From positions 1 to 63,530 of the forward strand of contig JAUNTY010000011.1 of the NCBI GenBank assembly GCA_030538415.1: DNA of 63,530 nucleotides. Reading direction: 5' to 3'. A program made the position numbers and the translations under genes. Origin of the DNA: Neisseria sp. (lineage in GTDB: Bacteria; Pseudomonadota; Gammaproteobacteria; Burkholderiales; Neisseriaceae). Each line of letters opens with the position of its first letter. Positions within the stretch are counted from its first letter, which is position 1. The notes under the pieces were generated by a model, which was not told the origin of the DNA, did no database searches, and saw nothing but the letters and a program-made list of their open reading frames with translations. This document shows, piece by piece, positions 1 to 63,530 of this stretch.

Positions 1-1137
1 CGCAGCAATACCTTGTTTATGCACCTGAGCTACGTACCCTACATCGCCGCAGCGGGCGAAATCAAAACCAAGCCGACCCAGCATTCGGTGAAAGAATTGC
101 GCGAAATCGGCATCCAGCCCGACGTATTGATCTGCCGCATGGACCGCATCCTGCCGGAAGAAGAAAAACGCAAAATCGCCCTGTTCTGCAACGTGGAAGA
201 ACGCGCCGTCATCGGCTGCTACGATTCCGACAGTATCTACAAAATCCCGCAGATGCTGCACGACCAAGGCATCGACAACATCGTTTGCGAACAATTGCAG
301 CTCAACATCCAGCAAGCCGACCTCACCGAGTGGAAAAAAATCGTTTACGCGATTGAAAACCCCAAACACGCGGTCAAAATCGCCATGGTCGGCAAATACG
401 TCGATCTGACCGAGTCTTACAAATCGCTGACCGAAGCGCTGAAACACGCCGGCATCCACACCGACACCGATGTGCAAATCACCTATGTCGACAGCGAAGC
501 CATCGAAAAAGAAGGCGTAGCCGGTCTGCAAGAAATGGACGCGATCCTGGTACCGGGCGGCTTCGGCGTGCGCGGCGTGGAAGGCAAAATTGCCGCGGTG
601 AAATACGCGCGTGAAAACAACATTCCCTATCTCGGCATCTGCCTCGGTATGCAAATCGCCCTGATCGAATATGCCCGCGACGTGGCCGGTATGAAAGGCG
701 CTAATTCAACCGAATTCGACCTCAAAACCCCGTATCCCGTGGTCGGTCTGATTGACGAATGGCAAACCGCCGACGGCAGCGTCGAAACCCGCGACGAAAA
801 CGCCGACCTCGGCGGCACCATGCGTTTGGGCGCGCAGGAAGTCGATTTGAAAGACGGCAGCCTCGCCGCCAAAATCTACGGCAGCACCCAAATCAAAGAA
901 CGCCACCGCCACCGCTACGAAGTCAACAACAACTTCGTCGCCGATTTGGAACAAGCCGGTCTGGTCATCGGCGGCGTATCCGCAGGGCGCGAGCGTTTGG
1001 TGGAAACCATCGAACTGCCGCAACATCCGTGGTTCTTCGCCTGCCAGTTCCACCCCGAGTTCACCTCGACCCCGCGCAAAGGCCACCCGCTCTTTACTGC
1101 CTACATCAAAGCAGCATTAGCAAACAAAAAAGCCTGA
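1..1137 (+). CDS. pyrG: CTP synthase, 5'-truncated by window edge
   Basis: CTP synthase makes CTP from UTP, ATP and glutamine in the cytoplasm. The reading frame is open from base 1 and the first 170 or so residues of a roughly 545-residue enzyme lie outside the window; the visible 378 residues hold the end of the synthetase domain ([20 protein letters not shown]) and the whole class I glutamine amidotransferase domain. The nucleophile lies in GICLGMQ and the His-Glu pair in FHPEFTS. The Met at base 13 is internal, not a start. A DUS hairpin follows. Identification is by strong family resemblance. Confidence 0.97.
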
Positions 1138-1167
1138 CAGGCCGTCTGAAAGCGTTTGTTTAAGCAC

Positions 1168-1225
1168 GTTCGGATAAAACACAAGCCGTCTGAAACCTTT
1201 CAGACGGCTTGTGTTTTATCCGAAC
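1168..1225. terminator. Extended DUS hairpin after pyrG
   Basis: A perfect 28-bp inverted repeat with a 2-base loop has the DUS core in both arms, extended outwards by matched A/T-rich sequence. It lies 30 bases after the pyrG stop and probably serves as terminator and uptake signal together. Confidence 0.8.
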
Positions 1226-1276
1226 ACGAAAGCAGCGACATGTCTACAGCAAGCAGGTATATTTCAAGCAGGTATA

Positions 1277-1349
1277 TATAGTGAAAAAACTTACTCTACT
1301 ACTGCGTTACTGCGCCTAGCCGTAGCAGACACTCATTTCTTCGACTATA
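1277..1349. repeat. Short chimeric Correia-type element
   Basis: About 73 bp running from TATAGTGAAAAAACTTACTC to CATTTCTTCGACTATA. Full elements in this window are 104-152 bp with matching ends. This one has two different end types and lacks the half with the CTGTACTGTCTGCGG core, so it is a deletion or recombination product. Confidence 0.75.
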
Positions 1350-1443
1350 GCAAACAGCCGTCTGAAAGTTTATACTGCCAACAGCGGCACGGCATACACA
1401 AACTGCCCGCAGCCCAACCCAATACAATCACAGGAGTAGCTTC

Positions 1444-1830
1444 ATGAACTGGCAAATCGACACCGTCAACCGCATCAACCAAGCCGACGATATGGAAATC
1501 GCCCCCTACCGCGAAGACGGCCAAACCACCGGCACCCTTACCCGCGTGTGGTCGGTGGTGGTGAGCGGCCGTCTGTTTGTACGCGCTTACCGCGGCGCCG
1601 CTTCCAGCTGGTATCAGGCCGCACAGGCGCAACAGGGCGGCATCATCCGCAGCGGCGGCGAAGAAACCACGGTCAAATTCATCAAGGTAGACGACGAACT
1701 GCTCAACGAGCGCGTCGACTCCGCCTACCGCATCAAATACGGCCACAGCAACTACCTTGCCTCCATGATCAGCCCGCGTGCACGCGCCACCAGCATCGAA
1801 ATCGTGCCTGCAGAGAACCTTCCGCTGTAG
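1444..1830 (+). CDS. DUF2255 family protein
   Basis: A 128-residue protein of unknown function. Its pattern (LFVRAYRGAASSWYQAA, then VDSAYRIKYGHSNYL and a final R-A-T-S-I-E-I-V strand) fits the DUF2255 family, small proteins of no proven role often found beside oxidoreductases and regulators. Translation starts at ATG 1444 after a good site (CAGGAG). It stands alone between a truncated Correia-type element and a long inverted repeat, and its stop codon lies inside the left arm of that repeat. The family call is from memory of the pattern. Confidence 0.75.
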   Translation: MNWQIDTVNRINQADDMEIAPYREDGQTTGTLTRVWSVVVSGRLFVRAYRGAASSWYQAAQAQQGGIIRSGGEETTVKFIKVDDELLNERVDSAYRIKYGHSNYLASMISPRARATSIEIVPAENLPL

Positions 1831-1916
1831 GTCGGGCAGTCATGCCCGACATTATCCCGTTTCAGGAAAGCTTTCAGACGGCCCTGGATTGTCGGGCATG
1901 ACTGCCCGACCTACAG
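1825..1916. repeat. 26-bp perfect inverted repeat with self-palindromic arms
   Basis: Arms at 1825-1850 and 1891-1916 are perfect reverse complements, separated by 40 bp holding one DUS. Each arm contains a smaller dyad (GTCGGGCAGTCATGCCCGAC type), so several foldings are possible. The left arm includes the stop codon of the DUF2255 gene. It may act as terminator; it looks like a dispersed repeat unit. Confidence 0.7.
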
Positions 1917-1939
1917 CCAAAATAATCGGCTTGTCGGTT

Positions 1940-2046
1940 TATAGTGAAATCAATATCCAACCGAAGCAAAACAGCGAGTTACAGGCAATACAGCAGTATC
2001 GCCAAGCATGGCAATCCCATATCAGTGTGACAGCGATTTCACTATA
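1940..2046. mobile_element. 107-bp MITE-like element with 12-bp terminal repeats
   Basis: It begins TATAGTGAAATC and ends GATTTCACTATA, a perfect 12-bp terminal inverted repeat. The ends resemble Correia elements, but the interior (GCAAAACAGCGAGTTACAGG and following) shares nothing visible with the Correia core. It lies at the 3' end of the convergent LysR gene. Confidence 0.6.
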
Positions 2047-2050
2047 GACG

Positions 2051-2965
2051 TCAGCCCCGCTCCCACGGCACTTGCGGCTGCCACGCTTCGGCCAGCATAT
2101 CGATAAACTGCCGCACTTTCGGCGACAACTGGCGGCGGCTCGGATACAGCGCCCGTATCGGCACACCTTTGGCCTGAAAATCCGCCAACACCGCTTGCAG
2201 ACGGCCTGCCCGCAAATCCTCCGCCACAATATAGCGCGGAAAATGAACCAGCCCGAAACCGGCGCGGCAGAGCGTCAGCAAGGCTTCGGCGCTGTCAGCG
2301 CTGGCGCGGCCTTTGCCCGTAAACGATACTTCCCGCCCGTCTGCCTGAAAATGCCACGGCGACAACTGCCTGCCGTAAACAAAATGCAGGCATTGGTGCG
2401 CGCGCAAATCAGCAGGCGTTTGCGGCGTGCCGTGCGCGGCCAGATAAGCAGGCGCGGCGCAGGTAATCATGCGGTGAATGCCGACGGTGCGGGCGGAAAA
2501 GCGGCTGTCGGGCGCAGGATCGCCCACCCGCAGCGCCACATCGAAACCTTCCTCAATCAAATCGACATAGCGGTCGCCAAACGAAGCTTCCACCTGCACT
2601 TGCGGCCAGCGGCGCATATAGTCCGCCAGCAAATCGGCCACATACTGCCGCCCCAGAACCAGCGGCGCACTTATCCGCAAGCGGCCGCTCGGTTCGGCAG
2701 TGCGCTGCGCCAGCAGGCTTTCGGCGTTTTCCAATTCTTCCAATACCGCCACGCAGCGTTCAAAAAATATGCCGCCCTCGTCGGTAAGGCTCAGGCTGCG
2801 GGTCGTCCGCTGCAACAAGCGCACATTCAGCCGCGCCTCCAGGCGCGCAATCCGCTTGCCTATGGTAGAACGGGTCAAGCCCAACTGCTTGGCCGCTGCG
2901 GTAAACGAGCCGCTTTTGGCGGCGGCGATAAACGCCGAAACATCGCCGATATTGTTGATTTCCAT
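2051..2965 (-). CDS. LysR-family transcriptional regulator
   Basis: A 304-residue regulator of normal LysR length. The N-terminal winged helix-turn-helix (about residues 1-60) holds the typical SGSFTAAAKQLGLTRSTIGK stretch; the rest is the periplasmic-binding-like effector domain (PSGRLRISAPLVLGRQYVAD). It reads divergently from the LLM flavin oxidoreductase at 3060, with 94 bp between the starts, so it probably controls that gene. It resembles the group that regulates oxidoreductases, but no effector can be named. Confidence 0.92.
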   Translation of the reverse strand: MEINNIGDVSAFIAAAKSGSFTAAAKQLGLTRSTIGKRIARLEARLNVRLLQRTTRSLSLTDEGGIFFERCVAVLEELENAESLLAQRTAEPSGRLRISAPLVLGRQYVADLLADYMRRWPQVQVEASFGDRYVDLIEEGFDVALRVGDPAPDSRFSARTVGIHRMITCAAPAYLAAHGTPQTPADLRAHQCLHFVYGRQLSPWHFQADGREVSFTGKGRASADSAEALLTLCRAGFGLVHFPRYIVAEDLRAGRLQAVLADFQAKGVPIRALYPSRRQLSPKVRQFIDMLAEAWQPQVPWERG

Positions 2966-3059
2966 CCTGCGCCTTTTCCGCCCTTGATTGGGGAAACCTA
3001 TTCCCGAATATTTGCAGTATTATCCGTTTCGTCAAATAAATTATCAAGAGGAAACCCGC

Positions 3060-4148
3060 ATGAGCCAACTTACCCTCCCCGCCCATCTGCAAAACCACGC
3101 CGGTTTTGCCCGCACCTTTATCCCCGGCAAGCTCACCCTCGGCCTGATTGCCCCTTTCAAAGGCTATGCCGAAACCGCCATTCCGAGCATGAACGACTTC
3201 GCGCAACTGGCGAAAATAGCCGACCGCGGCGGCGTATCGGCTTTGTGGGTGCGCGACGTGCCGTTTTACGACCCCAATTTCGGCGATGTCGGCCAAGGCC
3301 ATGATGTCGCGGTCACCCTCGGCTATCTGGCCGCCATCACCGAACACATCGCCATCGGCACCGCAGGCTACGTCAGCCCCCTGCGCGACCCGATTCTGAC
3401 CGCCAAAGAAGCCGCCTCTGCCGACCAATTCAGCAACGGCCGCTTTATGCTCGGCCTCTCCAGCGGCGACCGGCCGGTGGAATACCCCGCCTTCGGCAAG
3501 GATTTCGACAACCGCGGCGAGCGTTTCCGCGAAAATTGGGACATCATCCGCACCCTCACCGAAACATCGTTTCCGCGCAAAGAAACAAAATTCGGCGGCA
3601 CATTCGACGGCAGCATCGACCTCGTACCCAAACCCGTCGGCGCGCGCCTGCCCATGCTCACCATCGGCCGCAGCCGTCAGGATTTGCGCTGGTTTGCCAA
3701 CCAATCCGATGCCTGGATTTGGCACGGCATCGACCCGCAGCAAATCGGCAAAATCATCGGCACGATTGAAGAATTGGGTGACGGCCAAACCTGGCATCCC
3801 TTCGGCTATGCCAACTTTGTCGAGCTGCTGGAAGACCCCGACGCACCCGCCAAACTCTACAACAACATCTATCTGCGCGGCGGCGCCAACAGTCTTGTGG
3901 AATATTGGCAAGCGCAGGAAGCGCAAGGCGTGGCGCACATCACCGTCAACCTCAAGCCCACCCGCCGCAATGCCCTTGAAACCATGCAGGATTTCGTCGA
4001 AAACATCGTGCCGCACTTCCCCGCCGGGGCAGCGGCAGGCAGCATAGACAGCCACGCCGCCGAAGCGGGCTTCAGCGGGCAGGAATTGGCACAAGCCGGC
4101 GGCTTCGGCGAGCAATTCCGCCAGTCGTTTAAAGACGCGGAAAAATAA
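3060..4148 (+). CDS. LLM-class flavin-dependent oxidoreductase
   Basis: A 362-residue luciferase-like monooxygenase that would use FMN and reduced flavin or F420-type chemistry on an unknown substrate. Family features include ADRGGVSALWVRDVPFYDP, IAIGTAGYVSPLRDP and GRFMLGLSSGDRP. The start at 3060 is chosen over an in-frame ATG at 2988 because it follows GAGGAAACCCGC and because the upstream part carries no family similarity. It is divergent from a LysR regulator that probably controls it. Confidence 0.88.
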   Translation: MSQLTLPAHLQNHAGFARTFIPGKLTLGLIAPFKGYAETAIPSMNDFAQLAKIADRGGVSALWVRDVPFYDPNFGDVGQGHDVAVTLGYLAAITEHIAIGTAGYVSPLRDPILTAKEAASADQFSNGRFMLGLSSGDRPVEYPAFGKDFDNRGERFRENWDIIRTLTETSFPRKETKFGGTFDGSIDLVPKPVGARLPMLTIGRSRQDLRWFANQSDAWIWHGIDPQQIGKIIGTIEELGDGQTWHPFGYANFVELLEDPDAPAKLYNNIYLRGGANSLVEYWQAQEAQGVAHITVNLKPTRRNALETMQDFVENIVPHFPAGAAAGSIDSHAAEAGFSGQELAQAGGFGEQFRQSFKDAEK

Positions 4149-4621
4149 GGCAGAGGCCGTCTGAACACCACCGGCTGCGAAACAACGACATCGCGGGCAC
4201 GACAAAGCCGCAGGATAAGCCGGTTTCAATTCCCCCGTCGGCAGACAGGCTTTTGATGACGTAGCGAATTTTGCCGATAAAGTGGCTGTCGCCTACATCA
4301 CCGAGCAACACCAAAGCCACGGCTGAAAAGACAAACGCGCCGCATCACAACCGGCAAACCGCCTCAGGCCGTCTGAATCCCTTTTCAGACGGTCTTTCAA
4401 CATATTGCCAAGGCCGTCTGAAAATTCATCTGCGCCCTCTTGACTGGTTTCGGGCAAACGTATAGATTGTCAGCAATCCCTTTGACAACCCGTTTAACAT
4501 TTTTTATTCATGAACGCTTTTCCCATCAGTTGGCACAATTTTATTGATTACATTCAAGCTTCATGACGTTTGCCATCGATAAAATTCTGTCGGCTGCCTT
4601 AACCGCAAGCCAGGAGGAATC
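4149..4621. other. Intergenic stretch with DUS copies
   Basis: This 473-bp gap holds a DUS at 4157, a pair around 4368-4395 with one imperfect arm, a further single copy near 4411 and a possible patA promoter. A reverse-strand frame near 4130-4320 resembles no protein I know; it could be an eroded gene. Confidence 0.5.
4482..4510 (+). promoter_or_regulatory. Possible sigma-70 promoter for patA
   Basis: TTGACA at 4482-4487 and TATTCA at 4505-4510 are 17 bp apart, about 110 bp before the patA start. The -10 box is imperfect. Confidence 0.4.
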
Positions 4622-6010
4622 ATGTCGAAGCAAAGCCCCCCCACCCCAGCGAGCAGGAATATCGACGAAGCCAGTCGGGAAGCCGCGCGCATCCTTGATG
4701 TTATCAACACCCCCGAAGCCGATTTGACCGACGAGCAGCGCCGCTGGGTATCCTCCAACGTGGCCGACAACTTCGCCAACCACGTCAACAAAGGCTTTCT
4801 CAACTACCGCAAATCCGTTACCGAAACCACCGATTTCGCCCTCACCGACTGGTGCGGCGAAGGCTCGATTCTGCGCGACATCATGGGACGCGAGTATATC
4901 GACATGCTCGGCGGCTTCGGCCTCTACGGCCCCGGCATCCGCCACCCCAAAATCGTCGCCGCCGTCAAAGCGCAGCTTGACCGCAGCCCGCAATACAGCC
5001 AGGAAATGCTCGACCCCCTGCGCGGCCAGTTGGCCAAGGTATTGGCCAAGCTCACCCCCGGCGATTTGCAATACGGCTTTTTCGCCAACAGCGGCACTGA
5101 GGCGGTAGACGGCGCGATGAAGCTCGCCAAGCTCTACACCGGCCGGCGCGGCTTTATTTCCACCACCGGCGGCTTTCACGGCAAATCGCTGGGCGCGCTC
5201 TCGCTGTTGGGCAAATTCGTTTACCGCGAGCCATTGCTGCCCTTGCTCGGCGGCGTGCGCCATGTGCCCTATGGCGATGCCGATGCGGTGGAGCAGCTGT
5301 TGCGCATCGCCGACTCGGTGGGCAGCATGGATGTGGCGGGCGTGGTGGTGGAGCCGGTACAGGGCGAAGCGGGCGCGATTGTGCCGCCCGATGATTACTG
5401 GCCGCGCCTGCGCGAAATCTGCAGCCGCTACGGCGTGCTTTTGATTGCCGACGAAGTGCAAACCGGCTTCGGCCGCACCGGCAAGATTTTCGGCGTCGAC
5501 CACTGGAATGTCGCGCCCGACATCATCTGCTTCGGCAAGGCTTTGGGCGGCGGCGTGGTGCCGATGTCGGGCTTTTTCTCCAGCGCCGAAATCTGGTCGT
5601 GCCTCGAGCCGAATCCGTTTATGCACACCACCACCACCGGCGGCAACCCCCTGGCCTGCGCCGCCGCGCTGGCGGGCATCAGCGTGATGCTGGAGGAAGA
5701 CCTGCCCGCCCAAGCCGCCGAAAAAGGCGAATACCTGATGAAAAAAATCGGCCTCTTGCGCAACAAATACCCGCATGTATTGAAAGACATCCGCGGCAAA
5801 GGCCTGTTGCTGGCGATGGTGTTTGAAAACGACGAAATCGGCTACAAAGTGGTATCCGGCCTCTTCAAACGCCATGTGCTCACCTCGGGCACGCTCAACA
5901 ATTCATCGGTGGTGCGGCTCGAGCCCGCGCTGAACATCCCGTATGAATTGCTGGACGAAGTTTTGCTGCGGCTGGAAGACACGCTCAAAAGCGTGAGCGA
6001 AAGCATGTAA
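4622..6010 (+). CDS. patA: Putrescine aminotransferase
   Basis: A PLP-dependent class III aminotransferase (462 residues; E. coli PatA/YgjG has about 459) that moves the amino group of putrescine to 2-oxoglutarate, giving 4-aminobutanal. The PLP-binding GTEAVDGAMKLAK, LLIADEVQTGFGRTG and lysine region FGKALGGGVVPMSG are intact, and the N-terminal extension is of the PatA type rather than ornithine aminotransferase. A strong ribosome site (AGGAGG) precedes the ATG. The next gene is the matching aldehyde dehydrogenase, which supports the substrate call. Confidence 0.92.
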   Translation: MSKQSPPTPASRNIDEASREAARILDVINTPEADLTDEQRRWVSSNVADNFANHVNKGFLNYRKSVTETTDFALTDWCGEGSILRDIMGREYIDMLGGFGLYGPGIRHPKIVAAVKAQLDRSPQYSQEMLDPLRGQLAKVLAKLTPGDLQYGFFANSGTEAVDGAMKLAKLYTGRRGFISTTGGFHGKSLGALSLLGKFVYREPLLPLLGGVRHVPYGDADAVEQLLRIADSVGSMDVAGVVVEPVQGEAGAIVPPDDYWPRLREICSRYGVLLIADEVQTGFGRTGKIFGVDHWNVAPDIICFGKALGGGVVPMSGFFSSAEIWSCLEPNPFMHTTTTGGNPLACAAALAGISVMLEEDLPAQAAEKGEYLMKKIGLLRNKYPHVLKDIRGKGLLLAMVFENDEIGYKVVSGLFKRHVLTSGTLNNSSVVRLEPALNIPYELLDEVLLRLEDTLKSVSESM

Positions 6011-6015
6011 ACCAC

Positions 6016-6048
6016 AGGCCGTCTGAAAGCATTGCTTTCAGACGGCCT
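6016..6048. terminator. DUS hairpin between patA and patD
   Basis: A 15-bp perfect inverted repeat with a 3-base loop containing two opposed AG-DUS copies. It would partly uncouple patD from patA. Confidence 0.65.
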
Positions 6049-6090
6049 TGATATTGCAAATAAATTTTCACGGCAACAAGGAGAAACGCG

Positions 6091-7521
6091 ATGGAATACG
6101 GATTATGGATTAACGGCGCCTGGCAAAGCGGCGCAGGCGTGATTGATGTCGAAAACCCGGCCAGCGGCGAAACCGTGGCGCAAGTGGCCGCAGCAGGCGA
6201 AAAAGAAGTCAACGCCGCCGTGGCCGCCGCCAAAACAGCCTTCGACGACGGCCGCTGGAGCAAGCTCGCCCCGGGGGCGCGCGCCGAAGTGTTGTGGAAG
6301 ATGGCCGACATCATCGAAGCGCGCACCGACGAGCTCGCCAAAATCGAAACCGAAGACAGCGGCAAGCCCTACGAATTCATCAGCAAAGGCGGCGATTTGC
6401 CGTTTGTGGTCGATAACCTGCGCTTCTTTGCTGCCGCCGCCCGCGATACCGGCGGCAGCCGCGCGGGCGAATACAACAGCGCCTACACCTCCATGCTGCG
6501 TCGCGAGCCCTGCGGCGCCACCGCAGGCATCGCCCCGTGGAACTACCCGCTCCTGATGGCCGCCTGGAAAATCGGCCCCGCGCTGGCGGCAGGCTGCACC
6601 TCCGTTATCAAGCCTTCCGAGCTCACCCCGCGCACCACGCTGCTACTCGGCGAAATCGCGCAAGAAGCCGGCCTGCCCGACGGTGTGTTGAACATCATTA
6701 CCGGCGCGGGCGACACCGGCAAAGCCATTGTCGCCCACCCCGATTTGCAGCTGGTGAGCCTCACCGGCTCCAGCGACACCGGCAAATTCATCATGCGCTC
6801 CGCCGCCGACACCCTCAAGCGCGTGCATCTGGAGCTCGGCGGCAAAGCACCGCTGATTGTGTTCGGCGATGCCGACATCGCGCTGGCGGCCGAAAAAGCG
6901 GCATTCGGCGGCTTTATCAATTCCGGCCAGGACTGCACCGCCGCCACCCGCATCCTCGTACACGAATCGGTGCAAGAAAAATTCACCGAAGCCTTGCTGG
7001 CCGCCGCGCAAAACTTCAAAGTCGGCCTGCCGTTTGACGAAGGTACCATGATGGGGCCGCTGATTTCCGGCAAACAGCTCGAACGTGTGGCGGGCTTTGT
7101 GGCGCGCGCCCAGGCAGCAGGTGCACAAACCCTGTTCGGCGGCCACACCCTCGATTTCGGCGGCGGCCATTATTACAGCCCCACCCTGCTCACCCATGTC
7201 GACCAGCAGGCCGAAATCGTGCAAAACGAAGTGTTCGGCCCGGTGATGACCATTCAGAGCTTCGCCACCGACGAGCAGGCGCTCACGCTCGCCAACGACG
7301 TGCGCTTCGGTCTGGCTTCCTCCGTATTCACCACCGACATCGCCCGCGCCATGCGCTTCTCTTCCGACTTGCGCTTCGGCACCGTGTGGGTAAACGACCA
7401 CCTGCCGCTCACCTCCGAAACCCCGCACGGCGGCTTCAAGCAATCGGGCTTCGGCAAGGATTTGTCAGCCGAAGCCGTGGGCGATTACCTGATTACCAAA
7501 CATGTGATGATTGCGCGTTAA
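6091..7521 (+). CDS. patD: Gamma-aminobutyraldehyde dehydrogenase
   Basis: An NAD-dependent aldehyde dehydrogenase (476 residues) that would oxidise 4-aminobutanal to GABA, the second step of putrescine breakdown. Visible features are the general base in HLELGGKAPLIV, the catalytic cysteine in NSGQDCTAATRI (the GQDC form is usual in this subfamily), the start of the fold (ENPASGETVAQV) and the PHGGFKQSGFGKDLS end. It lies 80 bp after patA, past a DUS hairpin. The substrate is inferred from subfamily and neighbour. Confidence 0.9.
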   Translation: MEYGLWINGAWQSGAGVIDVENPASGETVAQVAAAGEKEVNAAVAAAKTAFDDGRWSKLAPGARAEVLWKMADIIEARTDELAKIETEDSGKPYEFISKGGDLPFVVDNLRFFAAAARDTGGSRAGEYNSAYTSMLRREPCGATAGIAPWNYPLLMAAWKIGPALAAGCTSVIKPSELTPRTTLLLGEIAQEAGLPDGVLNIITGAGDTGKAIVAHPDLQLVSLTGSSDTGKFIMRSAADTLKRVHLELGGKAPLIVFGDADIALAAEKAAFGGFINSGQDCTAATRILVHESVQEKFTEALLAAAQNFKVGLPFDEGTMMGPLISGKQLERVAGFVARAQAAGAQTLFGGHTLDFGGGHYYSPTLLTHVDQQAEIVQNEVFGPVMTIQSFATDEQALTLANDVRFGLASSVFTTDIARAMRFSSDLRFGTVWVNDHLPLTSETPHGGFKQSGFGKDLSAEAVGDYLITKHVMIAR

Positions 7522-7541
7522 GCAAACCGCGCATTATGCAG

Positions 7542-7576
7542 CAAGGCCGTCTGAACGCAGCTTTCAGACGGCCTTG
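7542..7576. terminator. DUS hairpin after patD
   Basis: Opposed AG-DUS copies with extended pairing (CAAGGCCGTCTGAA and its complement) lie about 20 bp after the patD stop and before the convergent MerR gene. Confidence 0.7.
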
Positions 7577-7663
7577 TCAACAATCTGCCCAAGAAAAACA
7601 TGCAGGGAAGTTGTTTATAGACAACAACCGCCTATTCTGTTATTTCCGCCGCAGGCCGAGCGG

Positions 7664-8044
7664 TCATGCCCGGCCATCCTGCTCGTGCCGCGCTATCTTT
7701 TCCCGATAAATGTCTATTTTCAAATCCAGTTTTTCCTGATGCTGCAACAACAGGGCGATTTGCCGGTTGAGCTGTTGCCGGTGCTGCACCAGCATCGCCA
7801 TGCGTTCACCGAGGCTTTCGTCGCCCGCCGCCCGCAACAAGGCATAACGCTTGATTTCTTTAATCGGCATGCCGGTTTCTTTCAGACGTTTGATGAATTC
7901 CGCCCATTCGATATCCTTGGCGGCATAGCGGCGGCGGTTGGCCGCATTGCGTTCGGGCACAATCAGCTCTTCCTGCTCGTAATAGCGCAGCGTGTGGATG
8001 CCGAGCTGCGTCAGCGCGGTAAATTCGCCGATGGAATAAAACAT
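7664..8044 (-). CDS. MerR-family transcriptional regulator
   Basis: A 126-residue MerR-type regulator: N-terminal winged helix (FYSIGEFTALTQLGIHTLRY, then EQEELIVPERNAANRRRY) followed by a long coiled-coil helix and short tail. There is no cysteine at all, so metal- or thiol-sensing by the usual ligands is unlikely; it resembles the AdhR-like branch. Its ATG follows an excellent ribosome site (AGGAGG). It reads divergently from the SDR gene at 8337, and a MerR-type promoter with its dyad lies between them. Confidence 0.92.
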   Translation of the reverse strand: MFYSIGEFTALTQLGIHTLRYYEQEELIVPERNAANRRRYAAKDIEWAEFIKRLKETGMPIKEIKRYALLRAAGDESLGERMAMLVQHRQQLNRQIALLLQHQEKLDLKIDIYREKIARHEQDGRA

Positions 8045-8063
8045 ACAATCCTCCTTTTTTCGC

Positions 8064-8094
8064 TTGATGTAGAGCTTACTCTACATTGTATAGT
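8064..8094 (+). promoter_or_regulatory. MerR-type promoter with 19-bp spacer and dyad
   Basis: TTGATG at 8064-8069 and TATAGT at 8089-8094 are separated by 19 bp, the over-long spacer typical of MerR-controlled promoters. The spacer holds the perfect dyad GTAGAGCTTACTCTAC (8069-8084). The -10 hexamer is the first six bases of a Correia-type element. It points to the SDR gene at 8337, about 240 bp downstream. Confidence 0.7.
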
Positions 8095-8184
8095 GGATTG
8101 AAAATAAAAAGGAGGCAAGGCGGTGAGTCGTTAAGTGCGACAAGGCGAGCCGACGCCGTATCGTTTTTATTTTAGTTCACTATA
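8089..8184. repeat. Correia-type element, 96 bp
   Basis: It begins TATAGTGGATTGAAAATAAA and ends TTTAGTTCACTATA, with a core containing GGCAAGGCGG and ACAAGGCGAGCCGACGCCGT. Its TATAGTGGATT start is close to the classic pathogenic-Neisseria Correia end. Confidence 0.75.
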
Positions 8185-8301
8185 ATCGTTTCAATTTAGA
8201 TTGAGACAAGGCAGCAAGCCGCAGACAGTACAAGTAGTACGGCCAGGCGCAGCAACGCGGTAGTAGAGTAAGTTTTTTCACTATAAATTGAAACGACTAT
8301 A
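8181..8301. repeat. Composite Correia-type element
   Basis: From TATAATCGTTTCAATTTAG through the core AGGCAGCAAGCCGCAGACAG to a TATAGTG-type end (reverse orientation) at 8284, followed at once by a second end AAATTGAAACGACTATA to 8301. It shares TATA with the preceding element. The ends do not pair as in a simple insertion, so the region is rearranged. It forms the leader before the SDR gene. Confidence 0.7.
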
Positions 8302-8336
8302 TCTTTTGTTTACTCCGTCACCCAAGGAAATTCACC

Positions 8337-9128
8337 ATGACACAGCCAACAAAATACACCGTGATTACCGGCGCCAGCGCCGGCATCGGCCATGCAGCGG
8401 CCAAAGCCTTTGCCGGGCGCGGCAAAAACCTGATTCTGGTTGCCCGCCGCGAGGCCAGGCTCGAAGCCTTGCGGCAGGAAATCCTCGCCGCGCACCCTGC
8501 TCTGGATGTGGTCGTCAAAACCGCGGATTTGTCGCGGCCTGACAACGCATACCGGCTCTACGACGAACTGTCCGGCTATCCGCTCGACACTTGGATCAAC
8601 AATGCGGGCTTCGGCAATTATGCGCCGGTAGCCGGGCAGGATTTGCAGAAAATCGAGGCCATGCTCAATGTGAACATCACCGCGCTCACGCTGCTCTCTT
8701 CCCTGTTTGCCCGCGATTATCAGAATACGCAAGGCGCGCAGCTGATTAATGTGTCGTCGCGCGGCGGCTACACCATCGTGCCGACAGCGGTCACTTATTG
8801 CGCGGCCAAGTTTTACGTCAGCGCGTTTACCGAAGGGCTGGCGTGGGAGCTGCAAAGCGCCGGCGCCCCGATGCAGGCCAAGGTATTGGCGCCCGCGGCC
8901 ACGCAAACCGAATTCGGCCAAACCGCCAACGATGTCGACGAATACGACTACAACCGGGCTTTTGGCCGCTACCACACCGCCGAGCAGATGGCCGGATTTT
9001 TACTGCAGCTGTACGACAGCCGCCAAACCGTCGGCATCGTCGATACGGAAACCTTCACGTTTCACCTGAAAGCGCCACAGTTTGCCTATTCGGGCAATGC
9101 AGCCAATAACCAGCGGGCGGTCAGGTAA
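8337..9128 (+). CDS. SDR-family NAD(P)-dependent oxidoreductase
   Basis: A 263-residue classical short-chain dehydrogenase of unknown substrate. The cofactor motif TGASAGIGHA is near the N-terminus, NNAG follows the fourth strand (WINNAGFGNY), the catalytic serine is in NVSSRGG and the Tyr-Lys pair in YCAAKFY. The ribosome site is AAGGAAATTCACC. A divergent MerR regulator and its promoter suggest induction by a small molecule. A DUS hairpin follows. Confidence 0.9.
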   Translation: MTQPTKYTVITGASAGIGHAAAKAFAGRGKNLILVARREARLEALRQEILAAHPALDVVVKTADLSRPDNAYRLYDELSGYPLDTWINNAGFGNYAPVAGQDLQKIEAMLNVNITALTLLSSLFARDYQNTQGAQLINVSSRGGYTIVPTAVTYCAAKFYVSAFTEGLAWELQSAGAPMQAKVLAPAATQTEFGQTANDVDEYDYNRAFGRYHTAEQMAGFLLQLYDSRQTVGIVDTETFTFHLKAPQFAYSGNAANNQRAVR

Positions 9129-9134
9129 ACAAAA

Positions 9135-9173
9135 GGCCGTCTGAAAACATGCCGACAGGCTTTCAGACGGCCT
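9135..9173. terminator. DUS hairpin after SDR gene
   Basis: Opposed AG-DUS copies separated by about a dozen bases, placed just after the SDR stop. Confidence 0.65.
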
Positions 9174-9194
9174 GCTTATTCCTGCAAACAACGT

Positions 9195-9367
9195 TAGGGC
9201 TTCCTGACAGTGCAGCGGTGTCATATATCATCATCTTTTTCGCGCTAAAAGCACATCTGCTGCGTTGAAAATGCTCGCAAGGTGTCCAACCTTGCTGCGC
9301 TTTCCGCCTTGCATCTGCACTTTTATCACAAAAAATCTGAGTAATTCTGAATTGTCAGGAAGCCCTA
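9195..9367. mobile_element. 173-bp MITE-like element with 15-bp terminal repeats
   Basis: It starts TAGGGCTTCCTGACA and ends TGTCAGGAAGCCCTA, a perfect 15-bp terminal inverted repeat. The interior has a small hairpin (GCAAGG..CCTTGC) and no ORF. A diverged one-ended copy lies near 39386. The remaining gap to 9558 shows only the ribosome site of the next gene. Confidence 0.65.
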
Positions 9368-9558
9368 GCGCCTTGCCTGCGAATTGGCCATAATAGCCAA
9401 TCAACACAAAACACTCCGGCGTTGCCGCGCCTTTCCGTATCAGATATATTGTCTTCAGCCCGCTTTGGATTATTTTGTGCTCATTGACGACAACCGCAGG
9501 CGGATAAGTGCGGCGTCAAACCCTCCGCCTTGTTGCCACAAACAGAAAGGAAACAAAA

Positions 9559-10119
9559 ATGGCTGATACCGCCTTGTTGATTATCGACTTTCAAAACGAT
9601 TATTTCCCCGGCTTTCCCGGCGCGAAATGGCCGCTGGCAGGCACCGAAGCCGCTGCGGCCAACGGCGCCGCATTATTGGCGAAATTCCGCGCGCAAGGTC
9701 TGCCGGTGTTTCATGTGCGCCATGAGTTTCCGAATGCGGATGCGCCCTTTTTCCAGCCCGGCTCCGAAGGCGCGCAGATTCACGCCGGTATGGCGCCGCT
9801 TGAGGGCGAAGCTGTGATTGTGAAGCAGCAAATCAACAGCTTCCGCGATACCGGTTTGCAGCAGCAGCTGCAACAGGCCGGCATCAGGCGGCTGGTGATT
9901 GTCGGCGCGATGAGCCATATGTGCATTGACGCGGCCACCCGCGCGGCAGCCGATTTCGGCTACGAATGCCTCGTCGCCCACGATGCCTGCGCCACGCTGG
10001 ATATGGCGTTTGACGGCGTCAACGTGCCTGCCGCGCAGGTGCACGCCGCATTCATGGCAGCGCTGCAATTCGGCTATGCCAAGGTGGAAAGCACCGAGGC
10101 GTTGCTGCAAGCGGTTTGA
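9559..10119 (+). CDS. Isochorismatase-family cysteine hydrolase
   Basis: A 186-residue cytosolic hydrolase of the isochorismatase/nicotinamidase superfamily. The triad is visible: Asp in LLIIDFQNDYF, Lys in AVIVKQQINSF and Cys in MSHMCIDAATRAAADFGYE. Substrates in this family range from isochorismate to nicotinamide and ureas; nothing here decides. The start at 9559 follows AGAAAGGAAACAAAA, and the in-frame upstream extension has no family similarity. Confidence 0.9.
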   Translation: MADTALLIIDFQNDYFPGFPGAKWPLAGTEAAAANGAALLAKFRAQGLPVFHVRHEFPNADAPFFQPGSEGAQIHAGMAPLEGEAVIVKQQINSFRDTGLQQQLQQAGIRRLVIVGAMSHMCIDAATRAAADFGYECLVAHDACATLDMAFDGVNVPAAQVHAAFMAALQFGYAKVESTEALLQAV

Positions 10120-10137
10120 GTTTGACAGTCAAAGGCC

Positions 10138-10352
10138 GAGACCTTTGCAAAAAAATAACCGTCGCGCCTGCGCAGGCGAGTGCCCGGCCTGAAGCACAGC
10201 TTCAGCTTAAACTTGTCAGTTTTGTGAATGAGCAACCTTATGATTCAAATTAGATTTTTAGAATCAGAAAAATGGGCAGACAAGCAAAGCGACGCTTTGC
10301 CCTAGGCACCCGCCTGCGCGGGTGCGACGAGCGAGGAATTTTGCAAAGGCTC
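10138..10352. repeat. Compound inverted repeat, CCTTTGCAAAA family
   Basis: A 215-bp unit bounded by GAGACCTTTGCAAAA and TTTTGCAAAGGCTC, with GC-rich dyads just inside each end (GCGCCTGCGCAGGCG and CACCCGCCTGCGCGGGTGCG). Related copies are near 14660, 29449, 33083, 42727, 63016 and 63430. No ORF of its own. Confidence 0.75.
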
Positions 10353-10392
10353 AGGCCGTCTGAAAACCAAAATGCGGTTTCAGACGGCCTTT
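10352..10392. terminator. DUS hairpin between convergent genes
   Basis: Opposed AG-DUS copies with pairing extended into the loop side (GAAAACC..GGTTTC), between the hydrolase and mdaB, which converge here. A T-run follows on the plus strand. Confidence 0.7.
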
Positions 10393-10402
10393 TTGAAGCC
10401 GC

Positions 10403-10984
10403 TCACAGGCAGTCGGCAAGATGTTGGCCAAAGCGGAGGAAGTCATTGGCCAAATCGGGATTTTTCAACACATCGAAGCAGGCAAACGTCGGCAGCGCCT
10501 GCATGGCAAACGAGCGGTAGCTCATGTGAACGGGAAACAGCAAATCGTCGACGCTCCGGCCTTGAAACAAATATTCGCCCGGATTATCAAATGCCTGCCG
10601 CGGCGCATTAAACGTCACCGACAGCAGGTAGCGTTTGCCGCCAAGCAGGCCGCCGCTGCCGTAACCGGCCGTCGGGTTTTTCGAACTTCTGCCGTCGCCA
10701 TTGCAGAAAATACCGGCCGAACCGGCGCTGAACACTTCATCCATGTATTTTTTCAACGGCCACGGTACCGTCATCCAGTAAATCGGAAATTGCACAATAA
10801 TGATATCGGCCCACAGATGTTTTTGTACTTCCGCTTCGGTGTCAAACTGCAGCACGCTGCTGGTTTGAACGGTGTGCCCTTTGGCAATGGCGGCCTCGGC
10901 AGCCAGCTCGACCAGCGTCTGCGTCAGCCTGCCTTTCGCAGTGGGAAAAGGCTGATGACCGTTGATAATCAAAACATTTTTCAT
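10403..10984 (-). CDS. mdaB: NAD(P)H-quinone oxidoreductase MdaB-type
   Basis: A 193-residue flavodoxin-fold FAD enzyme, the same length as E. coli MdaB, that reduces quinones by two electrons and so protects against oxidative stress. The sequence shows MKNVLIINGHQPFPTAKGRL at the flavin phosphate site, then IIVQFPIYWMTVPWPLKKYM and YLLSVTFNAPRQAFD, all typical. It is alone and convergent with the hydrolase gene, with Correia elements upstream. Confidence 0.92.
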   Translation of the reverse strand: MKNVLIINGHQPFPTAKGRLTQTLVELAAEAAIAKGHTVQTSSVLQFDTEAEVQKHLWADIIIVQFPIYWMTVPWPLKKYMDEVFSAGSAGIFCNGDGRSSKNPTAGYGSGGLLGGKRYLLSVTFNAPRQAFDNPGEYLFQGRSVDDLLFPVHMSYRSFAMQALPTFACFDVLKNPDLANDFLRFGQHLADCL

Positions 10985-11043
10985 GATGCCGCACTTTGTG
11001 GTTGCCTGGCTGCCATTATGCTGCCAATCAATGACATTTCTGC

Positions 11044-11195
11044 TATAGAGGGAAAACTTACCCTACTACGGCGTTGCTGCGCCCTGCTCAAAGAGGGGGC
11101 TTGACTAAGCTGCTGAAGCAGCAAGTCCGCCGCCCCGTACTATCTGTACTGTCTGCGGCTTGCTGCCTTGTATTAGAGTAAGTTTTCCCTCTATA
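11044..11195. repeat. Full-length Correia-type element, 152 bp
   Basis: Ends TATAGAGGGAAAACTTACCC and its near-complement AAGTTTTCCCTCTATA. It keeps the internal segment (CTCAAAGAGGGGGCTTGACT to AGCAGCAAGTCCGCC) missing from the roughly 105-bp copies here; long and short forms are also known for Correia elements in pathogenic Neisseria. Confidence 0.85.
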
Positions 11196-11265
11196 CAGCC
11201 GAAGAAATGAGTTTCTGCTATGGCGTTGGCTCACCTTGTATCAAAATCTCATTTCTCCGACTATA
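11192..11265. repeat. Truncated Correia-type element abutting the long one
   Basis: It shares the TATA of the preceding element and runs to CATTTCTCCGACTATA, with GAAGAAATGAGTTTCTGCTA near its left end. The central CTGTACTGTCTGCGG core is deleted. Confidence 0.6.
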
Positions 11266-11287
11266 TGCCGCACCATTTAACATAATG

Positions 11288-11323
11288 AGGCCGTCTGAAA
11301 GCTGTTTTCAGACGGCCTTTGTT
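11288..11323. terminator. DUS hairpin after glcU
   Basis: Opposed AG-DUS copies with added pairing (AAAGC/GTTTT), just downstream of the minus-strand glcU gene. Confidence 0.7.
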
Positions 11324-11333
11324 TGAAAGCGTA

Positions 11334-12188
11334 TTACAGGAAAACGGTGATGATGCTGCCGACCACAATCAGCACGAGGCCGGTGATGGTGAGGCGGAAT
11401 TCGCGCGGGGTTTTCTTTTCGTGCAGGATATAAAGGCCGCCGAGCGTGGCAATCACCACGTTTAATTGGGTAACGATATAAGCTGTCGCCACGCCGTTGC
11501 GTTGCGCCGAAAAGATATAGGCCAGCGCCGAGAGGCTGAAGGTGAAGCCCACGGCCATGGCTTTGTAGCTTTTCGGGTTGCGGAAGGCTTCGGGGGCGCG
11601 AAAGAAAAACACACACAAAATCGCACCGATAAACACGCCCAGCATCTGCGGAAAGAAAATCGACATGCCGCCTGCATTCACCAGTTTGGGCAGCGCGCTG
11701 TAAATCCAGTAGCCTATGCTGGTGCTCGCCAAAATAATCAAGCCGCGGGTGATGTTGCCCTTGTTGTCGGGGCTGTCGCTGACGGCGGTGAGCGCGGCGC
11801 CGATAATCAGCAGCAAAATGGCAAATGCCCCGGCGATTTTGGCAGTGGCGCCCGGCCATTCGCCAAACATCAACACACCGATCAATGAAGTGCCGATCAG
11901 CTGCAGGCCGGTGGATATCGGCATGGTGCGCGAGACGCTGAGAATATTGTAGGCGGTGTATTGCCCGGCCTGGCCGATGACCCAAAACATGCCCGATACC
12001 ATGCTGAGCAGGAAGGTTTGGGTGGAAACGGCGCTGTGCGGCACAAATAAATACACCGCCAGCCCCACCAGCATGGCGCCAAGGCCGGTGCCGAGAATTT
12101 CATTGGGCGGTTTGCCGCCGATTTTTTTCAGGATAATCGGTTGCACGCCCCAGCCGATGGCGGGGATTAGCGCGATGAGCCAATTCAT
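11334..12188 (-). CDS. glcU: GRP-family sugar (glucose) uptake transporter
   Basis: A 284-residue inner-membrane protein with about ten hydrophobic segments, of the glucose/ribose porter family (Bacillus GlcU, Staphylococcus GlcU/RbsU). It opens MNWLIALIPAIGWGVQPIIL and has a repeated DMT-like architecture; NPKSYKAMAVGFTFSLSALA and NVVIATLGGLYILHEKK are typical. The Met at 12188 is preferred over 12215 because the family begins there. With the glucose dehydrogenase gene upstream it would import glucose by symport for oxidation; the specificity is inferred from that pairing. Confidence 0.88.
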   Translation of the reverse strand: MNWLIALIPAIGWGVQPIILKKIGGKPPNEILGTGLGAMLVGLAVYLFVPHSAVSTQTFLLSMVSGMFWVIGQAGQYTAYNILSVSRTMPISTGLQLIGTSLIGVLMFGEWPGATAKIAGAFAILLLIIGAALTAVSDSPDNKGNITRGLIILASTSIGYWIYSALPKLVNAGGMSIFFPQMLGVFIGAILCVFFFRAPEAFRNPKSYKAMAVGFTFSLSALAYIFSAQRNGVATAYIVTQLNVVIATLGGLYILHEKKTPREFRLTITGLVLIVVGSIITVFL

Positions 12189-12240
12189 GGAATGTCCTTT
12201 TTTATGGGTCAGCAATCATGGCTTGCACGGCGCAAGCCGA

Positions 12241-12289
12241 AAAGGCCGTCTGAAACATGGGGCGGCCAAACTGCTTTCAGACGGCCCGG
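12241..12289. terminator. DUS inverted pair between gdh and glcU
   Basis: Opposed AG-DUS copies about 20 bp apart in the 212-bp gap; a weak or partial terminator within the pair. Confidence 0.5.
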
Positions 12290-12400
12290 GGCTTCTTGTT
12301 AATTAGTTTATGACAAGCGTTTCGCCTTGCCGCGGTATCTCCGGCAACAAAAATCCTTCATCAACCATGCATCAGAAAGCCCGGGAAGCAGCGCAAACCG

Positions 12401-13536
<1,136 letters not shown>

Positions 13537-14598
13537 TCAAGCTTGTTTCAGGCTTTTCATGTCAATCACAAAACGGTATTTCACATCGCTTTTGAGCATG
13601 CGCTCGTAAGCTTCGTTGATGTTTTGGATATCGAGCATTTCCACATCGGGCACCACATTGTGTTCGCCGCAAAAATCGAGCATTTCCTGGGTTTCGGCAA
13701 TACCGCCGATAATCGAACCGGCTACGCTGCGACGCCCCAGCAGCAGCGGCACGGTGCTGAGGGTGGATTCCAGCTCGCCCACCAGCCCCACCAATACCAA
13801 GGAGCCGTCGAGCGCCAACGTGTTGATATAGGGTTTCAAATCATGGGTATAGGGCACGGTGTCGATAATCAGCTCGAATTGGTTGGCCACCGCCTGCATT
13901 TGCGCTTCATCGGCAGACACCACCACATGGTGCGCACCCAGCGCGCGGGCGTCGGCTTCTTTGCCGGGCGAGCGGGTAAACAGGGTCACTTCCGCGCCCA
14001 TCGCATGCGCCAGCTTCAGCGCCATATGGCCGAGACCGCCGAGGCCGACCACCGCCACTTTGCTGCCTTTTTGTACCTTCCAATGACGCAGCGGCGAATA
14101 GGTGGTGATACCGGCGCACAAGAGCGGCGCCACGGCTTTGGTGTCGAGGTTTTCCGGCACGGCCAGCACGAATTTTTCGGTGACCACGATGGTATCGCTG
14201 TAACCGCCGTAAGTGGGCATGTGGTCGCCGAAGCGGTCGGTGTCGTTATAGGTTTGCACGTTGCCGTTTTCGCAATATTGCTCCAAACCTTCTTCACACG
14301 GGTGGCAATGCTGGCAGGAATCGACCATACAACCCACGCCGACCAAATCGCCCGTCTTGAATTTTTTCACTTCCGTGCCCACGCGTTTGACGCGGCCGAC
14401 GATTTCATGGCCGGGCACCATCGGGTATTGACTCCAGCCCCAGTCGTTGCGCGCCTGATGCAAATCGGAATGGCACACGCCGCAATATTCGATGTCGATT
14501 TCCACATCACGGGCGCCCACTTCGCGGCGCTCGAATTCAAACAGCGCCAGAGGTGAGGCGCTGGATTGGGCGGCATAGCCGCGTACTTTGATGCTCAT
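13537..14598 (-). CDS. Zinc-dependent alcohol dehydrogenase, YahK/CAD type
   Basis: A 353-residue medium-chain dehydrogenase that probably reduces aldehydes with NADPH. Catalytic zinc ligands lie in EYCGVCHSDLHQARNDWG and VPGHEIVG; the structural zinc cysteines in CQHCHPCEEGLEQYC; the Rossmann motif is VVGLGGLGHMALKLA. The pattern is that of E. coli YahK and cinnamyl-alcohol-type enzymes. The start at 14598 follows AAAGGAAACATC; the longer frame upstream has no similarity. Confidence 0.92.
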   Translation of the reverse strand: MSIKVRGYAAQSSASPLALFEFERREVGARDVEIDIEYCGVCHSDLHQARNDWGWSQYPMVPGHEIVGRVKRVGTEVKKFKTGDLVGVGCMVDSCQHCHPCEEGLEQYCENGNVQTYNDTDRFGDHMPTYGGYSDTIVVTEKFVLAVPENLDTKAVAPLLCAGITTYSPLRHWKVQKGSKVAVVGLGGLGHMALKLAHAMGAEVTLFTRSPGKEADARALGAHHVVVSADEAQMQAVANQFELIIDTVPYTHDLKPYINTLALDGSLVLVGLVGELESTLSTVPLLLGRRSVAGSIIGGIAETQEMLDFCGEHNVVPDVEMLDIQNINEAYERMLKSDVKYRFVIDMKSLKQA

Positions 14599-14658
14599 GA
14601 TGTTTCCTTTCGCTTGGTTGATACGACAAAATTGTTGAGGCCGTCTGAAAGCCTGCGG

Positions 14659-14866
14659 CCTTGGCAAAATTCCCCGTTCGTCGCACCCGCGCAGGCGGGT
14701 GCCTAGGGCAAAGCGTAGCTTTGTTTGTCTGCCATGATTCTAAAAACTCAATTAGAATCATAAGATTGCTCATTTCCGATGACTGATAAATTCAAGCTGA
14801 AACTGTGCTTCAGACTGGGCACCCGCCTGCGCGGGCGCGACGGTTATTTTTTGCCCAGGCCCCTGC
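14659..14866. repeat. Compound inverted repeat, second copy
   Basis: It carries the same parts as the unit at 10138 in inverted order: GGCAAAATTCCCCGTTCGTC at the left and CGGTTATTTTTTGCCCAGGC at the right, with GCACCCGCGCAGGCGGGTGC and its complement inside, and shared inner text (ATGATTCTAAAAACTCAATT). Confidence 0.75.
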
Positions 14867-14896
14867 CTGTTCGAACAGATTCAGACGGCCTTGCCT

Positions 14897-16009
14897 TTAT
14901 TCCACATCCACCCACCACCGCTCGTGCGGCAAGGTGCGGATATTGAACACTTCGCCGATTTGCGGCGTGGCGGTTTGCAGCGGTTTGCCTTCGGCGGCGG
15001 CCATAAAGCGCTCGATCGGCTCTTTCCAGGTATGGTAGGCCAAATCGAATTTCGCCCAATGTATCGGCATCACTGCCCTCGCCCCCACTTCCTGCGCCGC
15101 CTGCACCGATTGCTCCGGCGTCATGTGGATATTGGCCCAATCTTTGTTGTAGGCGCCGTTTTCCATCAAAGCCAAATCAAACGGGCCGTATTGGCGGCCG
15201 ATTTCGGCAAAATGCCTGCCGTAGCCGCTGTCGCCGTTGAAAAACAGCGAAAATTCAGGCGATTTCACCACCCACGAGCCCCACAAAGTGGAGAAGCGGG
15301 TGTCGAAATTGCGGCCGCTGAAATGGCGGGCGGGCGCAAGAATCAAATCAATATCGCCAAACGCCGCCGCCTCGCCCCAATCCATTTCGGTGATTTTGCT
15401 GTCGGCAATGCCCCAGCGCTGCAAGTGCGCCTTCACGCCCAGCGGCACGTAAAAATGCCCCACTTTCGGCGCAATCTCTTGAATCGCACGATAATCGAGA
15501 TGGTCGTAATGGTCGTGCGACAGCAAGACCGCATCCAGCGCGGGCAAGTCGGCGGTGGCGGGCGTGTGCGTCATCGCAAACGGGCTGCCCGCTACGGGAA
15601 TCGGCGAGGCGCGGTAATACACCGGGTCGGTAATCAGGGTTTTGCCCATGGTTTTGAACAACACGGTCGAATGGCCGAGCCAGACGAAATCGCCGTCCTG
15701 CATCGCCGCCATATCCGGCCTGCGGCTCGGCAGCGGCGCGGCAGGATGCTTGCCCGGCGGCGGGCTCACCACCGAAACCAGCCAGTCGAAGATTGACGGC
15801 GAATCGGCGCCGCGCGTTTCAATCACCGTCGGCTCGGCATTGTTGAATTGCTTGCCGTCAAACTGCGGCGAAGCCTGGATTCTTGCCATGCTCGCCGCAT
15901 CGGGTTTGCCACCGAACACAGGATGGAACGTCACAAAAGCCCAACCCGCCGCCGCCAGCAGCAACACGGCAGCCAGCAGCCATTTAATCAGGGTAAACAT
16001 TATTTTCAT
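14897..16009 (-). CDS. Membrane-anchored MBL-fold hydrolase, NAPE-PLD/UlaG-like
   Basis: A 370-residue metallo-beta-lactamase-fold protein with an N-terminal hydrophobic segment (about residues 5-26), so it is probably anchored with the enzyme in the periplasm. The zinc motif is LLSHDHYDHLD, preceded by WLGHSTVLFK and followed by NGDSGYG and PIHWAKFDLAYHTW. This pattern matches the RomA/NAPE-PLD-like branch, some of which cleave phospholipids or lactones; the substrate is unknown. Confidence 0.85.
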   Translation of the reverse strand: MKIMFTLIKWLLAAVLLLAAAGWAFVTFHPVFGGKPDAASMARIQASPQFDGKQFNNAEPTVIETRGADSPSIFDWLVSVVSPPPGKHPAAPLPSRRPDMAAMQDGDFVWLGHSTVLFKTMGKTLITDPVYYRASPIPVAGSPFAMTHTPATADLPALDAVLLSHDHYDHLDYRAIQEIAPKVGHFYVPLGVKAHLQRWGIADSKITEMDWGEAAAFGDIDLILAPARHFSGRNFDTRFSTLWGSWVVKSPEFSLFFNGDSGYGRHFAEIGRQYGPFDLALMENGAYNKDWANIHMTPEQSVQAAQEVGARAVMPIHWAKFDLAYHTWKEPIERFMAAAEGKPLQTATPQIGEVFNIRTLPHERWWVDVE

Positions 16010-16029
16010 GCCATAACCACGGTTGATGC

Positions 16030-16062
16030 CGTCTGAACAATAATCTGTTTCAGACGGCCTGT
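16030..16062. terminator. DUS inverted pair upstream of MBL gene
   Basis: An AT-DUS-type copy (ATGCCGTCTGAA) faces an AG-DUS copy about 12 bp away, just upstream of the minus-strand hydrolase gene. Confidence 0.45.
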
Positions 16063-16070
16063 TGTTGAAA

Positions 16071-16174
16071 TATAGTCGTTCCGTTAGCTTGATACAGCGT
16101 TGCTGCGCCTTGTCGTACTACCTGTACTGCCTGCGGCTTGCTGCCTTGTCTCAATCTAAATTGAAACGACTATA
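16071..16174. repeat. Correia-type element, 104 bp
   Basis: TATAGTCGTTCCGTTAGC at the left and TAAATTGAAACGACTATA at the right around the usual core (GTACTGCCTGCGGCTTGCTG). The left end has diverged. Confidence 0.8.
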
Positions 16175-16277
16175 TATTAGCCATAACGGAATAACTTTGC
16201 CCCATCATAGAAGATGACGGCGTGTGCGTAAATTGATAAATCGGCATTTGAGAATTTCCCGAAACGAAATAATGACA

Positions 16278-16309
16278 ACAAGGCCGTCTGAACATTCAGA
16301 CGGCCTTGT
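16278..16309. terminator. DUS hairpin after small membrane protein gene
   Basis: A tight 14-bp inverted DUS pair (CAAGGCCGTCTGAA and complement) with a 2-base gap lies 16 bp after the stop of the 31-codon ORF on the minus strand. Confidence 0.7.
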
Positions 16310-16324
16310 TGCCATGCTGCCGGA

Positions 16325-16420
16325 TTACTGGTTTTTGCGGACATCCCTGAAAAACCAGACCGCCGCGCCGATAAACACCAGCACCGCCACAATCAGCAAA
16401 ACAAACAAAAAAAGTTCCAT
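16325..16420 (-). CDS. 31-residue single-pass membrane protein, CcoM-like
   Basis: The ORF encodes one hydrophobic helix (ELFLFVLLIVAVLVFIGAAV) followed by a charged tail WFFRDVRKNQ. It has a modest ribosome site (GGAAAAACATC before ATG) and a DUS hairpin right after the stop, which supports a real gene. The layout and the aromatic-R-D-x-R-K end recall CcoM, the tiny extra subunit of cbb3 cytochrome oxidase in Pseudomonas; that link is my inference from memory. No cytochrome genes are in the window. Confidence 0.5.
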   Translation of the reverse strand: MELFLFVLLIVAVLVFIGAAVWFFRDVRKNQ

Positions 16421-16540
16421 GATGTTTTTCCAAATTGACCAAGCCCGAAAGTGTACGCCTCCGTGCCGCGGGCGGCAAGGCGGGTTCCGCCCGTATCCGT
16501 TCCGGCGTGGTTTCCATGACCGAGCGGCATATTTTGCATA

Positions 16541-16567
16541 TCAGGCAGCAAGCCGCAGACAATACAA
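16541..16567. repeat. Correia core fragment
   Basis: GGCAGCAAGCCGCAGACAAT matches the Correia core but no TATAG ends are nearby. The rest of the 282-bp gap (16421-16702) shows no gene. Confidence 0.45.
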
Positions 16568-16702
16568 CAGCAAGGAGATGGCGGACGATTCTTCCGGAAT
16601 CACCGCCTTTTGTCCGCAATTGCCCCAAACCGTCAAAATTACGGTAATATTCAGGCAAATCGTTGGCTGCTTTCAGACGGCCTTTTTCAAGGAAACCACA
16701 CA

Positions 16703-17113
16703 ATGTTCAAACGCCCCGAAGAATTCATCATGGCCATTCTGGCCGCATTATGGGTGGTGCTCACTTATTTTCTGGCCGACTATTTCGGCGCGCCCACCCA
16801 CACCACGCTGCTGATTACCGCGCTCACGCTGATTTGGGCGATTGTGTTTTTCATCGTCTGGCAGCGCAACGCCAGCCGCCTGATTTGGCCGCTGTTTCTC
16901 GGCCTGCTGGTGGCCTGCTGGTGGCCGTATCTCGACTGGTATGCAGTGAGCGACATTCTCGTGCCCGGCGCTTCGAGCGACACCATCGTCATTGCCAAAC
17001 CGTGGTACGCCACCTGGACCTTCAAACTCATCATCGCCGTGATTCCCGTGTTGCTGGGCTATGCGGTGAAATGGAAACTGAAACGCAAGCTGCCGGTATC
17101 GAATATTCCGTAA
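16703..17113 (+). CDS. Unassigned four-helix inner-membrane protein
   Basis: A 136-residue protein with about four membrane segments, the first three at roughly residues 9-26, 34-50 and 57-75, a periplasmic-type loop (DWYAVSDILVPGASSDTIVI) and a last helix before the basic end KWKLKRKLPVSNIP. The start at 16703 follows CAAGGAAACCACACA; upstream in-frame codons encode nothing recognisable. A strong hairpin follows. I do not recognise the family and propose no function. Confidence 0.75.
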   Translation: MFKRPEEFIMAILAALWVVLTYFLADYFGAPTHTTLLITALTLIWAIVFFIVWQRNASRLIWPLFLGLLVACWWPYLDWYAVSDILVPGASSDTIVIAKPWYATWTFKLIIAVIPVLLGYAVKWKLKRKLPVSNIP

Positions 17114-17134
17114 AAAATATCCCGCAAACCGCAC

Positions 17135-17186
17135 GCATCAAACACAGGCCGTCTGAAAAAACTTTCAGACGGCCTGTGTTTGATGC
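17135..17186. terminator. Extended DUS hairpin between convergent genes
   Basis: A perfect 24-bp inverted repeat with a 4-base loop, DUS in both arms, pairing extended by GCATCAAACACAG. It would end both the 16703 gene and the minus-strand transporter. Confidence 0.8.
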
Positions 17187-17199
17187 GCAGCCAATTTAT

Positions 17200-18270
17200 T
17201 TATTCATGCCGGTAAAAGCGGCTCTTGAAATAAGCATCCGCCCCTTCGCGCAACAGCACCAGCGTGACCGCCGCCAGCGGCAAACCGATCAACATGCCCA
17301 CAAAGCCCATCAGCTGTCCAAACGCCATCAGGGCGAAAATCACCCAGAAAGGCGACAGGCCGATGCGGTCGCCGACAATCTGCGGCGTGATGAAAAAGCT
17401 TTCCACAAACTGGCCGACGCCGAACACCGCCCACACCAGCAACAGGCCGTGCCACGAGCCGAATTGCAACAGCGCGGCAATGGTTGCCAGCAACAGGCCG
17501 GTAAACGCGCCCAAATAAGGCACAAACACCAAAATCCCCGCAATCATGCCGATGGCAAAGCCCGAATCCAGCCCGGTAAGCATCAGGCCGACGCCGTAAA
17601 TCACGCCCATCACCAGCATCACCGTGAGCTGGCCGCGCAGGAATTCGCCCAAAACCTTATCCATATTGCCGCTGATGCGGTTGTAGGTATCCAGATAGCG
17701 GCGCGGCACCATTGCGCGGATGCCGTGCGACCAGCGCTGCCAGTCAAGCAAAAAGTAATACAGCAGAAAAGGCAGCAGAAAAAGGTTGGTCACGCCCAAC
17801 ACCACGCTGCCGCTCTGCTTCATCAGCGTCGGCGCGATTTTCTGGAACGCGCTGGTCAGCGAGCCCGTGTGCGACTGCAGCCAGGCCACAATCGTGTCTG
17901 CATCCAGCGACACATATTCGCCGGCAAAATCATTCACCCACGGCAGCAAGGTATTTTGCACATAGCCGACAAGCTGCGGCAGCCGCGTAACCATATTATT
18001 GAACTGGTTCACCAGCATCGGCACGATAATCAGCACCAGCGCCAGCAGCAGCAGCAGCGAGAAAATCATCACCAGCATCGCCGCCAGCCCGCGCTTCATG
18101 CCCTTGTCGCGCAATTTTTCCACCAGCGGGTTCAAAATATAAGCCAGCACCGCCGCCACGATAAACGGCGTGAGGATATTGCCGAGCGCGTAAAACAGCC
18201 ACACCAGCACCGCCATCACCCCCACCCCAAACATCCACGGCCTGATGCCGCGTACTTTTTTCTGATACAT
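17200..18270 (-). CDS. AI-2E family transporter (PerM/TqsA-like)
   Basis: A 356-residue inner-membrane protein with about eight membrane helices and a large loop between the third and fourth, the layout of the AI-2 exporter family. Typical stretches are PFIVAAVLAYILNPLVEKL near the N-terminus, GIYGVGL-like glycine-rich turns, and FVPYLGAFTG with VESFFITPQIVGDRIGLSP near the end. Substrate is unproven for most members. The Met at 18270 (MYQKKVRGIRPW) is preferred to 18360. It is divergent from purM. Confidence 0.85.
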   Translation of the reverse strand: MYQKKVRGIRPWMFGVGVMAVLVWLFYALGNILTPFIVAAVLAYILNPLVEKLRDKGMKRGLAAMLVMIFSLLLLLALVLIIVPMLVNQFNNMVTRLPQLVGYVQNTLLPWVNDFAGEYVSLDADTIVAWLQSHTGSLTSAFQKIAPTLMKQSGSVVLGVTNLFLLPFLLYYFLLDWQRWSHGIRAMVPRRYLDTYNRISGNMDKVLGEFLRGQLTVMLVMGVIYGVGLMLTGLDSGFAIGMIAGILVFVPYLGAFTGLLLATIAALLQFGSWHGLLLVWAVFGVGQFVESFFITPQIVGDRIGLSPFWVIFALMAFGQLMGFVGMLIGLPLAAVTLVLLREGADAYFKSRFYRHE

Positions 18271-18430
18271 AATCGGTTTTCCAATCAAAAACGCTGCAAG
18301 CATACCAGCTTGGCCGCCGCTTTGCATCTGCTGCGCAGGCCGTCTGAAATAATTTTCCACTCAACATCAAAGCCGCCCCAAAATCAGGTAAAATACGCCC
18401 GAATTCCACTTCCGAACAAGGCTTTCCCAC

Positions 18431-19465
18431 ATGAGCGATTCCCTGAGCTACCGCGACGCCGGCGTCGACATCGACGCAGGCGACCAACTGGTCGAAAACA
18501 TCAAACCCTTTGCCAAGCGCACCATGCGTCCCGAAGTGTTGGGCGATTTGGGCGGCTTCGGCGCTTTGGTCGAAATCAGCAAAAAATACCAAAACCCCGT
18601 GCTGGTTTCGGGCACCGACGGCGTGGGCACCAAGCTCAAGCTCGCTTTTGACTGGGACAAACACGACACCGTCGGCATTGATTTGGTTGCCATGAGCGTC
18701 AACGATATTTTGGTGCAAGGCGCGGAGCCGCTGTTTTTCCTCGACTATTTCGCCTGCGGCAAGCTCGATGTCGCCCGCGCCACCGATGTGATTAAAGGCA
18801 TCGCCCAGGGCTGCGAAGAATCCGGCTGCGCGCTCATCGGCGGCGAAACCGCCGAAATGCCCGGCATGTACCCGGAAGGCGAATACGATTTGGCGGGCTT
18901 TGCCGTCGGCGTGGTCGAAAAAGACCAAGTTATCAACGGCCGCAGCATCGTGCCCGGCGACGTGGTATTGGGCTTGGCTTCCAACGGCGCGCATTCCAAC
19001 GGTTATTCTTTGGTGCGCAAAATCATCGAGCGCGACCAACCCGATTTGGATGCCGAATTCGACAAGGGCAAAACCCTGCGCCAAGCCATCATCGCCCCCA
19101 CCCGTCTGTATGTGAAGCCGATTTTGGCCGCGCTGAAGCAGTTCACCATCAAAGGCATGGCGCACATCACCGGCGGCGGCATCACCGAAAACGTGCCGCG
19201 CGTATTGCCGGAAAACACCGTCGCCCAAATCGACGCCCAAGCATGGCCTCTGCCCAAGCTGTTCCAATGGCTGCAACAAGGCGGCAACGTGGAAACCCAA
19301 GAAATGTACCGCACCTTCAACTGCGGCATCGGCATGGTGGTCATCATTGCCAAAGAAGATGCCGAAGCCGTGCAAGCCTTTCTCGCCGAACAAGGCGAAA
19401 CCGTGTACCGCCTGGGCGAAATCCGTGCGCGCAACGGCGACGAACACCAAACCCAGGTAGCCTGA
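18431..19465 (+). CDS. purM: Phosphoribosylformylglycinamidine cyclo-ligase
   Basis: AIR synthetase, fifth step of purine synthesis: closes FGAM to aminoimidazole ribotide with ATP. 344 residues, normal length. Motifs: [65 protein letters not shown]. The start at 18431 is the usual one. A DUS hairpin follows the stop. Confidence 0.98.
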
Positions 19466-19479
19466 TTCTGCAATATATA

Positions 19480-19516
19480 AAAGGCCGTCTGAAATGCTTT
19501 TCAGACGGCCTTTTAT
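19480..19516. terminator. DUS hairpin after purM
   Basis: Opposed AG-DUS copies with extended pairing (AAAAGGCCGTCTGAAA and complement), followed by T-rich sequence. Confidence 0.75.
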
Positions 19517-19533
19517 ATCGTCTTTAACAATGC

Positions 19534-19641
19534 TATAGTGGAAAAACTTAATTTTTAATACAAGGCAGCAAGCCTCAGACAGTACAAGCAGTACGGCAAG
19601 GCGCAGCTAACGCAGTAGATTTCTGATTTTATTTCGCTATA
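19534..19641. repeat. Correia-type element, 108 bp, unlike ends
   Basis: Left end TATAGTGGAAAAACTTAATT, right end GATTTTATTTCGCTATA, around the standard core. Its terminal TATA with the following AAT makes a perfect TATAAT (19638-19643) 54 bp before the aminotransferase start, so it may donate a promoter, as reported for Correia elements in pathogenic species. No good -35 box is visible. Confidence 0.75.
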
Positions 19642-19696
19642 ATATCCTTTTGCAATCACATCGCAATACACAATAATCACACAGGAGAAACCGAAA

Positions 19697-20827
19697 ATGA
19701 CCACCCCGCTGCCCCGCCCCGAAATCGACGAACACGGCCTGCTCGAATATTCCGTGGTGTATACCGACCGCGCCCTGAACCATATGTCGCAAAAGTTTCA
19801 GACGGCCTTGCGCGAAATTTCCGCCACCTTGAAACAAGTATACGCCGCCGAGCATGCCGCCGTAATTCCCGGCAGCGGCACTTCGGGCATGGAAGCCGTC
19901 GCCCGCCAGCTTGCCCGCAATGAAAAATGCCTGATTGTGCGCAACGGTTTTTTCAGCTTCCGTTGGACGCAAATCCTCGAAACCGGCGACATTGCAGCCG
20001 ACACGCACGTGTTTACCGCCCGTCAAGACGATGCAGCACAAGCGCCTTTTGCACCCGCGCCGATTGAAGAAGTGGCCGCCGCCATCGCCGAATACCGCCC
20101 CGCCGTGGTGTTTGCCCCGCATGTGGAAACCGCGTCCGGCATCATGTTGCCCGATGATTACATCAAATCTCTGGCCGATGCGGTGCACGCCGTCGGCGGT
20201 TTGCTGGTGATCGACTGCATCGCCTCCGGCTGCATCTGGCTCGATATGGCCAAACTCGGTATCGACGTATTGATTTCCGCGCCGCAAAAAGGCTGGAGCG
20301 GCTCGCCCTGCTGCGGCCTGGTGATGCTCAACGAGGCCGCTTATCAAAAAGTGCAGGCCACCGAATCCGACAGCTTCACGCTCGATTTGAAAAAATGGCT
20401 GCAAATCATGGAAGCCTTTGAAAACGGCGGCCACGCCTACCACGCCACCATGCCCACCGATGCGCTGCTGGTCTTGCATGAAGTGATGCAAGAAGCCGAA
20501 GCCATCGGTTTTGACGAACTGAAAAACCGCCAAATCGAGCTGGGGCAAAAAATGCGCGCGCTGTTGGCGGCAGAAGGCTTTGCCAGCGTGGCCGCAGCCG
20601 GTTTCGAAGCGCCCGGCGTGGTGGTGAGCTACACCGCCAACCCCGATATTCAAAACGGCAAGGCATTTCTCAACCAAGGCATGCAGATTGCCTCGGGCGT
20701 GCCGCTGCAATGCGGCGAACGCAGCGATTTTTCCACCTTCCGCTTAGGCCTCTTCGGCCTCGACAAGCTGCAAAACGTCGAGCGCACGGTGGCGCTGTTT
20801 GCCGAAACACTGGCGAAAGTAAAATAA
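19697..20827 (+). CDS. Class V aminotransferase (alanine-glyoxylate/serine-pyruvate type)
   Basis: A 376-residue PLP enzyme. The glycine-rich PLP pocket PGSGTSGMEAVARQL, the Asp strand GLLVIDCIASG and the lysine in ISAPQKGWSGSPCCG are intact, and the family fits alanine-glyoxylate, serine-pyruvate or 2-aminoethylphosphonate-type aminotransferases. The substrate cannot be set from sequence. ATG 19697 follows a clear AGGAGAAACC. A DUS lies inside the gene (19798), encoding part of QKFQTALREI. Confidence 0.88.
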   Translation: MTTPLPRPEIDEHGLLEYSVVYTDRALNHMSQKFQTALREISATLKQVYAAEHAAVIPGSGTSGMEAVARQLARNEKCLIVRNGFFSFRWTQILETGDIAADTHVFTARQDDAAQAPFAPAPIEEVAAAIAEYRPAVVFAPHVETASGIMLPDDYIKSLADAVHAVGGLLVIDCIASGCIWLDMAKLGIDVLISAPQKGWSGSPCCGLVMLNEAAYQKVQATESDSFTLDLKKWLQIMEAFENGGHAYHATMPTDALLVLHEVMQEAEAIGFDELKNRQIELGQKMRALLAAEGFASVAAAGFEAPGVVVSYTANPDIQNGKAFLNQGMQIASGVPLQCGERSDFSTFRLGLFGLDKLQNVERTVALFAETLAKVK

Positions 20828-20976
20828 ACTTTTCAGACGGCCTCATGCAGATTGGCCGCCCACGCAAGCGCTTGTTCTGCTACAATAATGCCCTTGCTTT
20901 TTCAGACGGCCTGTTACATGCAAAGGCCGTCTGAAACGCTTTTACTGTTTGCATTCAAAAATCAAAGATTATCGCC

Positions 20977-21654
20977 ATGAGCATCACCCAAGACAAAAAA
21001 CCATTCGAGCGCCCGGTATTGGTGCCGCCCGGCGGCGAGAAAAAAGTGCTGCTGCATTCCTGCTGCGCACCCTGCTCCGGCGAAGTGATGGAAGCCATGC
21101 TGGCTTCGGGCATCGACTACACGATTTATTTCTACAACCCGAATATCCATCCGAAAAAAGAATACGAAATCCGCAAAAACGAAAACATCGCCTTCGCCGA
21201 AAAGCACAATATTCCTTTTATCGATGCCGATTACGATGTGGATAACTGGTTTGAACGTGCCAAAGGCATGGAAATGGAGCCCGAGCGCGGCATCCGCTGC
21301 ACCATGTGTTTCGACATGCGTTTCGAGCGCACCGCGCTGTATGCCCACGAACACGGCTTCCCCGTCATCACCAGCAGCCTCGGCATTTCGCGCTGGAAAA
21401 ACATGAGCCAAATCAACGATTGCGGCCAGCGCGCCGCCGAAAAATACCCCGATTTGGTGTATTGGGATTTCAACTGGCGCAAAGGCGGCGGCAGCGCGCG
21501 CATGATTGAAATCAGCAAGCGCGAGCATTTCTACCAGCAGGAATACTGCGGCTGCGCCTATTCGCTGCGCGATTCCAACCACCACCGCAAATCGCAAGGC
21601 CGCGCGCCGATTAAAATCGGTGTAAAATACTACGGCGACGAAGACGAAGAATAA
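20977..21654 (+). CDS. queH: Epoxyqueuosine reductase QueH
   Basis: The non-cobalamin enzyme that reduces epoxyqueuosine to queuosine in tRNA, the last step of queuosine synthesis. 225 residues. The adjacent Cys29-Cys30 and Cys33 lie in [15 protein letters not shown]; further metal cysteines are in [14 protein letters not shown] and [11 protein letters not shown]. It sits 9 bp before a tRNA-Gly gene and is followed by that tRNA's terminator. QueH replaces QueG in many bacteria. Confidence 0.95.
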
Positions 21655-21663
21655 ACCATCTTC

Positions 21664-21738
21664 GCGGGCGTGGCGCAACGGTAGCGCAGCAGCTTCCCAA
21701 GCTGAAGGTTACGGGTTCGATTCCCGCCGCCCGCTCCA
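21664..21738 (+). tRNA. tRNA-Gly (anticodon CCC)
   Basis: Acceptor stem GCGGGCG pairs with CGCCCGC, followed by T and an encoded CCA. D arm GCGC..GCGC, anticodon loop TTCCCAA on a four-pair stem, and T arm CGGGTTCGATTCCCG are all present. The outermost anticodon-stem pair is a G-A mismatch. It probably shares a transcript with queH. Confidence 0.95.
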
Positions 21739-21743
21739 ACCCT

Positions 21744-21776
21744 GAAAATCCCCGGTTACCCGACCGGGGATTTTGT
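21744..21776 (+). terminator. Rho-independent terminator of queH/tRNA-Gly
   Basis: AATCCCCGGT and ACCGGGGATT form a perfect stem followed by TTTGTTATT. Confidence 0.85.
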
Positions 21777-21813
21777 TATTCAAGATGCCGGTTTATGCCG
21801 CCACCGCGCCATT

Positions 21814-21971
21814 TATAGTCGAAGAAATGAGTTTCTGCTACGGCGTTGGCTCGCCTTGCCGTACTATAGTGGAAAAACTTAATATTTGATACAAGGCAGC
21901 AAACCGCAGACAGTACAGATAGTACGGCAAGGTGCAGCAACGCTGTATCAAACTAAATTGGAACGACTATA
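21814..21971. repeat. Two overlapping Correia-type elements
   Basis: An outer left end (TATAGTCGAAGAAATGAG) is followed after 51 bp by a new left end at 21865 (TATAGTGGAAAAACTTAA) and one right end AAATTGGAACGACTATA at 21971. The right end overlaps the NodT-like gene and supplies its final codons. Confidence 0.8.
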
Positions 21972-23468
21972 CATGCTTGCTTTACCGCCCGCCTCCTGCA
22001 GCGGCGGCACATTCCCAATCGCTTTGTTCACTGCCACGAAGCGGCTGTTGAGGTCGCTTTCGGCGGCGGTGAGTTCGCTTTGGGCTTGCAGTCGGCTGCG
22101 TTGGGCATCGAGCACGCTGCTGAAATCTGCCAAGCCTCTTTGGTAGCGTGCTTGCAGCAGGCGGTGGGCTTCGGTGGCGCTGGCGGCGCGTTGGCTGAGT
22201 GCTTTGACTTGTTGTTGCGCGGCGGCGTAGTGGCTGAGGGCTTCGTCGATTTCTTTCCAGGCGGCGAGGATGGTTTTTTGGTAGTTTACTGCGGCTTCTT
22301 GTTGTTGCAGTTCGCGCAGTTGCACCACGCTGACGCGGCGGCCGTGGTCGAAAATAGGCAGGTCGAGGCTGGGGCCGATTGACCAGGTGCGGCTGCCCCA
22401 GCTCATGAATTCGCTGCCTTGATAGCTTTCGCTGCCGAATGAGGCGCCGATGCGCACGCTCGGATACAGCGCTGCTTTGGCCACGCCGATTTGGGCGGTG
22501 GCGCTGTGCAGGGCGGCTTCGGCGGCGAGGATGTCGGGACGGCGGCGGGCGACTTCAGATGGCAGGCCGAGCTTCAAATCGGGCAGTTGCGTATTGGCTT
22601 GGGTTTGCGCCTGCAACAGGGCGTTGAGTGCGCCGGGTTGCTCGCCCAACAGTAAGGCAATGCGGCCGATGGCGGCGTTGCTCTGCGCGATCAGGGCGGG
22701 CAGTTGCGCTTCGGTGGCGGCCAGCTCGGTTTGCTGGCGTTGCAGCTCGATGCTGTTGTTCAGCCCGCGACGTACACGGCTTTGCAAAAGTGCGGTCTGC
22801 TCGCGCAGGGCGGCGATGTTGTCGCGCTGGATGGCGGTTTGCTTTTGCAGGCTGCGCAGGTCGAAATAGTTTTGCGCCACTTCGCTCGCCAGCGTCAGCC
22901 GCGCCCATTCGAGCAAGGCGGCTTGTTGGCGCACGTCGGCATCGGCGGCTTCGATGCTGCGGCGGATGCGCCCCCAAAAATCGGGCTCCCACGAGGCATC
23001 GAAGCCGACCTGATAATCGGTGTAGGGCGAGGCCAGGGTGGCGGCGAGCTGGTCGCGGTTGCTGCCGCCGACGGCATCGAGCATGCGCGTGCTGGCGCCG
23101 TATTCGCTGATGCGCTGGCGGTTGACACCGCCTTGCAGGTTCACGTCCACCCCGCGTTGGGCGGCGGCGCCGACGCGTTGCATACGCGCCTGGGCAAAAC
23201 GCAGCGCGGCGGTTTGCACGTCGGGGCTGTCGGCAAGCGCACGGCTTTCCAGTTGGTTTAAGACGGGGTCGTTAAACGCGCGCCACCAGTCGGCAGGCAG
23301 CACGGCATCGCTGATCACGGGCAGTTGCAGCTCGCTGCCGTTGTGCAGGTTTTGCCAACTGTCGGCGCGGGCGTGGATTTGCGGTTGTTGGAAATCGGGG
23401 CCGACGGCGCAGGCGCTGAGGGCGAGTGCCAGTGCGGTCGGCAAACAGAAGCGAAGTGCGGTTTTCAT
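21948..23468 (-). CDS. NodT-type outer-membrane efflux lipoprotein
   Basis: A 506-residue outer-membrane channel of the TolC/NodT group, partner of the ABC efflux genes upstream. The N-terminus is a lipoprotein signal with lipobox LSAC (Cys20), followed by AVGPDFQQPQ. Two long repeated OEP domains carry typical features: ALADSPDVQTAALRFAQAR, and PSEVARRRPDILAAEAALHS before the second repeat. The last seven residues (YSRSNLV) and the stop are read from a Correia element, so the native C-terminus was probably different. A Haemophilus-type uptake core encodes residues 3-5 (T-A-L). Confidence 0.9.
   Translation of the reverse strand: MKTALRFCLPTALALALSACAVGPDFQQPQIHARADSWQNLHNGSELQLPVISDAVLPADWWRAFNDPVLNQLESRALADSPDVQTAALRFAQARMQRVGAAAQRGVDVNLQGGVNRQRISEYGASTRMLDAVGGSNRDQLAATLASPYTDYQVGFDASWEPDFWGRIRRSIEAADADVRQQAALLEWARLTLASEVAQNYFDLRSLQKQTAIQRDNIAALREQTALLQSRVRRGLNNSIELQRQQTELAATEAQLPALIAQSNAAIGRIALLLGEQPGALNALLQAQTQANTQLPDLKLGLPSEVARRRPDILAAEAALHSATAQIGVAKAALYPSVRIGASFGSESYQGSEFMSWGSRTWSIGPSLDLPIFDHGRRVSVVQLRELQQQEAAVNYQKTILAAWKEIDEALSHYAAAQQQVKALSQRAASATEAHRLLQARYQRGLADFSSVLDAQRSRLQAQSELTAAESDLNSRFVAVNKAIGNVPPLQEAGGKASMYSRSNLV
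22788..22796 (+). other. Haemophilus-type uptake signal core, copy 1
   Basis: Exact AAGTGCGGT, preceded by AA as in the extended consensus, inside the NodT-like gene. Confidence 0.7.
23454..23462 (+). other. Haemophilus-type uptake signal core, copy 2
   Basis: Exact AAGTGCGGT overlapping the second to fifth codons of the NodT-like gene. A single-mismatch copy (CAGTGCGGT) lies about 25 bp away. Confidence 0.7.
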
Positions 23469-23523
23469 AGGTTTTTTCTCTTGTTAAGCGGCCTTTCAGA
23501 CGGCCTCTAATCTCTTGACTGTT

Positions 23524-24624
23524 TTATGCCAAACGGTTGCGGAACAGCCACGCCGCCAGCGGCAGGGTGACGGCGGCGACCGCCAGCAGCGGCACAAAAC
23601 TTGTTGCCACGTCGGCAAATGTCGCCCCTTGCAGATAAACGCGGCGCACGATGTCGATGCCGAAGCGCAGCGGGTTGACATAAGTTGCGGTTTGCAGCAC
23701 TTCGGGCATGTTTTTCACCGAGGTGAGCAGGCCGGAGAGCAGCATCAGCGGCATAATCAGCACGAAAGTGTAGAGCATCGCCTGCTGCATCGTTGCCGAC
23801 AGCGCCGAAATCGACAGCCCGATGCCGACCGCCGCCACGGTAAACATCAGCAGCCCGCCATACAGCAGCCACAGCGAGCCCGCCATCGGAATCTGAAACC
23901 AGAAGCGGATAATCAGCAAAATAATCGTCGATTGCACCAACCCGACGCAAATCGAGGGAACCGCCTTGCCGACCAGAATCTGCATCGGCGTCAGCGGCGT
24001 CACCAGCAATTGGTCAAACGTACCCTGTTCGCGCTCGCGCGCCACCGACAAGGCCGCCAACAGCAGGGTTTGTATCATGCTGAGCGAGGCAATCAGCGCG
24101 GGCATCATCGTCCAGCGCGATTCCAGATTGGGGTTGTACCACACCCGTTTTTCAATGCCGACAGCCGGTGCACCGCTCAGCTGCTGGTTGTAACTACTAA
24201 CGATATTCGCCATGTAGCCCGCCGCCGAACCGGCGGTGGAGGAGTTGCGCCCGTCGAGAATCATCTGCAACGGCGCTTCCTGTCCGGCGTTCAGACGGCC
24301 TTCGAAATCACTCGGAATGCTCAGCACCAGCAGCGCCTGCCCGTTGTCGATGACCGTGGCAATCTGCGTGGGCGAATCGAGCGTGGCGACGCGGTGGAAC
24401 ACGCCGGTGCCGTCGAGTTTCGACACCAGCTCCACCGCTGCCGCGCCGCGGCTCTGATCGAGCAGCGCATACGGCACGTTGGTGAGGTCGTAAGTCGCGC
24501 CGTAGCCGAACAGCAGCGCCTGCAACAGCGGCGGCACAAACAGGGTGACGCGGTTGGCGGGGTCTTTCAGAATCGCCAGAAATTCTTTGCGTATCAAGGC
24601 GATAATTTGCCAGAATGTTTCCAT
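23524..24624 (-). CDS. ABC-2 type efflux permease (YbhR-like)
   Basis: A 366-residue inner-membrane permease; E. coli YbhR has 368 as I recall. One N-terminal helix (about 22-40), a large periplasmic domain (residues about 45-165, with DGRNSSTAGSAAGYMANIVS) and five C-terminal helices, with the ABC-2 cytosolic motif REREQGTFDQLLVTPLTP. It starts 3 bp after the other permease stops, so the two are co-translated and probably form a heterodimer. Confidence 0.88.
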   Translation of the reverse strand: METFWQIIALIRKEFLAILKDPANRVTLFVPPLLQALLFGYGATYDLTNVPYALLDQSRGAAAVELVSKLDGTGVFHRVATLDSPTQIATVIDNGQALLVLSIPSDFEGRLNAGQEAPLQMILDGRNSSTAGSAAGYMANIVSSYNQQLSGAPAVGIEKRVWYNPNLESRWTMMPALIASLSMIQTLLLAALSVAREREQGTFDQLLVTPLTPMQILVGKAVPSICVGLVQSTIILLIIRFWFQIPMAGSLWLLYGGLLMFTVAAVGIGLSISALSATMQQAMLYTFVLIMPLMLLSGLLTSVKNMPEVLQTATYVNPLRFGIDIVRRVYLQGATFADVATSFVPLLAVAAVTLPLAAWLFRNRLA

Positions 24625-24627
24625 CGT

Positions 24628-25758
24628 TTAATCCAGTTTCTTCTGCAAAGTGCGGGTGGCCGCACCGATCAACACCAGCGCATACAGCGCCAGCACCGCG
24701 CAATTTTTGGCTATCATCGTCCAATTGTTGCCCGCCAGAAACAGCGTTTTCACCAGCTCCATAAAATAGGTGGCGGGCAGCAGATGGCTGATGACCTGAA
24801 TCGCCGTCGGCACGTTGCGCAGGTCGAACACGAAGCCCGACAGCATCATCGCCGGTAAAAAACTCGCCAACATCGCCAACTGGCTGGCCTGAAACTGGTT
24901 GCGGGTTTTGCCCGAAATCAGCAGCCCGATGGCGAGCGACACCAACAGATACAGCAGCGAGGCGAAGATCAGCACCGCCAGCGAGCCGCGTATCGGCACG
25001 CCGAACAAAAAACGCGCCGCCAACAGACACATCAGCAAATCCACCGCGCCGATCAGCATATACGGCGCGAGCTTCGCCAACACCAGCTCCAGCGGTTTCA
25101 CCGGCGTGACAAACAGCGATTCCAGCGTGCCGCGTTCCCATTCGCGCGCAATCAGCAGCGAGGTGAGAAACGCGCCGATCAGCGTCAGCACCAACACCAG
25201 CAAGCCCGGCACCAGATACCAGGTGCTGTTGCCCGCTTCGTTGAACCACATCCGCTGCACAATCGTCACCCCGCCGCCCGCATTCAGACGGCCTGCGCGG
25301 TCGGCCTGCAACTGCGCGTATTGGCCGACGGCGGCGCTGATGTAGCTTTCCATCGTTTCGGCGGTGCTGGAATTGGTGCCGTTGAGAATCAGCTGGATTT
25401 GCGCCGTGCCGGCGTTGAATTGGCGGCTGAAATCGGGCGGAATGCGCACAATCGCGTCCACCTGCTCGCTGTTGAGCAATTGTGTGGCGGTCTGCATGTC
25501 CGCCGTGCGCTGCGGCGCAAGGTAAGCCGAGCCCTGCAGGCCTGCCAACAGGTTTTGCGCCGTGGGCGAAGTGTCTTCCAACACCACCGCCACACCGGCG
25601 TTTTTCACGTCAAACGACAAGCCGTAGCCAAACAGCAAAATCAGCGCCAGCGGCAGCAGCAGCCCCACCAGCAGATTGCTTTGGTCGCGCAGCATCTGGC
25701 GCGTTTCCTTGCGCACCAGCGCCGCAAAACGGCGGATAAAACCCGAATCAGCCTGCAT
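24628..25758 (-). CDS. ABC-2 type efflux permease (YbhS-like)
   Basis: A 376-residue permease; E. coli YbhS has 377 as I recall. Same layout as its partner: N-terminal helix (LLVGLLLPLALILLFGYGLS), periplasmic domain with LNGTNSSTAETMESYISAAV, coupling motif EWERGTLESLFVTPVKPLEL and further helices. Its start overlaps the end of the ATPase gene by 11 bp, which implies translational coupling. Confidence 0.88.
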   Translation of the reverse strand: MQADSGFIRRFAALVRKETRQMLRDQSNLLVGLLLPLALILLFGYGLSFDVKNAGVAVVLEDTSPTAQNLLAGLQGSAYLAPQRTADMQTATQLLNSEQVDAIVRIPPDFSRQFNAGTAQIQLILNGTNSSTAETMESYISAAVGQYAQLQADRAGRLNAGGGVTIVQRMWFNEAGNSTWYLVPGLLVLVLTLIGAFLTSLLIAREWERGTLESLFVTPVKPLELVLAKLAPYMLIGAVDLLMCLLAARFLFGVPIRGSLAVLIFASLLYLLVSLAIGLLISGKTRNQFQASQLAMLASFLPAMMLSGFVFDLRNVPTAIQVISHLLPATYFMELVKTLFLAGNNWTMIAKNCAVLALYALVLIGAATRTLQKKLD

Positions 25759-27586
25759 GTTGCGCTCCTTCTGCCGCCTGTTCCGCTTTCAGACGGCCTT
25801 GTTCCACAATGGCGATAAAGGCGCTGTTCATGTCGTCTGCCGCCGCGCCGCCCGCCTGTTGGCGCACTTCGCGCGGCGTGCCCAGCGCCAGCAGTTTGCC
25901 GGCGTCCTGAATGGCGATGCGGTCGCAATATTCGGCTTCTTCCATAAAATGGGTGGTGATGATGACGGTGACGCCGCTTTGCGCCAGCGTGGTGATGGTG
26001 CGCCAAAACGCGCGCCGCGCCAGCGGGTCGATGCCGCTGGTGGGTTCGTCGAGAAACAGAATCTGCGGCTTGTGCAGCAAACCCGCCGCCATCGCCAGCC
26101 GCTGTTTGTAGCCGCCCGGCAAAATGCCGCTGACCGCGTCGGGCTGCAATTCAAACTGCCGCACCACTTCTTTGATCCGCGCCCGCAGCGCCTGCCCGCG
26201 CAAGCCGTAGGCGCCGCCGAAAAATTCCAGATTTTCCTGCACGTTCAAATTGCCGTAGAGGGCGAATTTTTGCGACACATAACCGATCCGCGCCCGCGCC
26301 GCCGCCCGTGCCGTGCGCAGGTTCACCCCCGCCACTTCGAGAAAGCCGCTGCTGGCGGGCAACAGGCCGCAGAGCATGCGAAAGGTGGTGGTTTTGCCCG
26401 CGCCGTTCGGCCCCAGCAAGCCGAAAATCTCACCGTGCGCCACTTCGAACGAGGTGCTGGCGACGGCGGTGAAATCACCGAATGTGCGCACCAAATCGCG
26501 CACCACGATGGCCGGTTTGTCGGCGTTGGACTGCGCAAGTGCGGTCGGTGCGGCCGATGCCGTCTGAACCGCACTTGCGCTGTTTGAGACCGCACTTTCA
26601 CTGCTTGAGGCCGTCTGAACCGCACTTTGCTGTTGGCTTTTTTGCTGGGTTTGATATTGGCGCAGCAGCATCATAAAGGTGTCTTCCAGCATTTCCGGAC
26701 GCGCTTGCAGCGGCATTTGCGGCAGCAGCGCCGCCACCTGGCTCAATTCCACTTCGGGTTGGCGGATAAACGCCACCTCGCCGCCTTTGGGCACGGCATC
26801 GACAATGATGTTTTCCGCATCATACAAACGCGCCTGCACGTCCCGCGCCGGGGTGTTGGCAGGCGGCGACACCTTGAAGGTCAGCCCGCGGGCGCGTTGG
26901 CGCAGCTCGGCAGGCGAACCTTGCGCCAGCAGCTTGCCCTGGTGCATCACAAACACCTGTTCGCAACGTTCCGCTTCGTCCATATAAGCGGTGCTGACCA
27001 ACACGCTGAGTTTTTCCTCGTCCACCAATTGCTGCACGATTTTCCACAAATCGCGCCGCGACAGGGGATCGACGCCCACGCTCGGCTCGTCGAGCAGCAG
27101 CAAATCGGGCGTGCGCACCAAGGTGCAGGCCAAGCCCAGTTTCTGCTTCATGCCGCCGGACAATTTGCCCGCCGGGCGGTCGGTGAAACGCGCCATGTCG
27201 GTCATTTCCAGCATGCGCCCGAAACGCTCGCGCCGCACCGCCTGCGGCACGCCGTGCAAATCGGCATACAAATCCAGATTTTCCTGCACGCTCAAATCTT
27301 CATACAAGCCGAAGCGCTGCGGCATATAGCTGATGCGGCTCTGCACCGCCTGCGGATTGGCGGACACGTCTTCGCCCAACACGTTCAGACGGCCTGAATC
27401 CGCCTTTAACAGCCCGGCAATCAAACGCATCAACGTGGTTTTGCCCGCGCCGTCGGGACCGACCAGCGCGGTCAGCCTGCCGGCTTCCACGTTGAGCGAA
27501 ATATCGTCGAGCGCGAGCAGCGGCGAGCCGTCGGGCGCGGTGAAGGTTTTGCGCAAGCCGTTGGCGGTAATGGTGTGATGGTTCAT
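25748..27586 (-). CDS. Twin-ATPase ABC efflux subunit (YbhF-like) with uptake-tag linker
   Basis: A 612-residue cytosolic protein with two nucleotide-binding domains. NBD1: Walker A GPDGAGKTT, signature LSGGMKQKLGL, Walker B LLLLDEPSVGVD. NBD2: Walker A GPNGAGKTT, degenerate signature LPGGYKQRLAM, Walker B ILFLDEPTSGID. E. coli YbhF is, as I recall, about 578 residues; much of the excess is a Ser/Ala/Gln-rich linker near residues 315-355 that is spelled by alternating Haemophilus and Neisseria uptake signals. It would power the two permeases in export of drugs or other hydrophobic compounds. Confidence 0.92.
   Translation of the reverse strand: MNHHTITANGLRKTFTAPDGSPLLALDDISLNVEAGRLTALVGPDGAGKTTLMRLIAGLLKADSGRLNVLGEDVSANPQAVQSRISYMPQRFGLYEDLSVQENLDLYADLHGVPQAVRRERFGRMLEMTDMARFTDRPAGKLSGGMKQKLGLACTLVRTPDLLLLDEPSVGVDPLSRRDLWKIVQQLVDEEKLSVLVSTAYMDEAERCEQVFVMHQGKLLAQGSPAELRQRARGLTFKVSPPANTPARDVQARLYDAENIIVDAVPKGGEVAFIRQPEVELSQVAALLPQMPLQARPEMLEDTFMMLLRQYQTQQKSQQQSAVQTASSSESAVSNSASAVQTASAAPTALAQSNADKPAIVVRDLVRTFGDFTAVASTSFEVAHGEIFGLLGPNGAGKTTTFRMLCGLLPASSGFLEVAGVNLRTARAAARARIGYVSQKFALYGNLNVQENLEFFGGAYGLRGQALRARIKEVVRQFELQPDAVSGILPGGYKQRLAMAAGLLHKPQILFLDEPTSGIDPLARRAFWRTITTLAQSGVTVIITTHFMEEAEYCDRIAIQDAGKLLALGTPREVRQQAGGAAADDMNSAFIAIVEQGRLKAEQAAEGAQHAG
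26537..26627. repeat. Cluster of four Haemophilus uptake cores and two DUS
   Basis: AAGTGCGGT cores at 26537-26545 (plus strand) and 26568-26576, 26589-26597 and 26619-26627 (minus strand); DUS cores at 26559-26568 and 26610-26619. The second and fourth Haemophilus cores share one base with a DUS, giving AAGTGCGGTTCAGACGGC on the minus strand twice. All lie in the ATPase linker and stay in frame. Confidence 0.85.
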
Positions 27587-27590
27587 GGCG

Positions 27591-28598
27591 TTACGGCTTT
27601 TCGGCGCTCAAATCCAGGCGCACGGTGGCAGGCTGCCCCAAGCGCAATTGGTTGTGCGGATCTTGCACCAACACGCGGATTTCATACACCAGGCTGGAGC
27701 GCAGCTCTTGGGTTTGCACCGATTTGGGCGTGAATTCCGCCACCGAGGAAATATAGCCGACGCTGCCGCTAATCGGCTGGTTCGGCGCGCTGTCGGTGGT
27801 GACGCTCGCGCCCATGCCCGATTTCACCTTGCCCAAATCCGGCTCGCTGATGTAGGCGCGGATCCATTTCGGCTCGGTCAGCGCCAGCGTAAACGCCGGT
27901 TTTTGCGGCGACGCCATGTCGCCCGGCTCCAGCAAACGCGCCCGCACCACGCCCGCCACCGGCGCTTGCAGCTCGCCCTGGCCGATTTGGTATTGCAACA
28001 AATCGCGTTTCGATTCCACCGCTTTCAGCTGCGCATCGGCGGCGGCAATGTCTTCCTTGCGCGTGCCTTCCTGCAACAACTTCAGCGCGTCGCGCTGCTC
28101 CGCCAGCTGCGCCTCGGCAACCTTGGCGGCGCTGCGGGCGGCATCCAATTCCTGCGCGCTGGTGGCCTTGCCTGCGGTATCGGCAGAGACCGCCTGCAAA
28201 CGCGCCAACTCATTTTTCGCCTGCGCCGCCTGCGCTTGCGCCGCATTCACCCGACTTTTCGCCTGCGCCAATTCCTGCGGGCGCGCACCGTTGCGCAGCC
28301 GCGTCAGGTTTTCGCGCTGCGCTGCAATCTGTGCCGCAGCTTCATCCGCCTGCAACGCAAGCGCTTCGGTATCGAGCTGCCCCAACACCTCGCCACGTTG
28401 CACCACATCGCCTTCTTCCACATTCAGGCTCTTGATGCGCCCGGTGCCGTCAAACGCCAGCGATACCTGACGGATATCGACATTGCCGTTCAACACCAGC
28501 GTATTCGGGTCGCTCTGGTTGCGGCTCTGCCACCAATAAGCCGCGCCCGCCGCCACTGCCACAGCCGCCAGCGCAGCCACGATTGTTTTTTTGTTCAT
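27591..28598 (-). CDS. HlyD-family periplasmic adaptor (YbhG-like)
   Basis: A 335-residue membrane-fusion protein; E. coli YbhG has about 332. An N-terminal anchor (TIVAALAAVAVAAGAAYWW), a first biotinyl-lipoyl strand (LAFDGTGRIKSLNVEEGDVV), a long coiled-coil hairpin (about 80-205), the second lipoyl half (GELQAPVAGVVRARLLEPGD) and a beta-barrel are in the usual order. It links the permeases to the NodT-like channel. First gene of the operon, 4 bp before the ATPase gene. Confidence 0.92.
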   Translation of the reverse strand: MNKKTIVAALAAVAVAAGAAYWWQSRNQSDPNTLVLNGNVDIRQVSLAFDGTGRIKSLNVEEGDVVQRGEVLGQLDTEALALQADEAAAQIAAQRENLTRLRNGARPQELAQAKSRVNAAQAQAAQAKNELARLQAVSADTAGKATSAQELDAARSAAKVAEAQLAEQRDALKLLQEGTRKEDIAAADAQLKAVESKRDLLQYQIGQGELQAPVAGVVRARLLEPGDMASPQKPAFTLALTEPKWIRAYISEPDLGKVKSGMGASVTTDSAPNQPISGSVGYISSVAEFTPKSVQTQELRSSLVYEIRVLVQDPHNQLRLGQPATVRLDLSAEKP

Positions 28599-28642
28599 AG
28601 AAATTCCTGCCGTGATTCATTCGGATGGCAGGATTATAGCAT

Positions 28643-28665
28643 TAGTTTAAAATTAATTTAAACTA
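28643..28665. promoter_or_regulatory. Palindromic operator candidate for the CecR-type repressor
   Basis: TAGTTTAAA and TTTAAACTA flank a 5-base centre, a perfect 23-bp dyad between the divergent adaptor and TetR-family genes. A second looser A/T-rich block (GAGTTAAATTTAAAATTAAG) follows. Good site for autoregulation and control of the efflux operon. Confidence 0.6.
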
Positions 28666-28712
28666 AATTTGAGTTAAATTTAAAATTAAGCGACAATGGG
28701 CAATCGACAAAA

Positions 28713-28752
28713 AGGCCGTCTGAAACCGCACTTGCGCTTTTCAGACGGCCTG
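28713..28752. repeat. DUS inverted pair with Haemophilus uptake core in the loop
   Basis: DUS at 28715-28724, Haemophilus core at 28725-28733 (minus strand) directly abutting it, then the opposed DUS at about 28740-28750. The DUS arms can pair, with the foreign tag in the loop. It lies in the leader of the repressor gene. Confidence 0.8.
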
Positions 28753-28783
28753 AATACCAGCAATCACGTAGAGAAGTACGAAC

Positions 28784-29437
28784 ATGAATAACCCAGCCCG
28801 CGCCAGCCGCGCCGACGGCGCCGACACCCGCGCCCGCATTCTCGAAACCGCAGGCGAACTCTTTGCCGCGCAAGGCTTTGCGCAAACACCGAACAAAACC
28901 ATCGCCGCCGCCGCCCAGGTGGATTTGGCCTCGATCAACTACCATTTCGGCAACCGTGAAGGCCTGTATCAGGCGGTGTTGGTCGAAGCCCACCGCCGCA
29001 CCATCAGCCTCGCCGACCTGCAACAGCTCGCCGACAGCCCGCTCAGCGCCGAAGCCAAACTGCGCCTGCTGCTGGACGGCGTGATGCGCAAAATCCTCGC
29101 CGAACAAGGCTGGCACACCCGCGTGATGGCGCAAGCCTTCGCCCAACCCGTGCAAAGCCACCAACTGCTGGAGGGGGAAATCCTGCCCAAATCGGTGCTG
29201 ACCAAACAAATCGCCAGCGACATCAGCGGCATCCCCGCCGCCGAACCCGCGCTGCAACTCTGCATGATCAATATCCTCGCGCCGGTGCTGATGCTGTTTT
29301 TATTCGGCCACCACCTGCCCGCCCCGCTGCAAGGCATCGACACCCGCAACCCCGACGCCCTGGCGGAGCATTTCCACCGTTATGCCGTAGCGGGATTGCA
29401 GGCAGCGGGAGACGCGTGGCGGGCGAAGCGGGAATAA
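28784..29437 (+). CDS. TetR-family repressor, CecR (YbiH)-like
   Basis: A 217-residue regulator with an N-terminal helix-turn-helix (RARILETAGELFAAQGFAQT, then IAAAAQVDLASINYHFGNRE) and the C-terminal domain of the CecR/DUF1956 group (LLLDGVMRKILAEQGWHTRV). In E. coli CecR (YbiH) represses the adjacent ybhGFSR operon; here the same neighbours lie on the other side of a shared control region with a palindromic operator. It probably represses the efflux system until an inducer binds. Confidence 0.9.
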   Translation: MNNPARASRADGADTRARILETAGELFAAQGFAQTPNKTIAAAAQVDLASINYHFGNREGLYQAVLVEAHRRTISLADLQQLADSPLSAEAKLRLLLDGVMRKILAEQGWHTRVMAQAFAQPVQSHQLLEGEILPKSVLTKQIASDISGIPAAEPALQLCMINILAPVLMLFLFGHHLPAPLQGIDTRNPDALAEHFHRYAVAGLQAAGDAWRAKRE

Positions 29438-29448
29438 ACGGTTAGGCC

Positions 29449-29646
29449 GAGGCCTTTGCAAAATACTTTTTTCTTGGAAATATCCATTACATCCGTCATT
29501 CCGGCGCAGGCCGGAATCCATTTCGCCAAGATTCAGTTATTTAATTTCAAATGGGTTTTCATGGCGGGCTATGGATTCCGGCCTGCGCCGGAATGACGGA
29601 GCGGATGCTTTTGTGATACAGCAATAGGTATTTTGCAAAGGTCTCA
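29449..29646. repeat. Compound repeat with two dRS3-like palindromes
   Basis: Bounded by GAGGCCTTTGCAAAA and TTTTGCAAAGGTCTC. Inside are two 20-bp palindromes, ATTCCGGCGCAGGCCGGAAT at 29498-29517 and its complement at 29575-29594, variants of the neisserial dRS3 repeat. The right half recurs inverted at the window end (63430 on). Confidence 0.75.
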
Positions 29647-29675
29647 GGCCGTCTGGAAACCTTGATGCAGCAAAG

Positions 29676-29887
29676 TATAGTCGGAGAAATTAGATTCTGA
29701 TACAAGGCGGTGAGCCGCAGACAGTACAGATAGTACGACAAGGCGAGCCAACGCCGTAGCAGAATCTATAGTCGTTTCAATTTAGATTGATACAGCGTTG
29801 CTGCGCCTAGCCGTACTATCTGTACTGTCTGCGGCTTGCTGCCTTGTCTCAATCTAAATTGAAACGACTATAATTTCTTCGACTATA
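29676..29887. repeat. Correia-type element carrying a nested second element
   Basis: The outer element has matching ends (TATAGTCGGAGAAATTAGAT and its near-complement). At 29767-29872 a complete second element (TATAGTCGTTTCAATTTAGA to CTAAATTGAAACGACTATA) interrupts its right arm. Removing it with one TA restores the outer end, so it inserted at a TA that was duplicated. Confidence 0.85.
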
Positions 29888-29983
29888 CGGTTTCAGACGG
29901 CCTGTACTTCCATACTTACACTTCATACGCACTTCATACGGCGTTGCGGCGCCTTGCCGCCACCGGCGACTTTATAGTGAAAA

Positions 29984-30022
29984 AACGGCTGCCGACAAAT
30001 CATTGTCGGCAGCCGTTTCGGC
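29984..30022 (-). terminator. Rho-independent terminator of ppk2
   Basis: On the minus strand GAAACGGCTGCCGACAA pairs with TTGTCGGCAGCCGTTT around a short loop and ends in TTTTTTC, just after the ppk2 stop. A single Correia-type end (TATAGTG) is fused to its T-run. Confidence 0.85.
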
Positions 30023-30033
30023 ATACACCAAGC

Positions 30034-30963
30034 TCAATCCGCAATAATATCGAAATTATTGTCGCTGAATTTGGTGTCCGGCACATTCACAATCAGCGGA
30101 TCGACCGCGCCGATGGCTTTGACGTCTTTGCCCGGGTAATCCAGCGTGTGCAAGAATGCGCGGATGCAGTTCAGACGGGCGCGTTTTTTATCGTCCGACT
30201 TAATAATCATCCACGGCGCGTCGCCGGTGTGGGTGTGGAAAAACATGGCGTTTTTCGCATCGGTGTAATCGTCCCAGCGGTCGAGCGACTGGATATCGAC
30301 CGGTGAGAGTTTCCAGTGTTTCAAAGGGTCGTCGCGGCGGGAGATAAAGCGGCGCAGCTGCTCTTCCCGACTCACCGAAAACCAGAATTTGAACAGATGG
30401 ATGCCGCTGGCCGCCAGCATGCGCTCGAATTCGGGGGTCTGACGCATAAACAGCAGGTATTCGTGCGGCTGGCAAAAACCCATCACGCGCTCGACACCGG
30501 CGCGGTTGTACCACGAGCGGTCAAAAAACACCATCTCGCCTGCAGTCGGCAGATTCTGGATATAGCGTTGGAAATACCATTGGCCTTTTTCGGTTTCGGT
30601 CGGTTTCTCCAGCGCCACCACCCGTGCGCCGCGCGGGTTCAGATGCTCCATGAAGCGTTTGATGGTACCGCCCTTGCCTGCCGCATCGCGCCCTTCGAAA
30701 ATGCTCACAATGCGCTGGCCGGATTCTTTCACCCAGCTCTGCACCTTTAAAAGCTCGATTTGCAGCTTTTTCTTTTCCCGCTCATACACGCGGCGGCTCA
30801 TGCGGGTGCGGTAGGGATAGGCTTCGGGCAGCGGCGCTATGCTCGAATCTTCCGAACTGCGCGGCCCCTGATATTCCAACACCGCTTCTTCAAACACCGG
30901 CAATTCGTCTTTTTTGTTGCCCAAATCCACTTGTTCAAACGGTTTCAATTGATGTTCGTTCAT
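30034..30963 (-). CDS. ppk2: Polyphosphate kinase 2
   Basis: A 309-residue P-loop kinase of the PPK2 family that transfers phosphate between polyphosphate and nucleoside diphosphates. Walker A lies in IFEGRDAAGKGGTIKRFMEH, the Asp-Arg signature in FFDRSWYNRAGVERVMGFC, and a lid in FWFSVSREEQLRRF. It is a single-domain form. The direction (NTP synthesis or polyphosphate synthesis) cannot be told from sequence. A strong terminator follows. Confidence 0.93.
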   Translation of the reverse strand: MNEHQLKPFEQVDLGNKKDELPVFEEAVLEYQGPRSSEDSSIAPLPEAYPYRTRMSRRVYEREKKKLQIELLKVQSWVKESGQRIVSIFEGRDAAGKGGTIKRFMEHLNPRGARVVALEKPTETEKGQWYFQRYIQNLPTAGEMVFFDRSWYNRAGVERVMGFCQPHEYLLFMRQTPEFERMLAASGIHLFKFWFSVSREEQLRRFISRRDDPLKHWKLSPVDIQSLDRWDDYTDAKNAMFFHTHTGDAPWMIIKSDDKKRARLNCIRAFLHTLDYPGKDVKAIGAVDPLIVNVPDTKFSDNNFDIIAD

Positions 30964-31097
30964 AAAATAATACTCCTTCCGTTGGCCATAAAATTATTAA
31001 TATTATGAGTATATTTTAAACCTTTTTAACAAAAACAAACATAAAAATCCGATATTTTTTTCGCCAACTGCATAGGCCGTCTGAAACATGTTTGCAT

Positions 31098-31150
31098 AAA
31101 ACGGGGTCTGCATTGCCTCGGCGAAGCAGAAACCAATTTCTTCGACTATA
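31098..31150. repeat. One-ended Correia fragment
   Basis: TGCCTCGGCGAAGCAGAAAC leads to a proper end CAATTTCTTCGACTATA at 31150; the other end is missing. It lies in the 259-bp gap between ppk2 and pabBC. A TATAAT box is visible at 31188-31193 without a convincing -35. Confidence 0.5.
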
Positions 31151-31222
31151 AAATCAAAATATCGCCATCGGCCATTGAAGGAAGCTATATAATGGGCGCT
31201 TTCCATTTCCTTCCCACCGGCC

Positions 31223-33067
31223 ATGCCCTATTTCGCCCTGCTGGACGACGCCCTGCGCAACCGCGCCAGACTCTACCATAACCACCTGCACAGCCAGTTT
31301 CTGACGGCAGACCGGCTCGACAGCCTCGACAGCTGCCTGCAAGACGGCTGGCGGCAGGGTCGGCACGTGGTGGTGTGCGCCGACTACGAATTCGGTTTGC
31401 CCCTGCTCGGCCTGCCAGCGCCCAAGCCGGGCTATCTGGCGCTGCACTGGTTTGCCGACTGTGCCGAAATTGACAGCCCTGAAGCTTGGCTGCAAAGCCG
31501 ATATGATGCCGACGCGCCCGCCGGGATTGCCGCGCCGCAAAGCGACACCGCCGAAGCGCACTACCTGCACGCCGTTGCCGCCGTCCGGGCCGCCATCGGC
31601 CGCGGCGAAACCTATCAAATCAACTACACCACCCGCCTGCACCTGCAAAGCTACGGCAACCCCGTCAAGCTTTACCACCGCCTGCGCCAACCCGTGCCTT
31701 ACGGCGCGCTCGCCCACCTGCCCGACGCCGCCGCACAAGCCCGATGGACGCTCTGCTTTTCGCCCGAGCTGTTTCTCGACATCACTGCAGACGGCCTAAT
31801 TAAAACTGAGCCGATGAAAGGCACCGCGCCGGTATTGCAGGACGGCGGCGACGAAGCCCGCGCGGCCGCGCTGCAAAACGACCCCAAAAACCGTGCCGAG
31901 AATGTCATGATTGTCGACCTGCTGCGCAACGACTTGGGCAAAATCGCCGTCACCGGCAGCGTGCGCGTGCCCGAGCCGTTTAAAGTCAGCCGCTTCGGCA
32001 GCGTGTGGCAGATGACCAGCGCCGTCGAAGCCCGAGTCCGCCCGGGCATACGCGCCGCCGACATTTTCCGCGCCGCCTTTCCCTGCGGCTCGATTACCGG
32101 CGCGCCCAAGCGCATGAGCATGCAGATTATCGACACCCTCGAAAGCGCACCACGCGGCCTCTACACCGGCAGCATCGGCTGGCTCGCCCCCTGCGGCAGC
32201 GGCCTCGGTTTTCACGGCTGCCTCAACGTGGTCATCCGCACCCTGCAACTCACGCCGCGTTCAGACGGCCTCTATCAAGGCGTTTACGGCGTCGGCTCCG
32301 GCATCGTGGCCGACAGCGTCGCTGCCGACGAATTCACCGAATGCCGCTGGAAAGCCGGTTTCCTCAACCGCCTCGCGCCCGAATTCGGCCTCTTCGAAAC
32401 CCTGCGCGTGCAGCACAAAACCTGCGCCCTGCAAGCGCTGCACCTCGCCCGGCTGCAGCAATCCGCCGCCGCCCTCAACCTGCCGTTTCCCGACGACGCC
32501 GAAAGCGTCCTCAACAATTATCTGGATGCGCTGCCCGACGGGCGGCTCTACCGCGTCAGAATCGGGCTGGCGGCGTCAACAGCGTCATCCGCGCACGATT
32601 CGGGCAACAGCGGCCTCAGCTTTGCCCACTCGCCCTGCGAAGACCTCAATGCCCCGCAATACGCGCTGCTTGCCACACAAACCCTGCCCCGCCGCGACCA
32701 CCTGCGCCGCTTCAAAACCACCCGCCGCGCGCAGTATGACCACGGCTGGCAAAACGCAGAACGGCAAGGCGCTTTCGACAGCCTGTTTTTCAATTCAGAC
32801 GGCCACCTGCTGGAAGGCGGCCGCAGCAACGTGTTTGTGCGCTTCGGTAACGAATGGCACACGCCGCCGCTCGCGCTCGACATCCTCAACGGCGTGATGC
32901 GCCAACACATCCTGCTGCATCCGCAAGCCTTCCTGCACACCGACACCGTGCACGAGAGCCGGATAACGCGCACGCAACTGCTGCAAGCCGACGAAATCAG
33001 GCTTTGCAACGCCCTACGCGGCCTGTTTGCCGTATCATTGCGGCAGCTGGAATCCGGAAAAGCGTAA
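31223..33067 (+). CDS. pabB: Fused aminodeoxychorismate synthase I / lyase (PabB-PabC)
   Basis: A 614-residue two-domain protein for p-aminobenzoate, the folate precursor. Residues 1 to about 355 are chorismate-binding PabB (LIKTEPMKGTAPV, VMIVDLLRNDLGKI, FPCGSITGAPKRMSMQIID). From about 385 a class IV PLP aminotransferase-fold PabC domain follows (FGLFETLRVQHKTCALQALH, lysine near RRFKTTRRAQYD, DGHLLEGGRSNVFV). The fusion would hand aminodeoxychorismate directly to the lyase. The glutaminase PabA is not in the window. Several DUS lie in the coding sequence. Confidence 0.93.
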   Translation: MPYFALLDDALRNRARLYHNHLHSQFLTADRLDSLDSCLQDGWRQGRHVVVCADYEFGLPLLGLPAPKPGYLALHWFADCAEIDSPEAWLQSRYDADAPAGIAAPQSDTAEAHYLHAVAAVRAAIGRGETYQINYTTRLHLQSYGNPVKLYHRLRQPVPYGALAHLPDAAAQARWTLCFSPELFLDITADGLIKTEPMKGTAPVLQDGGDEARAAALQNDPKNRAENVMIVDLLRNDLGKIAVTGSVRVPEPFKVSRFGSVWQMTSAVEARVRPGIRAADIFRAAFPCGSITGAPKRMSMQIIDTLESAPRGLYTGSIGWLAPCGSGLGFHGCLNVVIRTLQLTPRSDGLYQGVYGVGSGIVADSVAADEFTECRWKAGFLNRLAPEFGLFETLRVQHKTCALQALHLARLQQSAAALNLPFPDDAESVLNNYLDALPDGRLYRVRIGLAASTASSAHDSGNSGLSFAHSPCEDLNAPQYALLATQTLPRRDHLRRFKTTRRAQYDHGWQNAERQGAFDSLFFNSDGHLLEGGRSNVFVRFGNEWHTPPLALDILNGVMRQHILLHPQAFLHTDTVHESRITRTQLLQADEIRLCNALRGLFAVSLRQLESGKA

Positions 33068-33082
33068 TCAGGCAAAGAGGCT

Positions 33083-33397
33083 GAAACCTTTGCAAAAAAC
33101 AACCGTCGCGCCCGCGCAGACAGGTGCCCAGTGCAAAACGCGGCTTAGCTTGTCCGCCCATTTCCCCGAATCTATAGTGGGAAAACTTACTCTAATACAA
33201 GGCAGCAAGACGCAGACAGTACAGATAGTACGGCTAGGCGCAGCAACGCCGTAGTAGGAATTAAGTTTTTCCACTATAAAACTCCAATATTCATCATAAA
33301 GTTGCGCATTTTCAGGGCTGGCAAGTTTGAGCTGAAGCGTTGTTTCAGACTGGGCACCTGTCTGCGTGGGTGCGACGAGCGGGGAATTTTGCAAAGA
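33083..33397. repeat. Compound repeat split by a Correia-type element
   Basis: Ends CCTTTGCAAAAAACAACCGT and GAATTTTGCAAAG mark another member of the 10138 family. A 105-bp Correia-type element (33173-33277, TATAGTGGGAAAACTTACTC to AGTTTTTCCACTATA) sits inside it, so the compound repeat was there first. Confidence 0.8.
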
Positions 33398-33400
33398 CAA

Positions 33401-33432
33401 CAGGCCGTCTGAAATATTTCAGACGGCCTGTC
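33401..33432. terminator. DUS hairpin after galU
   Basis: Tight opposed AG-DUS copies (CAGGCCGTCTGAAATATTTC and complement) about 16 bp past the galU stop on the minus strand. Confidence 0.75.
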
Positions 33433-33447
33433 ATGGGCAGCTTCAAA

Positions 33448-34320
33448 TCAAGCTTCAGCGGCGTATTGCTTCAACAGCTCGCGGAATTCGGCGCCGGTTT
33501 CAGGGTGCTTCAGGCCGTAGGCCAGCGTGGCTTCCAGATAGCCGAGCTTGTTGCCGCAATCGTAGCGGCGGCCTTCAAAAGCGTGCGCCAACACGAATTC
33601 GTGATCCAGCAGGCGGGCGATGCCGTCGGTGAGCTGGATTTCGTTGCCCGCGCCGCGCGGCAGGTTGGTGAGCAGGTCGAAAATGCGCGGGGTGAGGATG
33701 TAGCGGCCGACCACGGCGAGGTTAGAGGGCGCTTCTTCGGGCTTGGGCTTTTCAACGATATTGGTGATGCGCTGGTAACTTTTCAGCCGCTCCACTTCGA
33801 CGATGCCGTATGAGCCGGTTTGCGAAGGATCAACGGTTTCTACGCCGAGTACGCTGTTGCCGGTCTGGTTATACACGTCCACCATCTGCTTGAGCGCGCC
33901 TTTGGGGGCGTCGATAAGGTCGTCGGCCAAAATCACCGCAAACGGCTCGTCGTTGACCGCCGCCTGGGCACACAACACGGCATGCCCCAAGCCCAGCGCT
34001 TCGGCCTGGCGGATATACAGGCAGGTGATTTCCGGCGGCAGGATGTCCTGCACATAAGACAGCAGCTTTTCCTTGTTACGCTGCGACAACTCGGTTTCGA
34101 GCTCGTAGGCTTTGTCAAAATGGTCTTCGATACTGCGCTTGTTGCGGCCGGTGACAAACACCATTTCGGTGCAGCCTGCTTCCACGGCTTCTTCCACCGC
34201 ATACTGAATCAGCGGCTTGTCTACAATCGGCAGCATTTCCTTCGGGCTGGCCTTGGTGGCGGGCAAGAAACGGGTGCCCATGCCGGCCACGGGAAATACG
34301 GCTTTTTTAATCGGTTTCAT
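33448..34320 (-). CDS. galU: UTP-glucose-1-phosphate uridylyltransferase
   Basis: Makes UDP-glucose for lipooligosaccharide and other glycans. 290 residues. The nucleotide-binding motif [20 protein letters not shown] opens the protein; [14 protein letters not shown], the metal Asp in [12 protein letters not shown] and [17 protein letters not shown] follow. The start at 34320 ([13 protein letters not shown]) is the family start; an in-frame ATG at 34428 would add 36 unrelated residues. A 212-bp gap to ligA has no gene. Confidence 0.96.
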
Positions 34321-34532
34321 GGTTTCTCCAGAATTACAGGGTATTGTTCCGACAATCATCATCATGAAGAGTTTCCGGGATGATTTCCCGGCGGTTGCCA
34401 TCATTACCCATCCTGCTCCCGCCTGCAAACGAATCTGCCGAACGGCGTGTATCTTAATGTAGTCGGCGATGGTTTGGCAATCAGCGGCGCATCAGACGGA
34501 TTTTTCCGGCAATCGCGCGACAGCGTGGCCGC

Positions 34533-37085
<2,553 letters not shown>

Positions 37086-37106
37086 TCAGGCCGTCTGAAA
37101 CAAAAA

Positions 37107-37318
37107 TATAGTCGTTTCAATTTAGTTTGATACAGCGTTGCTGCGCCTTGCCGTACTATAGTGGAAAAACTTAATATTTGATACAAGGCAGCAAACCGCA
37201 GACAGTACAGATAGTACGGCAAGGTGCAGCAACGCCGTAACAGATATTAAGTTTTTCCACTATATCTGTACTGTCTGCGGCTTGCTGCCTTGTCTCAATC
37301 TAAATTGAAACGACTATA
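37107..37318. repeat. Correia-type element with second element in its core
   Basis: Outer element 37107-37318 (TATAGTCGTTTCAATTTAG and complement). Inner element 37157-37264 (TATAGTGGAAAAACTTAATA and complement) sits between GTAC and TCTGTACTG of the outer core. Excising it with one TA restores the intact core GTACTATCTGTACTGTCTGC seen in other copies. The 349-bp gap between zipA and ligA holds little else. Confidence 0.9.
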
Positions 37319-37374
37319 AAAAGGCGAGTGCATTTTATCATGCACCCGCCGTATCGTTATGCGCGATTTTGTAA

Positions 37375-38670
37375 TCAGGAAAACAGCCGCGCCGCCAAAT
37401 CGCCGCCGGGCTCGATGCCGACTTTCTGCATTTCTTCCTGGCGCGCCAACACATAGCTGCGCACTTCCTTCAGCCATTGGGTCGACAGCTCTTCCAGCTT
37501 GTCGTTGACCAAATCCAGGCTCAGGGTGCTGGACAGTTTCACCGCCAGATCCATAAAGCGGTTGAACTGTTTTTCGCCCGCCGGCACGTGGGTGATGTCA
37601 AACAACATGCTGAAACCGCGGTAGGCCTGGCTGGAGAGCAGGCTGGCGGTAAACGGCGAATTGTCGAGGCTGACGATGCTGAACAGCGGCCCGCCTTTTT
37701 CGTTCGGCAGGTGGAAAGCGCCGTCGACGCCCAATTCGAAGCCGAGGTTTTCCACCGCCGCACGCAATTCGATGCCGCTGATGCTGCCGCGCGACACCAG
37801 GTGCATGGCGATGGTCTGGTCGACACGGGCGCACAATTCATCCAGCGGACGCGCCACGTTGAGGAAGGTTTCGATATCGGTCAGCAGCAGGCCGCCGTTC
37901 ATTTTTTCGGCAAAGCTGTTGACCTGCTCGCCGAATTGCTCGATTTCCTGTGTGGTGGCAAGGCCGCTGCGGCTCACTGCCTGCAAGCCGACCACGAAGC
38001 CCTGATAATACACGCTCGGAATCGGCTCGGCAATCTGGAAGCGGTCGTCCATGGTGCAGCCGGCAATTTGGAAACGGTGGCGGCTGGAGAGGCGCGGAAT
38101 CGCGTGCAGCTCCTGCGGCTCGCTCAGGGCGATGTAGGCCATATAATCGAAGCGCGGGTCAAACCACGGCAATTCGAGCTTGGTGAGGTCTTCCATATTC
38201 AGCAGCAGCTTCTGCTTGCCCGCCACTCTGGTTTGCGAGCGCACGGGCGCGGCCGTTTTTTCGAAATTGAAGGCCGCTTTGGCAGGCTCCGGCTCGGGTT
38301 TGATAACCGGCTCGACAAAGTCGTCTTCCATCTCGATTTCCATATCGGGCTTGTCGGCAGCGGCCTGAGCCACTTTTTCGGCAAACAAATCGTCTTTCTC
38401 TGCGCGCGTCAGCTCTGCTTCGGGCACGGCCTGCGGTTTGGAAACGTCTTTCTGGCGCAAGGGCTTGATGGGCGCGCCCTGCACGCCTTCCTGCGTTTTG
38501 CCGTCGCGCACGAATTCGGTTTTGCTGCCGAGGAGCGCGTCTTTGTCGGCATGGCCGAACTGCTCGCGCACCTGTTGGCGGTATTTGTTTTCTTGGTACA
38601 TATTATAGGCAATCACGCCGAGAATAACGGCGAGACCCAAAACCAAAATAATCAGCGTTGCATCACTCAT
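37375..38670 (-). CDS. zipA: Cell division protein ZipA
   Basis: Inner-membrane anchor that binds FtsZ at the division ring. 431 residues. An N-terminal helix (TLIILVLGLAVILGVIAYNM) is followed by a charged, Pro/Glu-rich spacer (to about 140) and a C-terminal ZipA FtsZ-binding domain, recognisable by the VDGAFHLPNEKGGPLFSIVS strand region and SSTLSLDLVNDK. The pairing with ligA downstream is the usual neisserial arrangement and supports the call. Confidence 0.88.
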   Translation of the reverse strand: MSDATLIILVLGLAVILGVIAYNMYQENKYRQQVREQFGHADKDALLGSKTEFVRDGKTQEGVQGAPIKPLRQKDVSKPQAVPEAELTRAEKDDLFAEKVAQAAADKPDMEIEMEDDFVEPVIKPEPEPAKAAFNFEKTAAPVRSQTRVAGKQKLLLNMEDLTKLELPWFDPRFDYMAYIALSEPQELHAIPRLSSRHRFQIAGCTMDDRFQIAEPIPSVYYQGFVVGLQAVSRSGLATTQEIEQFGEQVNSFAEKMNGGLLLTDIETFLNVARPLDELCARVDQTIAMHLVSRGSISGIELRAAVENLGFELGVDGAFHLPNEKGGPLFSIVSLDNSPFTASLLSSQAYRGFSMLFDITHVPAGEKQFNRFMDLAVKLSSTLSLDLVNDKLEELSTQWLKEVRSYVLARQEEMQKVGIEPGGDLAARLFS

Positions 38671-38783
38671 GTTGTCTGTAAACCCGTGTGAGATGGTGGT
38701 TGGTTATTGCAAAATATTTCAGGATTATAGCGAAATTTGCCTGCTATGACAGCCCAATGCCGTCTGAAAAAGGTAAGGAAGCG

Positions 38784-39350
38784 TTAACCCGCCGCTTCGC
38801 GCACAATGCCGATACCCGCCCGCGCGGCCCGCGACCAATCGAAAAAATGACCGGGATCGCTTTTGCGGCTGGGGGCGATGTCTTGATGACCCGTCACCGC
38901 TTCAATCGGATAGGCCGCCGCCAGCGCGCGCAACAGCGTATCCAGACATTGATACTGCGCTTCGGTAAAAGGTTCAAAATCGCAGCCTTCCAATTCGATA
39001 CCGATTGAAAATTCATTGCATTTTTCACGCCCCCGAAACGACGACACGCCCGCGTGGTAAGCCATGTCGTCGCACGACACAAACTGCACCGTTTCCCCTG
39101 CCCGCGTAATCAAAAAATGGCTCGACACCCGCAATTCGGTGAGGATGCTGAAAAACGGATGTTCGTCGACATCGATTTGATTGGTAAACAGCTTTTCCAC
39201 CGCGCCGTTGCCGTATTCAAACGGCGGCAGCGAGATATTGTGCAACACCACCAGCGAGATTTTTTCATCGGCGGGGCGGGCGCAGAAATTGGGCGAATCC
39301 AGCCGCCGCGCCCCGCCCCACCAGCCTTGTTGCCAATCGTTTGTATTCAT
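38784..39350 (-). CDS. ampD: 1,6-anhydro-N-acetylmuramyl-L-alanine amidase
   Basis: Cytosolic zinc amidase that cuts the peptide from anhydromuropeptides in wall recycling. 188 residues, amidase_2 domain. Zinc histidines in VVLHNISLPP and GHQDIAPSRKSDPGHFFDW; GIELEGCDFEPFTEAQY is typical of AmpD. There is no signal peptide, as expected for the recycling enzyme. Confidence 0.94.
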   Translation of the reverse strand: MNTNDWQQGWWGGARRLDSPNFCARPADEKISLVVLHNISLPPFEYGNGAVEKLFTNQIDVDEHPFFSILTELRVSSHFLITRAGETVQFVSCDDMAYHAGVSSFRGREKCNEFSIGIELEGCDFEPFTEAQYQCLDTLLRALAAAYPIEAVTGHQDIAPSRKSDPGHFFDWSRAARAGIGIVREAAG

Positions 39351-39385
39351 TAACTTTTCCTGCTTTCAGACGGTCTCAAAACCGC

Positions 39386-39486
39386 AGGGCTTCCTGATAA
39401 TTCGTTTTATGAGGGGATTTTTGTTCCTGAAAATGCAGATGCAAGGCTACTCAAAGAGGGCGGTTTTACACGCTGCGCTAGGGCCG
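39386..39486. repeat. Diverged one-ended copy of the 9195 element
   Basis: AGGGCTTCCTGATAATTC followed by AAATGCAGATGCAAGGC matches the right end of the 173-bp element at 9195-9367 read in reverse. The other end is not clear. Confidence 0.5.
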
Positions 39487-39507
39487 TCTGAATATTTGTT
39501 CTGCTTC

Positions 39508-39900
39508 TTATTCCGCTTCAAACTGCATCGCCAGCGAATTGATACAATAACGCTCGCCCGTCGGCGGCGGCCCGTCGGGGAACACATGTCCCAGATGCGC
39601 GTCGCAGCGGCGGCAGCGCACTTCCTCGCGGATCATGCCGTGGCTGGTATCGCGCACACGGTAAGTGCTGCCAGCTTCGGCCTCGTCGAAAAACGCCGGC
39701 CAGCCGCAATGGCTGTCAAACTTCTGCTGCGATTTGAACAGCAGGCTGCCGCAGCAGGCGCAGTGATAATCGCCCGCCTGATAAAAATCGTTGTATTCGC
39801 CGCTGAAAGGGCGCTCCGTACCGGCCTCGCGGGTGACGTAATACACCTCGGGCGCAAGCTCGGCGCGCCATTCCTCATCGGTTTTGATGATTTTGTCCAT
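39508..39900 (-). CDS. msrB: Peptide methionine-R-sulfoxide reductase
   Basis: Repairs the R form of methionine sulfoxide. 130 residues, single MsrB domain. Zinc cysteines in YHCACCGSLLF and VRCRRCDAHLGHVFPDGP; catalytic Cys in RYCINSLAMQFE. It has no signal peptide and is not the three-domain MsrAB (PilB) of Neisseria, so it is a cytosolic enzyme. Confidence 0.95.
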   Translation of the reverse strand: MDKIIKTDEEWRAELAPEVYYVTREAGTERPFSGEYNDFYQAGDYHCACCGSLLFKSQQKFDSHCGWPAFFDEAEAGSTYRVRDTSHGMIREEVRCRRCDAHLGHVFPDGPPPTGERYCINSLAMQFEAE

Positions 39901-39961
39901 AAGCTGCTTTCCTTTTCAGACGGCCCTGCCGTAACGATTTGTCAGATTCAACATCTCAGCA

Positions 39962-40068
39962 TATAGTCGGAGATGTAGCTTCTGATACAAGGCGGCGAAC
40001 CGCAGACAGTACAAGACAGTACGGCAAGGCGAGCCAACGCCGTAACAGAAGCTACATCTCCGACTATA
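39962..40068. repeat. Correia-type element, 107 bp, matching ends
   Basis: TATAGTCGGAGATGTAGCTT and its exact complement at the right. A clean, recent-looking copy lying between divergent msrB and mltG. A possible -10 (TATACT, 40090-40095) lies just beyond, without a clear -35. Confidence 0.85.
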
Positions 40069-40126
40069 GCACAAGCCGCCGTTCGGCCTTATACTAGCGC
40101 CTGATTTTGTCTGCCTCCATCCTACC

Positions 40127-41122
40127 ATGTTGAAAAAACCATTGAAATGGCTCTTTGCCCTTTTCGTCCTGCTCGCCGTTGCCTGCGCCATACTTCTGTT
40201 TGCCCCGAAAAGCAACGAGCAAAGCTACCGTATGCGGGTTGAAAAAGGCCAGGGCATCTCCTCGGTCAGCCGCAAACTGGCCGATGATGATGTGGTATAC
40301 AGCCGCCACGTTTTACTCGCCGCCGCCTACCTGACCGGCGTGCACAACCAGCTCCACAGCGGCAGCTACCGCCTGCCGAAAAACATCTCCGCCTGGCAGA
40401 TTCTGCAACGCCTGCGCGACGGCCACCCCGACACCGTCACTGTGCGCATTACCGAAGGCATGCGTTTCGCACAAATGCGCAACATCATCAACAACACCGC
40501 CGACATCAAACACGACACCCGCGGCTGGAGCGATGAAAAACTGTTGCGCGAAATCGACCCAAATCCGCTCAACCCCAACCCCGAAGGGCTGTTTTTCCCC
40601 GACACTTACGAAGTCGATGCCGACAGCAGCGATTTGCAACTCTACCGCCTCGCCTACCGCACCATGCAGCGCCGCCTCGAAGCCGCCTGGGACGAACGCC
40701 AAAGCGGTCTGCCCTATAAAAATCCGTATGAAATGCTGATTATGGCCAGCCTGATTGAAAAAGAAACCGGCCACGAAGCCGACCGCCGCCACGTTGCCGC
40801 CGTGTTCGTCAACCGCCTCGCCATCGGCATGCGCCTGCAAACCGATCCGACCGTGATTTACGGTATGGGCAGCCGCTATCAGGGGCGCATCCGCAAGGCC
40901 GACCTGCAACGCGACACCCCCTACAACACCTACACCCGCGCCGGCCTCACCCCCACCCCGATTGCCCTGCCCGGCCGCGCCGCACTCGAAGCCGCCGGAC
41001 ATCCCTCCACCGAAAAATACCTGTATTTCGTGTCACGGATGGACAACACCGGCTTGAGCCAGTTCAGCCACACCCTCGACGAACACAACGCCGCCGTGCG
41101 CAAATATATTTTGAAGAAATAA
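40127..41122 (+). CDS. mltG: Endolytic murein transglycosylase MltG
   Basis: Cuts new glycan strands at the membrane and limits their length. 331 residues: N-terminal helix (LKWLFALFVLLAVACAILLF), a LysM-like region (VEKGQGISSVSRKLAD) and the YceG catalytic domain with the glutamate in MASLIEKETGHEADRRHVAA and LQTDPTVIYGMG. It opens a run of housekeeping genes (tmk, holB, pilZ, tatD). Confidence 0.94.
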   Translation: MLKKPLKWLFALFVLLAVACAILLFAPKSNEQSYRMRVEKGQGISSVSRKLADDDVVYSRHVLLAAAYLTGVHNQLHSGSYRLPKNISAWQILQRLRDGHPDTVTVRITEGMRFAQMRNIINNTADIKHDTRGWSDEKLLREIDPNPLNPNPEGLFFPDTYEVDADSSDLQLYRLAYRTMQRRLEAAWDERQSGLPYKNPYEMLIMASLIEKETGHEADRRHVAAVFVNRLAIGMRLQTDPTVIYGMGSRYQGRIRKADLQRDTPYNTYTRAGLTPTPIALPGRAALEAAGHPSTEKYLYFVSRMDNTGLSQFSHTLDEHNAAVRKYILKK

Positions 41123-41145
41123 ACAGCGCTAAAATGATGATGCCG

Positions 41146-41172
41146 TCTGAAACTTTTTTTCAGACGGCATCA
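41146..41172. terminator. AT-DUS hairpin after mltG
   Basis: Opposed ATGCCGTCTGAA copies, the dialect of pathogenic Neisseria, with extra flanking pairs (GATG/CATC). Unlike most hairpins here, which use AG-DUS. Confidence 0.7.
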
Positions 41173-41201
41173 TTGTTATGGGGCATTTACACGATACAAT
41201 A

Positions 41202-41232
41202 TTGCGCCACTTTATTTCCGAGCAGGTATAAT
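41202..41232 (+). promoter_or_regulatory. Possible tmk promoter
   Basis: TATAAT at 41227-41232 with TTGCGC at 41202-41207, spacer 19 bp, after the mltG hairpin and about 40 bp before tmk. Confidence 0.4.
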
Positions 41233-41274
41233 CCGCCGTATTCATTCCCAACCCTGCAAAGGCCGTCTGAAACC

Positions 41275-41904
41275 ATGCAAGCCCAATTCCTCACCCTCGA
41301 CGGCATCGACGGTGCCGGCAAATCCACCAACCTCGAAGTGATTAAAAACTGGTTTGCCGAACGCAAACTGCCCGTTTACTTCACCCGCGAACCGGGCGGC
41401 ACGCCTTTGGGCGAAGCCTTGCGCGAAATCCTGCTCAACCCCGCCACCCGCGCCGGTTTGCGCACCGAAACGCTCTTGATGTTTGCCGCCCGCCAGCAAC
41501 ACATCGACGAAATCATTTGCCCCAAGCTTGCAGCGGGGATTCATGTGGTGTCCGACCGTTTCACCGACGCCACCTTCGCCTATCAGGGCGGCGGCCGCGG
41601 CGTGCCGTTTGCCGACATCGAAACGCTGGAAAACTGGGTGCAGGGCAGCTTGCGCCCCGATCTGACCTTCCTGCTCGATGTGCCGCTGGACGTTTCCATC
41701 AGCCGCATCGAACAAAACCGCGACAAAGACCGCTTCGAACAAGAGCAGGCCGATTTCTTCACCCGCGTGCGCGATGCCTACCACGCCCGCGCCGCCGCCG
41801 CGCCCGGCCGCTATGCCGTCATCGACAGCAACCGCGAACGCGGCGAAGTAAAACAAGCCATCGAAGCCGTTTTAAACGCCCATTTCGCCAAATTGAAACC
41901 GTAG
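41275..41904 (+). CDS. tmk: Thymidylate kinase
   Basis: Phosphorylates dTMP to dTDP. 209 residues. P-loop GIDGAGKST at residues 10-18, the DR motif in VVSDRFTDATFAYQGGGRGV, and FTREPGGTPLGEALRE. ATG 41275 is the family start; a DUS sits between the AAAGG site and the start codon, making the spacing about 12 bases. The next gene begins 4 bp after the stop. Confidence 0.96.
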   Translation: MQAQFLTLDGIDGAGKSTNLEVIKNWFAERKLPVYFTREPGGTPLGEALREILLNPATRAGLRTETLLMFAARQQHIDEIICPKLAAGIHVVSDRFTDATFAYQGGGRGVPFADIETLENWVQGSLRPDLTFLLDVPLDVSISRIEQNRDKDRFEQEQADFFTRVRDAYHARAAAAPGRYAVIDSNRERGEVKQAIEAVLNAHFAKLKP

Positions 41905-41908
41905 CGCC

Positions 41909-42640
41909 ATGCTGACTATCCGCTTCCAAAACCGCTCTTACCCGCTGCCGCTGGCAGAAGGCGGGCTGGCGGGCTTTTTCACGCTGGATGAAAACTGGCG
42001 CGAACTGGATTACCGCAACGGCGGTCACGCACTCTCGCTGGATTTGCATCTGGCTTACCGCGTGCCGCCCGATGCCATCGACGACTTTTACCACTTTTAT
42101 TTCATCAACCTTGAAGAGCGCATCGACGGCTATGTGGTTGATGCAGCCCAGCCGCCGCTGCTGATGCTGGAGTTGGCCATAAACCACAGCGGCTTCGACA
42201 TCGACACACAACGCACATTCCCGCGCGGCAACCTGCCCTTGTTCCCCACGCTCAACGATTTGGCAGGGCAAACCCTCAGTCCGTCTGTCCTTGCGCATTG
42301 CGGCCTGTTTTTTCCTTCGTTTGCCTCGCCCGTCACGCTTGACCACATCCGCTTCGGTCAAGCCTCTGCCAACGCCATCGACATCTGCGTCGGCGGCAGC
42401 GTGGCCGACACCCGCGGCAAACTGACGTTCGAGCTGGACGAAGCGCAGATTCCTTTCGATTTTTACGCCCGCATCAACGGCGACCCGGGCGAATTTGCAG
42501 GCTTCAACATTGAGCAGCGTTTTGCCGAAATCGAAGCCTGCTTTGCCTCCTTATACGACATCTCGGCGTATGAAGCCAGGCGCAGCGCGATTCAGCCGCA
42601 ACATCAAGGCATGCGCGTCAGCTTTGTCAAAAAGCCCTGA
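41909..42640 (+). CDS. Unassigned 243-residue protein between tmk and holB
   Basis: A soluble-looking protein, no signal peptide or membrane helix, acidic, with no motif I recognise. It opens MLTIRFQNRSYPLPLAEGGL and has conserved-looking blocks YHFYFINLEERIDGYVVDAA and DFYARINGDPGEFAGFNIEQ. Lying 4 bp after tmk it is co-transcribed and probably translationally coupled. No function is proposed. Confidence 0.75.
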   Translation: MLTIRFQNRSYPLPLAEGGLAGFFTLDENWRELDYRNGGHALSLDLHLAYRVPPDAIDDFYHFYFINLEERIDGYVVDAAQPPLLMLELAINHSGFDIDTQRTFPRGNLPLFPTLNDLAGQTLSPSVLAHCGLFFPSFASPVTLDHIRFGQASANAIDICVGGSVADTRGKLTFELDEAQIPFDFYARINGDPGEFAGFNIEQRFAEIEACFASLYDISAYEARRSAIQPQHQGMRVSFVKKP

Positions 42641-42726
42641 ATGGTATTGAGCAACAAAATCAAAAAGAAACAATAGCTTCCGTACAGTAAATTGCTGATT
42701 TTGTTTCACCATACAGGCCGTCTGAA

Positions 42727-42889
42727 ACTTTTACAAAAAACAACCGTCGCACCCGCACAGGCGGGTGCCCGGTCTGGAGCGCAGCTTCAGCTTAAACGCA
42801 TCAGCCTTGAAGGTATACAACATTTTGATTTGTATTTGATTTTTCAGGAAGAGAAATTAAGCGGCCAAGTAAAAGCGCTTTGCAAAGAC
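42727..42889. repeat. Partial compound repeat
   Basis: ACAAAAAACAACCGTCGCAC and GCACAGGCGGGTGCCCGGTC at the left, GCTTTGCAAAGACTTCCG at the right; the right GC-rich dyad has been lost. It occupies the 333-bp gap before holB and is open in the holB frame, which creates a false N-terminal extension. Confidence 0.65.
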
Positions 42890-42973
42890 TTCCGTCTGAA
42901 CACATTTCAGACGGCCTCAACACCATATAAGCTGTATAATCAACCCCACGAAAATAACCCCCGATTATCCGCA

Positions 42974-43951
42974 ATGATTTACCCCTGGCACCAAGCCCAA
43001 TGGCAGCAGCTCGCCGCCCACTGGCAAAACCAGCCCAACGCCTGGCTTTTCACCGGCAAGGAAAACACCGGCAAAACCGCCTTTGCCCGCCATCTGGCGC
43101 AGGCTTTGCTCTGCGAAACACCGGCCGCCGCGCATGAGCCGTGCGGGCAATGCCCTTCCTGCCACCTGTTCGGCCAGCAAAGCCACCCCGATTTTTACGA
43201 ACTCACGCCCGAAATTCCCGAAGGCGAGGCGGTCGGCCGCAAGCTGTTACAAATCAAAATCGATGCCGTGCGCACGCTGATTGACGACATCCAGCTGACC
43301 TCCGTACGCGGCGGACGGCGCGTGGTGTTGGTGCATCCCGCCGAAAGCATGAACCTGCAAGCGGCCAACGGCTTGCTGAAAGCGTTGGAAGAGCCGCCCG
43401 CCGATGTGGTTTTCCTGCTGGTCACCCACAGCCGCGACAAACTGCTGCCCACCATCAAAAGCCGCTGCCGCCAGATGCTGCTGCCCGCGCCGTCGCACGA
43501 GCAGGCGCTGGGCTGGCTGCAACGGCAGCAAGTCGGCGATGCCGAAGCGCTGCTGGCTTTTCACAGCGGCGCGCCCTTATTCGAGCCCGCGCCCGAGCAA
43601 GACAGCCTGCGCGAAGAATTGCTGGCGCTGCTGGCCGCACCGCGCCTGTTGGCCATCCTCGATTATGCTGCTGCTTTCGACAAACAAAAGTGGCCGCTGG
43701 CGATATTGCTCGACTGGCTGCACAAATGGCTGCTCGATGTCGGCCTTGCCCAGCAAAACATGCCGCCGCTGTATTACCCCGACCATGCCGAAGCGCTGGC
43801 GAAAACCGCCGCCAAAACCCGCTCCTCCGCGCTGTTCGGCCTGATTACCACGCTCAACCGCCTCAGCCCTTACGGCCACCACACCTTGAGTGTTAAAATG
43901 CAAACCGAATCTTTATTGATTGACTACCTCAATTTCTGGCAAAACAAATAA
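42974..43951 (+). CDS. holB: DNA polymerase III delta' subunit
   Basis: Clamp-loader subunit. 325 residues. Variant P-loop FTGKENTGKTAFARH, zinc cysteines CGQCPSCHLF, and NGLLKALEEPPADVVFLLVT with SRCRQMLLPAPS (sensor region). The Met at 42974 (MIYPWHQAQW) is the family start; the frame continues upstream through a repeat and a DUS but that part is not protein-like. pilZ starts 12 bp after the stop. Confidence 0.94.
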   Translation: MIYPWHQAQWQQLAAHWQNQPNAWLFTGKENTGKTAFARHLAQALLCETPAAAHEPCGQCPSCHLFGQQSHPDFYELTPEIPEGEAVGRKLLQIKIDAVRTLIDDIQLTSVRGGRRVVLVHPAESMNLQAANGLLKALEEPPADVVFLLVTHSRDKLLPTIKSRCRQMLLPAPSHEQALGWLQRQQVGDAEALLAFHSGAPLFEPAPEQDSLREELLALLAAPRLLAILDYAAAFDKQKWPLAILLDWLHKWLLDVGLAQQNMPPLYYPDHAEALAKTAAKTRSSALFGLITTLNRLSPYGHHTLSVKMQTESLLIDYLNFWQNK

Positions 43952-43963
43952 AAAGGCAGCATC

Positions 43964-44320
43964 ATGACCATTTCCCCCAATCTGCCCGGCAAAATGCTGG
44001 CGCTGCAACTGCGTGACAAAACCCTGCTGTATAACAGCTATATGTCGTTTCTCGAACACGGCGGCCTGTTTGTGCCGACCGATGACATGTTCTCGCTGGG
44101 CGACGAAGTGTTGCTGGCGGTCGAAATCAGCAGCCATCCGGATAAAAAATTCCTGCCCACCAAAGTGGCCTGGATTAATCCCGCCCGCACCTCCGCCCAC
44201 CGTCCCAAAGGCGTCGGCCTCGCTTTCGGCGACGATGAAATCAGCATTCAAACCAAACACCTGATTGAAGCCGAGCTGGCAGGCATGCTCAAAAACGACC
44301 GCGCCACCTTCACCCTGTAA
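43964..44320 (+). CDS. pilZ: Type IV pilus assembly protein PilZ
   Basis: A 118-residue PilZ protein needed for type IV pilus biogenesis, and so probably for DNA uptake. The holB-pilZ-tatD order is shared with Pseudomonas. The fold is shown by YMSFLEHGGLFVPTDDMFSL and GVGLAFGDDEISIQTKHLIE, but the RxxxR and DxSxxG residues that bind cyclic-di-GMP are absent, as is usual for true PilZ. Confidence 0.93.
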   Translation: MTISPNLPGKMLALQLRDKTLLYNSYMSFLEHGGLFVPTDDMFSLGDEVLLAVEISSHPDKKFLPTKVAWINPARTSAHRPKGVGLAFGDDEISIQTKHLIEAELAGMLKNDRATFTL

Positions 44321-44337
44321 AAACAACGGCACACACC

Positions 44338-45114
44338 ATGCAACTGATTGATTCACATTGCCATCTGAATTTTGAAGGTTTGGCCGAACGCCTGCCCGAA
44401 GTGCTCGCCAATATGCGCGACAACGAAGTCAAACAGGCGCTTGCCATCAGCGTCAGCCGCGAGAGCTTTGCCGAAGTGTTGGCGATTGCCGAAGCGCACG
44501 AGCAGATTTACGCCAGCGTCGGCGTGCATCCCGACCGCGAAGACGCCGCCGAATTCAGCGCCGCCGAAATGGTGGCGCACGCCGCGCATCCGAAAGTGGT
44601 CGGCATCGGCGAAACCGGCCTCGATTATCATTGGTGCAAAGGCGATTTGGCCTGGCAACACCGCCGCTTCGCCGAACACATCGAAGCCGCCAACCAAAGC
44701 CGCCTGCCGCTGATCGTGCACACCCGCGACGCTGCCGACGACACCATGGCCATGCTCAAAGAAGGCCACGCCCACGCCGGCGTGATTCATTGCTTCACCG
44801 AAAACGTGCGCGTCGCCAGAATGGCTTTGGATTTGGGCTTTTACATTTCCTTTTCCGGCATCGTTACCTTCAAAAACGCGCCCGACATTCAAGAAGCCGC
44901 TAAATATGTGCCCGCCGACCGCATTCTGGTCGAAACCGACGCGCCCTACCTCGCCCCCGTGCCCAAGCGCGGCAAGCAAAACGAACCGGCCTATGTGCGC
45001 CACACCGCCGAATTCGTCGCCAAACTGCGCAACACCACGCTGGACGACATCGCCGCCGTCACCACCGATAATTTTTATCATTTATTCAATAAAGTACCGC
45101 GCATCGCCCCATAA
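44338..45114 (+). CDS. TatD-family metal-dependent hydrolase (YcfH type)
   Basis: A 258-residue TIM-barrel hydrolase with possible DNase activity. Metal ligands: MQLIDSHCHLNFEGL (HxH), IGETGLDYH, PLIVHTRDA, GVIHCFTEN and LVETDAPYLAP. Length and pairing with holB and pilZ match YcfH rather than TatD itself. A DUS hairpin follows. Confidence 0.92.
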   Translation: MQLIDSHCHLNFEGLAERLPEVLANMRDNEVKQALAISVSRESFAEVLAIAEAHEQIYASVGVHPDREDAAEFSAAEMVAHAAHPKVVGIGETGLDYHWCKGDLAWQHRRFAEHIEAANQSRLPLIVHTRDAADDTMAMLKEGHAHAGVIHCFTENVRVARMALDLGFYISFSGIVTFKNAPDIQEAAKYVPADRILVETDAPYLAPVPKRGKQNEPAYVRHTAEFVAKLRNTTLDDIAAVTTDNFYHLFNKVPRIAP

Positions 45115-45117
45115 ACA

Positions 45118-45151
45118 ACAGGCCGTCTGAACACATTTCAGACGGCCTTTA
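45118..45151. terminator. DUS hairpin after tatD-family gene
   Basis: Tight opposed AG-DUS copies (CAGGCCGTCTGAACACATTT and complement) right after the stop, ahead of the MBL gene. Confidence 0.7.
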
Positions 45152-45175
45152 ACGAAACCAACAAGCCCGCACACC

Positions 45176-45958
45176 ATGACCAAAATCCGCCTCACCGTGC
45201 TCGGTTGCGGCAGCTCCTCCGGCACCCCCGCCATCGGCTGCCCCTGCCCCGTCTGCACCAGCAGCAACCCGAAAAACCGCCGCAGCCGTTGCAGCGCCTG
45301 GCTCGATGTCGGCGGCCAGGGCTGGCAGATCGACACCGGCCCCGACTTCCGCAGCCAAGCCCTGCGCGAAAACATCCCGCGCATCGACGGCGTGCTCTAC
45401 ACCCATCCCCATGCCGACCACCTCAACGGCATCGACGACTTGCGCGCCTTTTGCTACAAACAGCAAGGCAGCATCCCGATTTACGCCGCCGACTTCACTC
45501 TCGCCAACATCACCGAGCGCTTCGGCTACGCCTTTTACCCGCCCACCAGCCATTGGAACCGCCCCGTACTCGAAGCCCGCGCCCTCGTCGACGGCATGAA
45601 CATCAACGGCGTACCGCTGCAGCATTTTCAAATGCCGCACGGCGCATGGCACACCACCGCCTACCGCATCGGCAACATCGCCTGGCTCACCGACCTCAAC
45701 CACATCAGCGACGAGCACATCGCCGCCCTGCAAGGCCTCGACCACCTCTTTATCGACTGCCTCGGCGAGCGCCCCTACCCCAGCCACCTGAGTTTCGAGC
45801 AAGCCTGCGACTATGCCCATCAAATCGGCGCCAAACAAAGCTGGCTCATCCACACCACCCATGCCTTGGGCTACGAAGCAATGCAGGCGCGTTGCCCCGC
45901 CAATATCGCCCCCGCCTACGACGGTTTGCAGGTTGAATCGGTTTGGCTTGAACAATAA
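45176..45958 (+). CDS. MBL-fold hydrolase, PhnP-like
   Basis: A 260-residue metallo-beta-lactamase-fold enzyme. It opens RLTVLGCGSSSGTPAIGCPC, with the cysteine cluster CPCPVCTSSNPKNRRSR that binds structural zinc in PhnP-type phosphodiesterases, then the active-site motif YTHPHADHLNGIDDL and the late histidine in WLIHTTHALG. PhnP cleaves cyclic phosphates in phosphonate use, but no phosphonate genes are here, so the substrate is open. Confidence 0.87.
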   Translation: MTKIRLTVLGCGSSSGTPAIGCPCPVCTSSNPKNRRSRCSAWLDVGGQGWQIDTGPDFRSQALRENIPRIDGVLYTHPHADHLNGIDDLRAFCYKQQGSIPIYAADFTLANITERFGYAFYPPTSHWNRPVLEARALVDGMNINGVPLQHFQMPHGAWHTTAYRIGNIAWLTDLNHISDEHIAALQGLDHLFIDCLGERPYPSHLSFEQACDYAHQIGAKQSWLIHTTHALGYEAMQARCPANIAPAYDGLQVESVWLEQ

Positions 45959-46092
45959 ATCATCAAAACCCGATACAGGCCGTCTGAAACCATTCAGGCC
46001 ATCGCGTCGGCTCTGCCTACGAAACCACCTGACCCGTCTAAAACTTGCAGCATAAAAGTCAAACCAAAAGTGCAGATATGCCCCGCGCCACT

Positions 46093-46370
46093 TAATTAAC
46101 GTGAATTCGGGATAAGTCAAATGCATAGATAATGCAGAAACCTGTGGAAATTCAGCAATCTGTCCTCTCTCCTGTTTATCCTCGCAGGGGATGAGGAGAG
46201 AGTTAGAGAGGGGGCAAAGCTGTCGGAGGAAGAAACATTACTTAAGCCCCGAGTGTTTAGCCCTCTCCCCAACCCTCTCCTCATCCCCTGCGAGGACAAG
46301 CGGGAGAGGGAGCAAGTTGCTGAAATTCCAACAATTACTTAAAACACTTATCCCGAACTCACGTTAATTA
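46093..46370. mobile_element. 278-bp MITE-like element with 25-bp terminal repeats
   Basis: Ends TAATTAACGTGAATTCGGGA and the complement of TAATTAACGTGAGTTCGGGA match over 25 bp with one difference. Inside are two long opposed copies of a CCCTCTCC-rich sequence (about 46160-46212 and 46260-46312) that can pair. No ORF. A related end-like sequence (GTTCGGGATAAGCGTTTCAG) occurs near 60156. Confidence 0.7.
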
Positions 46371-46380
46371 CAGGCTGGAT

Positions 46381-46423
46381 AACAGGCCGTCTAAAACCCT
46401 ATTCAGACAGCCTGTTATCCCAT
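46381..46423. terminator. Degenerate DUS hairpin
   Basis: ATAACAGGCCGTCTAAAACC and TTCAGACAGCCTGTTAT pair well though both DUS cores carry a change (GCCGTCTAAA; GGCTGTCTGAA). Confidence 0.6.
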
Positions 46424-46460
46424 AAAATATCCGCTCCGCCCAAGCCGCAAGGAAGCCCCC

Positions 46461-47996
46461 ATGTCCGACCATGCCGTTGAAGATTTCATTGAAAACTGCG
46501 TCCGCCTCGTGGTCGCTGCCGATGTGTCTGCCGATGAAAAACGGCGGCTGTTTTACCACCTCTACCGCCTGCAAAACCACTTCGATTGCAGCCATACCGT
46601 GTTGCGCTGCTTCCCCGAATTGGCGCAACACGGCTTTATCCGCAAACTGCCACTGACGCAACACCCCGATTTCCACCGCCACCCCGATTACTTTGCCGCC
46701 CGCAGCGGCAGCGAATGGCTGGCGGCGGATGTCGGCCATCCCGCCGATGAAGCCGTGTTTTCATTATCCGAACAGGGCAAACGCTGGATTTTCCCGCAAT
46801 TCGGCAGCCGCCTCTGGGCGCGCTTGTGTTCAGACGGCCTGATTGACGACGGCTGCGAAACCCCGACCGAGATGACGCTGCCCGACTTGATTTTGCGCAT
46901 CGTGCAACTTGGCCATGCCGCGCACAACGACACGCTGATGAAAGAAGCCTATCTGCTGTTTGTCGAATGCTGGCTGGAGCACATCGCATGGGATGAAACA
47001 CCGCTGCCGCGCCGCTTCGACGACTGGCGCAACCATCCGACCCTGACCGAACTGCGCGAATGGGCGGTGGAACACAATCTGTTAACCATCCGCCGCCAAG
47101 ACAGCGCTTTGCGGCGCTATTCCCTCAGCGAAGAACTCGACAACGCCGACACGCCCGACGCCGAAGCGCTGACCCGTTTGGTGCTGGATTTGAAAAAAAC
47201 GCCCGAAGCCATCGCCGCCAAACTGGCAAAAGCGCGCATCACCCAACAGAAAGCCGCCGAAAATCTGGTGAAAACTGCGGATTTTCTCGAAGCGCAAATG
47301 AGCGCGGCGGGCTGGCAACCCGTTTCCGCAGCCCCCGATACAGAAGAAAAATATTACAACTGGCTGTGGTATCGCGACAATGCCGAACAACAGCGCATCC
47401 TGCTGACGCTGTCGCTGGATCGCCGCTACAAATACCTGACTGCCCGTTTCTATATGCAGCACCCGTTGTTGTTGCAATGGCAGCAGCGCAGCCTGAGCAC
47501 CGACAGCGCCGATTTCCACTTCAAGGCAGACATCGGAAGCCTGCTGCCAAACCGCGACAACCTCCCAATGGGCGACTGGCGTTACGATTTGGGCACATCA
47601 TGGCCGCTGTTGCAGAACAAACTGCGCGACTCCGTAGCAGCCGACATCCACACCGCCCTGCCCTTGTTTGAAACCAGAATCCACCGTTATTTCCCGCAAG
47701 ACTTTTTTTCCCGCAGCGCCGAAGACTACATAACGCTGTTTGACGAGATGGACGCCGCACCCGATTTCCTGATTATTCACTCACTAGAGAATATTCTACT
47801 GGTGTTGATCGCTCAGACCATGCAATCCGGCGACCGCGTACAGGCACAGCGCTTGGCAGAATTGTTCCAACAACGCTACCCGCAATTGCAACGCAGCAGC
47901 CGCCAGCCGCAAATCCAGCCGTTTCTCGAAGCTGCATTGCAAGGCCGGGGCGCGCCGCTGCCGCCGTTTGGCACGGGGTTTTATTTCAAGCTCTGA
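46461..47996 (+). CDS. Unassigned 511-residue cytosolic protein
   Basis: A long soluble protein with no signal peptide, membrane helix or nucleotide motif that I can see. It is rich in Leu, Glu and aromatic residues. Notable blocks: FIENCVRLVVAADVSADEKR at the N-terminus, a central helix-rich part (LKKTPEAIAAKLAKARITQQ) and a C-terminal WRYDLGTSWPLLQNKLRDSV. It stands alone between a MITE and a Correia fragment, so it may be a recent or accessory gene. No function proposed. Confidence 0.75.
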   Translation: MSDHAVEDFIENCVRLVVAADVSADEKRRLFYHLYRLQNHFDCSHTVLRCFPELAQHGFIRKLPLTQHPDFHRHPDYFAARSGSEWLAADVGHPADEAVFSLSEQGKRWIFPQFGSRLWARLCSDGLIDDGCETPTEMTLPDLILRIVQLGHAAHNDTLMKEAYLLFVECWLEHIAWDETPLPRRFDDWRNHPTLTELREWAVEHNLLTIRRQDSALRRYSLSEELDNADTPDAEALTRLVLDLKKTPEAIAAKLAKARITQQKAAENLVKTADFLEAQMSAAGWQPVSAAPDTEEKYYNWLWYRDNAEQQRILLTLSLDRRYKYLTARFYMQHPLLLQWQQRSLSTDSADFHFKADIGSLLPNRDNLPMGDWRYDLGTSWPLLQNKLRDSVAADIHTALPLFETRIHRYFPQDFFSRSAEDYITLFDEMDAAPDFLIIHSLENILLVLIAQTMQSGDRVQAQRLAELFQQRYPQLQRSSRQPQIQPFLEAALQGRGAPLPPFGTGFYFKL

Positions 47997-47998
47997 TG

Positions 47999-48074
47999 TA
48001 TAAGTCGAAGAAATGAGTTTCTGCTACGGCGTTGGCTCGCCTTGCCGTAGTAGCAATTAAGTTTTTCCACTATA
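47999..48074. repeat. Short chimeric Correia-type element
   Basis: 76 bp, from TATAAGTCGAAGAAATGAG to TTAAGTTTTTCCACTATA; unlike ends, core deleted. Confidence 0.7.
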
Positions 48075-48077
48075 AAG

Positions 48078-48115
48078 GCCGTCTGAACCCATTTTGCGTT
48101 CAGACGGCCTTTATT
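48078..48115. terminator. DUS hairpin
   Basis: TAAAGGCCGTCTGAAC and its complement around a 12-base loop, after the 511-residue gene. Confidence 0.7.
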
Positions 48116-48134
48116 GACATCAACCCGCCCCAAA

Positions 48135-48172
48135 GCAAAAAAGCCGACGGTTTTCACCGTCGGCTTTTTTGC
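48135..48172. terminator. Two-way terminator for SRP RNA and upstream gene
   Basis: A perfect 17-bp stem (GCAAAAAAGCCGACGGT and complement) with a 4-base loop has an A-run and a T-run, so it works on both strands. It lies just after the 3' end of the minus-strand SRP RNA. Confidence 0.85.
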
Positions 48173-48180
48173 TTCAATAA

Positions 48181-48281
48181 GGTGGCGAGCCAAACCCCTG
48201 GCACTGACTTATCAGAGTGGGCTGCTGGCTTCCGCCCCTGACCCGTTGTTCCAACTTGCCATGCAGGGAGACCCGCCGTAA
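48181..48281 (-). ncRNA. ffs: 4.5S signal recognition particle RNA
   Basis: On the minus strand GTCAGGGGCGGAAGCCAGCA carries the SRP RNA tip (GGAAG and AGCAG asymmetric loops) that binds Ffh. The outer parts pair: GGCGGGTC near the 5' end with GGCTCGCC near the 3' end. Size of about 100 nt fits the small bacterial form. A promoter and a terminator bracket it. Exact ends are estimated. Confidence 0.88.
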
Positions 48282-48288
48282 GACCAGC

Positions 48289-48318
48289 ATTATAGCCGCA
48301 TCCGCCATCAAAACACAA
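48289..48318 (-). promoter_or_regulatory. Promoter of the SRP RNA
   Basis: On the minus strand, TATAAT (48294-48289) with TTGTGT 18 bp upstream, ending about 8 bp before the RNA. The remaining gap up to 48598 has DUS copies only. Confidence 0.65.
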
Positions 48319-48598
48319 GCGGCAAACGCGGTTTGGCGGCAGAGGCCGTCTGAAAAAAGCCCGACATCAGGCGGATTGTCGGCAAAAGCCGCCGCGCATG
48401 AAGCGTTTACATACCTTACCGCCATATTTTTCCATTGAAAAAAGACTGAAATTACATTACATTAAACAGTTATCGAGCAAGCCCGATTTTGTGTTCAGAC
48501 GGCCTTGATTCATGCCGATGCCGTCTGAACGCATAAAAGCCAAATCTTTCAACAGGCTTGCGGCCAAAACAGCAGTCAATAAAACCACGGACACCCAC

Positions 48599-51500
48599 AT
48601 GACCACCACTGCACCGCAACGCATCCGCGAAATCCCCTACAACTACACCTCTTATTCCGACCGCGAAATCGTCATCCGTCTGCTCGGCGAACATTCGTGG
48701 GAGGTGCTGCAAACATTGCGCAGCCAGCGCGTGACCGGCCGCTCGGCGCGGATGTTGTTTGAAGTGTTGGGCGATATTTGGGCGGTGGTACGCAATCCTT
48801 ATCTCATCGACGACTTGCTCGACCACAGCGACCGCCAACAAGCCTTAGTGAAAGAAATGCGCCACCGCTTGGGCGAAATCCAAAAACGCCGCGACGACAA
48901 CGCGCTGGTCGGCGAATTAGTGCAGGCCGCCGAAGCCGCAGTCGCCCGTTTTGACGGCAGCTTTGCAGACACCCGCCAAAAGCGCGAAAAAATCCTCAAA
49001 CGCCTGAGCCGCATCACCCAAAAACACAACATCATGTTCGACGGCCTCGCCCGCGTGTCGCACGTCACCGATGCCACCGACTGGCGCGTAGAATATCCGT
49101 TTGTGGTGGTTAATCCCGACAGCGAAGCCGAAGTCGCGCCTTTGGTGAAAGCCTTGATTGAGCTGGAATTGACCATCATCCCGCGCGGCGGCGGCACCGG
49201 CTACACCGGCGGCGCGGTGCCGTTGGATGCGATGAGCGCGGTCATCAACACCGAAAAACTCGACAAACACAACGGCGTGGAATGGGTGGATCTGCCCGGC
49301 TTGGAGGGCAAACGCCCGGTGATTCATTGCGGCGCGGGCGTAGTGACCCGTCGCGTGGAAGAAACCGCTTCGGCCGCCAAACTCGTGTTCGCCGTCGATC
49401 CCACTTCCGCCGATGCCTCTTGCGTGGGCGGCAACGTCGCCATGAATGCGGGCGGCAAAAAAGCGGTGTTGTGGGGCACGGCGCTGGATAATCTGGCTTG
49501 GTGGAAAATGGTCAACCCGCAAGGCGAATGGCTGAAAATCGAGCGCGTTCGCCACAATTTCGGCAAAATCCACGATGAAGCAACCGCCGTTTTCGATGTG
49601 CACACTTTGGATTCAGACGGCCTCAAAGCGGTCAAAACCGAACGCCTCGAAATTCCCGGCCAGCAATTCCGCAAAGTCGGCCTCGGCAAAGACGTGACCG
49701 ACAAATTCCTCGCCGGCCTGCCCGGTGTGCAAAAAGAAGGCACCGACGGCATCATCACCAGCTGCGCGTTTGTGTTGCACACCATGCCGAAACACATCCG
49801 CACCGTCTGCCTCGAATTTTTCGGCACGGTCGCCAACGCCACCCCGTCTATCGTGGAAATCCGCGATTACCTGCTCGGCCACGATGCCGTACAACTGGCG
49901 GGCTTGGAACACCTCGACTGGCGCTACGTCCGCGCCGTCGGCTATGCCACCAAAGCCGCAGGCAAAGGCCGCCCGAAAATGGTGTTGATTGCCGACATCG
50001 TTTCCGACGACGAAGCCGCCGTGGCCGAAGCCGCCGAACGCATCGTTTCCTTGGCGCGCGCCCGCGACGGCGAAGGCTTTATCGCCGTTTCGCCCGAAGC
50101 GCGCAAAACCTTCTGGCTCGACCGCAGCCGCACCGCCGCCATCGCCAAACACACCAACGCCTTTAAAATCAATGAAGACGTGGTGATTCCGCTGGAGCGT
50201 TTGGGCGAGTATTCAGACGGCATCGAGCGCATCAACATCGAATTGTCGATTAAAAACAAACTCGCCCTCTGCGATGCGCTCCTGCCCTATCTGCAAGGCA
50301 AGTTGCCCGTCGACCAAATGGGCACGGATTTGCCGAGCGAAGAATTGCTGGGCGAACGCGCCAACCACGCCTTAAACCATGTACAGCAAGTGCAGGCGCG
50401 TTGGCAATGGCTGCTGGACAATCTCGATGCGCCGCTGGCCGACTACAAACAACGCTACGGCAACGCCGTTCACGCCGCGCCCGAAGCCAAAGACAGCGAA
50501 AGCAGCTTTATTGCTTTCCGCGATTTCCGCCTGCGCGTATCGGTGAAATCCGACATCATGAAACCGTTGGCCGAGATTTTCAGCGGCAAAACCGACACCA
50601 AAATCCTCGCCGACCTCGCCAAAATTCACAGCCGCGTGGTGCGCAGCCGCGTATTCGTCGCCCTGCACATGCACGCGGGCGACGGCAATGTGCATACCAA
50701 TATTCCCGTCAATTCCGACGATTACGACATGCTGCAAACCGCCCACAAAGCGGTTGACCGCATCATGCAGATTGCCCGCAGCCTCAACGGCGTGATTTCC
50801 GGCGAACACGGCATCGGCATCACCAAGCTCGAATACCTTACCGATGAAGAAATGCAGCCCTTCTGGGACTACAAAGCCAAGGTCGATCCTGAAGGCCGTT
50901 TTAACCGCGGCAAGCTGATGAAAGGCGCGGATTTGCGCCATGCCTACACGCCCTCATTCGAGCTCTTGGGCGTGGAATCGCTGATTATGGAACAATCCGA
51001 CCTCGGCACGATTGCCGAATCGGTGAAAGACTGCCTGCGCTGCGGCAAATGCAAACCCGTCTGCTCCACCCACGTTCCCCGCGCCAATTTGCTCTACAGC
51101 CCGCGCAACAAAATCCTCGGTGTCGGTCTCTTGACCGAAGCGTTTTTATACGAAGAGCAAACCCGCCGCGGCGTATCGCTGCGCCATTTCGACGAGCTCA
51201 ATGATGTCGGCGACCACTGCACCGTCTGCCACCGCTGCGTCAAGCCCTGCCCCGTCAACATCGACTTCGGCGATGTCACCGTCGCCATCCGCAATTACCT
51301 GCGCAAATCGGGCAAAAAGCGTTTCAACCCCGCCGTTGCCGCCGGTATGGCCTTCCTCAACGCCACCGACCCGCGCACCATCAACATCTTGCGCAAAGGC
51401 GTGGTCGATGCCGGTTTCCGTCTGCAAAACTGGGGCTACCAGATGGGCAGAAAATTCCATCTCGGCGGCAAAAAGCAGAAGCTCGCGCCGAAAGCCACCT

Positions 51501-52429
51501 TGGGCAAAGCGCCGATTAAAGAACAAGTCGTCCACTTCATCAACCGCCCGCTGCCGCGCAACGTGCCGCTGAAAACCGCCCGTGCGCTCTTGGGCGTGGA
51601 AGACAGCAAAACCATCCCGATTATCCGCAACCCCGCCCTGCCCGAAGACAGCGAAGCCGTGTTCTACTTCCCCGGCTGCGGCTCGGAGCGCCTGTTCAGC
51701 CAAGTCGGCCTCGCCACTCAAGCGATGCTGTGGCACGCCGGCGTGCAAACCGTGTTGCCGCCGGGCTACCTCTGCTGCGGCTACCCGCAAGACGCGGGCG
51801 GTAATGCCGACAAAGCCGAGCAGATGACCACCGAAAACCGCGTGTTGTTCCACCGCCTCGCCAACACTCTCAACTACCTCGACATCAAAACCGTGGTGGT
51901 GAGCTGCGGCACCTGCTACGACCAGCTCGAAAAATACCGCTTTGAAGAAATCTTCCCCGGCTGCCGCATTCTCGACATCCACGAATACCTGCTGGAAAAA
52001 GACATCAAGCTCGACGGCGTGGCGGGCAAGCAATACCTCTATCACGACCCCTGCCACACACCGATCAAAACCACCAACCCGACCCAGCTCACCAGCAAGC
52101 TGATGGGGCAGGAAGTGGTGTTGAGCGACCGCTGCTGCGGCGAGAGCGGCATGTTTGCGGTGAAACGCCCCGACATCGCCACCCAGGTGAAATTCCGCAA
52201 GCAGGAAGAAATCGAGAAAAACCTCGCCCAACTGCCCGCCGCCGACGAAGTCAAAATCCTCACCTCCTGCCCCGCCTGTCTGCAAGGTTTGAGCCGCTAC
52301 ACCGACGACAACAATATCCAAGCCGATTATATTGTCATCGAAATGGCGAAACACATCCTCGGCGACAACTGGCAAAACGATTTTGTCGAAAAAGCCACCC
52401 AAGGCGGGATTGAAAAAGTGCTGTTGTAG
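48599..52429 (+). CDS. Giant FAD/Fe-S oxidoreductase, DUF3683 domain
   Basis: A 1276-residue fused dehydrogenase of the D-lactate/D-2-hydroxyglutarate group. N-terminal DUF3683 (about 1-150); FAD PCMH domain ([44 protein letters not shown]); FAD-oxidase C part ([29 protein letters not shown]); two 4Fe-4S motifs near 811 ([11 protein letters not shown]) and 874 ([11 protein letters not shown]); then two CCG domains ([36 protein letters not shown]). It would pass electrons from a 2-hydroxyacid to the respiratory chain. ATG 48599 is chosen over 48512, whose extra codons run through a DUS. Confidence 0.9.
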
Positions 52430-52437
52430 CATCATAT

Positions 52438-52474
52438 AAAAAGCCGTCTGAAAAGTTTTCAGACGGCTTTTTCT
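52438..52474. terminator. DUS hairpin after the oxidoreductase
   Basis: AAAAAGCCGTCTGAAAA and its complement, 4-base or shorter loop, followed by a T-run. Confidence 0.8.
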
Positions 52475-52494
52475 TATTTCTTCAAAGGATTGCC

Positions 52495-52593
52495 ATGTTG
52501 ATGCGCCGAATCAAACAAGTTGTGGTTGCCTATCTCGTACAAAAAGCGGTAAGACATATTTCCCGCAAGATGCAGCAGCCGACACGCAAATAA
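52495..52593 (+). CDS. 32-residue basic small protein
   Basis: A short ORF (starts MLMRRIKQVVVAYLVQKAV, ends QQPTRK) with a good ribosome site (AAAGGA, 7 bases before ATG), lying between two DUS hairpins. About a third of the residues are Lys, Arg or His and the middle is an amphipathic helix, so it may bind membranes or nucleic acid. I do not recognise it. It could be chance, but its own signals make translation plausible. Confidence 0.45.
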   Translation: MLMRRIKQVVVAYLVQKAVRHISRKMQQPTRK

Positions 52594-52596
52594 TAG

Positions 52597-52632
52597 CCAA
52601 GGCCGTCTGAAAACATTTCAGACGGCCTTGGC
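52597..52632. terminator. DUS hairpin after the small ORF
   Basis: GCCAAGGCCGTCTGAAA and complement with a short loop; pairing extends beyond the DUS. Confidence 0.75.
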
Positions 52633-52663
52633 TATATTTATCAGCGGTTTATCAGGCATCCAC

Positions 52664-52738
52664 CATAGTCGGAGAAATGAGATTCTGATACAAGGCGGCG
52701 AGTCAACGCCGCAGCAGAAGCTCATTTCTTCGACTATA
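52664..52738. repeat. Short Correia-type element touching the uppP stop
   Basis: CATAGTCGGAGAAATGAGAT to CTCATTTCTTCGACTATA, 75 bp with the core partly deleted. Its last base is the one just after the uppP stop codon on the minus strand. Confidence 0.7.
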
Positions 52739-53563
52739 TCAGGCAGACCAGTCTACCCAACCCATCGCCCAGGTCAGCAGCACCAGGCCGCCGAACACGA
52801 TGCGGTAATAGGCAAACGGTACATAGTTTTTGCTCGATACGAATTTCAGCAGCGCTTTCACCGCCAGCAAACCGGCTGCAAATGCGGCAACGAAACCGAC
52901 CACAATCAGGCCGATGTCTTCGGCGGTAAACATGTCGTAATGCTTGAGCACATCATAAGTGGTGGCGGCAATCATCACCGGCACAGCCAGGAAGAATGAA
53001 AACTCGGTGGCGACCTTGCGCTCCAAGCCCCACAGCATGCCGCCCATGATGGTGCTGCCCGAGCGCGAAGTGCCCGGCACCAGCGCGCAAATCTGCGCCA
53101 AGCCCACCACCAGCGCATCACGCATGCGCATATCATCGACATTGGTTACCTTGGGCGTGCGCCGGCTTTGCCGCCTTTCCACCCATAAAATCACAAAACC
53201 GCCCAATACCAGCGCCGTCGCCACAACCAGCGGATTAAACAACACTTCCTTAATCTGTTTGCTGAAAATCAGCCCGACCACGGCAGCCGGAATAAAGGCC
53301 ACAATCAGGTTGGCCACAAAGCGATTGACCGCTTTATCCTTGCCGACATTGGTCAACACGTGGGCAAAACGGCTGCGGTATTCGAAAATCACCGCCAATA
53401 CGGCGCCCAACTGAATGGCGATTTCAAACACCTTGCCCTTGCTGTGGAAATTCAGCAAGTCGCCGAACACAATCAAATGGCCGGTGCTCGACACCGGCAA
53501 AAATTCGGTCAAACCTTCGATAATGCCCAAAATCAGGGCTTTGAACAACAACACAATATCCAT
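52739..53563 (-). CDS. uppP: Undecaprenyl-diphosphatase
   Basis: Recycles undecaprenyl diphosphate to the carrier lipid for wall and glycan synthesis; confers bacitracin tolerance. 274 residues with about eight membrane helices. Catalytic motifs [14 protein letters not shown] and [14 protein letters not shown] are intact. The stop codon directly abuts a Correia-type element. Confidence 0.96.
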
Positions 53564-53723
53564 AAAACTTCTATACTTTCATTGGTTCATTCGTCGGAAA
53601 GCGGGCAGCTGCCCGCTTCTGACAGCCAAACCGAATCATAAACCGGTTTACTTAAAACAGCCTTAATAAATTATTCAGCGGTAGAAATATTTTTCAGACG
53701 GCCATCGGTGTCATATCCGTTCA

Positions 53724-53827
53724 TATAGTGAAACAACTTACTCTACTACCGCGTTGCTGCGCCTGGCCGTACTACCTGCACTGTCTGCGGCTTGCCGCCT
53801 TGTATTAAAGTAAGTTTTTCCACTATA
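53724..53827. repeat. Correia-type element, 104 bp
   Basis: TATAGTGAAACAACTTACTC and AGTAAGTTTTTCCACTATA ends with the standard core. It occupies part of the 401-bp gap between dsbA and uppP; the rest has a DUS at 53692 and the terminator below. Confidence 0.85.
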
Positions 53828-53924
53828 GAAACCACCTGACGGCGCAGGCCTGCTTGGCCGCATTACCCATACTGCCTGAGGCTTGCCAAATCGCTTTTAT
53901 AATGGGTAACCTACCCGAAAAAAC

Positions 53925-53952
53925 TTCAGGCAGCCCGGCGAGGCTGCCTGAA
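53925..53952 (-). terminator. dsbA terminator built from a foreign DUS dialect
   Basis: TTCAGGCAGCC and GGCTGCCTGAA form an 11-bp stem; the right copy is the full AGGCTGCCTGAA dialect, not the AGGCCGTCTGAA used elsewhere here. Read on the minus strand it is followed by GTTTTTTC, a terminator after dsbA. Confidence 0.8.
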
Positions 53953-53964
53953 AACAACAATCGA

Positions 53965-54666
53965 TTATTGATTGGCCGATTTGGCAATCGAAGCGCCTTT
54001 GCTTTTCAGCGTTGAGGCCGCTTTGGCCGCGGGCGCCTTCATGCCGCGTTCGCCGCGTACTTTGGCCACAAGCTCGTCAACGGTCTTCATGCCGGCATTC
54101 CAGTCGCCGGTGAATTTCACCTGATATTTGCCGCCCACAATCACGGTGGGCGTGCCGCTGATTTGGTAAGTGTTGGTCAGCTCTTCCATTTTTTTGGCTT
54201 GAGCCTGATTGCTGAACGAATCGTAGGCGGCCAGCAGTTTTTTACCGTCAAAGCTTTTTTGGTTTTCAGCCCATTGTTTGAAGGTGGCCGGATCGGCCAG
54301 ATTGATTTTCTGCTCGTATACGGCATTAAACACAGCCGGATTGGCCTGGTATTTCAAACCCGACTGGTTCACTGCTGCAGCCACGCGCGCCAAGCCCAGC
54401 ATTTCCGGCTGCCACACCACGTGTTCGGTGCGCAGATAGGTATCGGCAGGGAAACTACGGGCATGCTTGAGCAAAACCGGATCCAAGTGATAACAGTGCA
54501 CGCAGAAATAACCGAAAAATTCCAACACTTCCACTTTGTCGGCCTGCGCCTGCGGAATCGGTTTGGGCAGCACGGTGTAATCCTGGCCTTCTACAAGCGC
54601 GGCGTGGGCTTGCGAAGCAAGGCCGAAGGCTACGGCAGCAGCCAAAAACGCAGGTTTCAGTTTCAT
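53965..54666 (-). CDS. dsbA: Periplasmic thiol:disulfide interchange protein DsbA
   Basis: Introduces disulfide bonds into exported proteins, which in Neisseria include pilus parts such as PilQ. 233 residues. Signal peptide with cleavage after AHA (residue 22) and no lipobox, so it is a soluble form. Active site Cys55-Val-His-Cys58 in FFGYFCVHCYH and the cis-proline in ISGTPTVIVGGKY. The C-terminal Ala/Lys tail is longer than in E. coli. It ends at the foreign-dialect terminator. Confidence 0.93.
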   Translation of the reverse strand: MKLKPAFLAAAVAFGLASQAHAALVEGQDYTVLPKPIPQAQADKVEVLEFFGYFCVHCYHLDPVLLKHARSFPADTYLRTEHVVWQPEMLGLARVAAAVNQSGLKYQANPAVFNAVYEQKINLADPATFKQWAENQKSFDGKKLLAAYDSFSNQAQAKKMEELTNTYQISGTPTVIVGGKYQVKFTGDWNAGMKTVDELVAKVRGERGMKAPAAKAASTLKSKGASIAKSANQ

Positions 54667-54802
54667 ATTTTCAATCCTTTAAATGATGCGAATGATGCAG
54701 TTTGTCTGGAAGAACGGGCTTTCAGACGGCCTGTAAGTCCCACCCGTTCAAAAAAAGCAAGCCGAAGGCAGCACGAAGAGTGCGGCAAAAAGGCCGGCGC
54801 TG

Positions 54803-55243
54803 TCAGCTTGTTTTTTTGAATGGATATAACGGCGGTTTTTCCGGCGCGCCTTTCAATTCTACAATATTCCCTTCCGGGTCGGTGATGAAAAACGAACGCC
54901 CGAAGCCGTCGCCGCCATAGCGCACGGCAGGCGCTTCCATTTCAATACCGTGTTTGTTCAGGTGTTTTGCCAACGCCGCTTCGTCAAACGGCTCGATACG
55001 CAGGCAAAAATGCTCCAAATTGGCATGTTCGGGCAAAGGTTCGCCCGATCGCGCCTGCCCCAAGGGTTTGTCGATGGGAACAAAGTCAATAATCGAACGG
55101 CCTGCACGCAGTTGAATCAAGCCCAAATCGGCTAACTCGCGCTCCAATGTGCAGCCCAAGACATTGCAATAAAAATCCAACATGACCCGGCGGTCGCGGA
55201 TGCGCAAGACAAGATGGTCGAGTGCCAAAATCTGAAATGCCAT
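54803..55243 (-). CDS. VOC-family (glyoxalase-like) protein
   Basis: A 146-residue metalloprotein fold of the vicinal oxygen chelate family. The paired beta-alpha modules show LALDHLVLRIRDRRVMLDFY at the start and FFITDPEGNIVELKG near the end; the likely metal ligands are His9, His in LEHFCLRIE and the last Glu. Substrate unknown. It lies 15 bp from the SPOR protein gene, so the two may share a transcript. Confidence 0.85.
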   Translation of the reverse strand: MAFQILALDHLVLRIRDRRVMLDFYCNVLGCTLERELADLGLIQLRAGRSIIDFVPIDKPLGQARSGEPLPEHANLEHFCLRIEPFDEAALAKHLNKHGIEMEAPAVRYGGDGFGRSFFITDPEGNIVELKGAPEKPPLYPFKKTS

Positions 55244-55258
55244 CCGCTGCTCCTGCCG

Positions 55259-55996
55259 TTATTGCACCGAACGCGCGAAGCTGTCTACGCCGTTTTGCTG
55301 CAGGGTTTTACGGGTGCTGTCGGCTTCGGCCTTGCTCAGACGGCCGCTTTGGACACGGTAAACATTTTTGCCGTTGACCGTCGCTTCACTCACATTCGAC
55401 GACACCCCCATCATCGCCAGCTTGGCGCGGTGCGCTTCAGCGCTCTGACGGTCGGCAAACGAACCCATCTGCACAATCACGCGGCCACCGGAGGAGGAGG
55501 CTTCAGCCGGTTTTTTCGCCTGCTCCGTTTGTGCTTCCTTGCGGGCTTTTTCAATGCTGCCACTGTTCAAAATCTGCTCGGGTGTGGGTTTGGCCGCAGG
55601 CTTGGGCTCTGCTTTTTTCTCTGCCGGTTTGGCCGCGGGTTTGGCCGGGCGCTCGGCACGCGGCTCCGCCGGGCGGGCGGGCGGCGGAGCCGGTGTTACG
55701 GCAGGCTGCTCAATGATGACCTCGGAAGCCTGCTGGTCTTCAATAAATTCACCCAATATGTCGGAAGCCGCATATTCCTCGCCGCTGGCGGGCAGTTGCG
55801 GCGCGGAAGCCGGGATACTGTCTTTCGGTGTCAACACTTCGGGCGGCGGCGGCAGCTCTTTCTGAACTTCTTCCTTAAAGGCTTTTTTATTGCTCTGATT
55901 GAGGAAAAACAACACGCCGGCAATCACCAAAGTGGCCAGCAACAAGCCCAACACAAAGCCGGAAAGGCCTTTGCCATATTGTTTTTTTGCGTTCAT
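55259..55996 (-). CDS. SPOR-domain cell division protein (FtsN-like)
   Basis: A 245-residue bitopic inner-membrane protein: N-terminal helix (GLSGFVLGLLLATLVIAGVL), a Pro/Ala/Lys-rich periplasmic spacer (PARPAEPRAERPAKPAAKPA) and a C-terminal SPOR domain (GRVIVQMGSFADRQSAEAHR) that binds denuded peptidoglycan at the septum. Layout and length fit FtsN of Neisseria (linked to the gonococcal tetrapac gene). The name is held back because SPOR proteins differ little outside that domain. Confidence 0.85.
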   Translation of the reverse strand: MNAKKQYGKGLSGFVLGLLLATLVIAGVLFFLNQSNKKAFKEEVQKELPPPPEVLTPKDSIPASAPQLPASGEEYAASDILGEFIEDQQASEVIIEQPAVTPAPPPARPAEPRAERPAKPAAKPAEKKAEPKPAAKPTPEQILNSGSIEKARKEAQTEQAKKPAEASSSGGRVIVQMGSFADRQSAEAHRAKLAMMGVSSNVSEATVNGKNVYRVQSGRLSKAEADSTRKTLQQNGVDSFARSVQ

Positions 55997-56112
55997 AAAA
56001 CACCTTAAATATTTATATTATTTCAGACAGCATGCCTTGTGCCGTTTGCCATGTCGCACCTGCGGCACCAAGGGCGCATTCTATCAATATCTTATGCTTT
56101 GGGCAAAAGCCC

Positions 56113-57609
56113 TTACAAAGCCCGACGGAAACTTACCGCGCGTAACACATGGCCGCGCGACACTTCCCCATCGCCCGCCAAATCCGCCAGCGTGCGCGCC
56201 ACCCGCATGATGCGGTGGAAGCTGCGCGCCGACAGCGACAATTTTTCCAAGAGTTCGCCCAAGGCGGCCTTGGCCTCTTTACTGACCATCGCGATGTCAT
56301 CCAGTTCCGTCACCGTCAGCGCCGCGTTCACTTTACCCTGCCGCGCATATTGCCGCGCCCGCGCCGCTTCCACCCGCGCCCGCACCGCCGCGCTGCTCTC
56401 GCCCGCCTCATGCTGCACCAGCTCCGCCGCCGACAAGGCAGGGACTTCAATCGTCAGATCGATGCGGTCGAGCAGGGGGCCGGAAATCTTGCCCCGGTAA
56501 CGGGCAATGCTTTCGGGCGTGCAGCGGCAGGGTTTGAGCGGGTGGCCGAGATAGCCGCAGGGGCACGGGTTCATCGCCGCCACCAATTGGAATTTGGCCG
56601 GATAAACCGCCTGCCGCGCCGCGCGGGAAATATGGATTTCGCCGTTTTCCAGCGGTTCGCGCAACACCTCCAACACCTTGCGGTCGAATTCGGGCAATTC
56701 GTCGAGAAACAACACGCCGTGGTGCGCCAGCGAAATCTCGCCCGGGCGCGGATCGGAGCCGCCGCCCACCATCGCCGCCGAGCTTGCGCTGTGGTGCGGC
56801 GAGCGGAACGGACGGCTGCGGCTGAAATCCTGCGTGTGTTGCGGCAGTAGCGAGCGCAGCGCCCACACCGACACCAGCTCGTCTTCGGTCAGAGGCGGTA
56901 AAATGCCCGGCAGCCGCTGCGCCAGCATCGACTTGCCCGTGCCGGGCGGCCCCGCCATCAGCAGGCTGTGGCCGCCCGCAGCGGCGATTTCCAAAGCCAG
57001 CCGCGCGGTGTGCTGCCCTTTGACGTCTTGCAAATCGGGCAGATCGGCGCTTTCAGACGGCCTCGTATCCGCTTCGGGCAGGGTTTGCGCCAACGGCTCG
57101 ATGCCGTTGAGGTGCGCCGCTACCTGCCCCAAACTTTGCCCGCCGAATACGGCAATGCCCTGCATCACCGCTGCTTGTTTGGCATTGCCGGCAGGCAGCA
57201 CAAACGCCCTGCCCGCCTGCATGCCCTGCCAGGCCATCGCCAACGCGCCGCGCACAGGCCGCAACACCCCCGACAGCGCCAGCTCACCGGCAAATTCATA
57301 CTGCGCCAACTTGTCGGCGGCAATCTGGCCTGAAGCGGCCAAAATGCCGATGGCAATCGGCAGATCGAAACGCCCCGATTCTTTCGGCAAATCGGCGGGC
57401 GCAAGGTTGACGGTGATTTTTTTGGCGGGAAAATCAAAGCCGCTCTGGATAATCGCCGCGCGCACGCGGTCGCGGCTTTCCTTCACCTCGGTATCGGGCA
57501 GGCCGACGATGTTGAACGCAGGCAGGCCGTTGGCCAAGTGGGCTTCCACTTCGACCAACGGCGCCTGCATGCCGCTCAAGGCGCGGCTGTACACCACTGC
57601 TAAGGACAT
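56113..57609 (-). CDS. comM: ComM/YifB-type AAA+ helicase
   Basis: A 498-residue AAA+ protein that drives branch migration of incoming single-stranded DNA during natural transformation. N-terminal Lon-like domain (ANGLPAFNIVGLPDTEVKES), P-loop MAGPPGTGKSMLAQRLPG, Walker B GVLFLDELPEFDRKVLEVLR, zinc-like cysteines in MNPCPCGYLGHPLKPCRC, and C-terminal Mg-chelatase-like part (SARSFHRIMRVARTLADLAG). Its presence fits a naturally competent host. Confidence 0.95.
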   Translation of the reverse strand: MSLAVVYSRALSGMQAPLVEVEAHLANGLPAFNIVGLPDTEVKESRDRVRAAIIQSGFDFPAKKITVNLAPADLPKESGRFDLPIAIGILAASGQIAADKLAQYEFAGELALSGVLRPVRGALAMAWQGMQAGRAFVLPAGNAKQAAVMQGIAVFGGQSLGQVAAHLNGIEPLAQTLPEADTRPSESADLPDLQDVKGQHTARLALEIAAAGGHSLLMAGPPGTGKSMLAQRLPGILPPLTEDELVSVWALRSLLPQHTQDFSRSRPFRSPHHSASSAAMVGGGSDPRPGEISLAHHGVLFLDELPEFDRKVLEVLREPLENGEIHISRAARQAVYPAKFQLVAAMNPCPCGYLGHPLKPCRCTPESIARYRGKISGPLLDRIDLTIEVPALSAAELVQHEAGESSAAVRARVEAARARQYARQGKVNAALTVTELDDIAMVSKEAKAALGELLEKLSLSARSFHRIMRVARTLADLAGDGEVSRGHVLRAVSFRRAL

Positions 57610-57625
57610 AGGCTCTCAGACGGCC

Positions 57626-57922
57626 TCAGTCTTTTTGCTCGGGCACGGTTTCCACTTCGTCGGGATTGGCCGCCGCTTCGGTTTCGGCCTCATTGCCGCC
57701 TTCGAGCTTGGCCAGGCGCGCTTCCACTTCCGCCAGCTTGGTGCGGGTTTTAATCAACACCTGCTGTTGGATGTCGAATTCTTCGCGGGTGACCAGATCC
57801 ATGCGGTTAAACGCGCTGCCGAGCATGGCTTTGACGTTTTTTTCCACGTCTTTGGCGGGGCTGTTGGCGATGGTTTCGCTCAATTTGGCAGACACTTCTT
57901 CAAAGATTTTTTTACCGATCAT
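57626..57922 (-). CDS. ubiK: Ubiquinone biosynthesis accessory factor UbiK
   Basis: A 98-residue membrane-associated coiled-coil protein (formerly YqiC/BMFP) that helps the Ubi complex make ubiquinone. The pattern NVKAMLGSAFNRMDLVTREE followed by a heptad helix (FDIQQQVLIKTRTKLAEVEA) is typical. The acidic tail is DUS-free. It lies 16 bp upstream of comM on the same strand. Confidence 0.92.
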   Translation of the reverse strand: MIGKKIFEEVSAKLSETIANSPAKDVEKNVKAMLGSAFNRMDLVTREEFDIQQQVLIKTRTKLAEVEARLAKLEGGNEAETEAAANPDEVETVPEQKD

Positions 57923-57967
57923 GGTTTCGATTCCTTATTTACGGGGTTTGTCGGATTGTATAGCGAT

Positions 57968-58018
57968 TCAGGCCGTCTGAAAACCATTGCTGTCACAATC
58001 TTTCAGACGGCCTGACCG
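57968..58018. terminator. DUS inverted pair between 58019 gene and ubiK
   Basis: Opposed AG-DUS copies around ACCATTGCTGTCACAATC, adjoining the stop of the minus-strand 58019 gene. Confidence 0.6.
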
Positions 58019-58450
58019 CTATTTCGCCAAAAATTCAGTTTGGTAAACCTGCCCGCCGATATTGATGTCGGCCAAATAATCGTGGCGGTTTTGCACGCAC
58101 ACGGGCAGGCGGATTTGTTTGGCCTGCCAGCTGCCGTCGGCTTGTTTGAGCAGCTTATAGCGGTTGAAGCCCATATCCATATCCTTCATCGAGAAGCTGA
58201 CAAACACTTCCGCCACATCCGCCGCCGCGCCGCGCAATTCGATGTCGAACGGCGCTTTGGCCGCCACTTCATCGCTGAACTTCAACACCGCGCCGTTCGG
58301 CAGTTTGCAGCCTTGGTGTACATTGCATTGCGCCGCGCTCAAGGCGGTAAACGACGGCTGTTGCTTTTGCCACCACAACAGCGACAACACTTTGACCGCC
58401 GCAAACGCCAGCAGCAAGGCCGCAATCAATAATTTTTTGTTTCGTGACAT
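58019..58450 (-). CDS. Unassigned membrane-anchored protein
   Basis: A 143-residue protein with one N-terminal helix (KLLIAALLLAFAAVKVLSLL) and a periplasmic domain with three cysteines (QCNVHQGCKLPNG, RLPVCVQNRHDY) that could form disulfides. The VFVSFSMKDMDMGFNRYKLL and RHDYLADINIGGQVY strands suggest a beta fold as in copper-handling or YtkA-type domains, but no metal motif is clear. The ATG at 58450 uses an AAAGG site formed by the end of a DUS. No function proposed. Confidence 0.75.
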   Translation of the reverse strand: MSRNKKLLIAALLLAFAAVKVLSLLWWQKQQPSFTALSAAQCNVHQGCKLPNGAVLKFSDEVAAKAPFDIELRGAAADVAEVFVSFSMKDMDMGFNRYKLLKQADGSWQAKQIRLPVCVQNRHDYLADINIGGQVYQTEFLAK

Positions 58451-58476
58451 TTTTTGCCTTTCAGACGGCCTCAAAC

Positions 58477-59280
58477 CTAAACCTGCGCGGTTTCTTCGTT
58501 CAGCACCACCGCCTGCGCACCCGCCTCATGCCAACGCTTTTGATAACGCGGCAGCAGATATTGCGGCGCATACACCACCAGCGGCAGCGACACGCCGTCG
58601 GCCAACACCGCGCACACCGCTTCTGCCGCCGCATCGTCCGCTACCTGCCACACCACCACATCGGCATCCTGCACCTGCCGCCATTGCGCCGCCGTTTCAA
58701 GCGCCACCCACACGCTTTCCGCTTCGGGCAGCTTGCCGCGCCGCTGCAATTCGCTGGCGCCGATTAACACCCGACGGTGCTGCGGCTCGGCCAGCGTAAA
58801 CGGCACCACCCGATAATCACCGAGGCGGTTTGCGCCGTGAAAACCGCTTTGCAAACTGCCCTGCAATTCAGTCGGCACCGCCAGCGCCGCCAATAACGGC
58901 CCGTTAGCAGGCAGCATCGGCGACACATCGAAATCGCCCGCCCGCTGCCACGACCACTGCTGCCCCTCCCGCGCCTGCAATTCGCCCGACCAATCGTCGG
59001 CCTCGACGCGGAAAAAGCGCAGATGCACGTGCGCGTGTTCGTAAGCGTGGATTTTGGTCAGCCACGGCCGCGCACGATGAATACGGATGCCCAATTCTTC
59101 TGCAAACTCGCGCTGCAAAGCCTCGAATTCGCTTTCAGACGGCTCGACCTTGCCGCCCGCAAACTCCCAATAACCGGCATAAGCCTTGCCCTCGGGGCGC
59201 GAACTCAGCAAATAATCACCGTCGCGGTTGAGCACCACACCGGCCACCACGCGGATTAAAGGGCGGGAATCTTTATTCAT
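58477..59280 (-). CDS. Nudix hydrolase with C-terminal ThiE-like part
   Basis: A 267-residue MutT-type protein. The N-terminal domain has the Nudix box (GGKVEPSESEFEALQREF then AEELGI) and RVVAGVVLNRDGDYLLSSRP, typical of 8-oxo-dGTP pyrophosphatases. The C-terminal 120 or so residues (RVLIGASELQRRGKLPEAES and following) match the start and end of a thiamine-phosphate-synthase-like domain, but shorter than usual; this fusion is known in Proteobacteria. The Met at 59280 is chosen over 59304 as the family start. Confidence 0.85.
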   Translation of the reverse strand: MNKDSRPLIRVVAGVVLNRDGDYLLSSRPEGKAYAGYWEFAGGKVEPSESEFEALQREFAEELGIRIHRARPWLTKIHAYEHAHVHLRFFRVEADDWSGELQAREGQQWSWQRAGDFDVSPMLPANGPLLAALAVPTELQGSLQSGFHGANRLGDYRVVPFTLAEPQHRRVLIGASELQRRGKLPEAESVWVALETAAQWRQVQDADVVVWQVADDAAAEAVCAVLADGVSLPLVVYAPQYLLPRYQKRWHEAGAQAVVLNEETAQV

Positions 59281-59319
59281 GTTTTTCTCTGGTTTTGTGA
59301 GCAAGCGGGGGACAGCACC

Positions 59320-59425
59320 TATAGTGAAAACACTTAATTTTTAATACAAGGCAGCAAGCCGAAGACAGTACAGGTAGTACGGCTAGGCGCAGCAACGCGG
59401 TAGTAGAGTAAGTGTTTTCACTATA
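59320..59425. repeat. Correia-type element, 106 bp, matching ends
   Basis: TATAGTGAAAACACTTAATT and AGTAAGTGTTTTCACTATA around the usual core. It lies in the 372-bp gap before acpS, with a CCCTCTCCC/GGGAGAGGG hairpin at 59472-59508 and DUS copies at 59535 and 59630. Confidence 0.85.
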
Positions 59426-59652
59426 ATTAAAATGGTGTTGGCTCGGCATCAGGCAAACCTTGTGGTTTGCTGCCCTCTCCCCAGCCCTCTCCCACAGGGA
59501 GAGGGGGCTAAGTTGGCTGAAGATCGAAATATTTCAGACGGCCTTCAATATTGCAGTTTTATTGTTTGGACAAGCGGTAAGTATGGTTACGCCGATTCCG
59601 GCGTACGGGCTTACTAAGGAAACAACCGTTTCAGACGGCCGCACCGCCCGTT

Positions 59653-60030
59653 TCAGCGCTCCGCCACGGCAAACGCCATCACCATATCTTCTTCATCACT
59701 CATGCTCAAATGCACGCGCTTGATGCCTTTTTGCTGCAACCACCGCTGCAATTCCGGCGCGCAGATAAATTCGGGCTTGCCCAATTCGTCGTGACCGATG
59801 CTGATGTTGTGGAAAATCACCGGTGCGCGGATACCGGTGCCGACCGCTTTGGCAAATGCTTCCTTGGCGGCAAAGCGCTTGGCCAACAGCTTGACAGGAC
59901 GGCCGACGGTCGGCCAGTCGTGCATTTCCACCCGGCTCAAAATGCGCTCGGCGAAAGTTTGGCCGTATTTTTTATGCAGTTTCTCGATTCTTTTGACATC
60001 CACAATGTCGGTACCGATGCCGTAAATCAT
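59653..60030 (-). CDS. acpS: Holo-ACP synthase
   Basis: Attaches 4'-phosphopantetheine from CoA to acyl carrier protein. 125 residues. Metal-binding Asp8 in IYGIGTDIVDVKRIEK and Glu in RFAAKEAFAKAVGTGI are intact. Ribosome site AAGGAGAAACT. Encoded after pdxJ on the same strand, as in many Proteobacteria, though 394 bp of repeats now separates them. Confidence 0.96.
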   Translation of the reverse strand: MIYGIGTDIVDVKRIEKLHKKYGQTFAERILSRVEMHDWPTVGRPVKLLAKRFAAKEAFAKAVGTGIRAPVIFHNISIGHDELGKPEFICAPELQRWLQQKGIKRVHLSMSDEEDMVMAFAVAER

Positions 60031-60220
60031 AGTTTCTCCTTGATGGTTTTCAGACGGCCTTTTGAAACGTAAGGGCGTCTGAACGTATTTTTATGTCAGG
60101 TTGGCGGCGCAACCTGGCAAACATTGCGCGCAGCGTTTCGCCGTATTTAATGCGCGTTCGGGATAAGCGTTTCAGATATTCTTTTTGATTTTCAGAAATG
60201 TATTTTCTTTGAGGCAGGCT

Positions 60221-60352
60221 GAATCCGCCAGGATTCGTCATTCCCGCGCAGGCGGGAATCCAGAAGCTTGACATTTCTGCAATGTTTTCAAGGTTTCTGA
60301 AGCCCGACTACTGGATTCCCGCCTGCGCGGGAATGGCGAATCCTGACAGCTT
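60221..60352. repeat. Pair of dRS3 palindromes (NIME-like unit)
   Basis: ATTCCCGCGCAGGCGGGAAT at 60240-60259 and ATTCCCGCCTGCGCGGGAAT at 60315-60334 match the neisserial dRS3 form ATTCCC-N8-GGGAAT. Flanks extend the inversion (GGATTCG and CGAATCC). In pathogenic Neisseria such pairs bound intergenic mosaic arrays and are targets of the Nf filamentous phage. The 60031-60424 gap has no gene. Confidence 0.8.
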
Positions 60353-60424
60353 TCTGTCTTCGAGGCGCATATATTTCTAAAAATAAAAAATATATTTCAA
60401 TTACTTACTCAAAACCCACTTTAC

Positions 60425-61156
60425 TCAATAAGGCAGCGCACGCGCCTTGAACATCACTTCTTTCATCTGCCGCACCGCTTCGGGCAGACCGAGGAACAGC
60501 GCTTGCGAAATCAGCGAGTGGCCGATGTTCAATTCGTGTATCGGCAGAATCTGCGCGATCGGGGTGACGTTGTGGATGGTGAGGCCGTGGCCTGCGTTCA
60601 CCACCAAACCCAGCTCGCTGCCGAAATGCGCGCCGTTTTCAATCCGCGCCAGCTGCTGCGCTTTTTCAGACGGCATCTGTGCATCGGCATAGGCGCCGGT
60701 GTGCAATTCGATGACCGGCGCGCCCACGTCTTTAGCGGCCTGAATCTGCGCTTCTTCGGCATCGATAAACAGCGATACGCGGATGCCGGCTTGCGTGAGC
60801 GTGTCGGTAAACGCGGCGATTTTGTCTTGCTGCGCCAATACGTCCAAGCCGCCTTCGGTGGTCACTTCTTCGCGCTTTTCCGGCACGATGCAGACATCGG
60901 CGGGCATCACTTTTAATGCGTTTTCCAGCATTTCATCGGTCAGCGCCATTTCCAGATTCATGCGCGTGCGGATGGCGTTTTTAATCGCAAACACGTCGGC
61001 ATCTTTAATATGGCGGCGGTCTTCGCGCAAATGCAGCGTAATCAGATCCGCGCCGTGGGTTTCCGCCACCAGCGCGGCTTCGAGCGGGCTGGGGTAAGTC
61101 GTGCCGCGTGCGTTGCGCAGGGTGGCGACGTGGTCGATATTGATGCCTAACAGCAT
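60425..61156 (-). CDS. pdxJ: Pyridoxine 5'-phosphate synthase
   Basis: Condenses aminoacetone 3-phosphate with deoxyxylulose 5-phosphate, last ring-forming step of vitamin B6 synthesis. 243 residues, TIM barrel. [53 protein letters not shown] and [12 protein letters not shown] are diagnostic. recO-pdxJ-acpS order is conserved, with one extra gene inserted here. Confidence 0.97.
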
Positions 61157-61222
61157 GATTTTCCTTTCTTGTTTCAGACGGCCTCATTGATCATTGGAGG
61201 CCGTCTGAACATAAATGATTCA

Positions 61223-62140
61223 TTAATCCAGCGGTATGATGCCGCCCGCTTCCCAATCGTTTCGATACAGCTCGCCGTTTGAATCGGCAAACAAGATGCC
61301 GCTGCTTTTATGGCCGATTGCGCCGTTTTGCCGATAAAAAGCCTGCACGGTGTCATACGGGAAATCTTCGCGCGGGCGCTCGGTGATTTCAAAGACGAGG
61401 CCGTCTGAAACACCCATGTGGCGGTGGACGCGCTTATCGGCCGCGATTGTTGCCAACAGCTTTCGCTCTTGTTCATTATAGGCAAAATAGACCGACGGGC
61501 GCGGATAGTATTTGCCTTGATAAAAATAGTCTTGCCCGCTTTGCTGCTGCGGCAGAGGCCGAACCCGCCTGCCTTGGCGGTCTATCAGATGCGATTCGGC
61601 GCGGCTGTCGGCGGCTTCGAGCGACCAATGTTCGCCGCTTGCGTCGAAGCGTTTGCGCCAGTTGCCCGTCATCACTTCGGCATAGCCGTATTGGAACGGC
61701 GTGGCAAACGTCCATTCTGCGGGCAAAACCTTGTTGCCCGCGCGATCGACGAAGCCGATTTTGCCGTTTTCGACATAGCGGCGCAATCCTTCCGACCATT
61801 CGTCCATGCCATTATCGTCAACCTGCGGCCGATACAGCAAACGCCCCCGGCGGTCATAAACTTCGCCGGCGGGCGTGGCGGGGCGGTATTGGTCAAACGC
61901 TTGCGCCGGTTGGAACTCGCGGGCGCGGGTGAGCAATTCGATGGTTTGCCCGGCAATCGGTTTGTCGTAATCGTAAACCACCACATTGCTGAACTGCGGC
62001 GCAATCAGCACCTTACCGCTGCCACTGCGCACGCCGACATGACCGCGCTCGTTTTCAAAATAAAACAAGGCTTCTTCGGCGTGTGCAAACGACGGCTGCA
62101 ACAACAAGCCGATTAACAAGGTCAGGATTTTCTTCATCAA
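61223..62140 (-). CDS. Secreted WG-repeat protein
   Basis: A 305-residue protein with a signal peptide ending FAHA (residue 20). The mature part shows WG-type beta repeats, clearest in ENGKIGFVDRAGNKVLPAEW followed by PFQYGYAEVM, and degenerate copies before and after (RGHVGVRSGSGKVLIAPQF). Such proteins are of unknown role. It interrupts recO-pdxJ; a DUS is read in frame as VSDGLV. Confidence 0.75.
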   Translation of the reverse strand: MMKKILTLLIGLLLQPSFAHAEEALFYFENERGHVGVRSGSGKVLIAPQFSNVVVYDYDKPIAGQTIELLTRAREFQPAQAFDQYRPATPAGEVYDRRGRLLYRPQVDDNGMDEWSEGLRRYVENGKIGFVDRAGNKVLPAEWTFATPFQYGYAEVMTGNWRKRFDASGEHWSLEAADSRAESHLIDRQGRRVRPLPQQQSGQDYFYQGKYYPRPSVYFAYNEQERKLLATIAADKRVHRHMGVSDGLVFEITERPREDFPYDTVQAFYRQNGAIGHKSSGILFADSNGELYRNDWEAGGIIPLD

Positions 62141-62188
62141 GGCTGCTCCCGCTGTTTTTCAAAACCAACATCGCTCATGATTCGAGGT

Positions 62189-62935
62189 TCAGGCCGTCTG
62201 AAAGTTTTGCAATTGCTGCAACACCTGCCGCGATTTGATGCCGTCGGGCAAACGGAAATCCAGCAGCAGGCGGGTGATTTTCAGCGCCTCCTGCAAAGTA
62301 TCGCCGTCATCGAACACGCCCGCCGCCAGTTGCAGTGCTGTTTCGCCGCGCACGGCCACCCCGGCGGCTTCCGCCGGATTCAGCCCCGCCGCATCGGCCA
62401 GCGGCAGCAGCGGATGCTCGGCGCGCAGCCAGTAGTGCTGCTCCGCCGTCACCTCCGCACCGTGTTGGTCGCAGCGCAAATCGGGCGCAAGCCCCAATTC
62501 GGTCAACAGCCGCCATTCGAAGCGGCGCAAGGCGGCAACATGGTTGGGCGTTTCCGCCACCGCCCGCATCACCTCCGCCAGCGCATCGTAAAGCGCGGGA
62601 TGCGGGTCTTCGCGTGCGGTGAGTTTGTAGACCAACTCGTTGACATACAAACCGCTAAACAGCGCCCTATCCTGCGGCTGCCGCCAACCGCCCAGCCATT
62701 CGGCACGGTGCAGCGTTTTCAGTTCCTGCGAGCCGTACCACGACGCGTTTATCGGCACAAACGGCACCAACACGCCGCGCAATTCGCTCTGCCGTTTGCG
62801 TGCACTGCGGGCGAGCAAGGCCACGCGTCCGTAGCGGCGGCTGAACACTTCCAGCCACAAACTGCTCTCGCGCCAGGGCGTGGCGGTGAGCAGGAAGGCG
62901 GGTTCGTGGTTGATGCGGTGGGATTGCGGAGCCAT
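62189..62935 (-). CDS. recO: DNA repair protein RecO
   Basis: Loads RecA with RecR in gap repair; also matters for recombination after transformation. 248 residues. N-terminal OB fold (EPAFLLTATPWRESSLWLEV, VALLARSARKRQSELRGVL) and helical C-terminal domain (LYVNELVYKLTAREDPHPAL). The zinc cysteines of some RecO proteins are absent, as in other Proteobacteria. First gene of the recO-pdxJ-acpS group. Confidence 0.92.
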   Translation of the reverse strand: MAPQSHRINHEPAFLLTATPWRESSLWLEVFSRRYGRVALLARSARKRQSELRGVLVPFVPINASWYGSQELKTLHRAEWLGGWRQPQDRALFSGLYVNELVYKLTAREDPHPALYDALAEVMRAVAETPNHVAALRRFEWRLLTELGLAPDLRCDQHGAEVTAEQHYWLRAEHPLLPLADAAGLNPAEAAGVAVRGETALQLAAGVFDDGDTLQEALKITRLLLDFRLPDGIKSRQVLQQLQNFQTA

Positions 62936-63015
62936 GTGGAAAAAGATTGGGAAAACGACATTGATTATACTGCAAGGCGTTGGCGGCGGGGTTTATTTAA
63001 AAAACAACCAGACCG

Positions 63016-63310
63016 GAGCCTTTGCAAAATCTCCCGCTTGTCGCACCCGCGCAGACGCACTACTGTCCGGAATAAATCTCAGAGGCCGTCTGAAAAGCTG
63101 AAAGGTTGGTACTTCCGGTGTTTTCAACTTCATTCGGGCTCAAAATCAGTAACGCTTGAGCTACTGCAATCTGCTCCCTCCCCTGCGCACCGCGCAGCTC
63201 GAAAAGGGCAAGATTGACACGCTTCGCTAGTCAATCTAAGCTGGGGAGGGTTGGAGGGAGTGATGTTTCGCATGCGCAGGTGCGACGGTTGTTTTTTTGC
63301 ACAGGTTTCA
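63016..63310. repeat. Compound repeat with unrelated interior
   Basis: Left end GAGCCTTTGCAAAATCTCCC and GTCGCACCCGCGCAGACGC, right part GTGCGACGGTTGTTTTTTTG. Between lie a DUS, TCGAAAAGGGC and an imperfect CCCTCCC/GGGAGGG pair around TTGACACGCTTCGCTAGTCAA, a small hairpin. No gene. Confidence 0.6.
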
Positions 63311-63429
63311 GCCTATGTTGCTTTTCGTGGGCAGAGCCCACGCTACAGCTGCAGCGCCGGGTTAATGAAATTTGGACGGCAAGGTTTCCATCCGGCAACC
63401 CGACTGGTTTTCCTGCCAACAAAGAAAGG

Positions 63430-63530
63430 CCGAGACCTTTGCAAAACACCTTTTGCTGCATCGCAAAAGCATCCACTCCGTCATTCCGGCGCAGGCCGGA
63501 ATCCATAGCCCGCCATAAAAACCCATTTGA
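63430..63530. repeat. Compound repeat running off the window end
   Basis: GGCCGAGACCTTTGCAAAAC, then a dRS3-like palindrome at 63483-63502 (ATTCCGGCGCAGGCCGGAAT). It matches the right half of the 29449-29646 unit in reverse orientation. The gap from 62936 has no gene. Confidence 0.75.

What the first reader, a model, noticed from the sequence alone, without database searches (positions are those of the whole stretch)
26559..28733. Fused two-dialect uptake tags: Haemophilus core joined to Neisseria DUS
At 26559-26576, 26610-26627 and 28715-28733 a DUS directly abuts or shares one base with the Haemophilus core. On the minus strand the first two read AAGTGCGGTTCAGACGGC and the third has one extra T. 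Three fusions of two rare 9-10-mers cannot be accidental. Such a tag would let a fragment be taken up by competent cells of both families. I know of no description of composite tags.
Basis: partly seen in the sequence, partly recalled or inferred. Interest (0 to 1): 0.92.

Follow-up and report, generated by a model that had tools for sequence, protein, structure and literature searches.

The report
Bilingual DNA-uptake tags on shuttling cassettes
Two Neisseria genomes and four tortoise or turtle bacteria of the Haemophilus family share islands of movable genes marked with a fused tag that carries the DNA-uptake words of both families, which suggests that genes can pass a barrier thought to keep these families apart.

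Summary
Two are in-frame parts of one repetitive protein linker, so they are not independent.

They are the edge of something larger. The same genome has two more stretches (27 and 57 kb) dense in both words, with 32 more composites. One other Neisseria genome, a single contig, has 26. Among 140 Pasteurellaceae genomes, 4 have composites: Chelonobacter oris, Pasteurella testudinis and two Testudinibacter.

C. oris and that Neisseria share 43 kb of such DNA in blocks of 93-99% identity: recent transfer between bacterial classes. At three composite tags C. oris has an extra cassette where the Neisseria has one bare tag; in the cleanest case a 51-bp perfect repeat flanks it.

Best reading: gene cassettes (regulators, oxidoreductases, hydrolases, restriction systems) bounded by bilingual tags, taken up by competent cells of both families and exchanged by recombination at tags. 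Transfer and tag-bounded cassettes are shown; dual uptake is inferred. The window's own operon has no close Pasteurellaceae counterpart. My searches found no published composite tag.

The parts
26559..26576 (-). composite tag 1 (AAGTGCGGTTCAGACGGC), in frame in the linker of the double ATPase
26610..26627 (-). composite tag 2, same form, same linker
28715..28733 (-). composite tag 3 (AAGTGCGGTTTCAGACGGC), between divergent genes
28715..28749 (.). DUS hairpin (DUS 28715-28724 +, DUS 28740-28749 -) with the Haemophilus core in loop and arm
   Evidence: folds at -27.6 and -26.8 kcal/mol on the two strands, z -4.4 and -6.0
26589..26597 (-). single Haemophilus core in the same linker
26537..26545 (+). 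single Haemophilus core in the same gene
22788..22796 (+). single Haemophilus core in the outer-membrane-factor-like gene
23454..23462 (+). single Haemophilus core at the 5' end of the outer-membrane-factor-like gene
21948..23468 (-). outer-membrane-factor-like lipoprotein (506 aa; role judged from sequence, not from a family search)
23524..24624 (-). ABC-2 permease
   Evidence: PF12698
24628..25758 (-). ABC-2 permease
   Evidence: PF12698
25748..27586 (-). fused double ABC ATPase (612 aa) whose linker holds tags 1 and 2
   Evidence: PF00005, two stretches
27591..28598 (-). HlyD-type membrane fusion protein
28784..29437 (+). TetR-type regulator with CecR-like C-terminal part, divergent

Best explanation
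The composite is a bilingual DNA-uptake tag: a Neisseria DUS, mostly a DUS hairpin, joined to a perfect Pasteurellaceae Hin-type USS core. It marks, and often bounds, gene cassettes that pass between Neisseria species and chelonian Pasteurellaceae. Proposed steps: (1) free DNA with the tag is bound by competent cells of either family through that family's own word; (2) inside the cell the near-identical hairpins (51 bp in the best case) serve as homology, so that a cassette enters or leaves at a resident tag without a dedicated recombinase; (3) repeated passage through both families keeps, and by uptake bias adds, both words. Shown here: real composites, adjacency beyond chance, both native dialects, recent inter-family transfer, and cassettes with a tag at each end opposite a single tag in the other genome. 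Inferred: step 1, step 3, and the recombination route in step 2. The window's transporter operon is read as one smaller bilingual locus.
For: Distribution: composites in 5 of 83 Neisseriaceae (35 in G000, 26 in G038, 1-2 in three others) and 4 of 140 Pasteurellaceae (24, 28, 5, 6), reversed control 0 in every genome. The core exceeds its control clearly in only two of 83 Neisseriaceae, G000 (98 vs 16) and G038 (77 vs 28). Adjacency: 107 exact composites over ten loci, 0.28 expected. Dialects: native flanks of three Pasteurellaceae hold 81 Hin-type cores, 1 Apl-type core and 0 DUS in 98 kb; Neisseria DNA outside islands holds DUS and almost no cores. Transfer: C. oris and G038 share up to 16,343 bp at 99.1%, with both words kept (cores 43 vs 41, DUS 63 vs 62 in eleven blocks, 43.5 kb). 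Cassettes: three filled/empty pairs at composite tags. Block ends: 15 of 26 within 50 bp of a DUS (2.05 expected) and 10 of 26 within 50 bp of a composite (0.84 expected); similar for G000. Not one repeat: 71 distinct loops in 97 hairpins.
Against: No uptake was measured. 11 of 26 block ends have no DUS within 50 bp, and one C. oris-only piece (346 bp) is not at a tag. The block-end test leans towards tags, since repeats prolong alignments and tags lie between genes. The two-Testudinibacter pair is weak (3 of 16, 0.46 expected, P 0.02). ComEC is present in 6 of 6 genomes but also in E. coli, so it says little about competence. The window's operon matches Pasteurellaceae only weakly (best 70% over about 235 bp). 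Hosts of the two Neisseria genomes are unknown. Composites lack an AT-rich stretch right after the core (AT 0.40 at positions 3-7, against 0.54 at 80 native sites), so they may be weaker USS than native ones.
Confidence: 0.72

Rival explanations
1. Passive accumulation: islands move between the families by another route (conjugation, phage, rare untagged uptake), and each host's uptake bias then adds its own word. The fusion has no joint function; hairpin loops are where a second word does least harm.
For: Single cores also lie inside genes (64 of 121 non-composite cores in ORFs of 120 aa or more), as biased accumulation predicts. No uptake assay exists. Only part of each island was scanned for mobile genes.
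Against: Roughly half of the island cores are composites (for example 24 of 50 in C. oris, 25 of 55 in P. testudinis), although hairpin loops are a tiny part of the DNA. None of 74 island or flank proteins scanned is an integrase, transposase or conjugation protein. Filled and empty sites lie at the tags themselves.
Confidence: 0.17
2. The composite is only a transcription terminator, or a small dispersed hairpin repeat, whose loop happens to hold the Haemophilus core; uptake is irrelevant.
For: Paired uptake words serve as terminators in both families (PMC1852404, passages). 97 of 124 composites have a partner DUS within 50 bp upstream, seven of eight folds are strong hairpins, and most lie between genes (9 of 101 inside ORFs of 120 aa or more). 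Some whole hairpins recur with unrelated flanks.
Against: Loops vary in length (5-32) and sequence (71 distinct in 97). 27 of 124 have no such partner. In the window two are coding and one lies between divergent genes, not at a gene end. A plain repeat does not explain why composites are confined to genomes of the two uptake families that share this DNA, plus two bins. A terminator scan of 20 kb of C35 was uninformative (43 sites, 33 in shuffles).
Confidence: 0.08
3. Assembly chimera or contamination joined DNA of the two families.
For: G000 is in 106 contigs and its two large bilingual stretches run to contig ends.
Against: G038 is one contig of 2,949,123 bp with the shared blocks at three separate sites. 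C. oris is an isolate sequenced at about 50-fold coverage (PMC4271167, whole text) and carries the island inside a 185-kb contig between native flanks. The eleven larger shared blocks differ by 1-7%, so they are not one sample's DNA. Both words occur within single hairpins.
Confidence: 0.01

Closest known systems
DNA uptake sequence (DUS) of Neisseriaceae (PMC3630211, passages; PMC2397512, passages)
   Same: Perfect 10-mer core, mostly preceded by AG or AT (90 of 97 partner DUS), often as an inverted pair.
   Different: Fused to the word of another family; these passages describe dialects within Neisseriaceae only, and USS-bearing DNA gave no significant transformation of N. meningitidis.
Hin-type uptake signal sequence (USS) of Pasteurellaceae (named in PMC3630211, passages)
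   Same: Perfect 9-mer core, the type used by the host Pasteurellaceae.
   Different: Lies inside or beside a DUS; the bases right after the core belong to the DUS arm, not to an AT-rich stretch.
Terminators made of paired uptake words (Kingsford et al. 2007, PMC1852404, passages)
   Same: Inverted uptake words that form a strong hairpin between genes.
   Different: Two different words in one hairpin; linked to cassette ends; the window's copies are not at gene ends.
Haemophilus-Neisseria exchange of chromosomal genes (Kroll et al. 1998; title seen in a reference list; paper not held)
   Same: Transfer between the same two families.
   Different: Content known to me only from the title and recall; here tens of kilobases, many cassettes and fused tags.
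Integron gene cassettes (recalled)
   Same: Arrays of small accessory cassettes separated by variable hairpin sites.
   Different: No integrase seen among the proteins scanned; the sites are uptake words; pieces include regulators, operons and restriction systems in both orientations.

Membership tests
Neisseria DUS | perfect GCCGTCTGAA, over-represented in the host genome | tested here: met
   98 in the window, 0.13 expected; 4058 in G000 and 4183 in G038, control 5 and 2
Neisseria DUS | promotes uptake or transformation | not testable with these tools
   no assay
Pasteurellaceae Hin-type USS | perfect AAGTGCGGT, the dialect of the Pasteurellaceae hosts | tested here: met
   81 Hin-type and 1 Apl-type cores in 98 kb of native flanks
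Pasteurellaceae Hin-type USS | AT-rich stretches 3' of the core (extended motif, PMC1852404 passages) | tested here: inconclusive
   composites AT 0.40 and 0.69, native sites 0.54 and 0.56 at positions 3-7 and 14-18; native sites show little enrichment themselves
Pasteurellaceae Hin-type USS | promotes uptake | not testable with these tools
   no assay
Uptake-word terminators | strong hairpin | tested here: met
   seven of eight folds, z -4.4 to -11.2; the eighth was a badly cut stretch, z -0.1
Uptake-word terminators | lies at a gene end | tested here: inconclusive
   9 of 101 composites inside ORFs of 120 aa or more, so mostly between genes, but gene ends were not counted; the window's copies are two coding and one between divergent genes
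Integron cassettes | integron integrase | tested here: inconclusive
   none among 74 proteins scanned with Pfam; islands not scanned completely
Integrative conjugative element, prophage or genomic island at a tRNA | integrase, conjugation or phage genes; tRNA-borne end | tested here: inconclusive
   no such protein among the 74; tRNA genes in 1 of 19 island loci, at 15.2-15.5 kb of the C. oris contig, outside the island; 19-mer absent from the viral contigs

The most novel reading that the evidence does not exclude
A two-family gene-exchange commons: fused uptake words act at once as a dual entry pass and as the joint at cassette ends, giving an integron-like array that needs no integrase and is read and shuffled by the competence machinery of two bacterial classes, perhaps of a third family too (a Moraxella bin has a tagged cassette on a contig whose last 5 kb hold neither word).
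Probability: 0.45. Interest if true: 0.95.

Novelty: new variant of a known kind. Interest (0 to 1): 0.86.

Why it matters
Uptake words are often read as self-recognition that keeps foreign DNA out, and whether they exist for that or spread by biased uptake alone is an old dispute. Islands that hold the words of two families, in genomes that otherwise use one, are a natural experiment: they show what passage through two competence systems does to DNA and make the drive model testable. They would also show that a barrier between two large families of mucosal bacteria can be bypassed by the tag itself, and that short uptake hairpins can act as cassette boundaries without a recombinase.

Tried and rejected
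Chimera or contamination was rejected on the single-contig genome and the independent isolates. A recent import of the window's own operon was looked for and not found: in 140 Pasteurellaceae its DNA has matches in 42, the best 70% over about 235 bp, and the one near-identical match is to a tag hairpin of C. oris. The closest Neisseria relative found, in G029, is 71-79% identical in pieces and has 0 Haemophilus cores and 4 DUS in 13 kb. For the window I can therefore say that the cores were probably gained, not from where. One uniform repeat was rejected on variable loops and flanks, though some whole hairpins recur. Viral contigs gave nothing for the 19-mer. The terminator scan of 20 kb of C35 was too weak to use. 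A search for ComEC rang in 6 of 6 genomes but also in 10 of 14 controls including E. coli. L191 (P. testudinis C47) was fetched and not analysed.
Full report
WHAT IS IN THE WINDOW. The Haemophilus core occurs 7 times in the window, all between 22788 and 28733, with 0.56 expected; DUS occurs 98 times. Independent placement would give 0.011 composites; there are 3. The locus is a transporter operon: an outer-membrane-factor-like protein, two ABC-2 permeases, a fused double ATPase, an HlyD protein and a divergent TetR-type regulator. Three cores and both 18-base composites are packed into the linker between the two ATPase domains, where they are read in frame as SAVQTAS-type repeats; a fourth core (26537) lies at its edge. 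The G029 relative has a linker about 20 residues shorter and no Haemophilus core in 13 kb. The third composite sits in the divergent intergenic region as a DUS hairpin with the Haemophilus core in loop and arm.

THE REST OF THE GENOME. The genome (2.84 Mb, 106 contigs) has 98 Haemophilus cores, 16 for the reversed word. Contig C29 has 26, of which 25 lie in its last 27 kb; contig C35 has 47 spread over all 57 kb; the window has 7; the other 18 are scattered over 13 or more contigs, at most two on each. The two stretches also carry DUS, at 0.93 and 1.17 per kb. They hold 12 and 20 composites, mostly DUS hairpins with the core just before the 3' arm.

DISTRIBUTION. A composite occurs in 5 of 46 genomes of the genus and in the same 5 of 83 of the family: G000 (35), G038 (26, a single contig), and three with 1-2 copies. 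Of the 83, only G000 (98 vs 16) and G038 (77 vs 28) have the core clearly above its control; the next highest count is 36. A scan of 84,980 genomes, one per species, for the 19-base form returned 29 stretches from six genomes: C. oris, P. testudinis, T. aquarius, Testudinibacter sp. BK221, a Moraxella bin and an unnamed bacterial bin. In Pasteurellaceae, 4 of 140 genomes have composites, the same four, with 24, 28, 5 and 6 copies; the reversed control was 0 in all. C. oris and P. testudinis are tortoise bacteria (PMC4271167, whole text); that Testudinibacter comes from turtles and tortoises is recalled. Their DUS counts are raised: 90, 74, 18 and 29, reversed control 4, 3, 3 and 1, of which 75, 53, 13 and 13 lie in the island stretches fetched first. 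Other Pasteurellaceae have raised DUS without composites, up to 59 in G129.

DIALECTS. Native flanks of three Pasteurellaceae islands hold 81 Hin-type cores, 1 Apl-type core and 0 DUS in 98 kb. Neisseria DNA outside the islands holds 187 DUS, 155 of them AG-DUS, and 2 cores in 113 kb. So the composite joins the two words that the two host groups use themselves.

TRANSFER. C. oris and Neisseria G038 share 13 blocks on one C. oris contig, the longest 16,343 bp at 99.1%, the least alike 143 bp at 92.3%, and one more block elsewhere (2.8 kb, 98.1%). In C. oris they lie between 18 and 90 kb of one contig; in G038 the 13 lie at three chromosomal sites. Both words are kept: in eleven blocks (43.5 kb; the two shortest left out) there are 43 and 41 cores and 63 and 62 DUS. 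The C. oris genome has 47.1% G+C (PMC4271167), its flanks here 45.5%, the island 54%, which points to Neisseria-like DNA; the dense Haemophilus cores in the Neisseria copies point the other way. Traffic in both directions is the simplest account, but direction is inferred. G000 shares 30 gene-sized blocks (250 bp or more, 74-88% identity) with the T. aquarius, BK221 and P. testudinis islands, in shuffled order.

CASSETTES. At three places two blocks that meet in G038 at one composite tag are parted in C. oris by an extra piece with a composite tag at each end: 2.2 kb (a LysR regulator and a short-chain dehydrogenase), 4.5 kb (with an amino-acid permease) and 7.9 kb (type I restriction-modification subunits). 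In the first, the two C. oris tags are a 51-bp perfect direct repeat, and G038 has one copy with the outer flank of each. In the second, the two tags differ in the loop. In the third, the right-hand tag is only the core and one DUS arm. A fourth C. oris-only piece, 346 bp, is not at a tag. Whether these are gains in C. oris or losses in G038 cannot be told. Of 26 block ends, 15 lie within 50 bp of a DUS (2.05 expected, P 0.0005) and 10 within 50 bp of a composite (0.84 expected, P 0.0004); 11 have no DUS that near. For G000 against the chelonian Pasteurellaceae, 15 of 36 ends on C29 (3.04 expected) and 9 of 24 on C35 (2.47 expected) are within 60 bp of a DUS, and 8 of 36 (1.88) and 7 of 24 (1.0) within 60 bp of a composite. 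Between the two Testudinibacter it is 3 of 16 (0.46 expected, P 0.02). These tests lean towards tags, since repeats prolong alignments and tags lie between genes.

THE TAG. Of 124 composites in the fetched regions, 97 have a partner DUS within 50 bp upstream. Their loops are 5-32 bases long, with 71 distinct sequences; some whole hairpins recur with unrelated flanks in one genome, as expected if hairpins are joints at which neighbours are exchanged. 9 of 101 composites lie inside ORFs of 120 aa or more, against 64 of 121 other cores (DNA shared by C. oris and G038 is counted in both). Proteins scanned in the islands and their flanks are LysR and AraC regulators, short-chain and aldo-keto reductases, aldehyde and alcohol dehydrogenases, pirins, amine oxidases, hydrolases, type I restriction subunits, transporters and others; 4 of 74 matched no Pfam family, and none is an integrase, transposase or conjugation protein. 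The scan covered part of each island.

READING. I think the composite is a bilingual uptake tag that also serves as the joint for cassette exchange. That both words are fused on DNA that passes between the families rests on comparison; uptake was not measured. Frye et al. 2013 saw no significant transformation of N. meningitidis by USS-bearing DNA and discuss this as a barrier (PMC3630211, passages); a fused tag would pass it. The main rival is passive accumulation after transfer by another route.

LITERATURE. Nine searches covered both words together, tortoise Pasteurellaceae and Neisseria, hybrid or composite uptake sequences, the 19-base form itself, and uptake-sequence cassettes. In the listings and in passages of three papers I saw no description of fused tags. 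The library lacks most subscription journals, and the 1998 paper on Haemophilus-Neisseria exchange is not held.

Noticed in passing
L070 (429-447), L081 (2299-2317, 3396-3414), L088 (856-874): A bin labelled Moraxella has composites on two contigs. One contig matches C35 at 89% over 449 bp next to the tag, and its last 5.1 kb hold neither uptake word, so a third family may take part; misbinning is not excluded.
   Followed up: partly
L075 (2939-2957): A 3.2-kb contig of an unnamed bacterial bin carries one composite, 2 cores and 3 DUS.
   Followed up: no
G129, G124, G123, G090, G217 (Pasteurellaceae): These genomes have 59, 35, 30, 28 and 22 DUS (reversed control 4, 8, 3, 4, 3) but no composite, so DUS-bearing DNA enters other Pasteurellaceae too.
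   Followed up: no
L036 end (C29 65125-65465) and L039 end (C35 57182-56843): The ends of the two bilingual contigs share a 341-bp repeat at 90%, which may be why the assembly breaks there.
   Followed up: no
window 28640-28700: An AT-rich, partly palindromic stretch between the HlyD and TetR genes looks like the operator of the transporter operon.
   Followed up: no
L103 (C. oris C2 78001-92000): A second C. oris stretch has 9 DUS and 12 cores but no composite.
   Followed up: no
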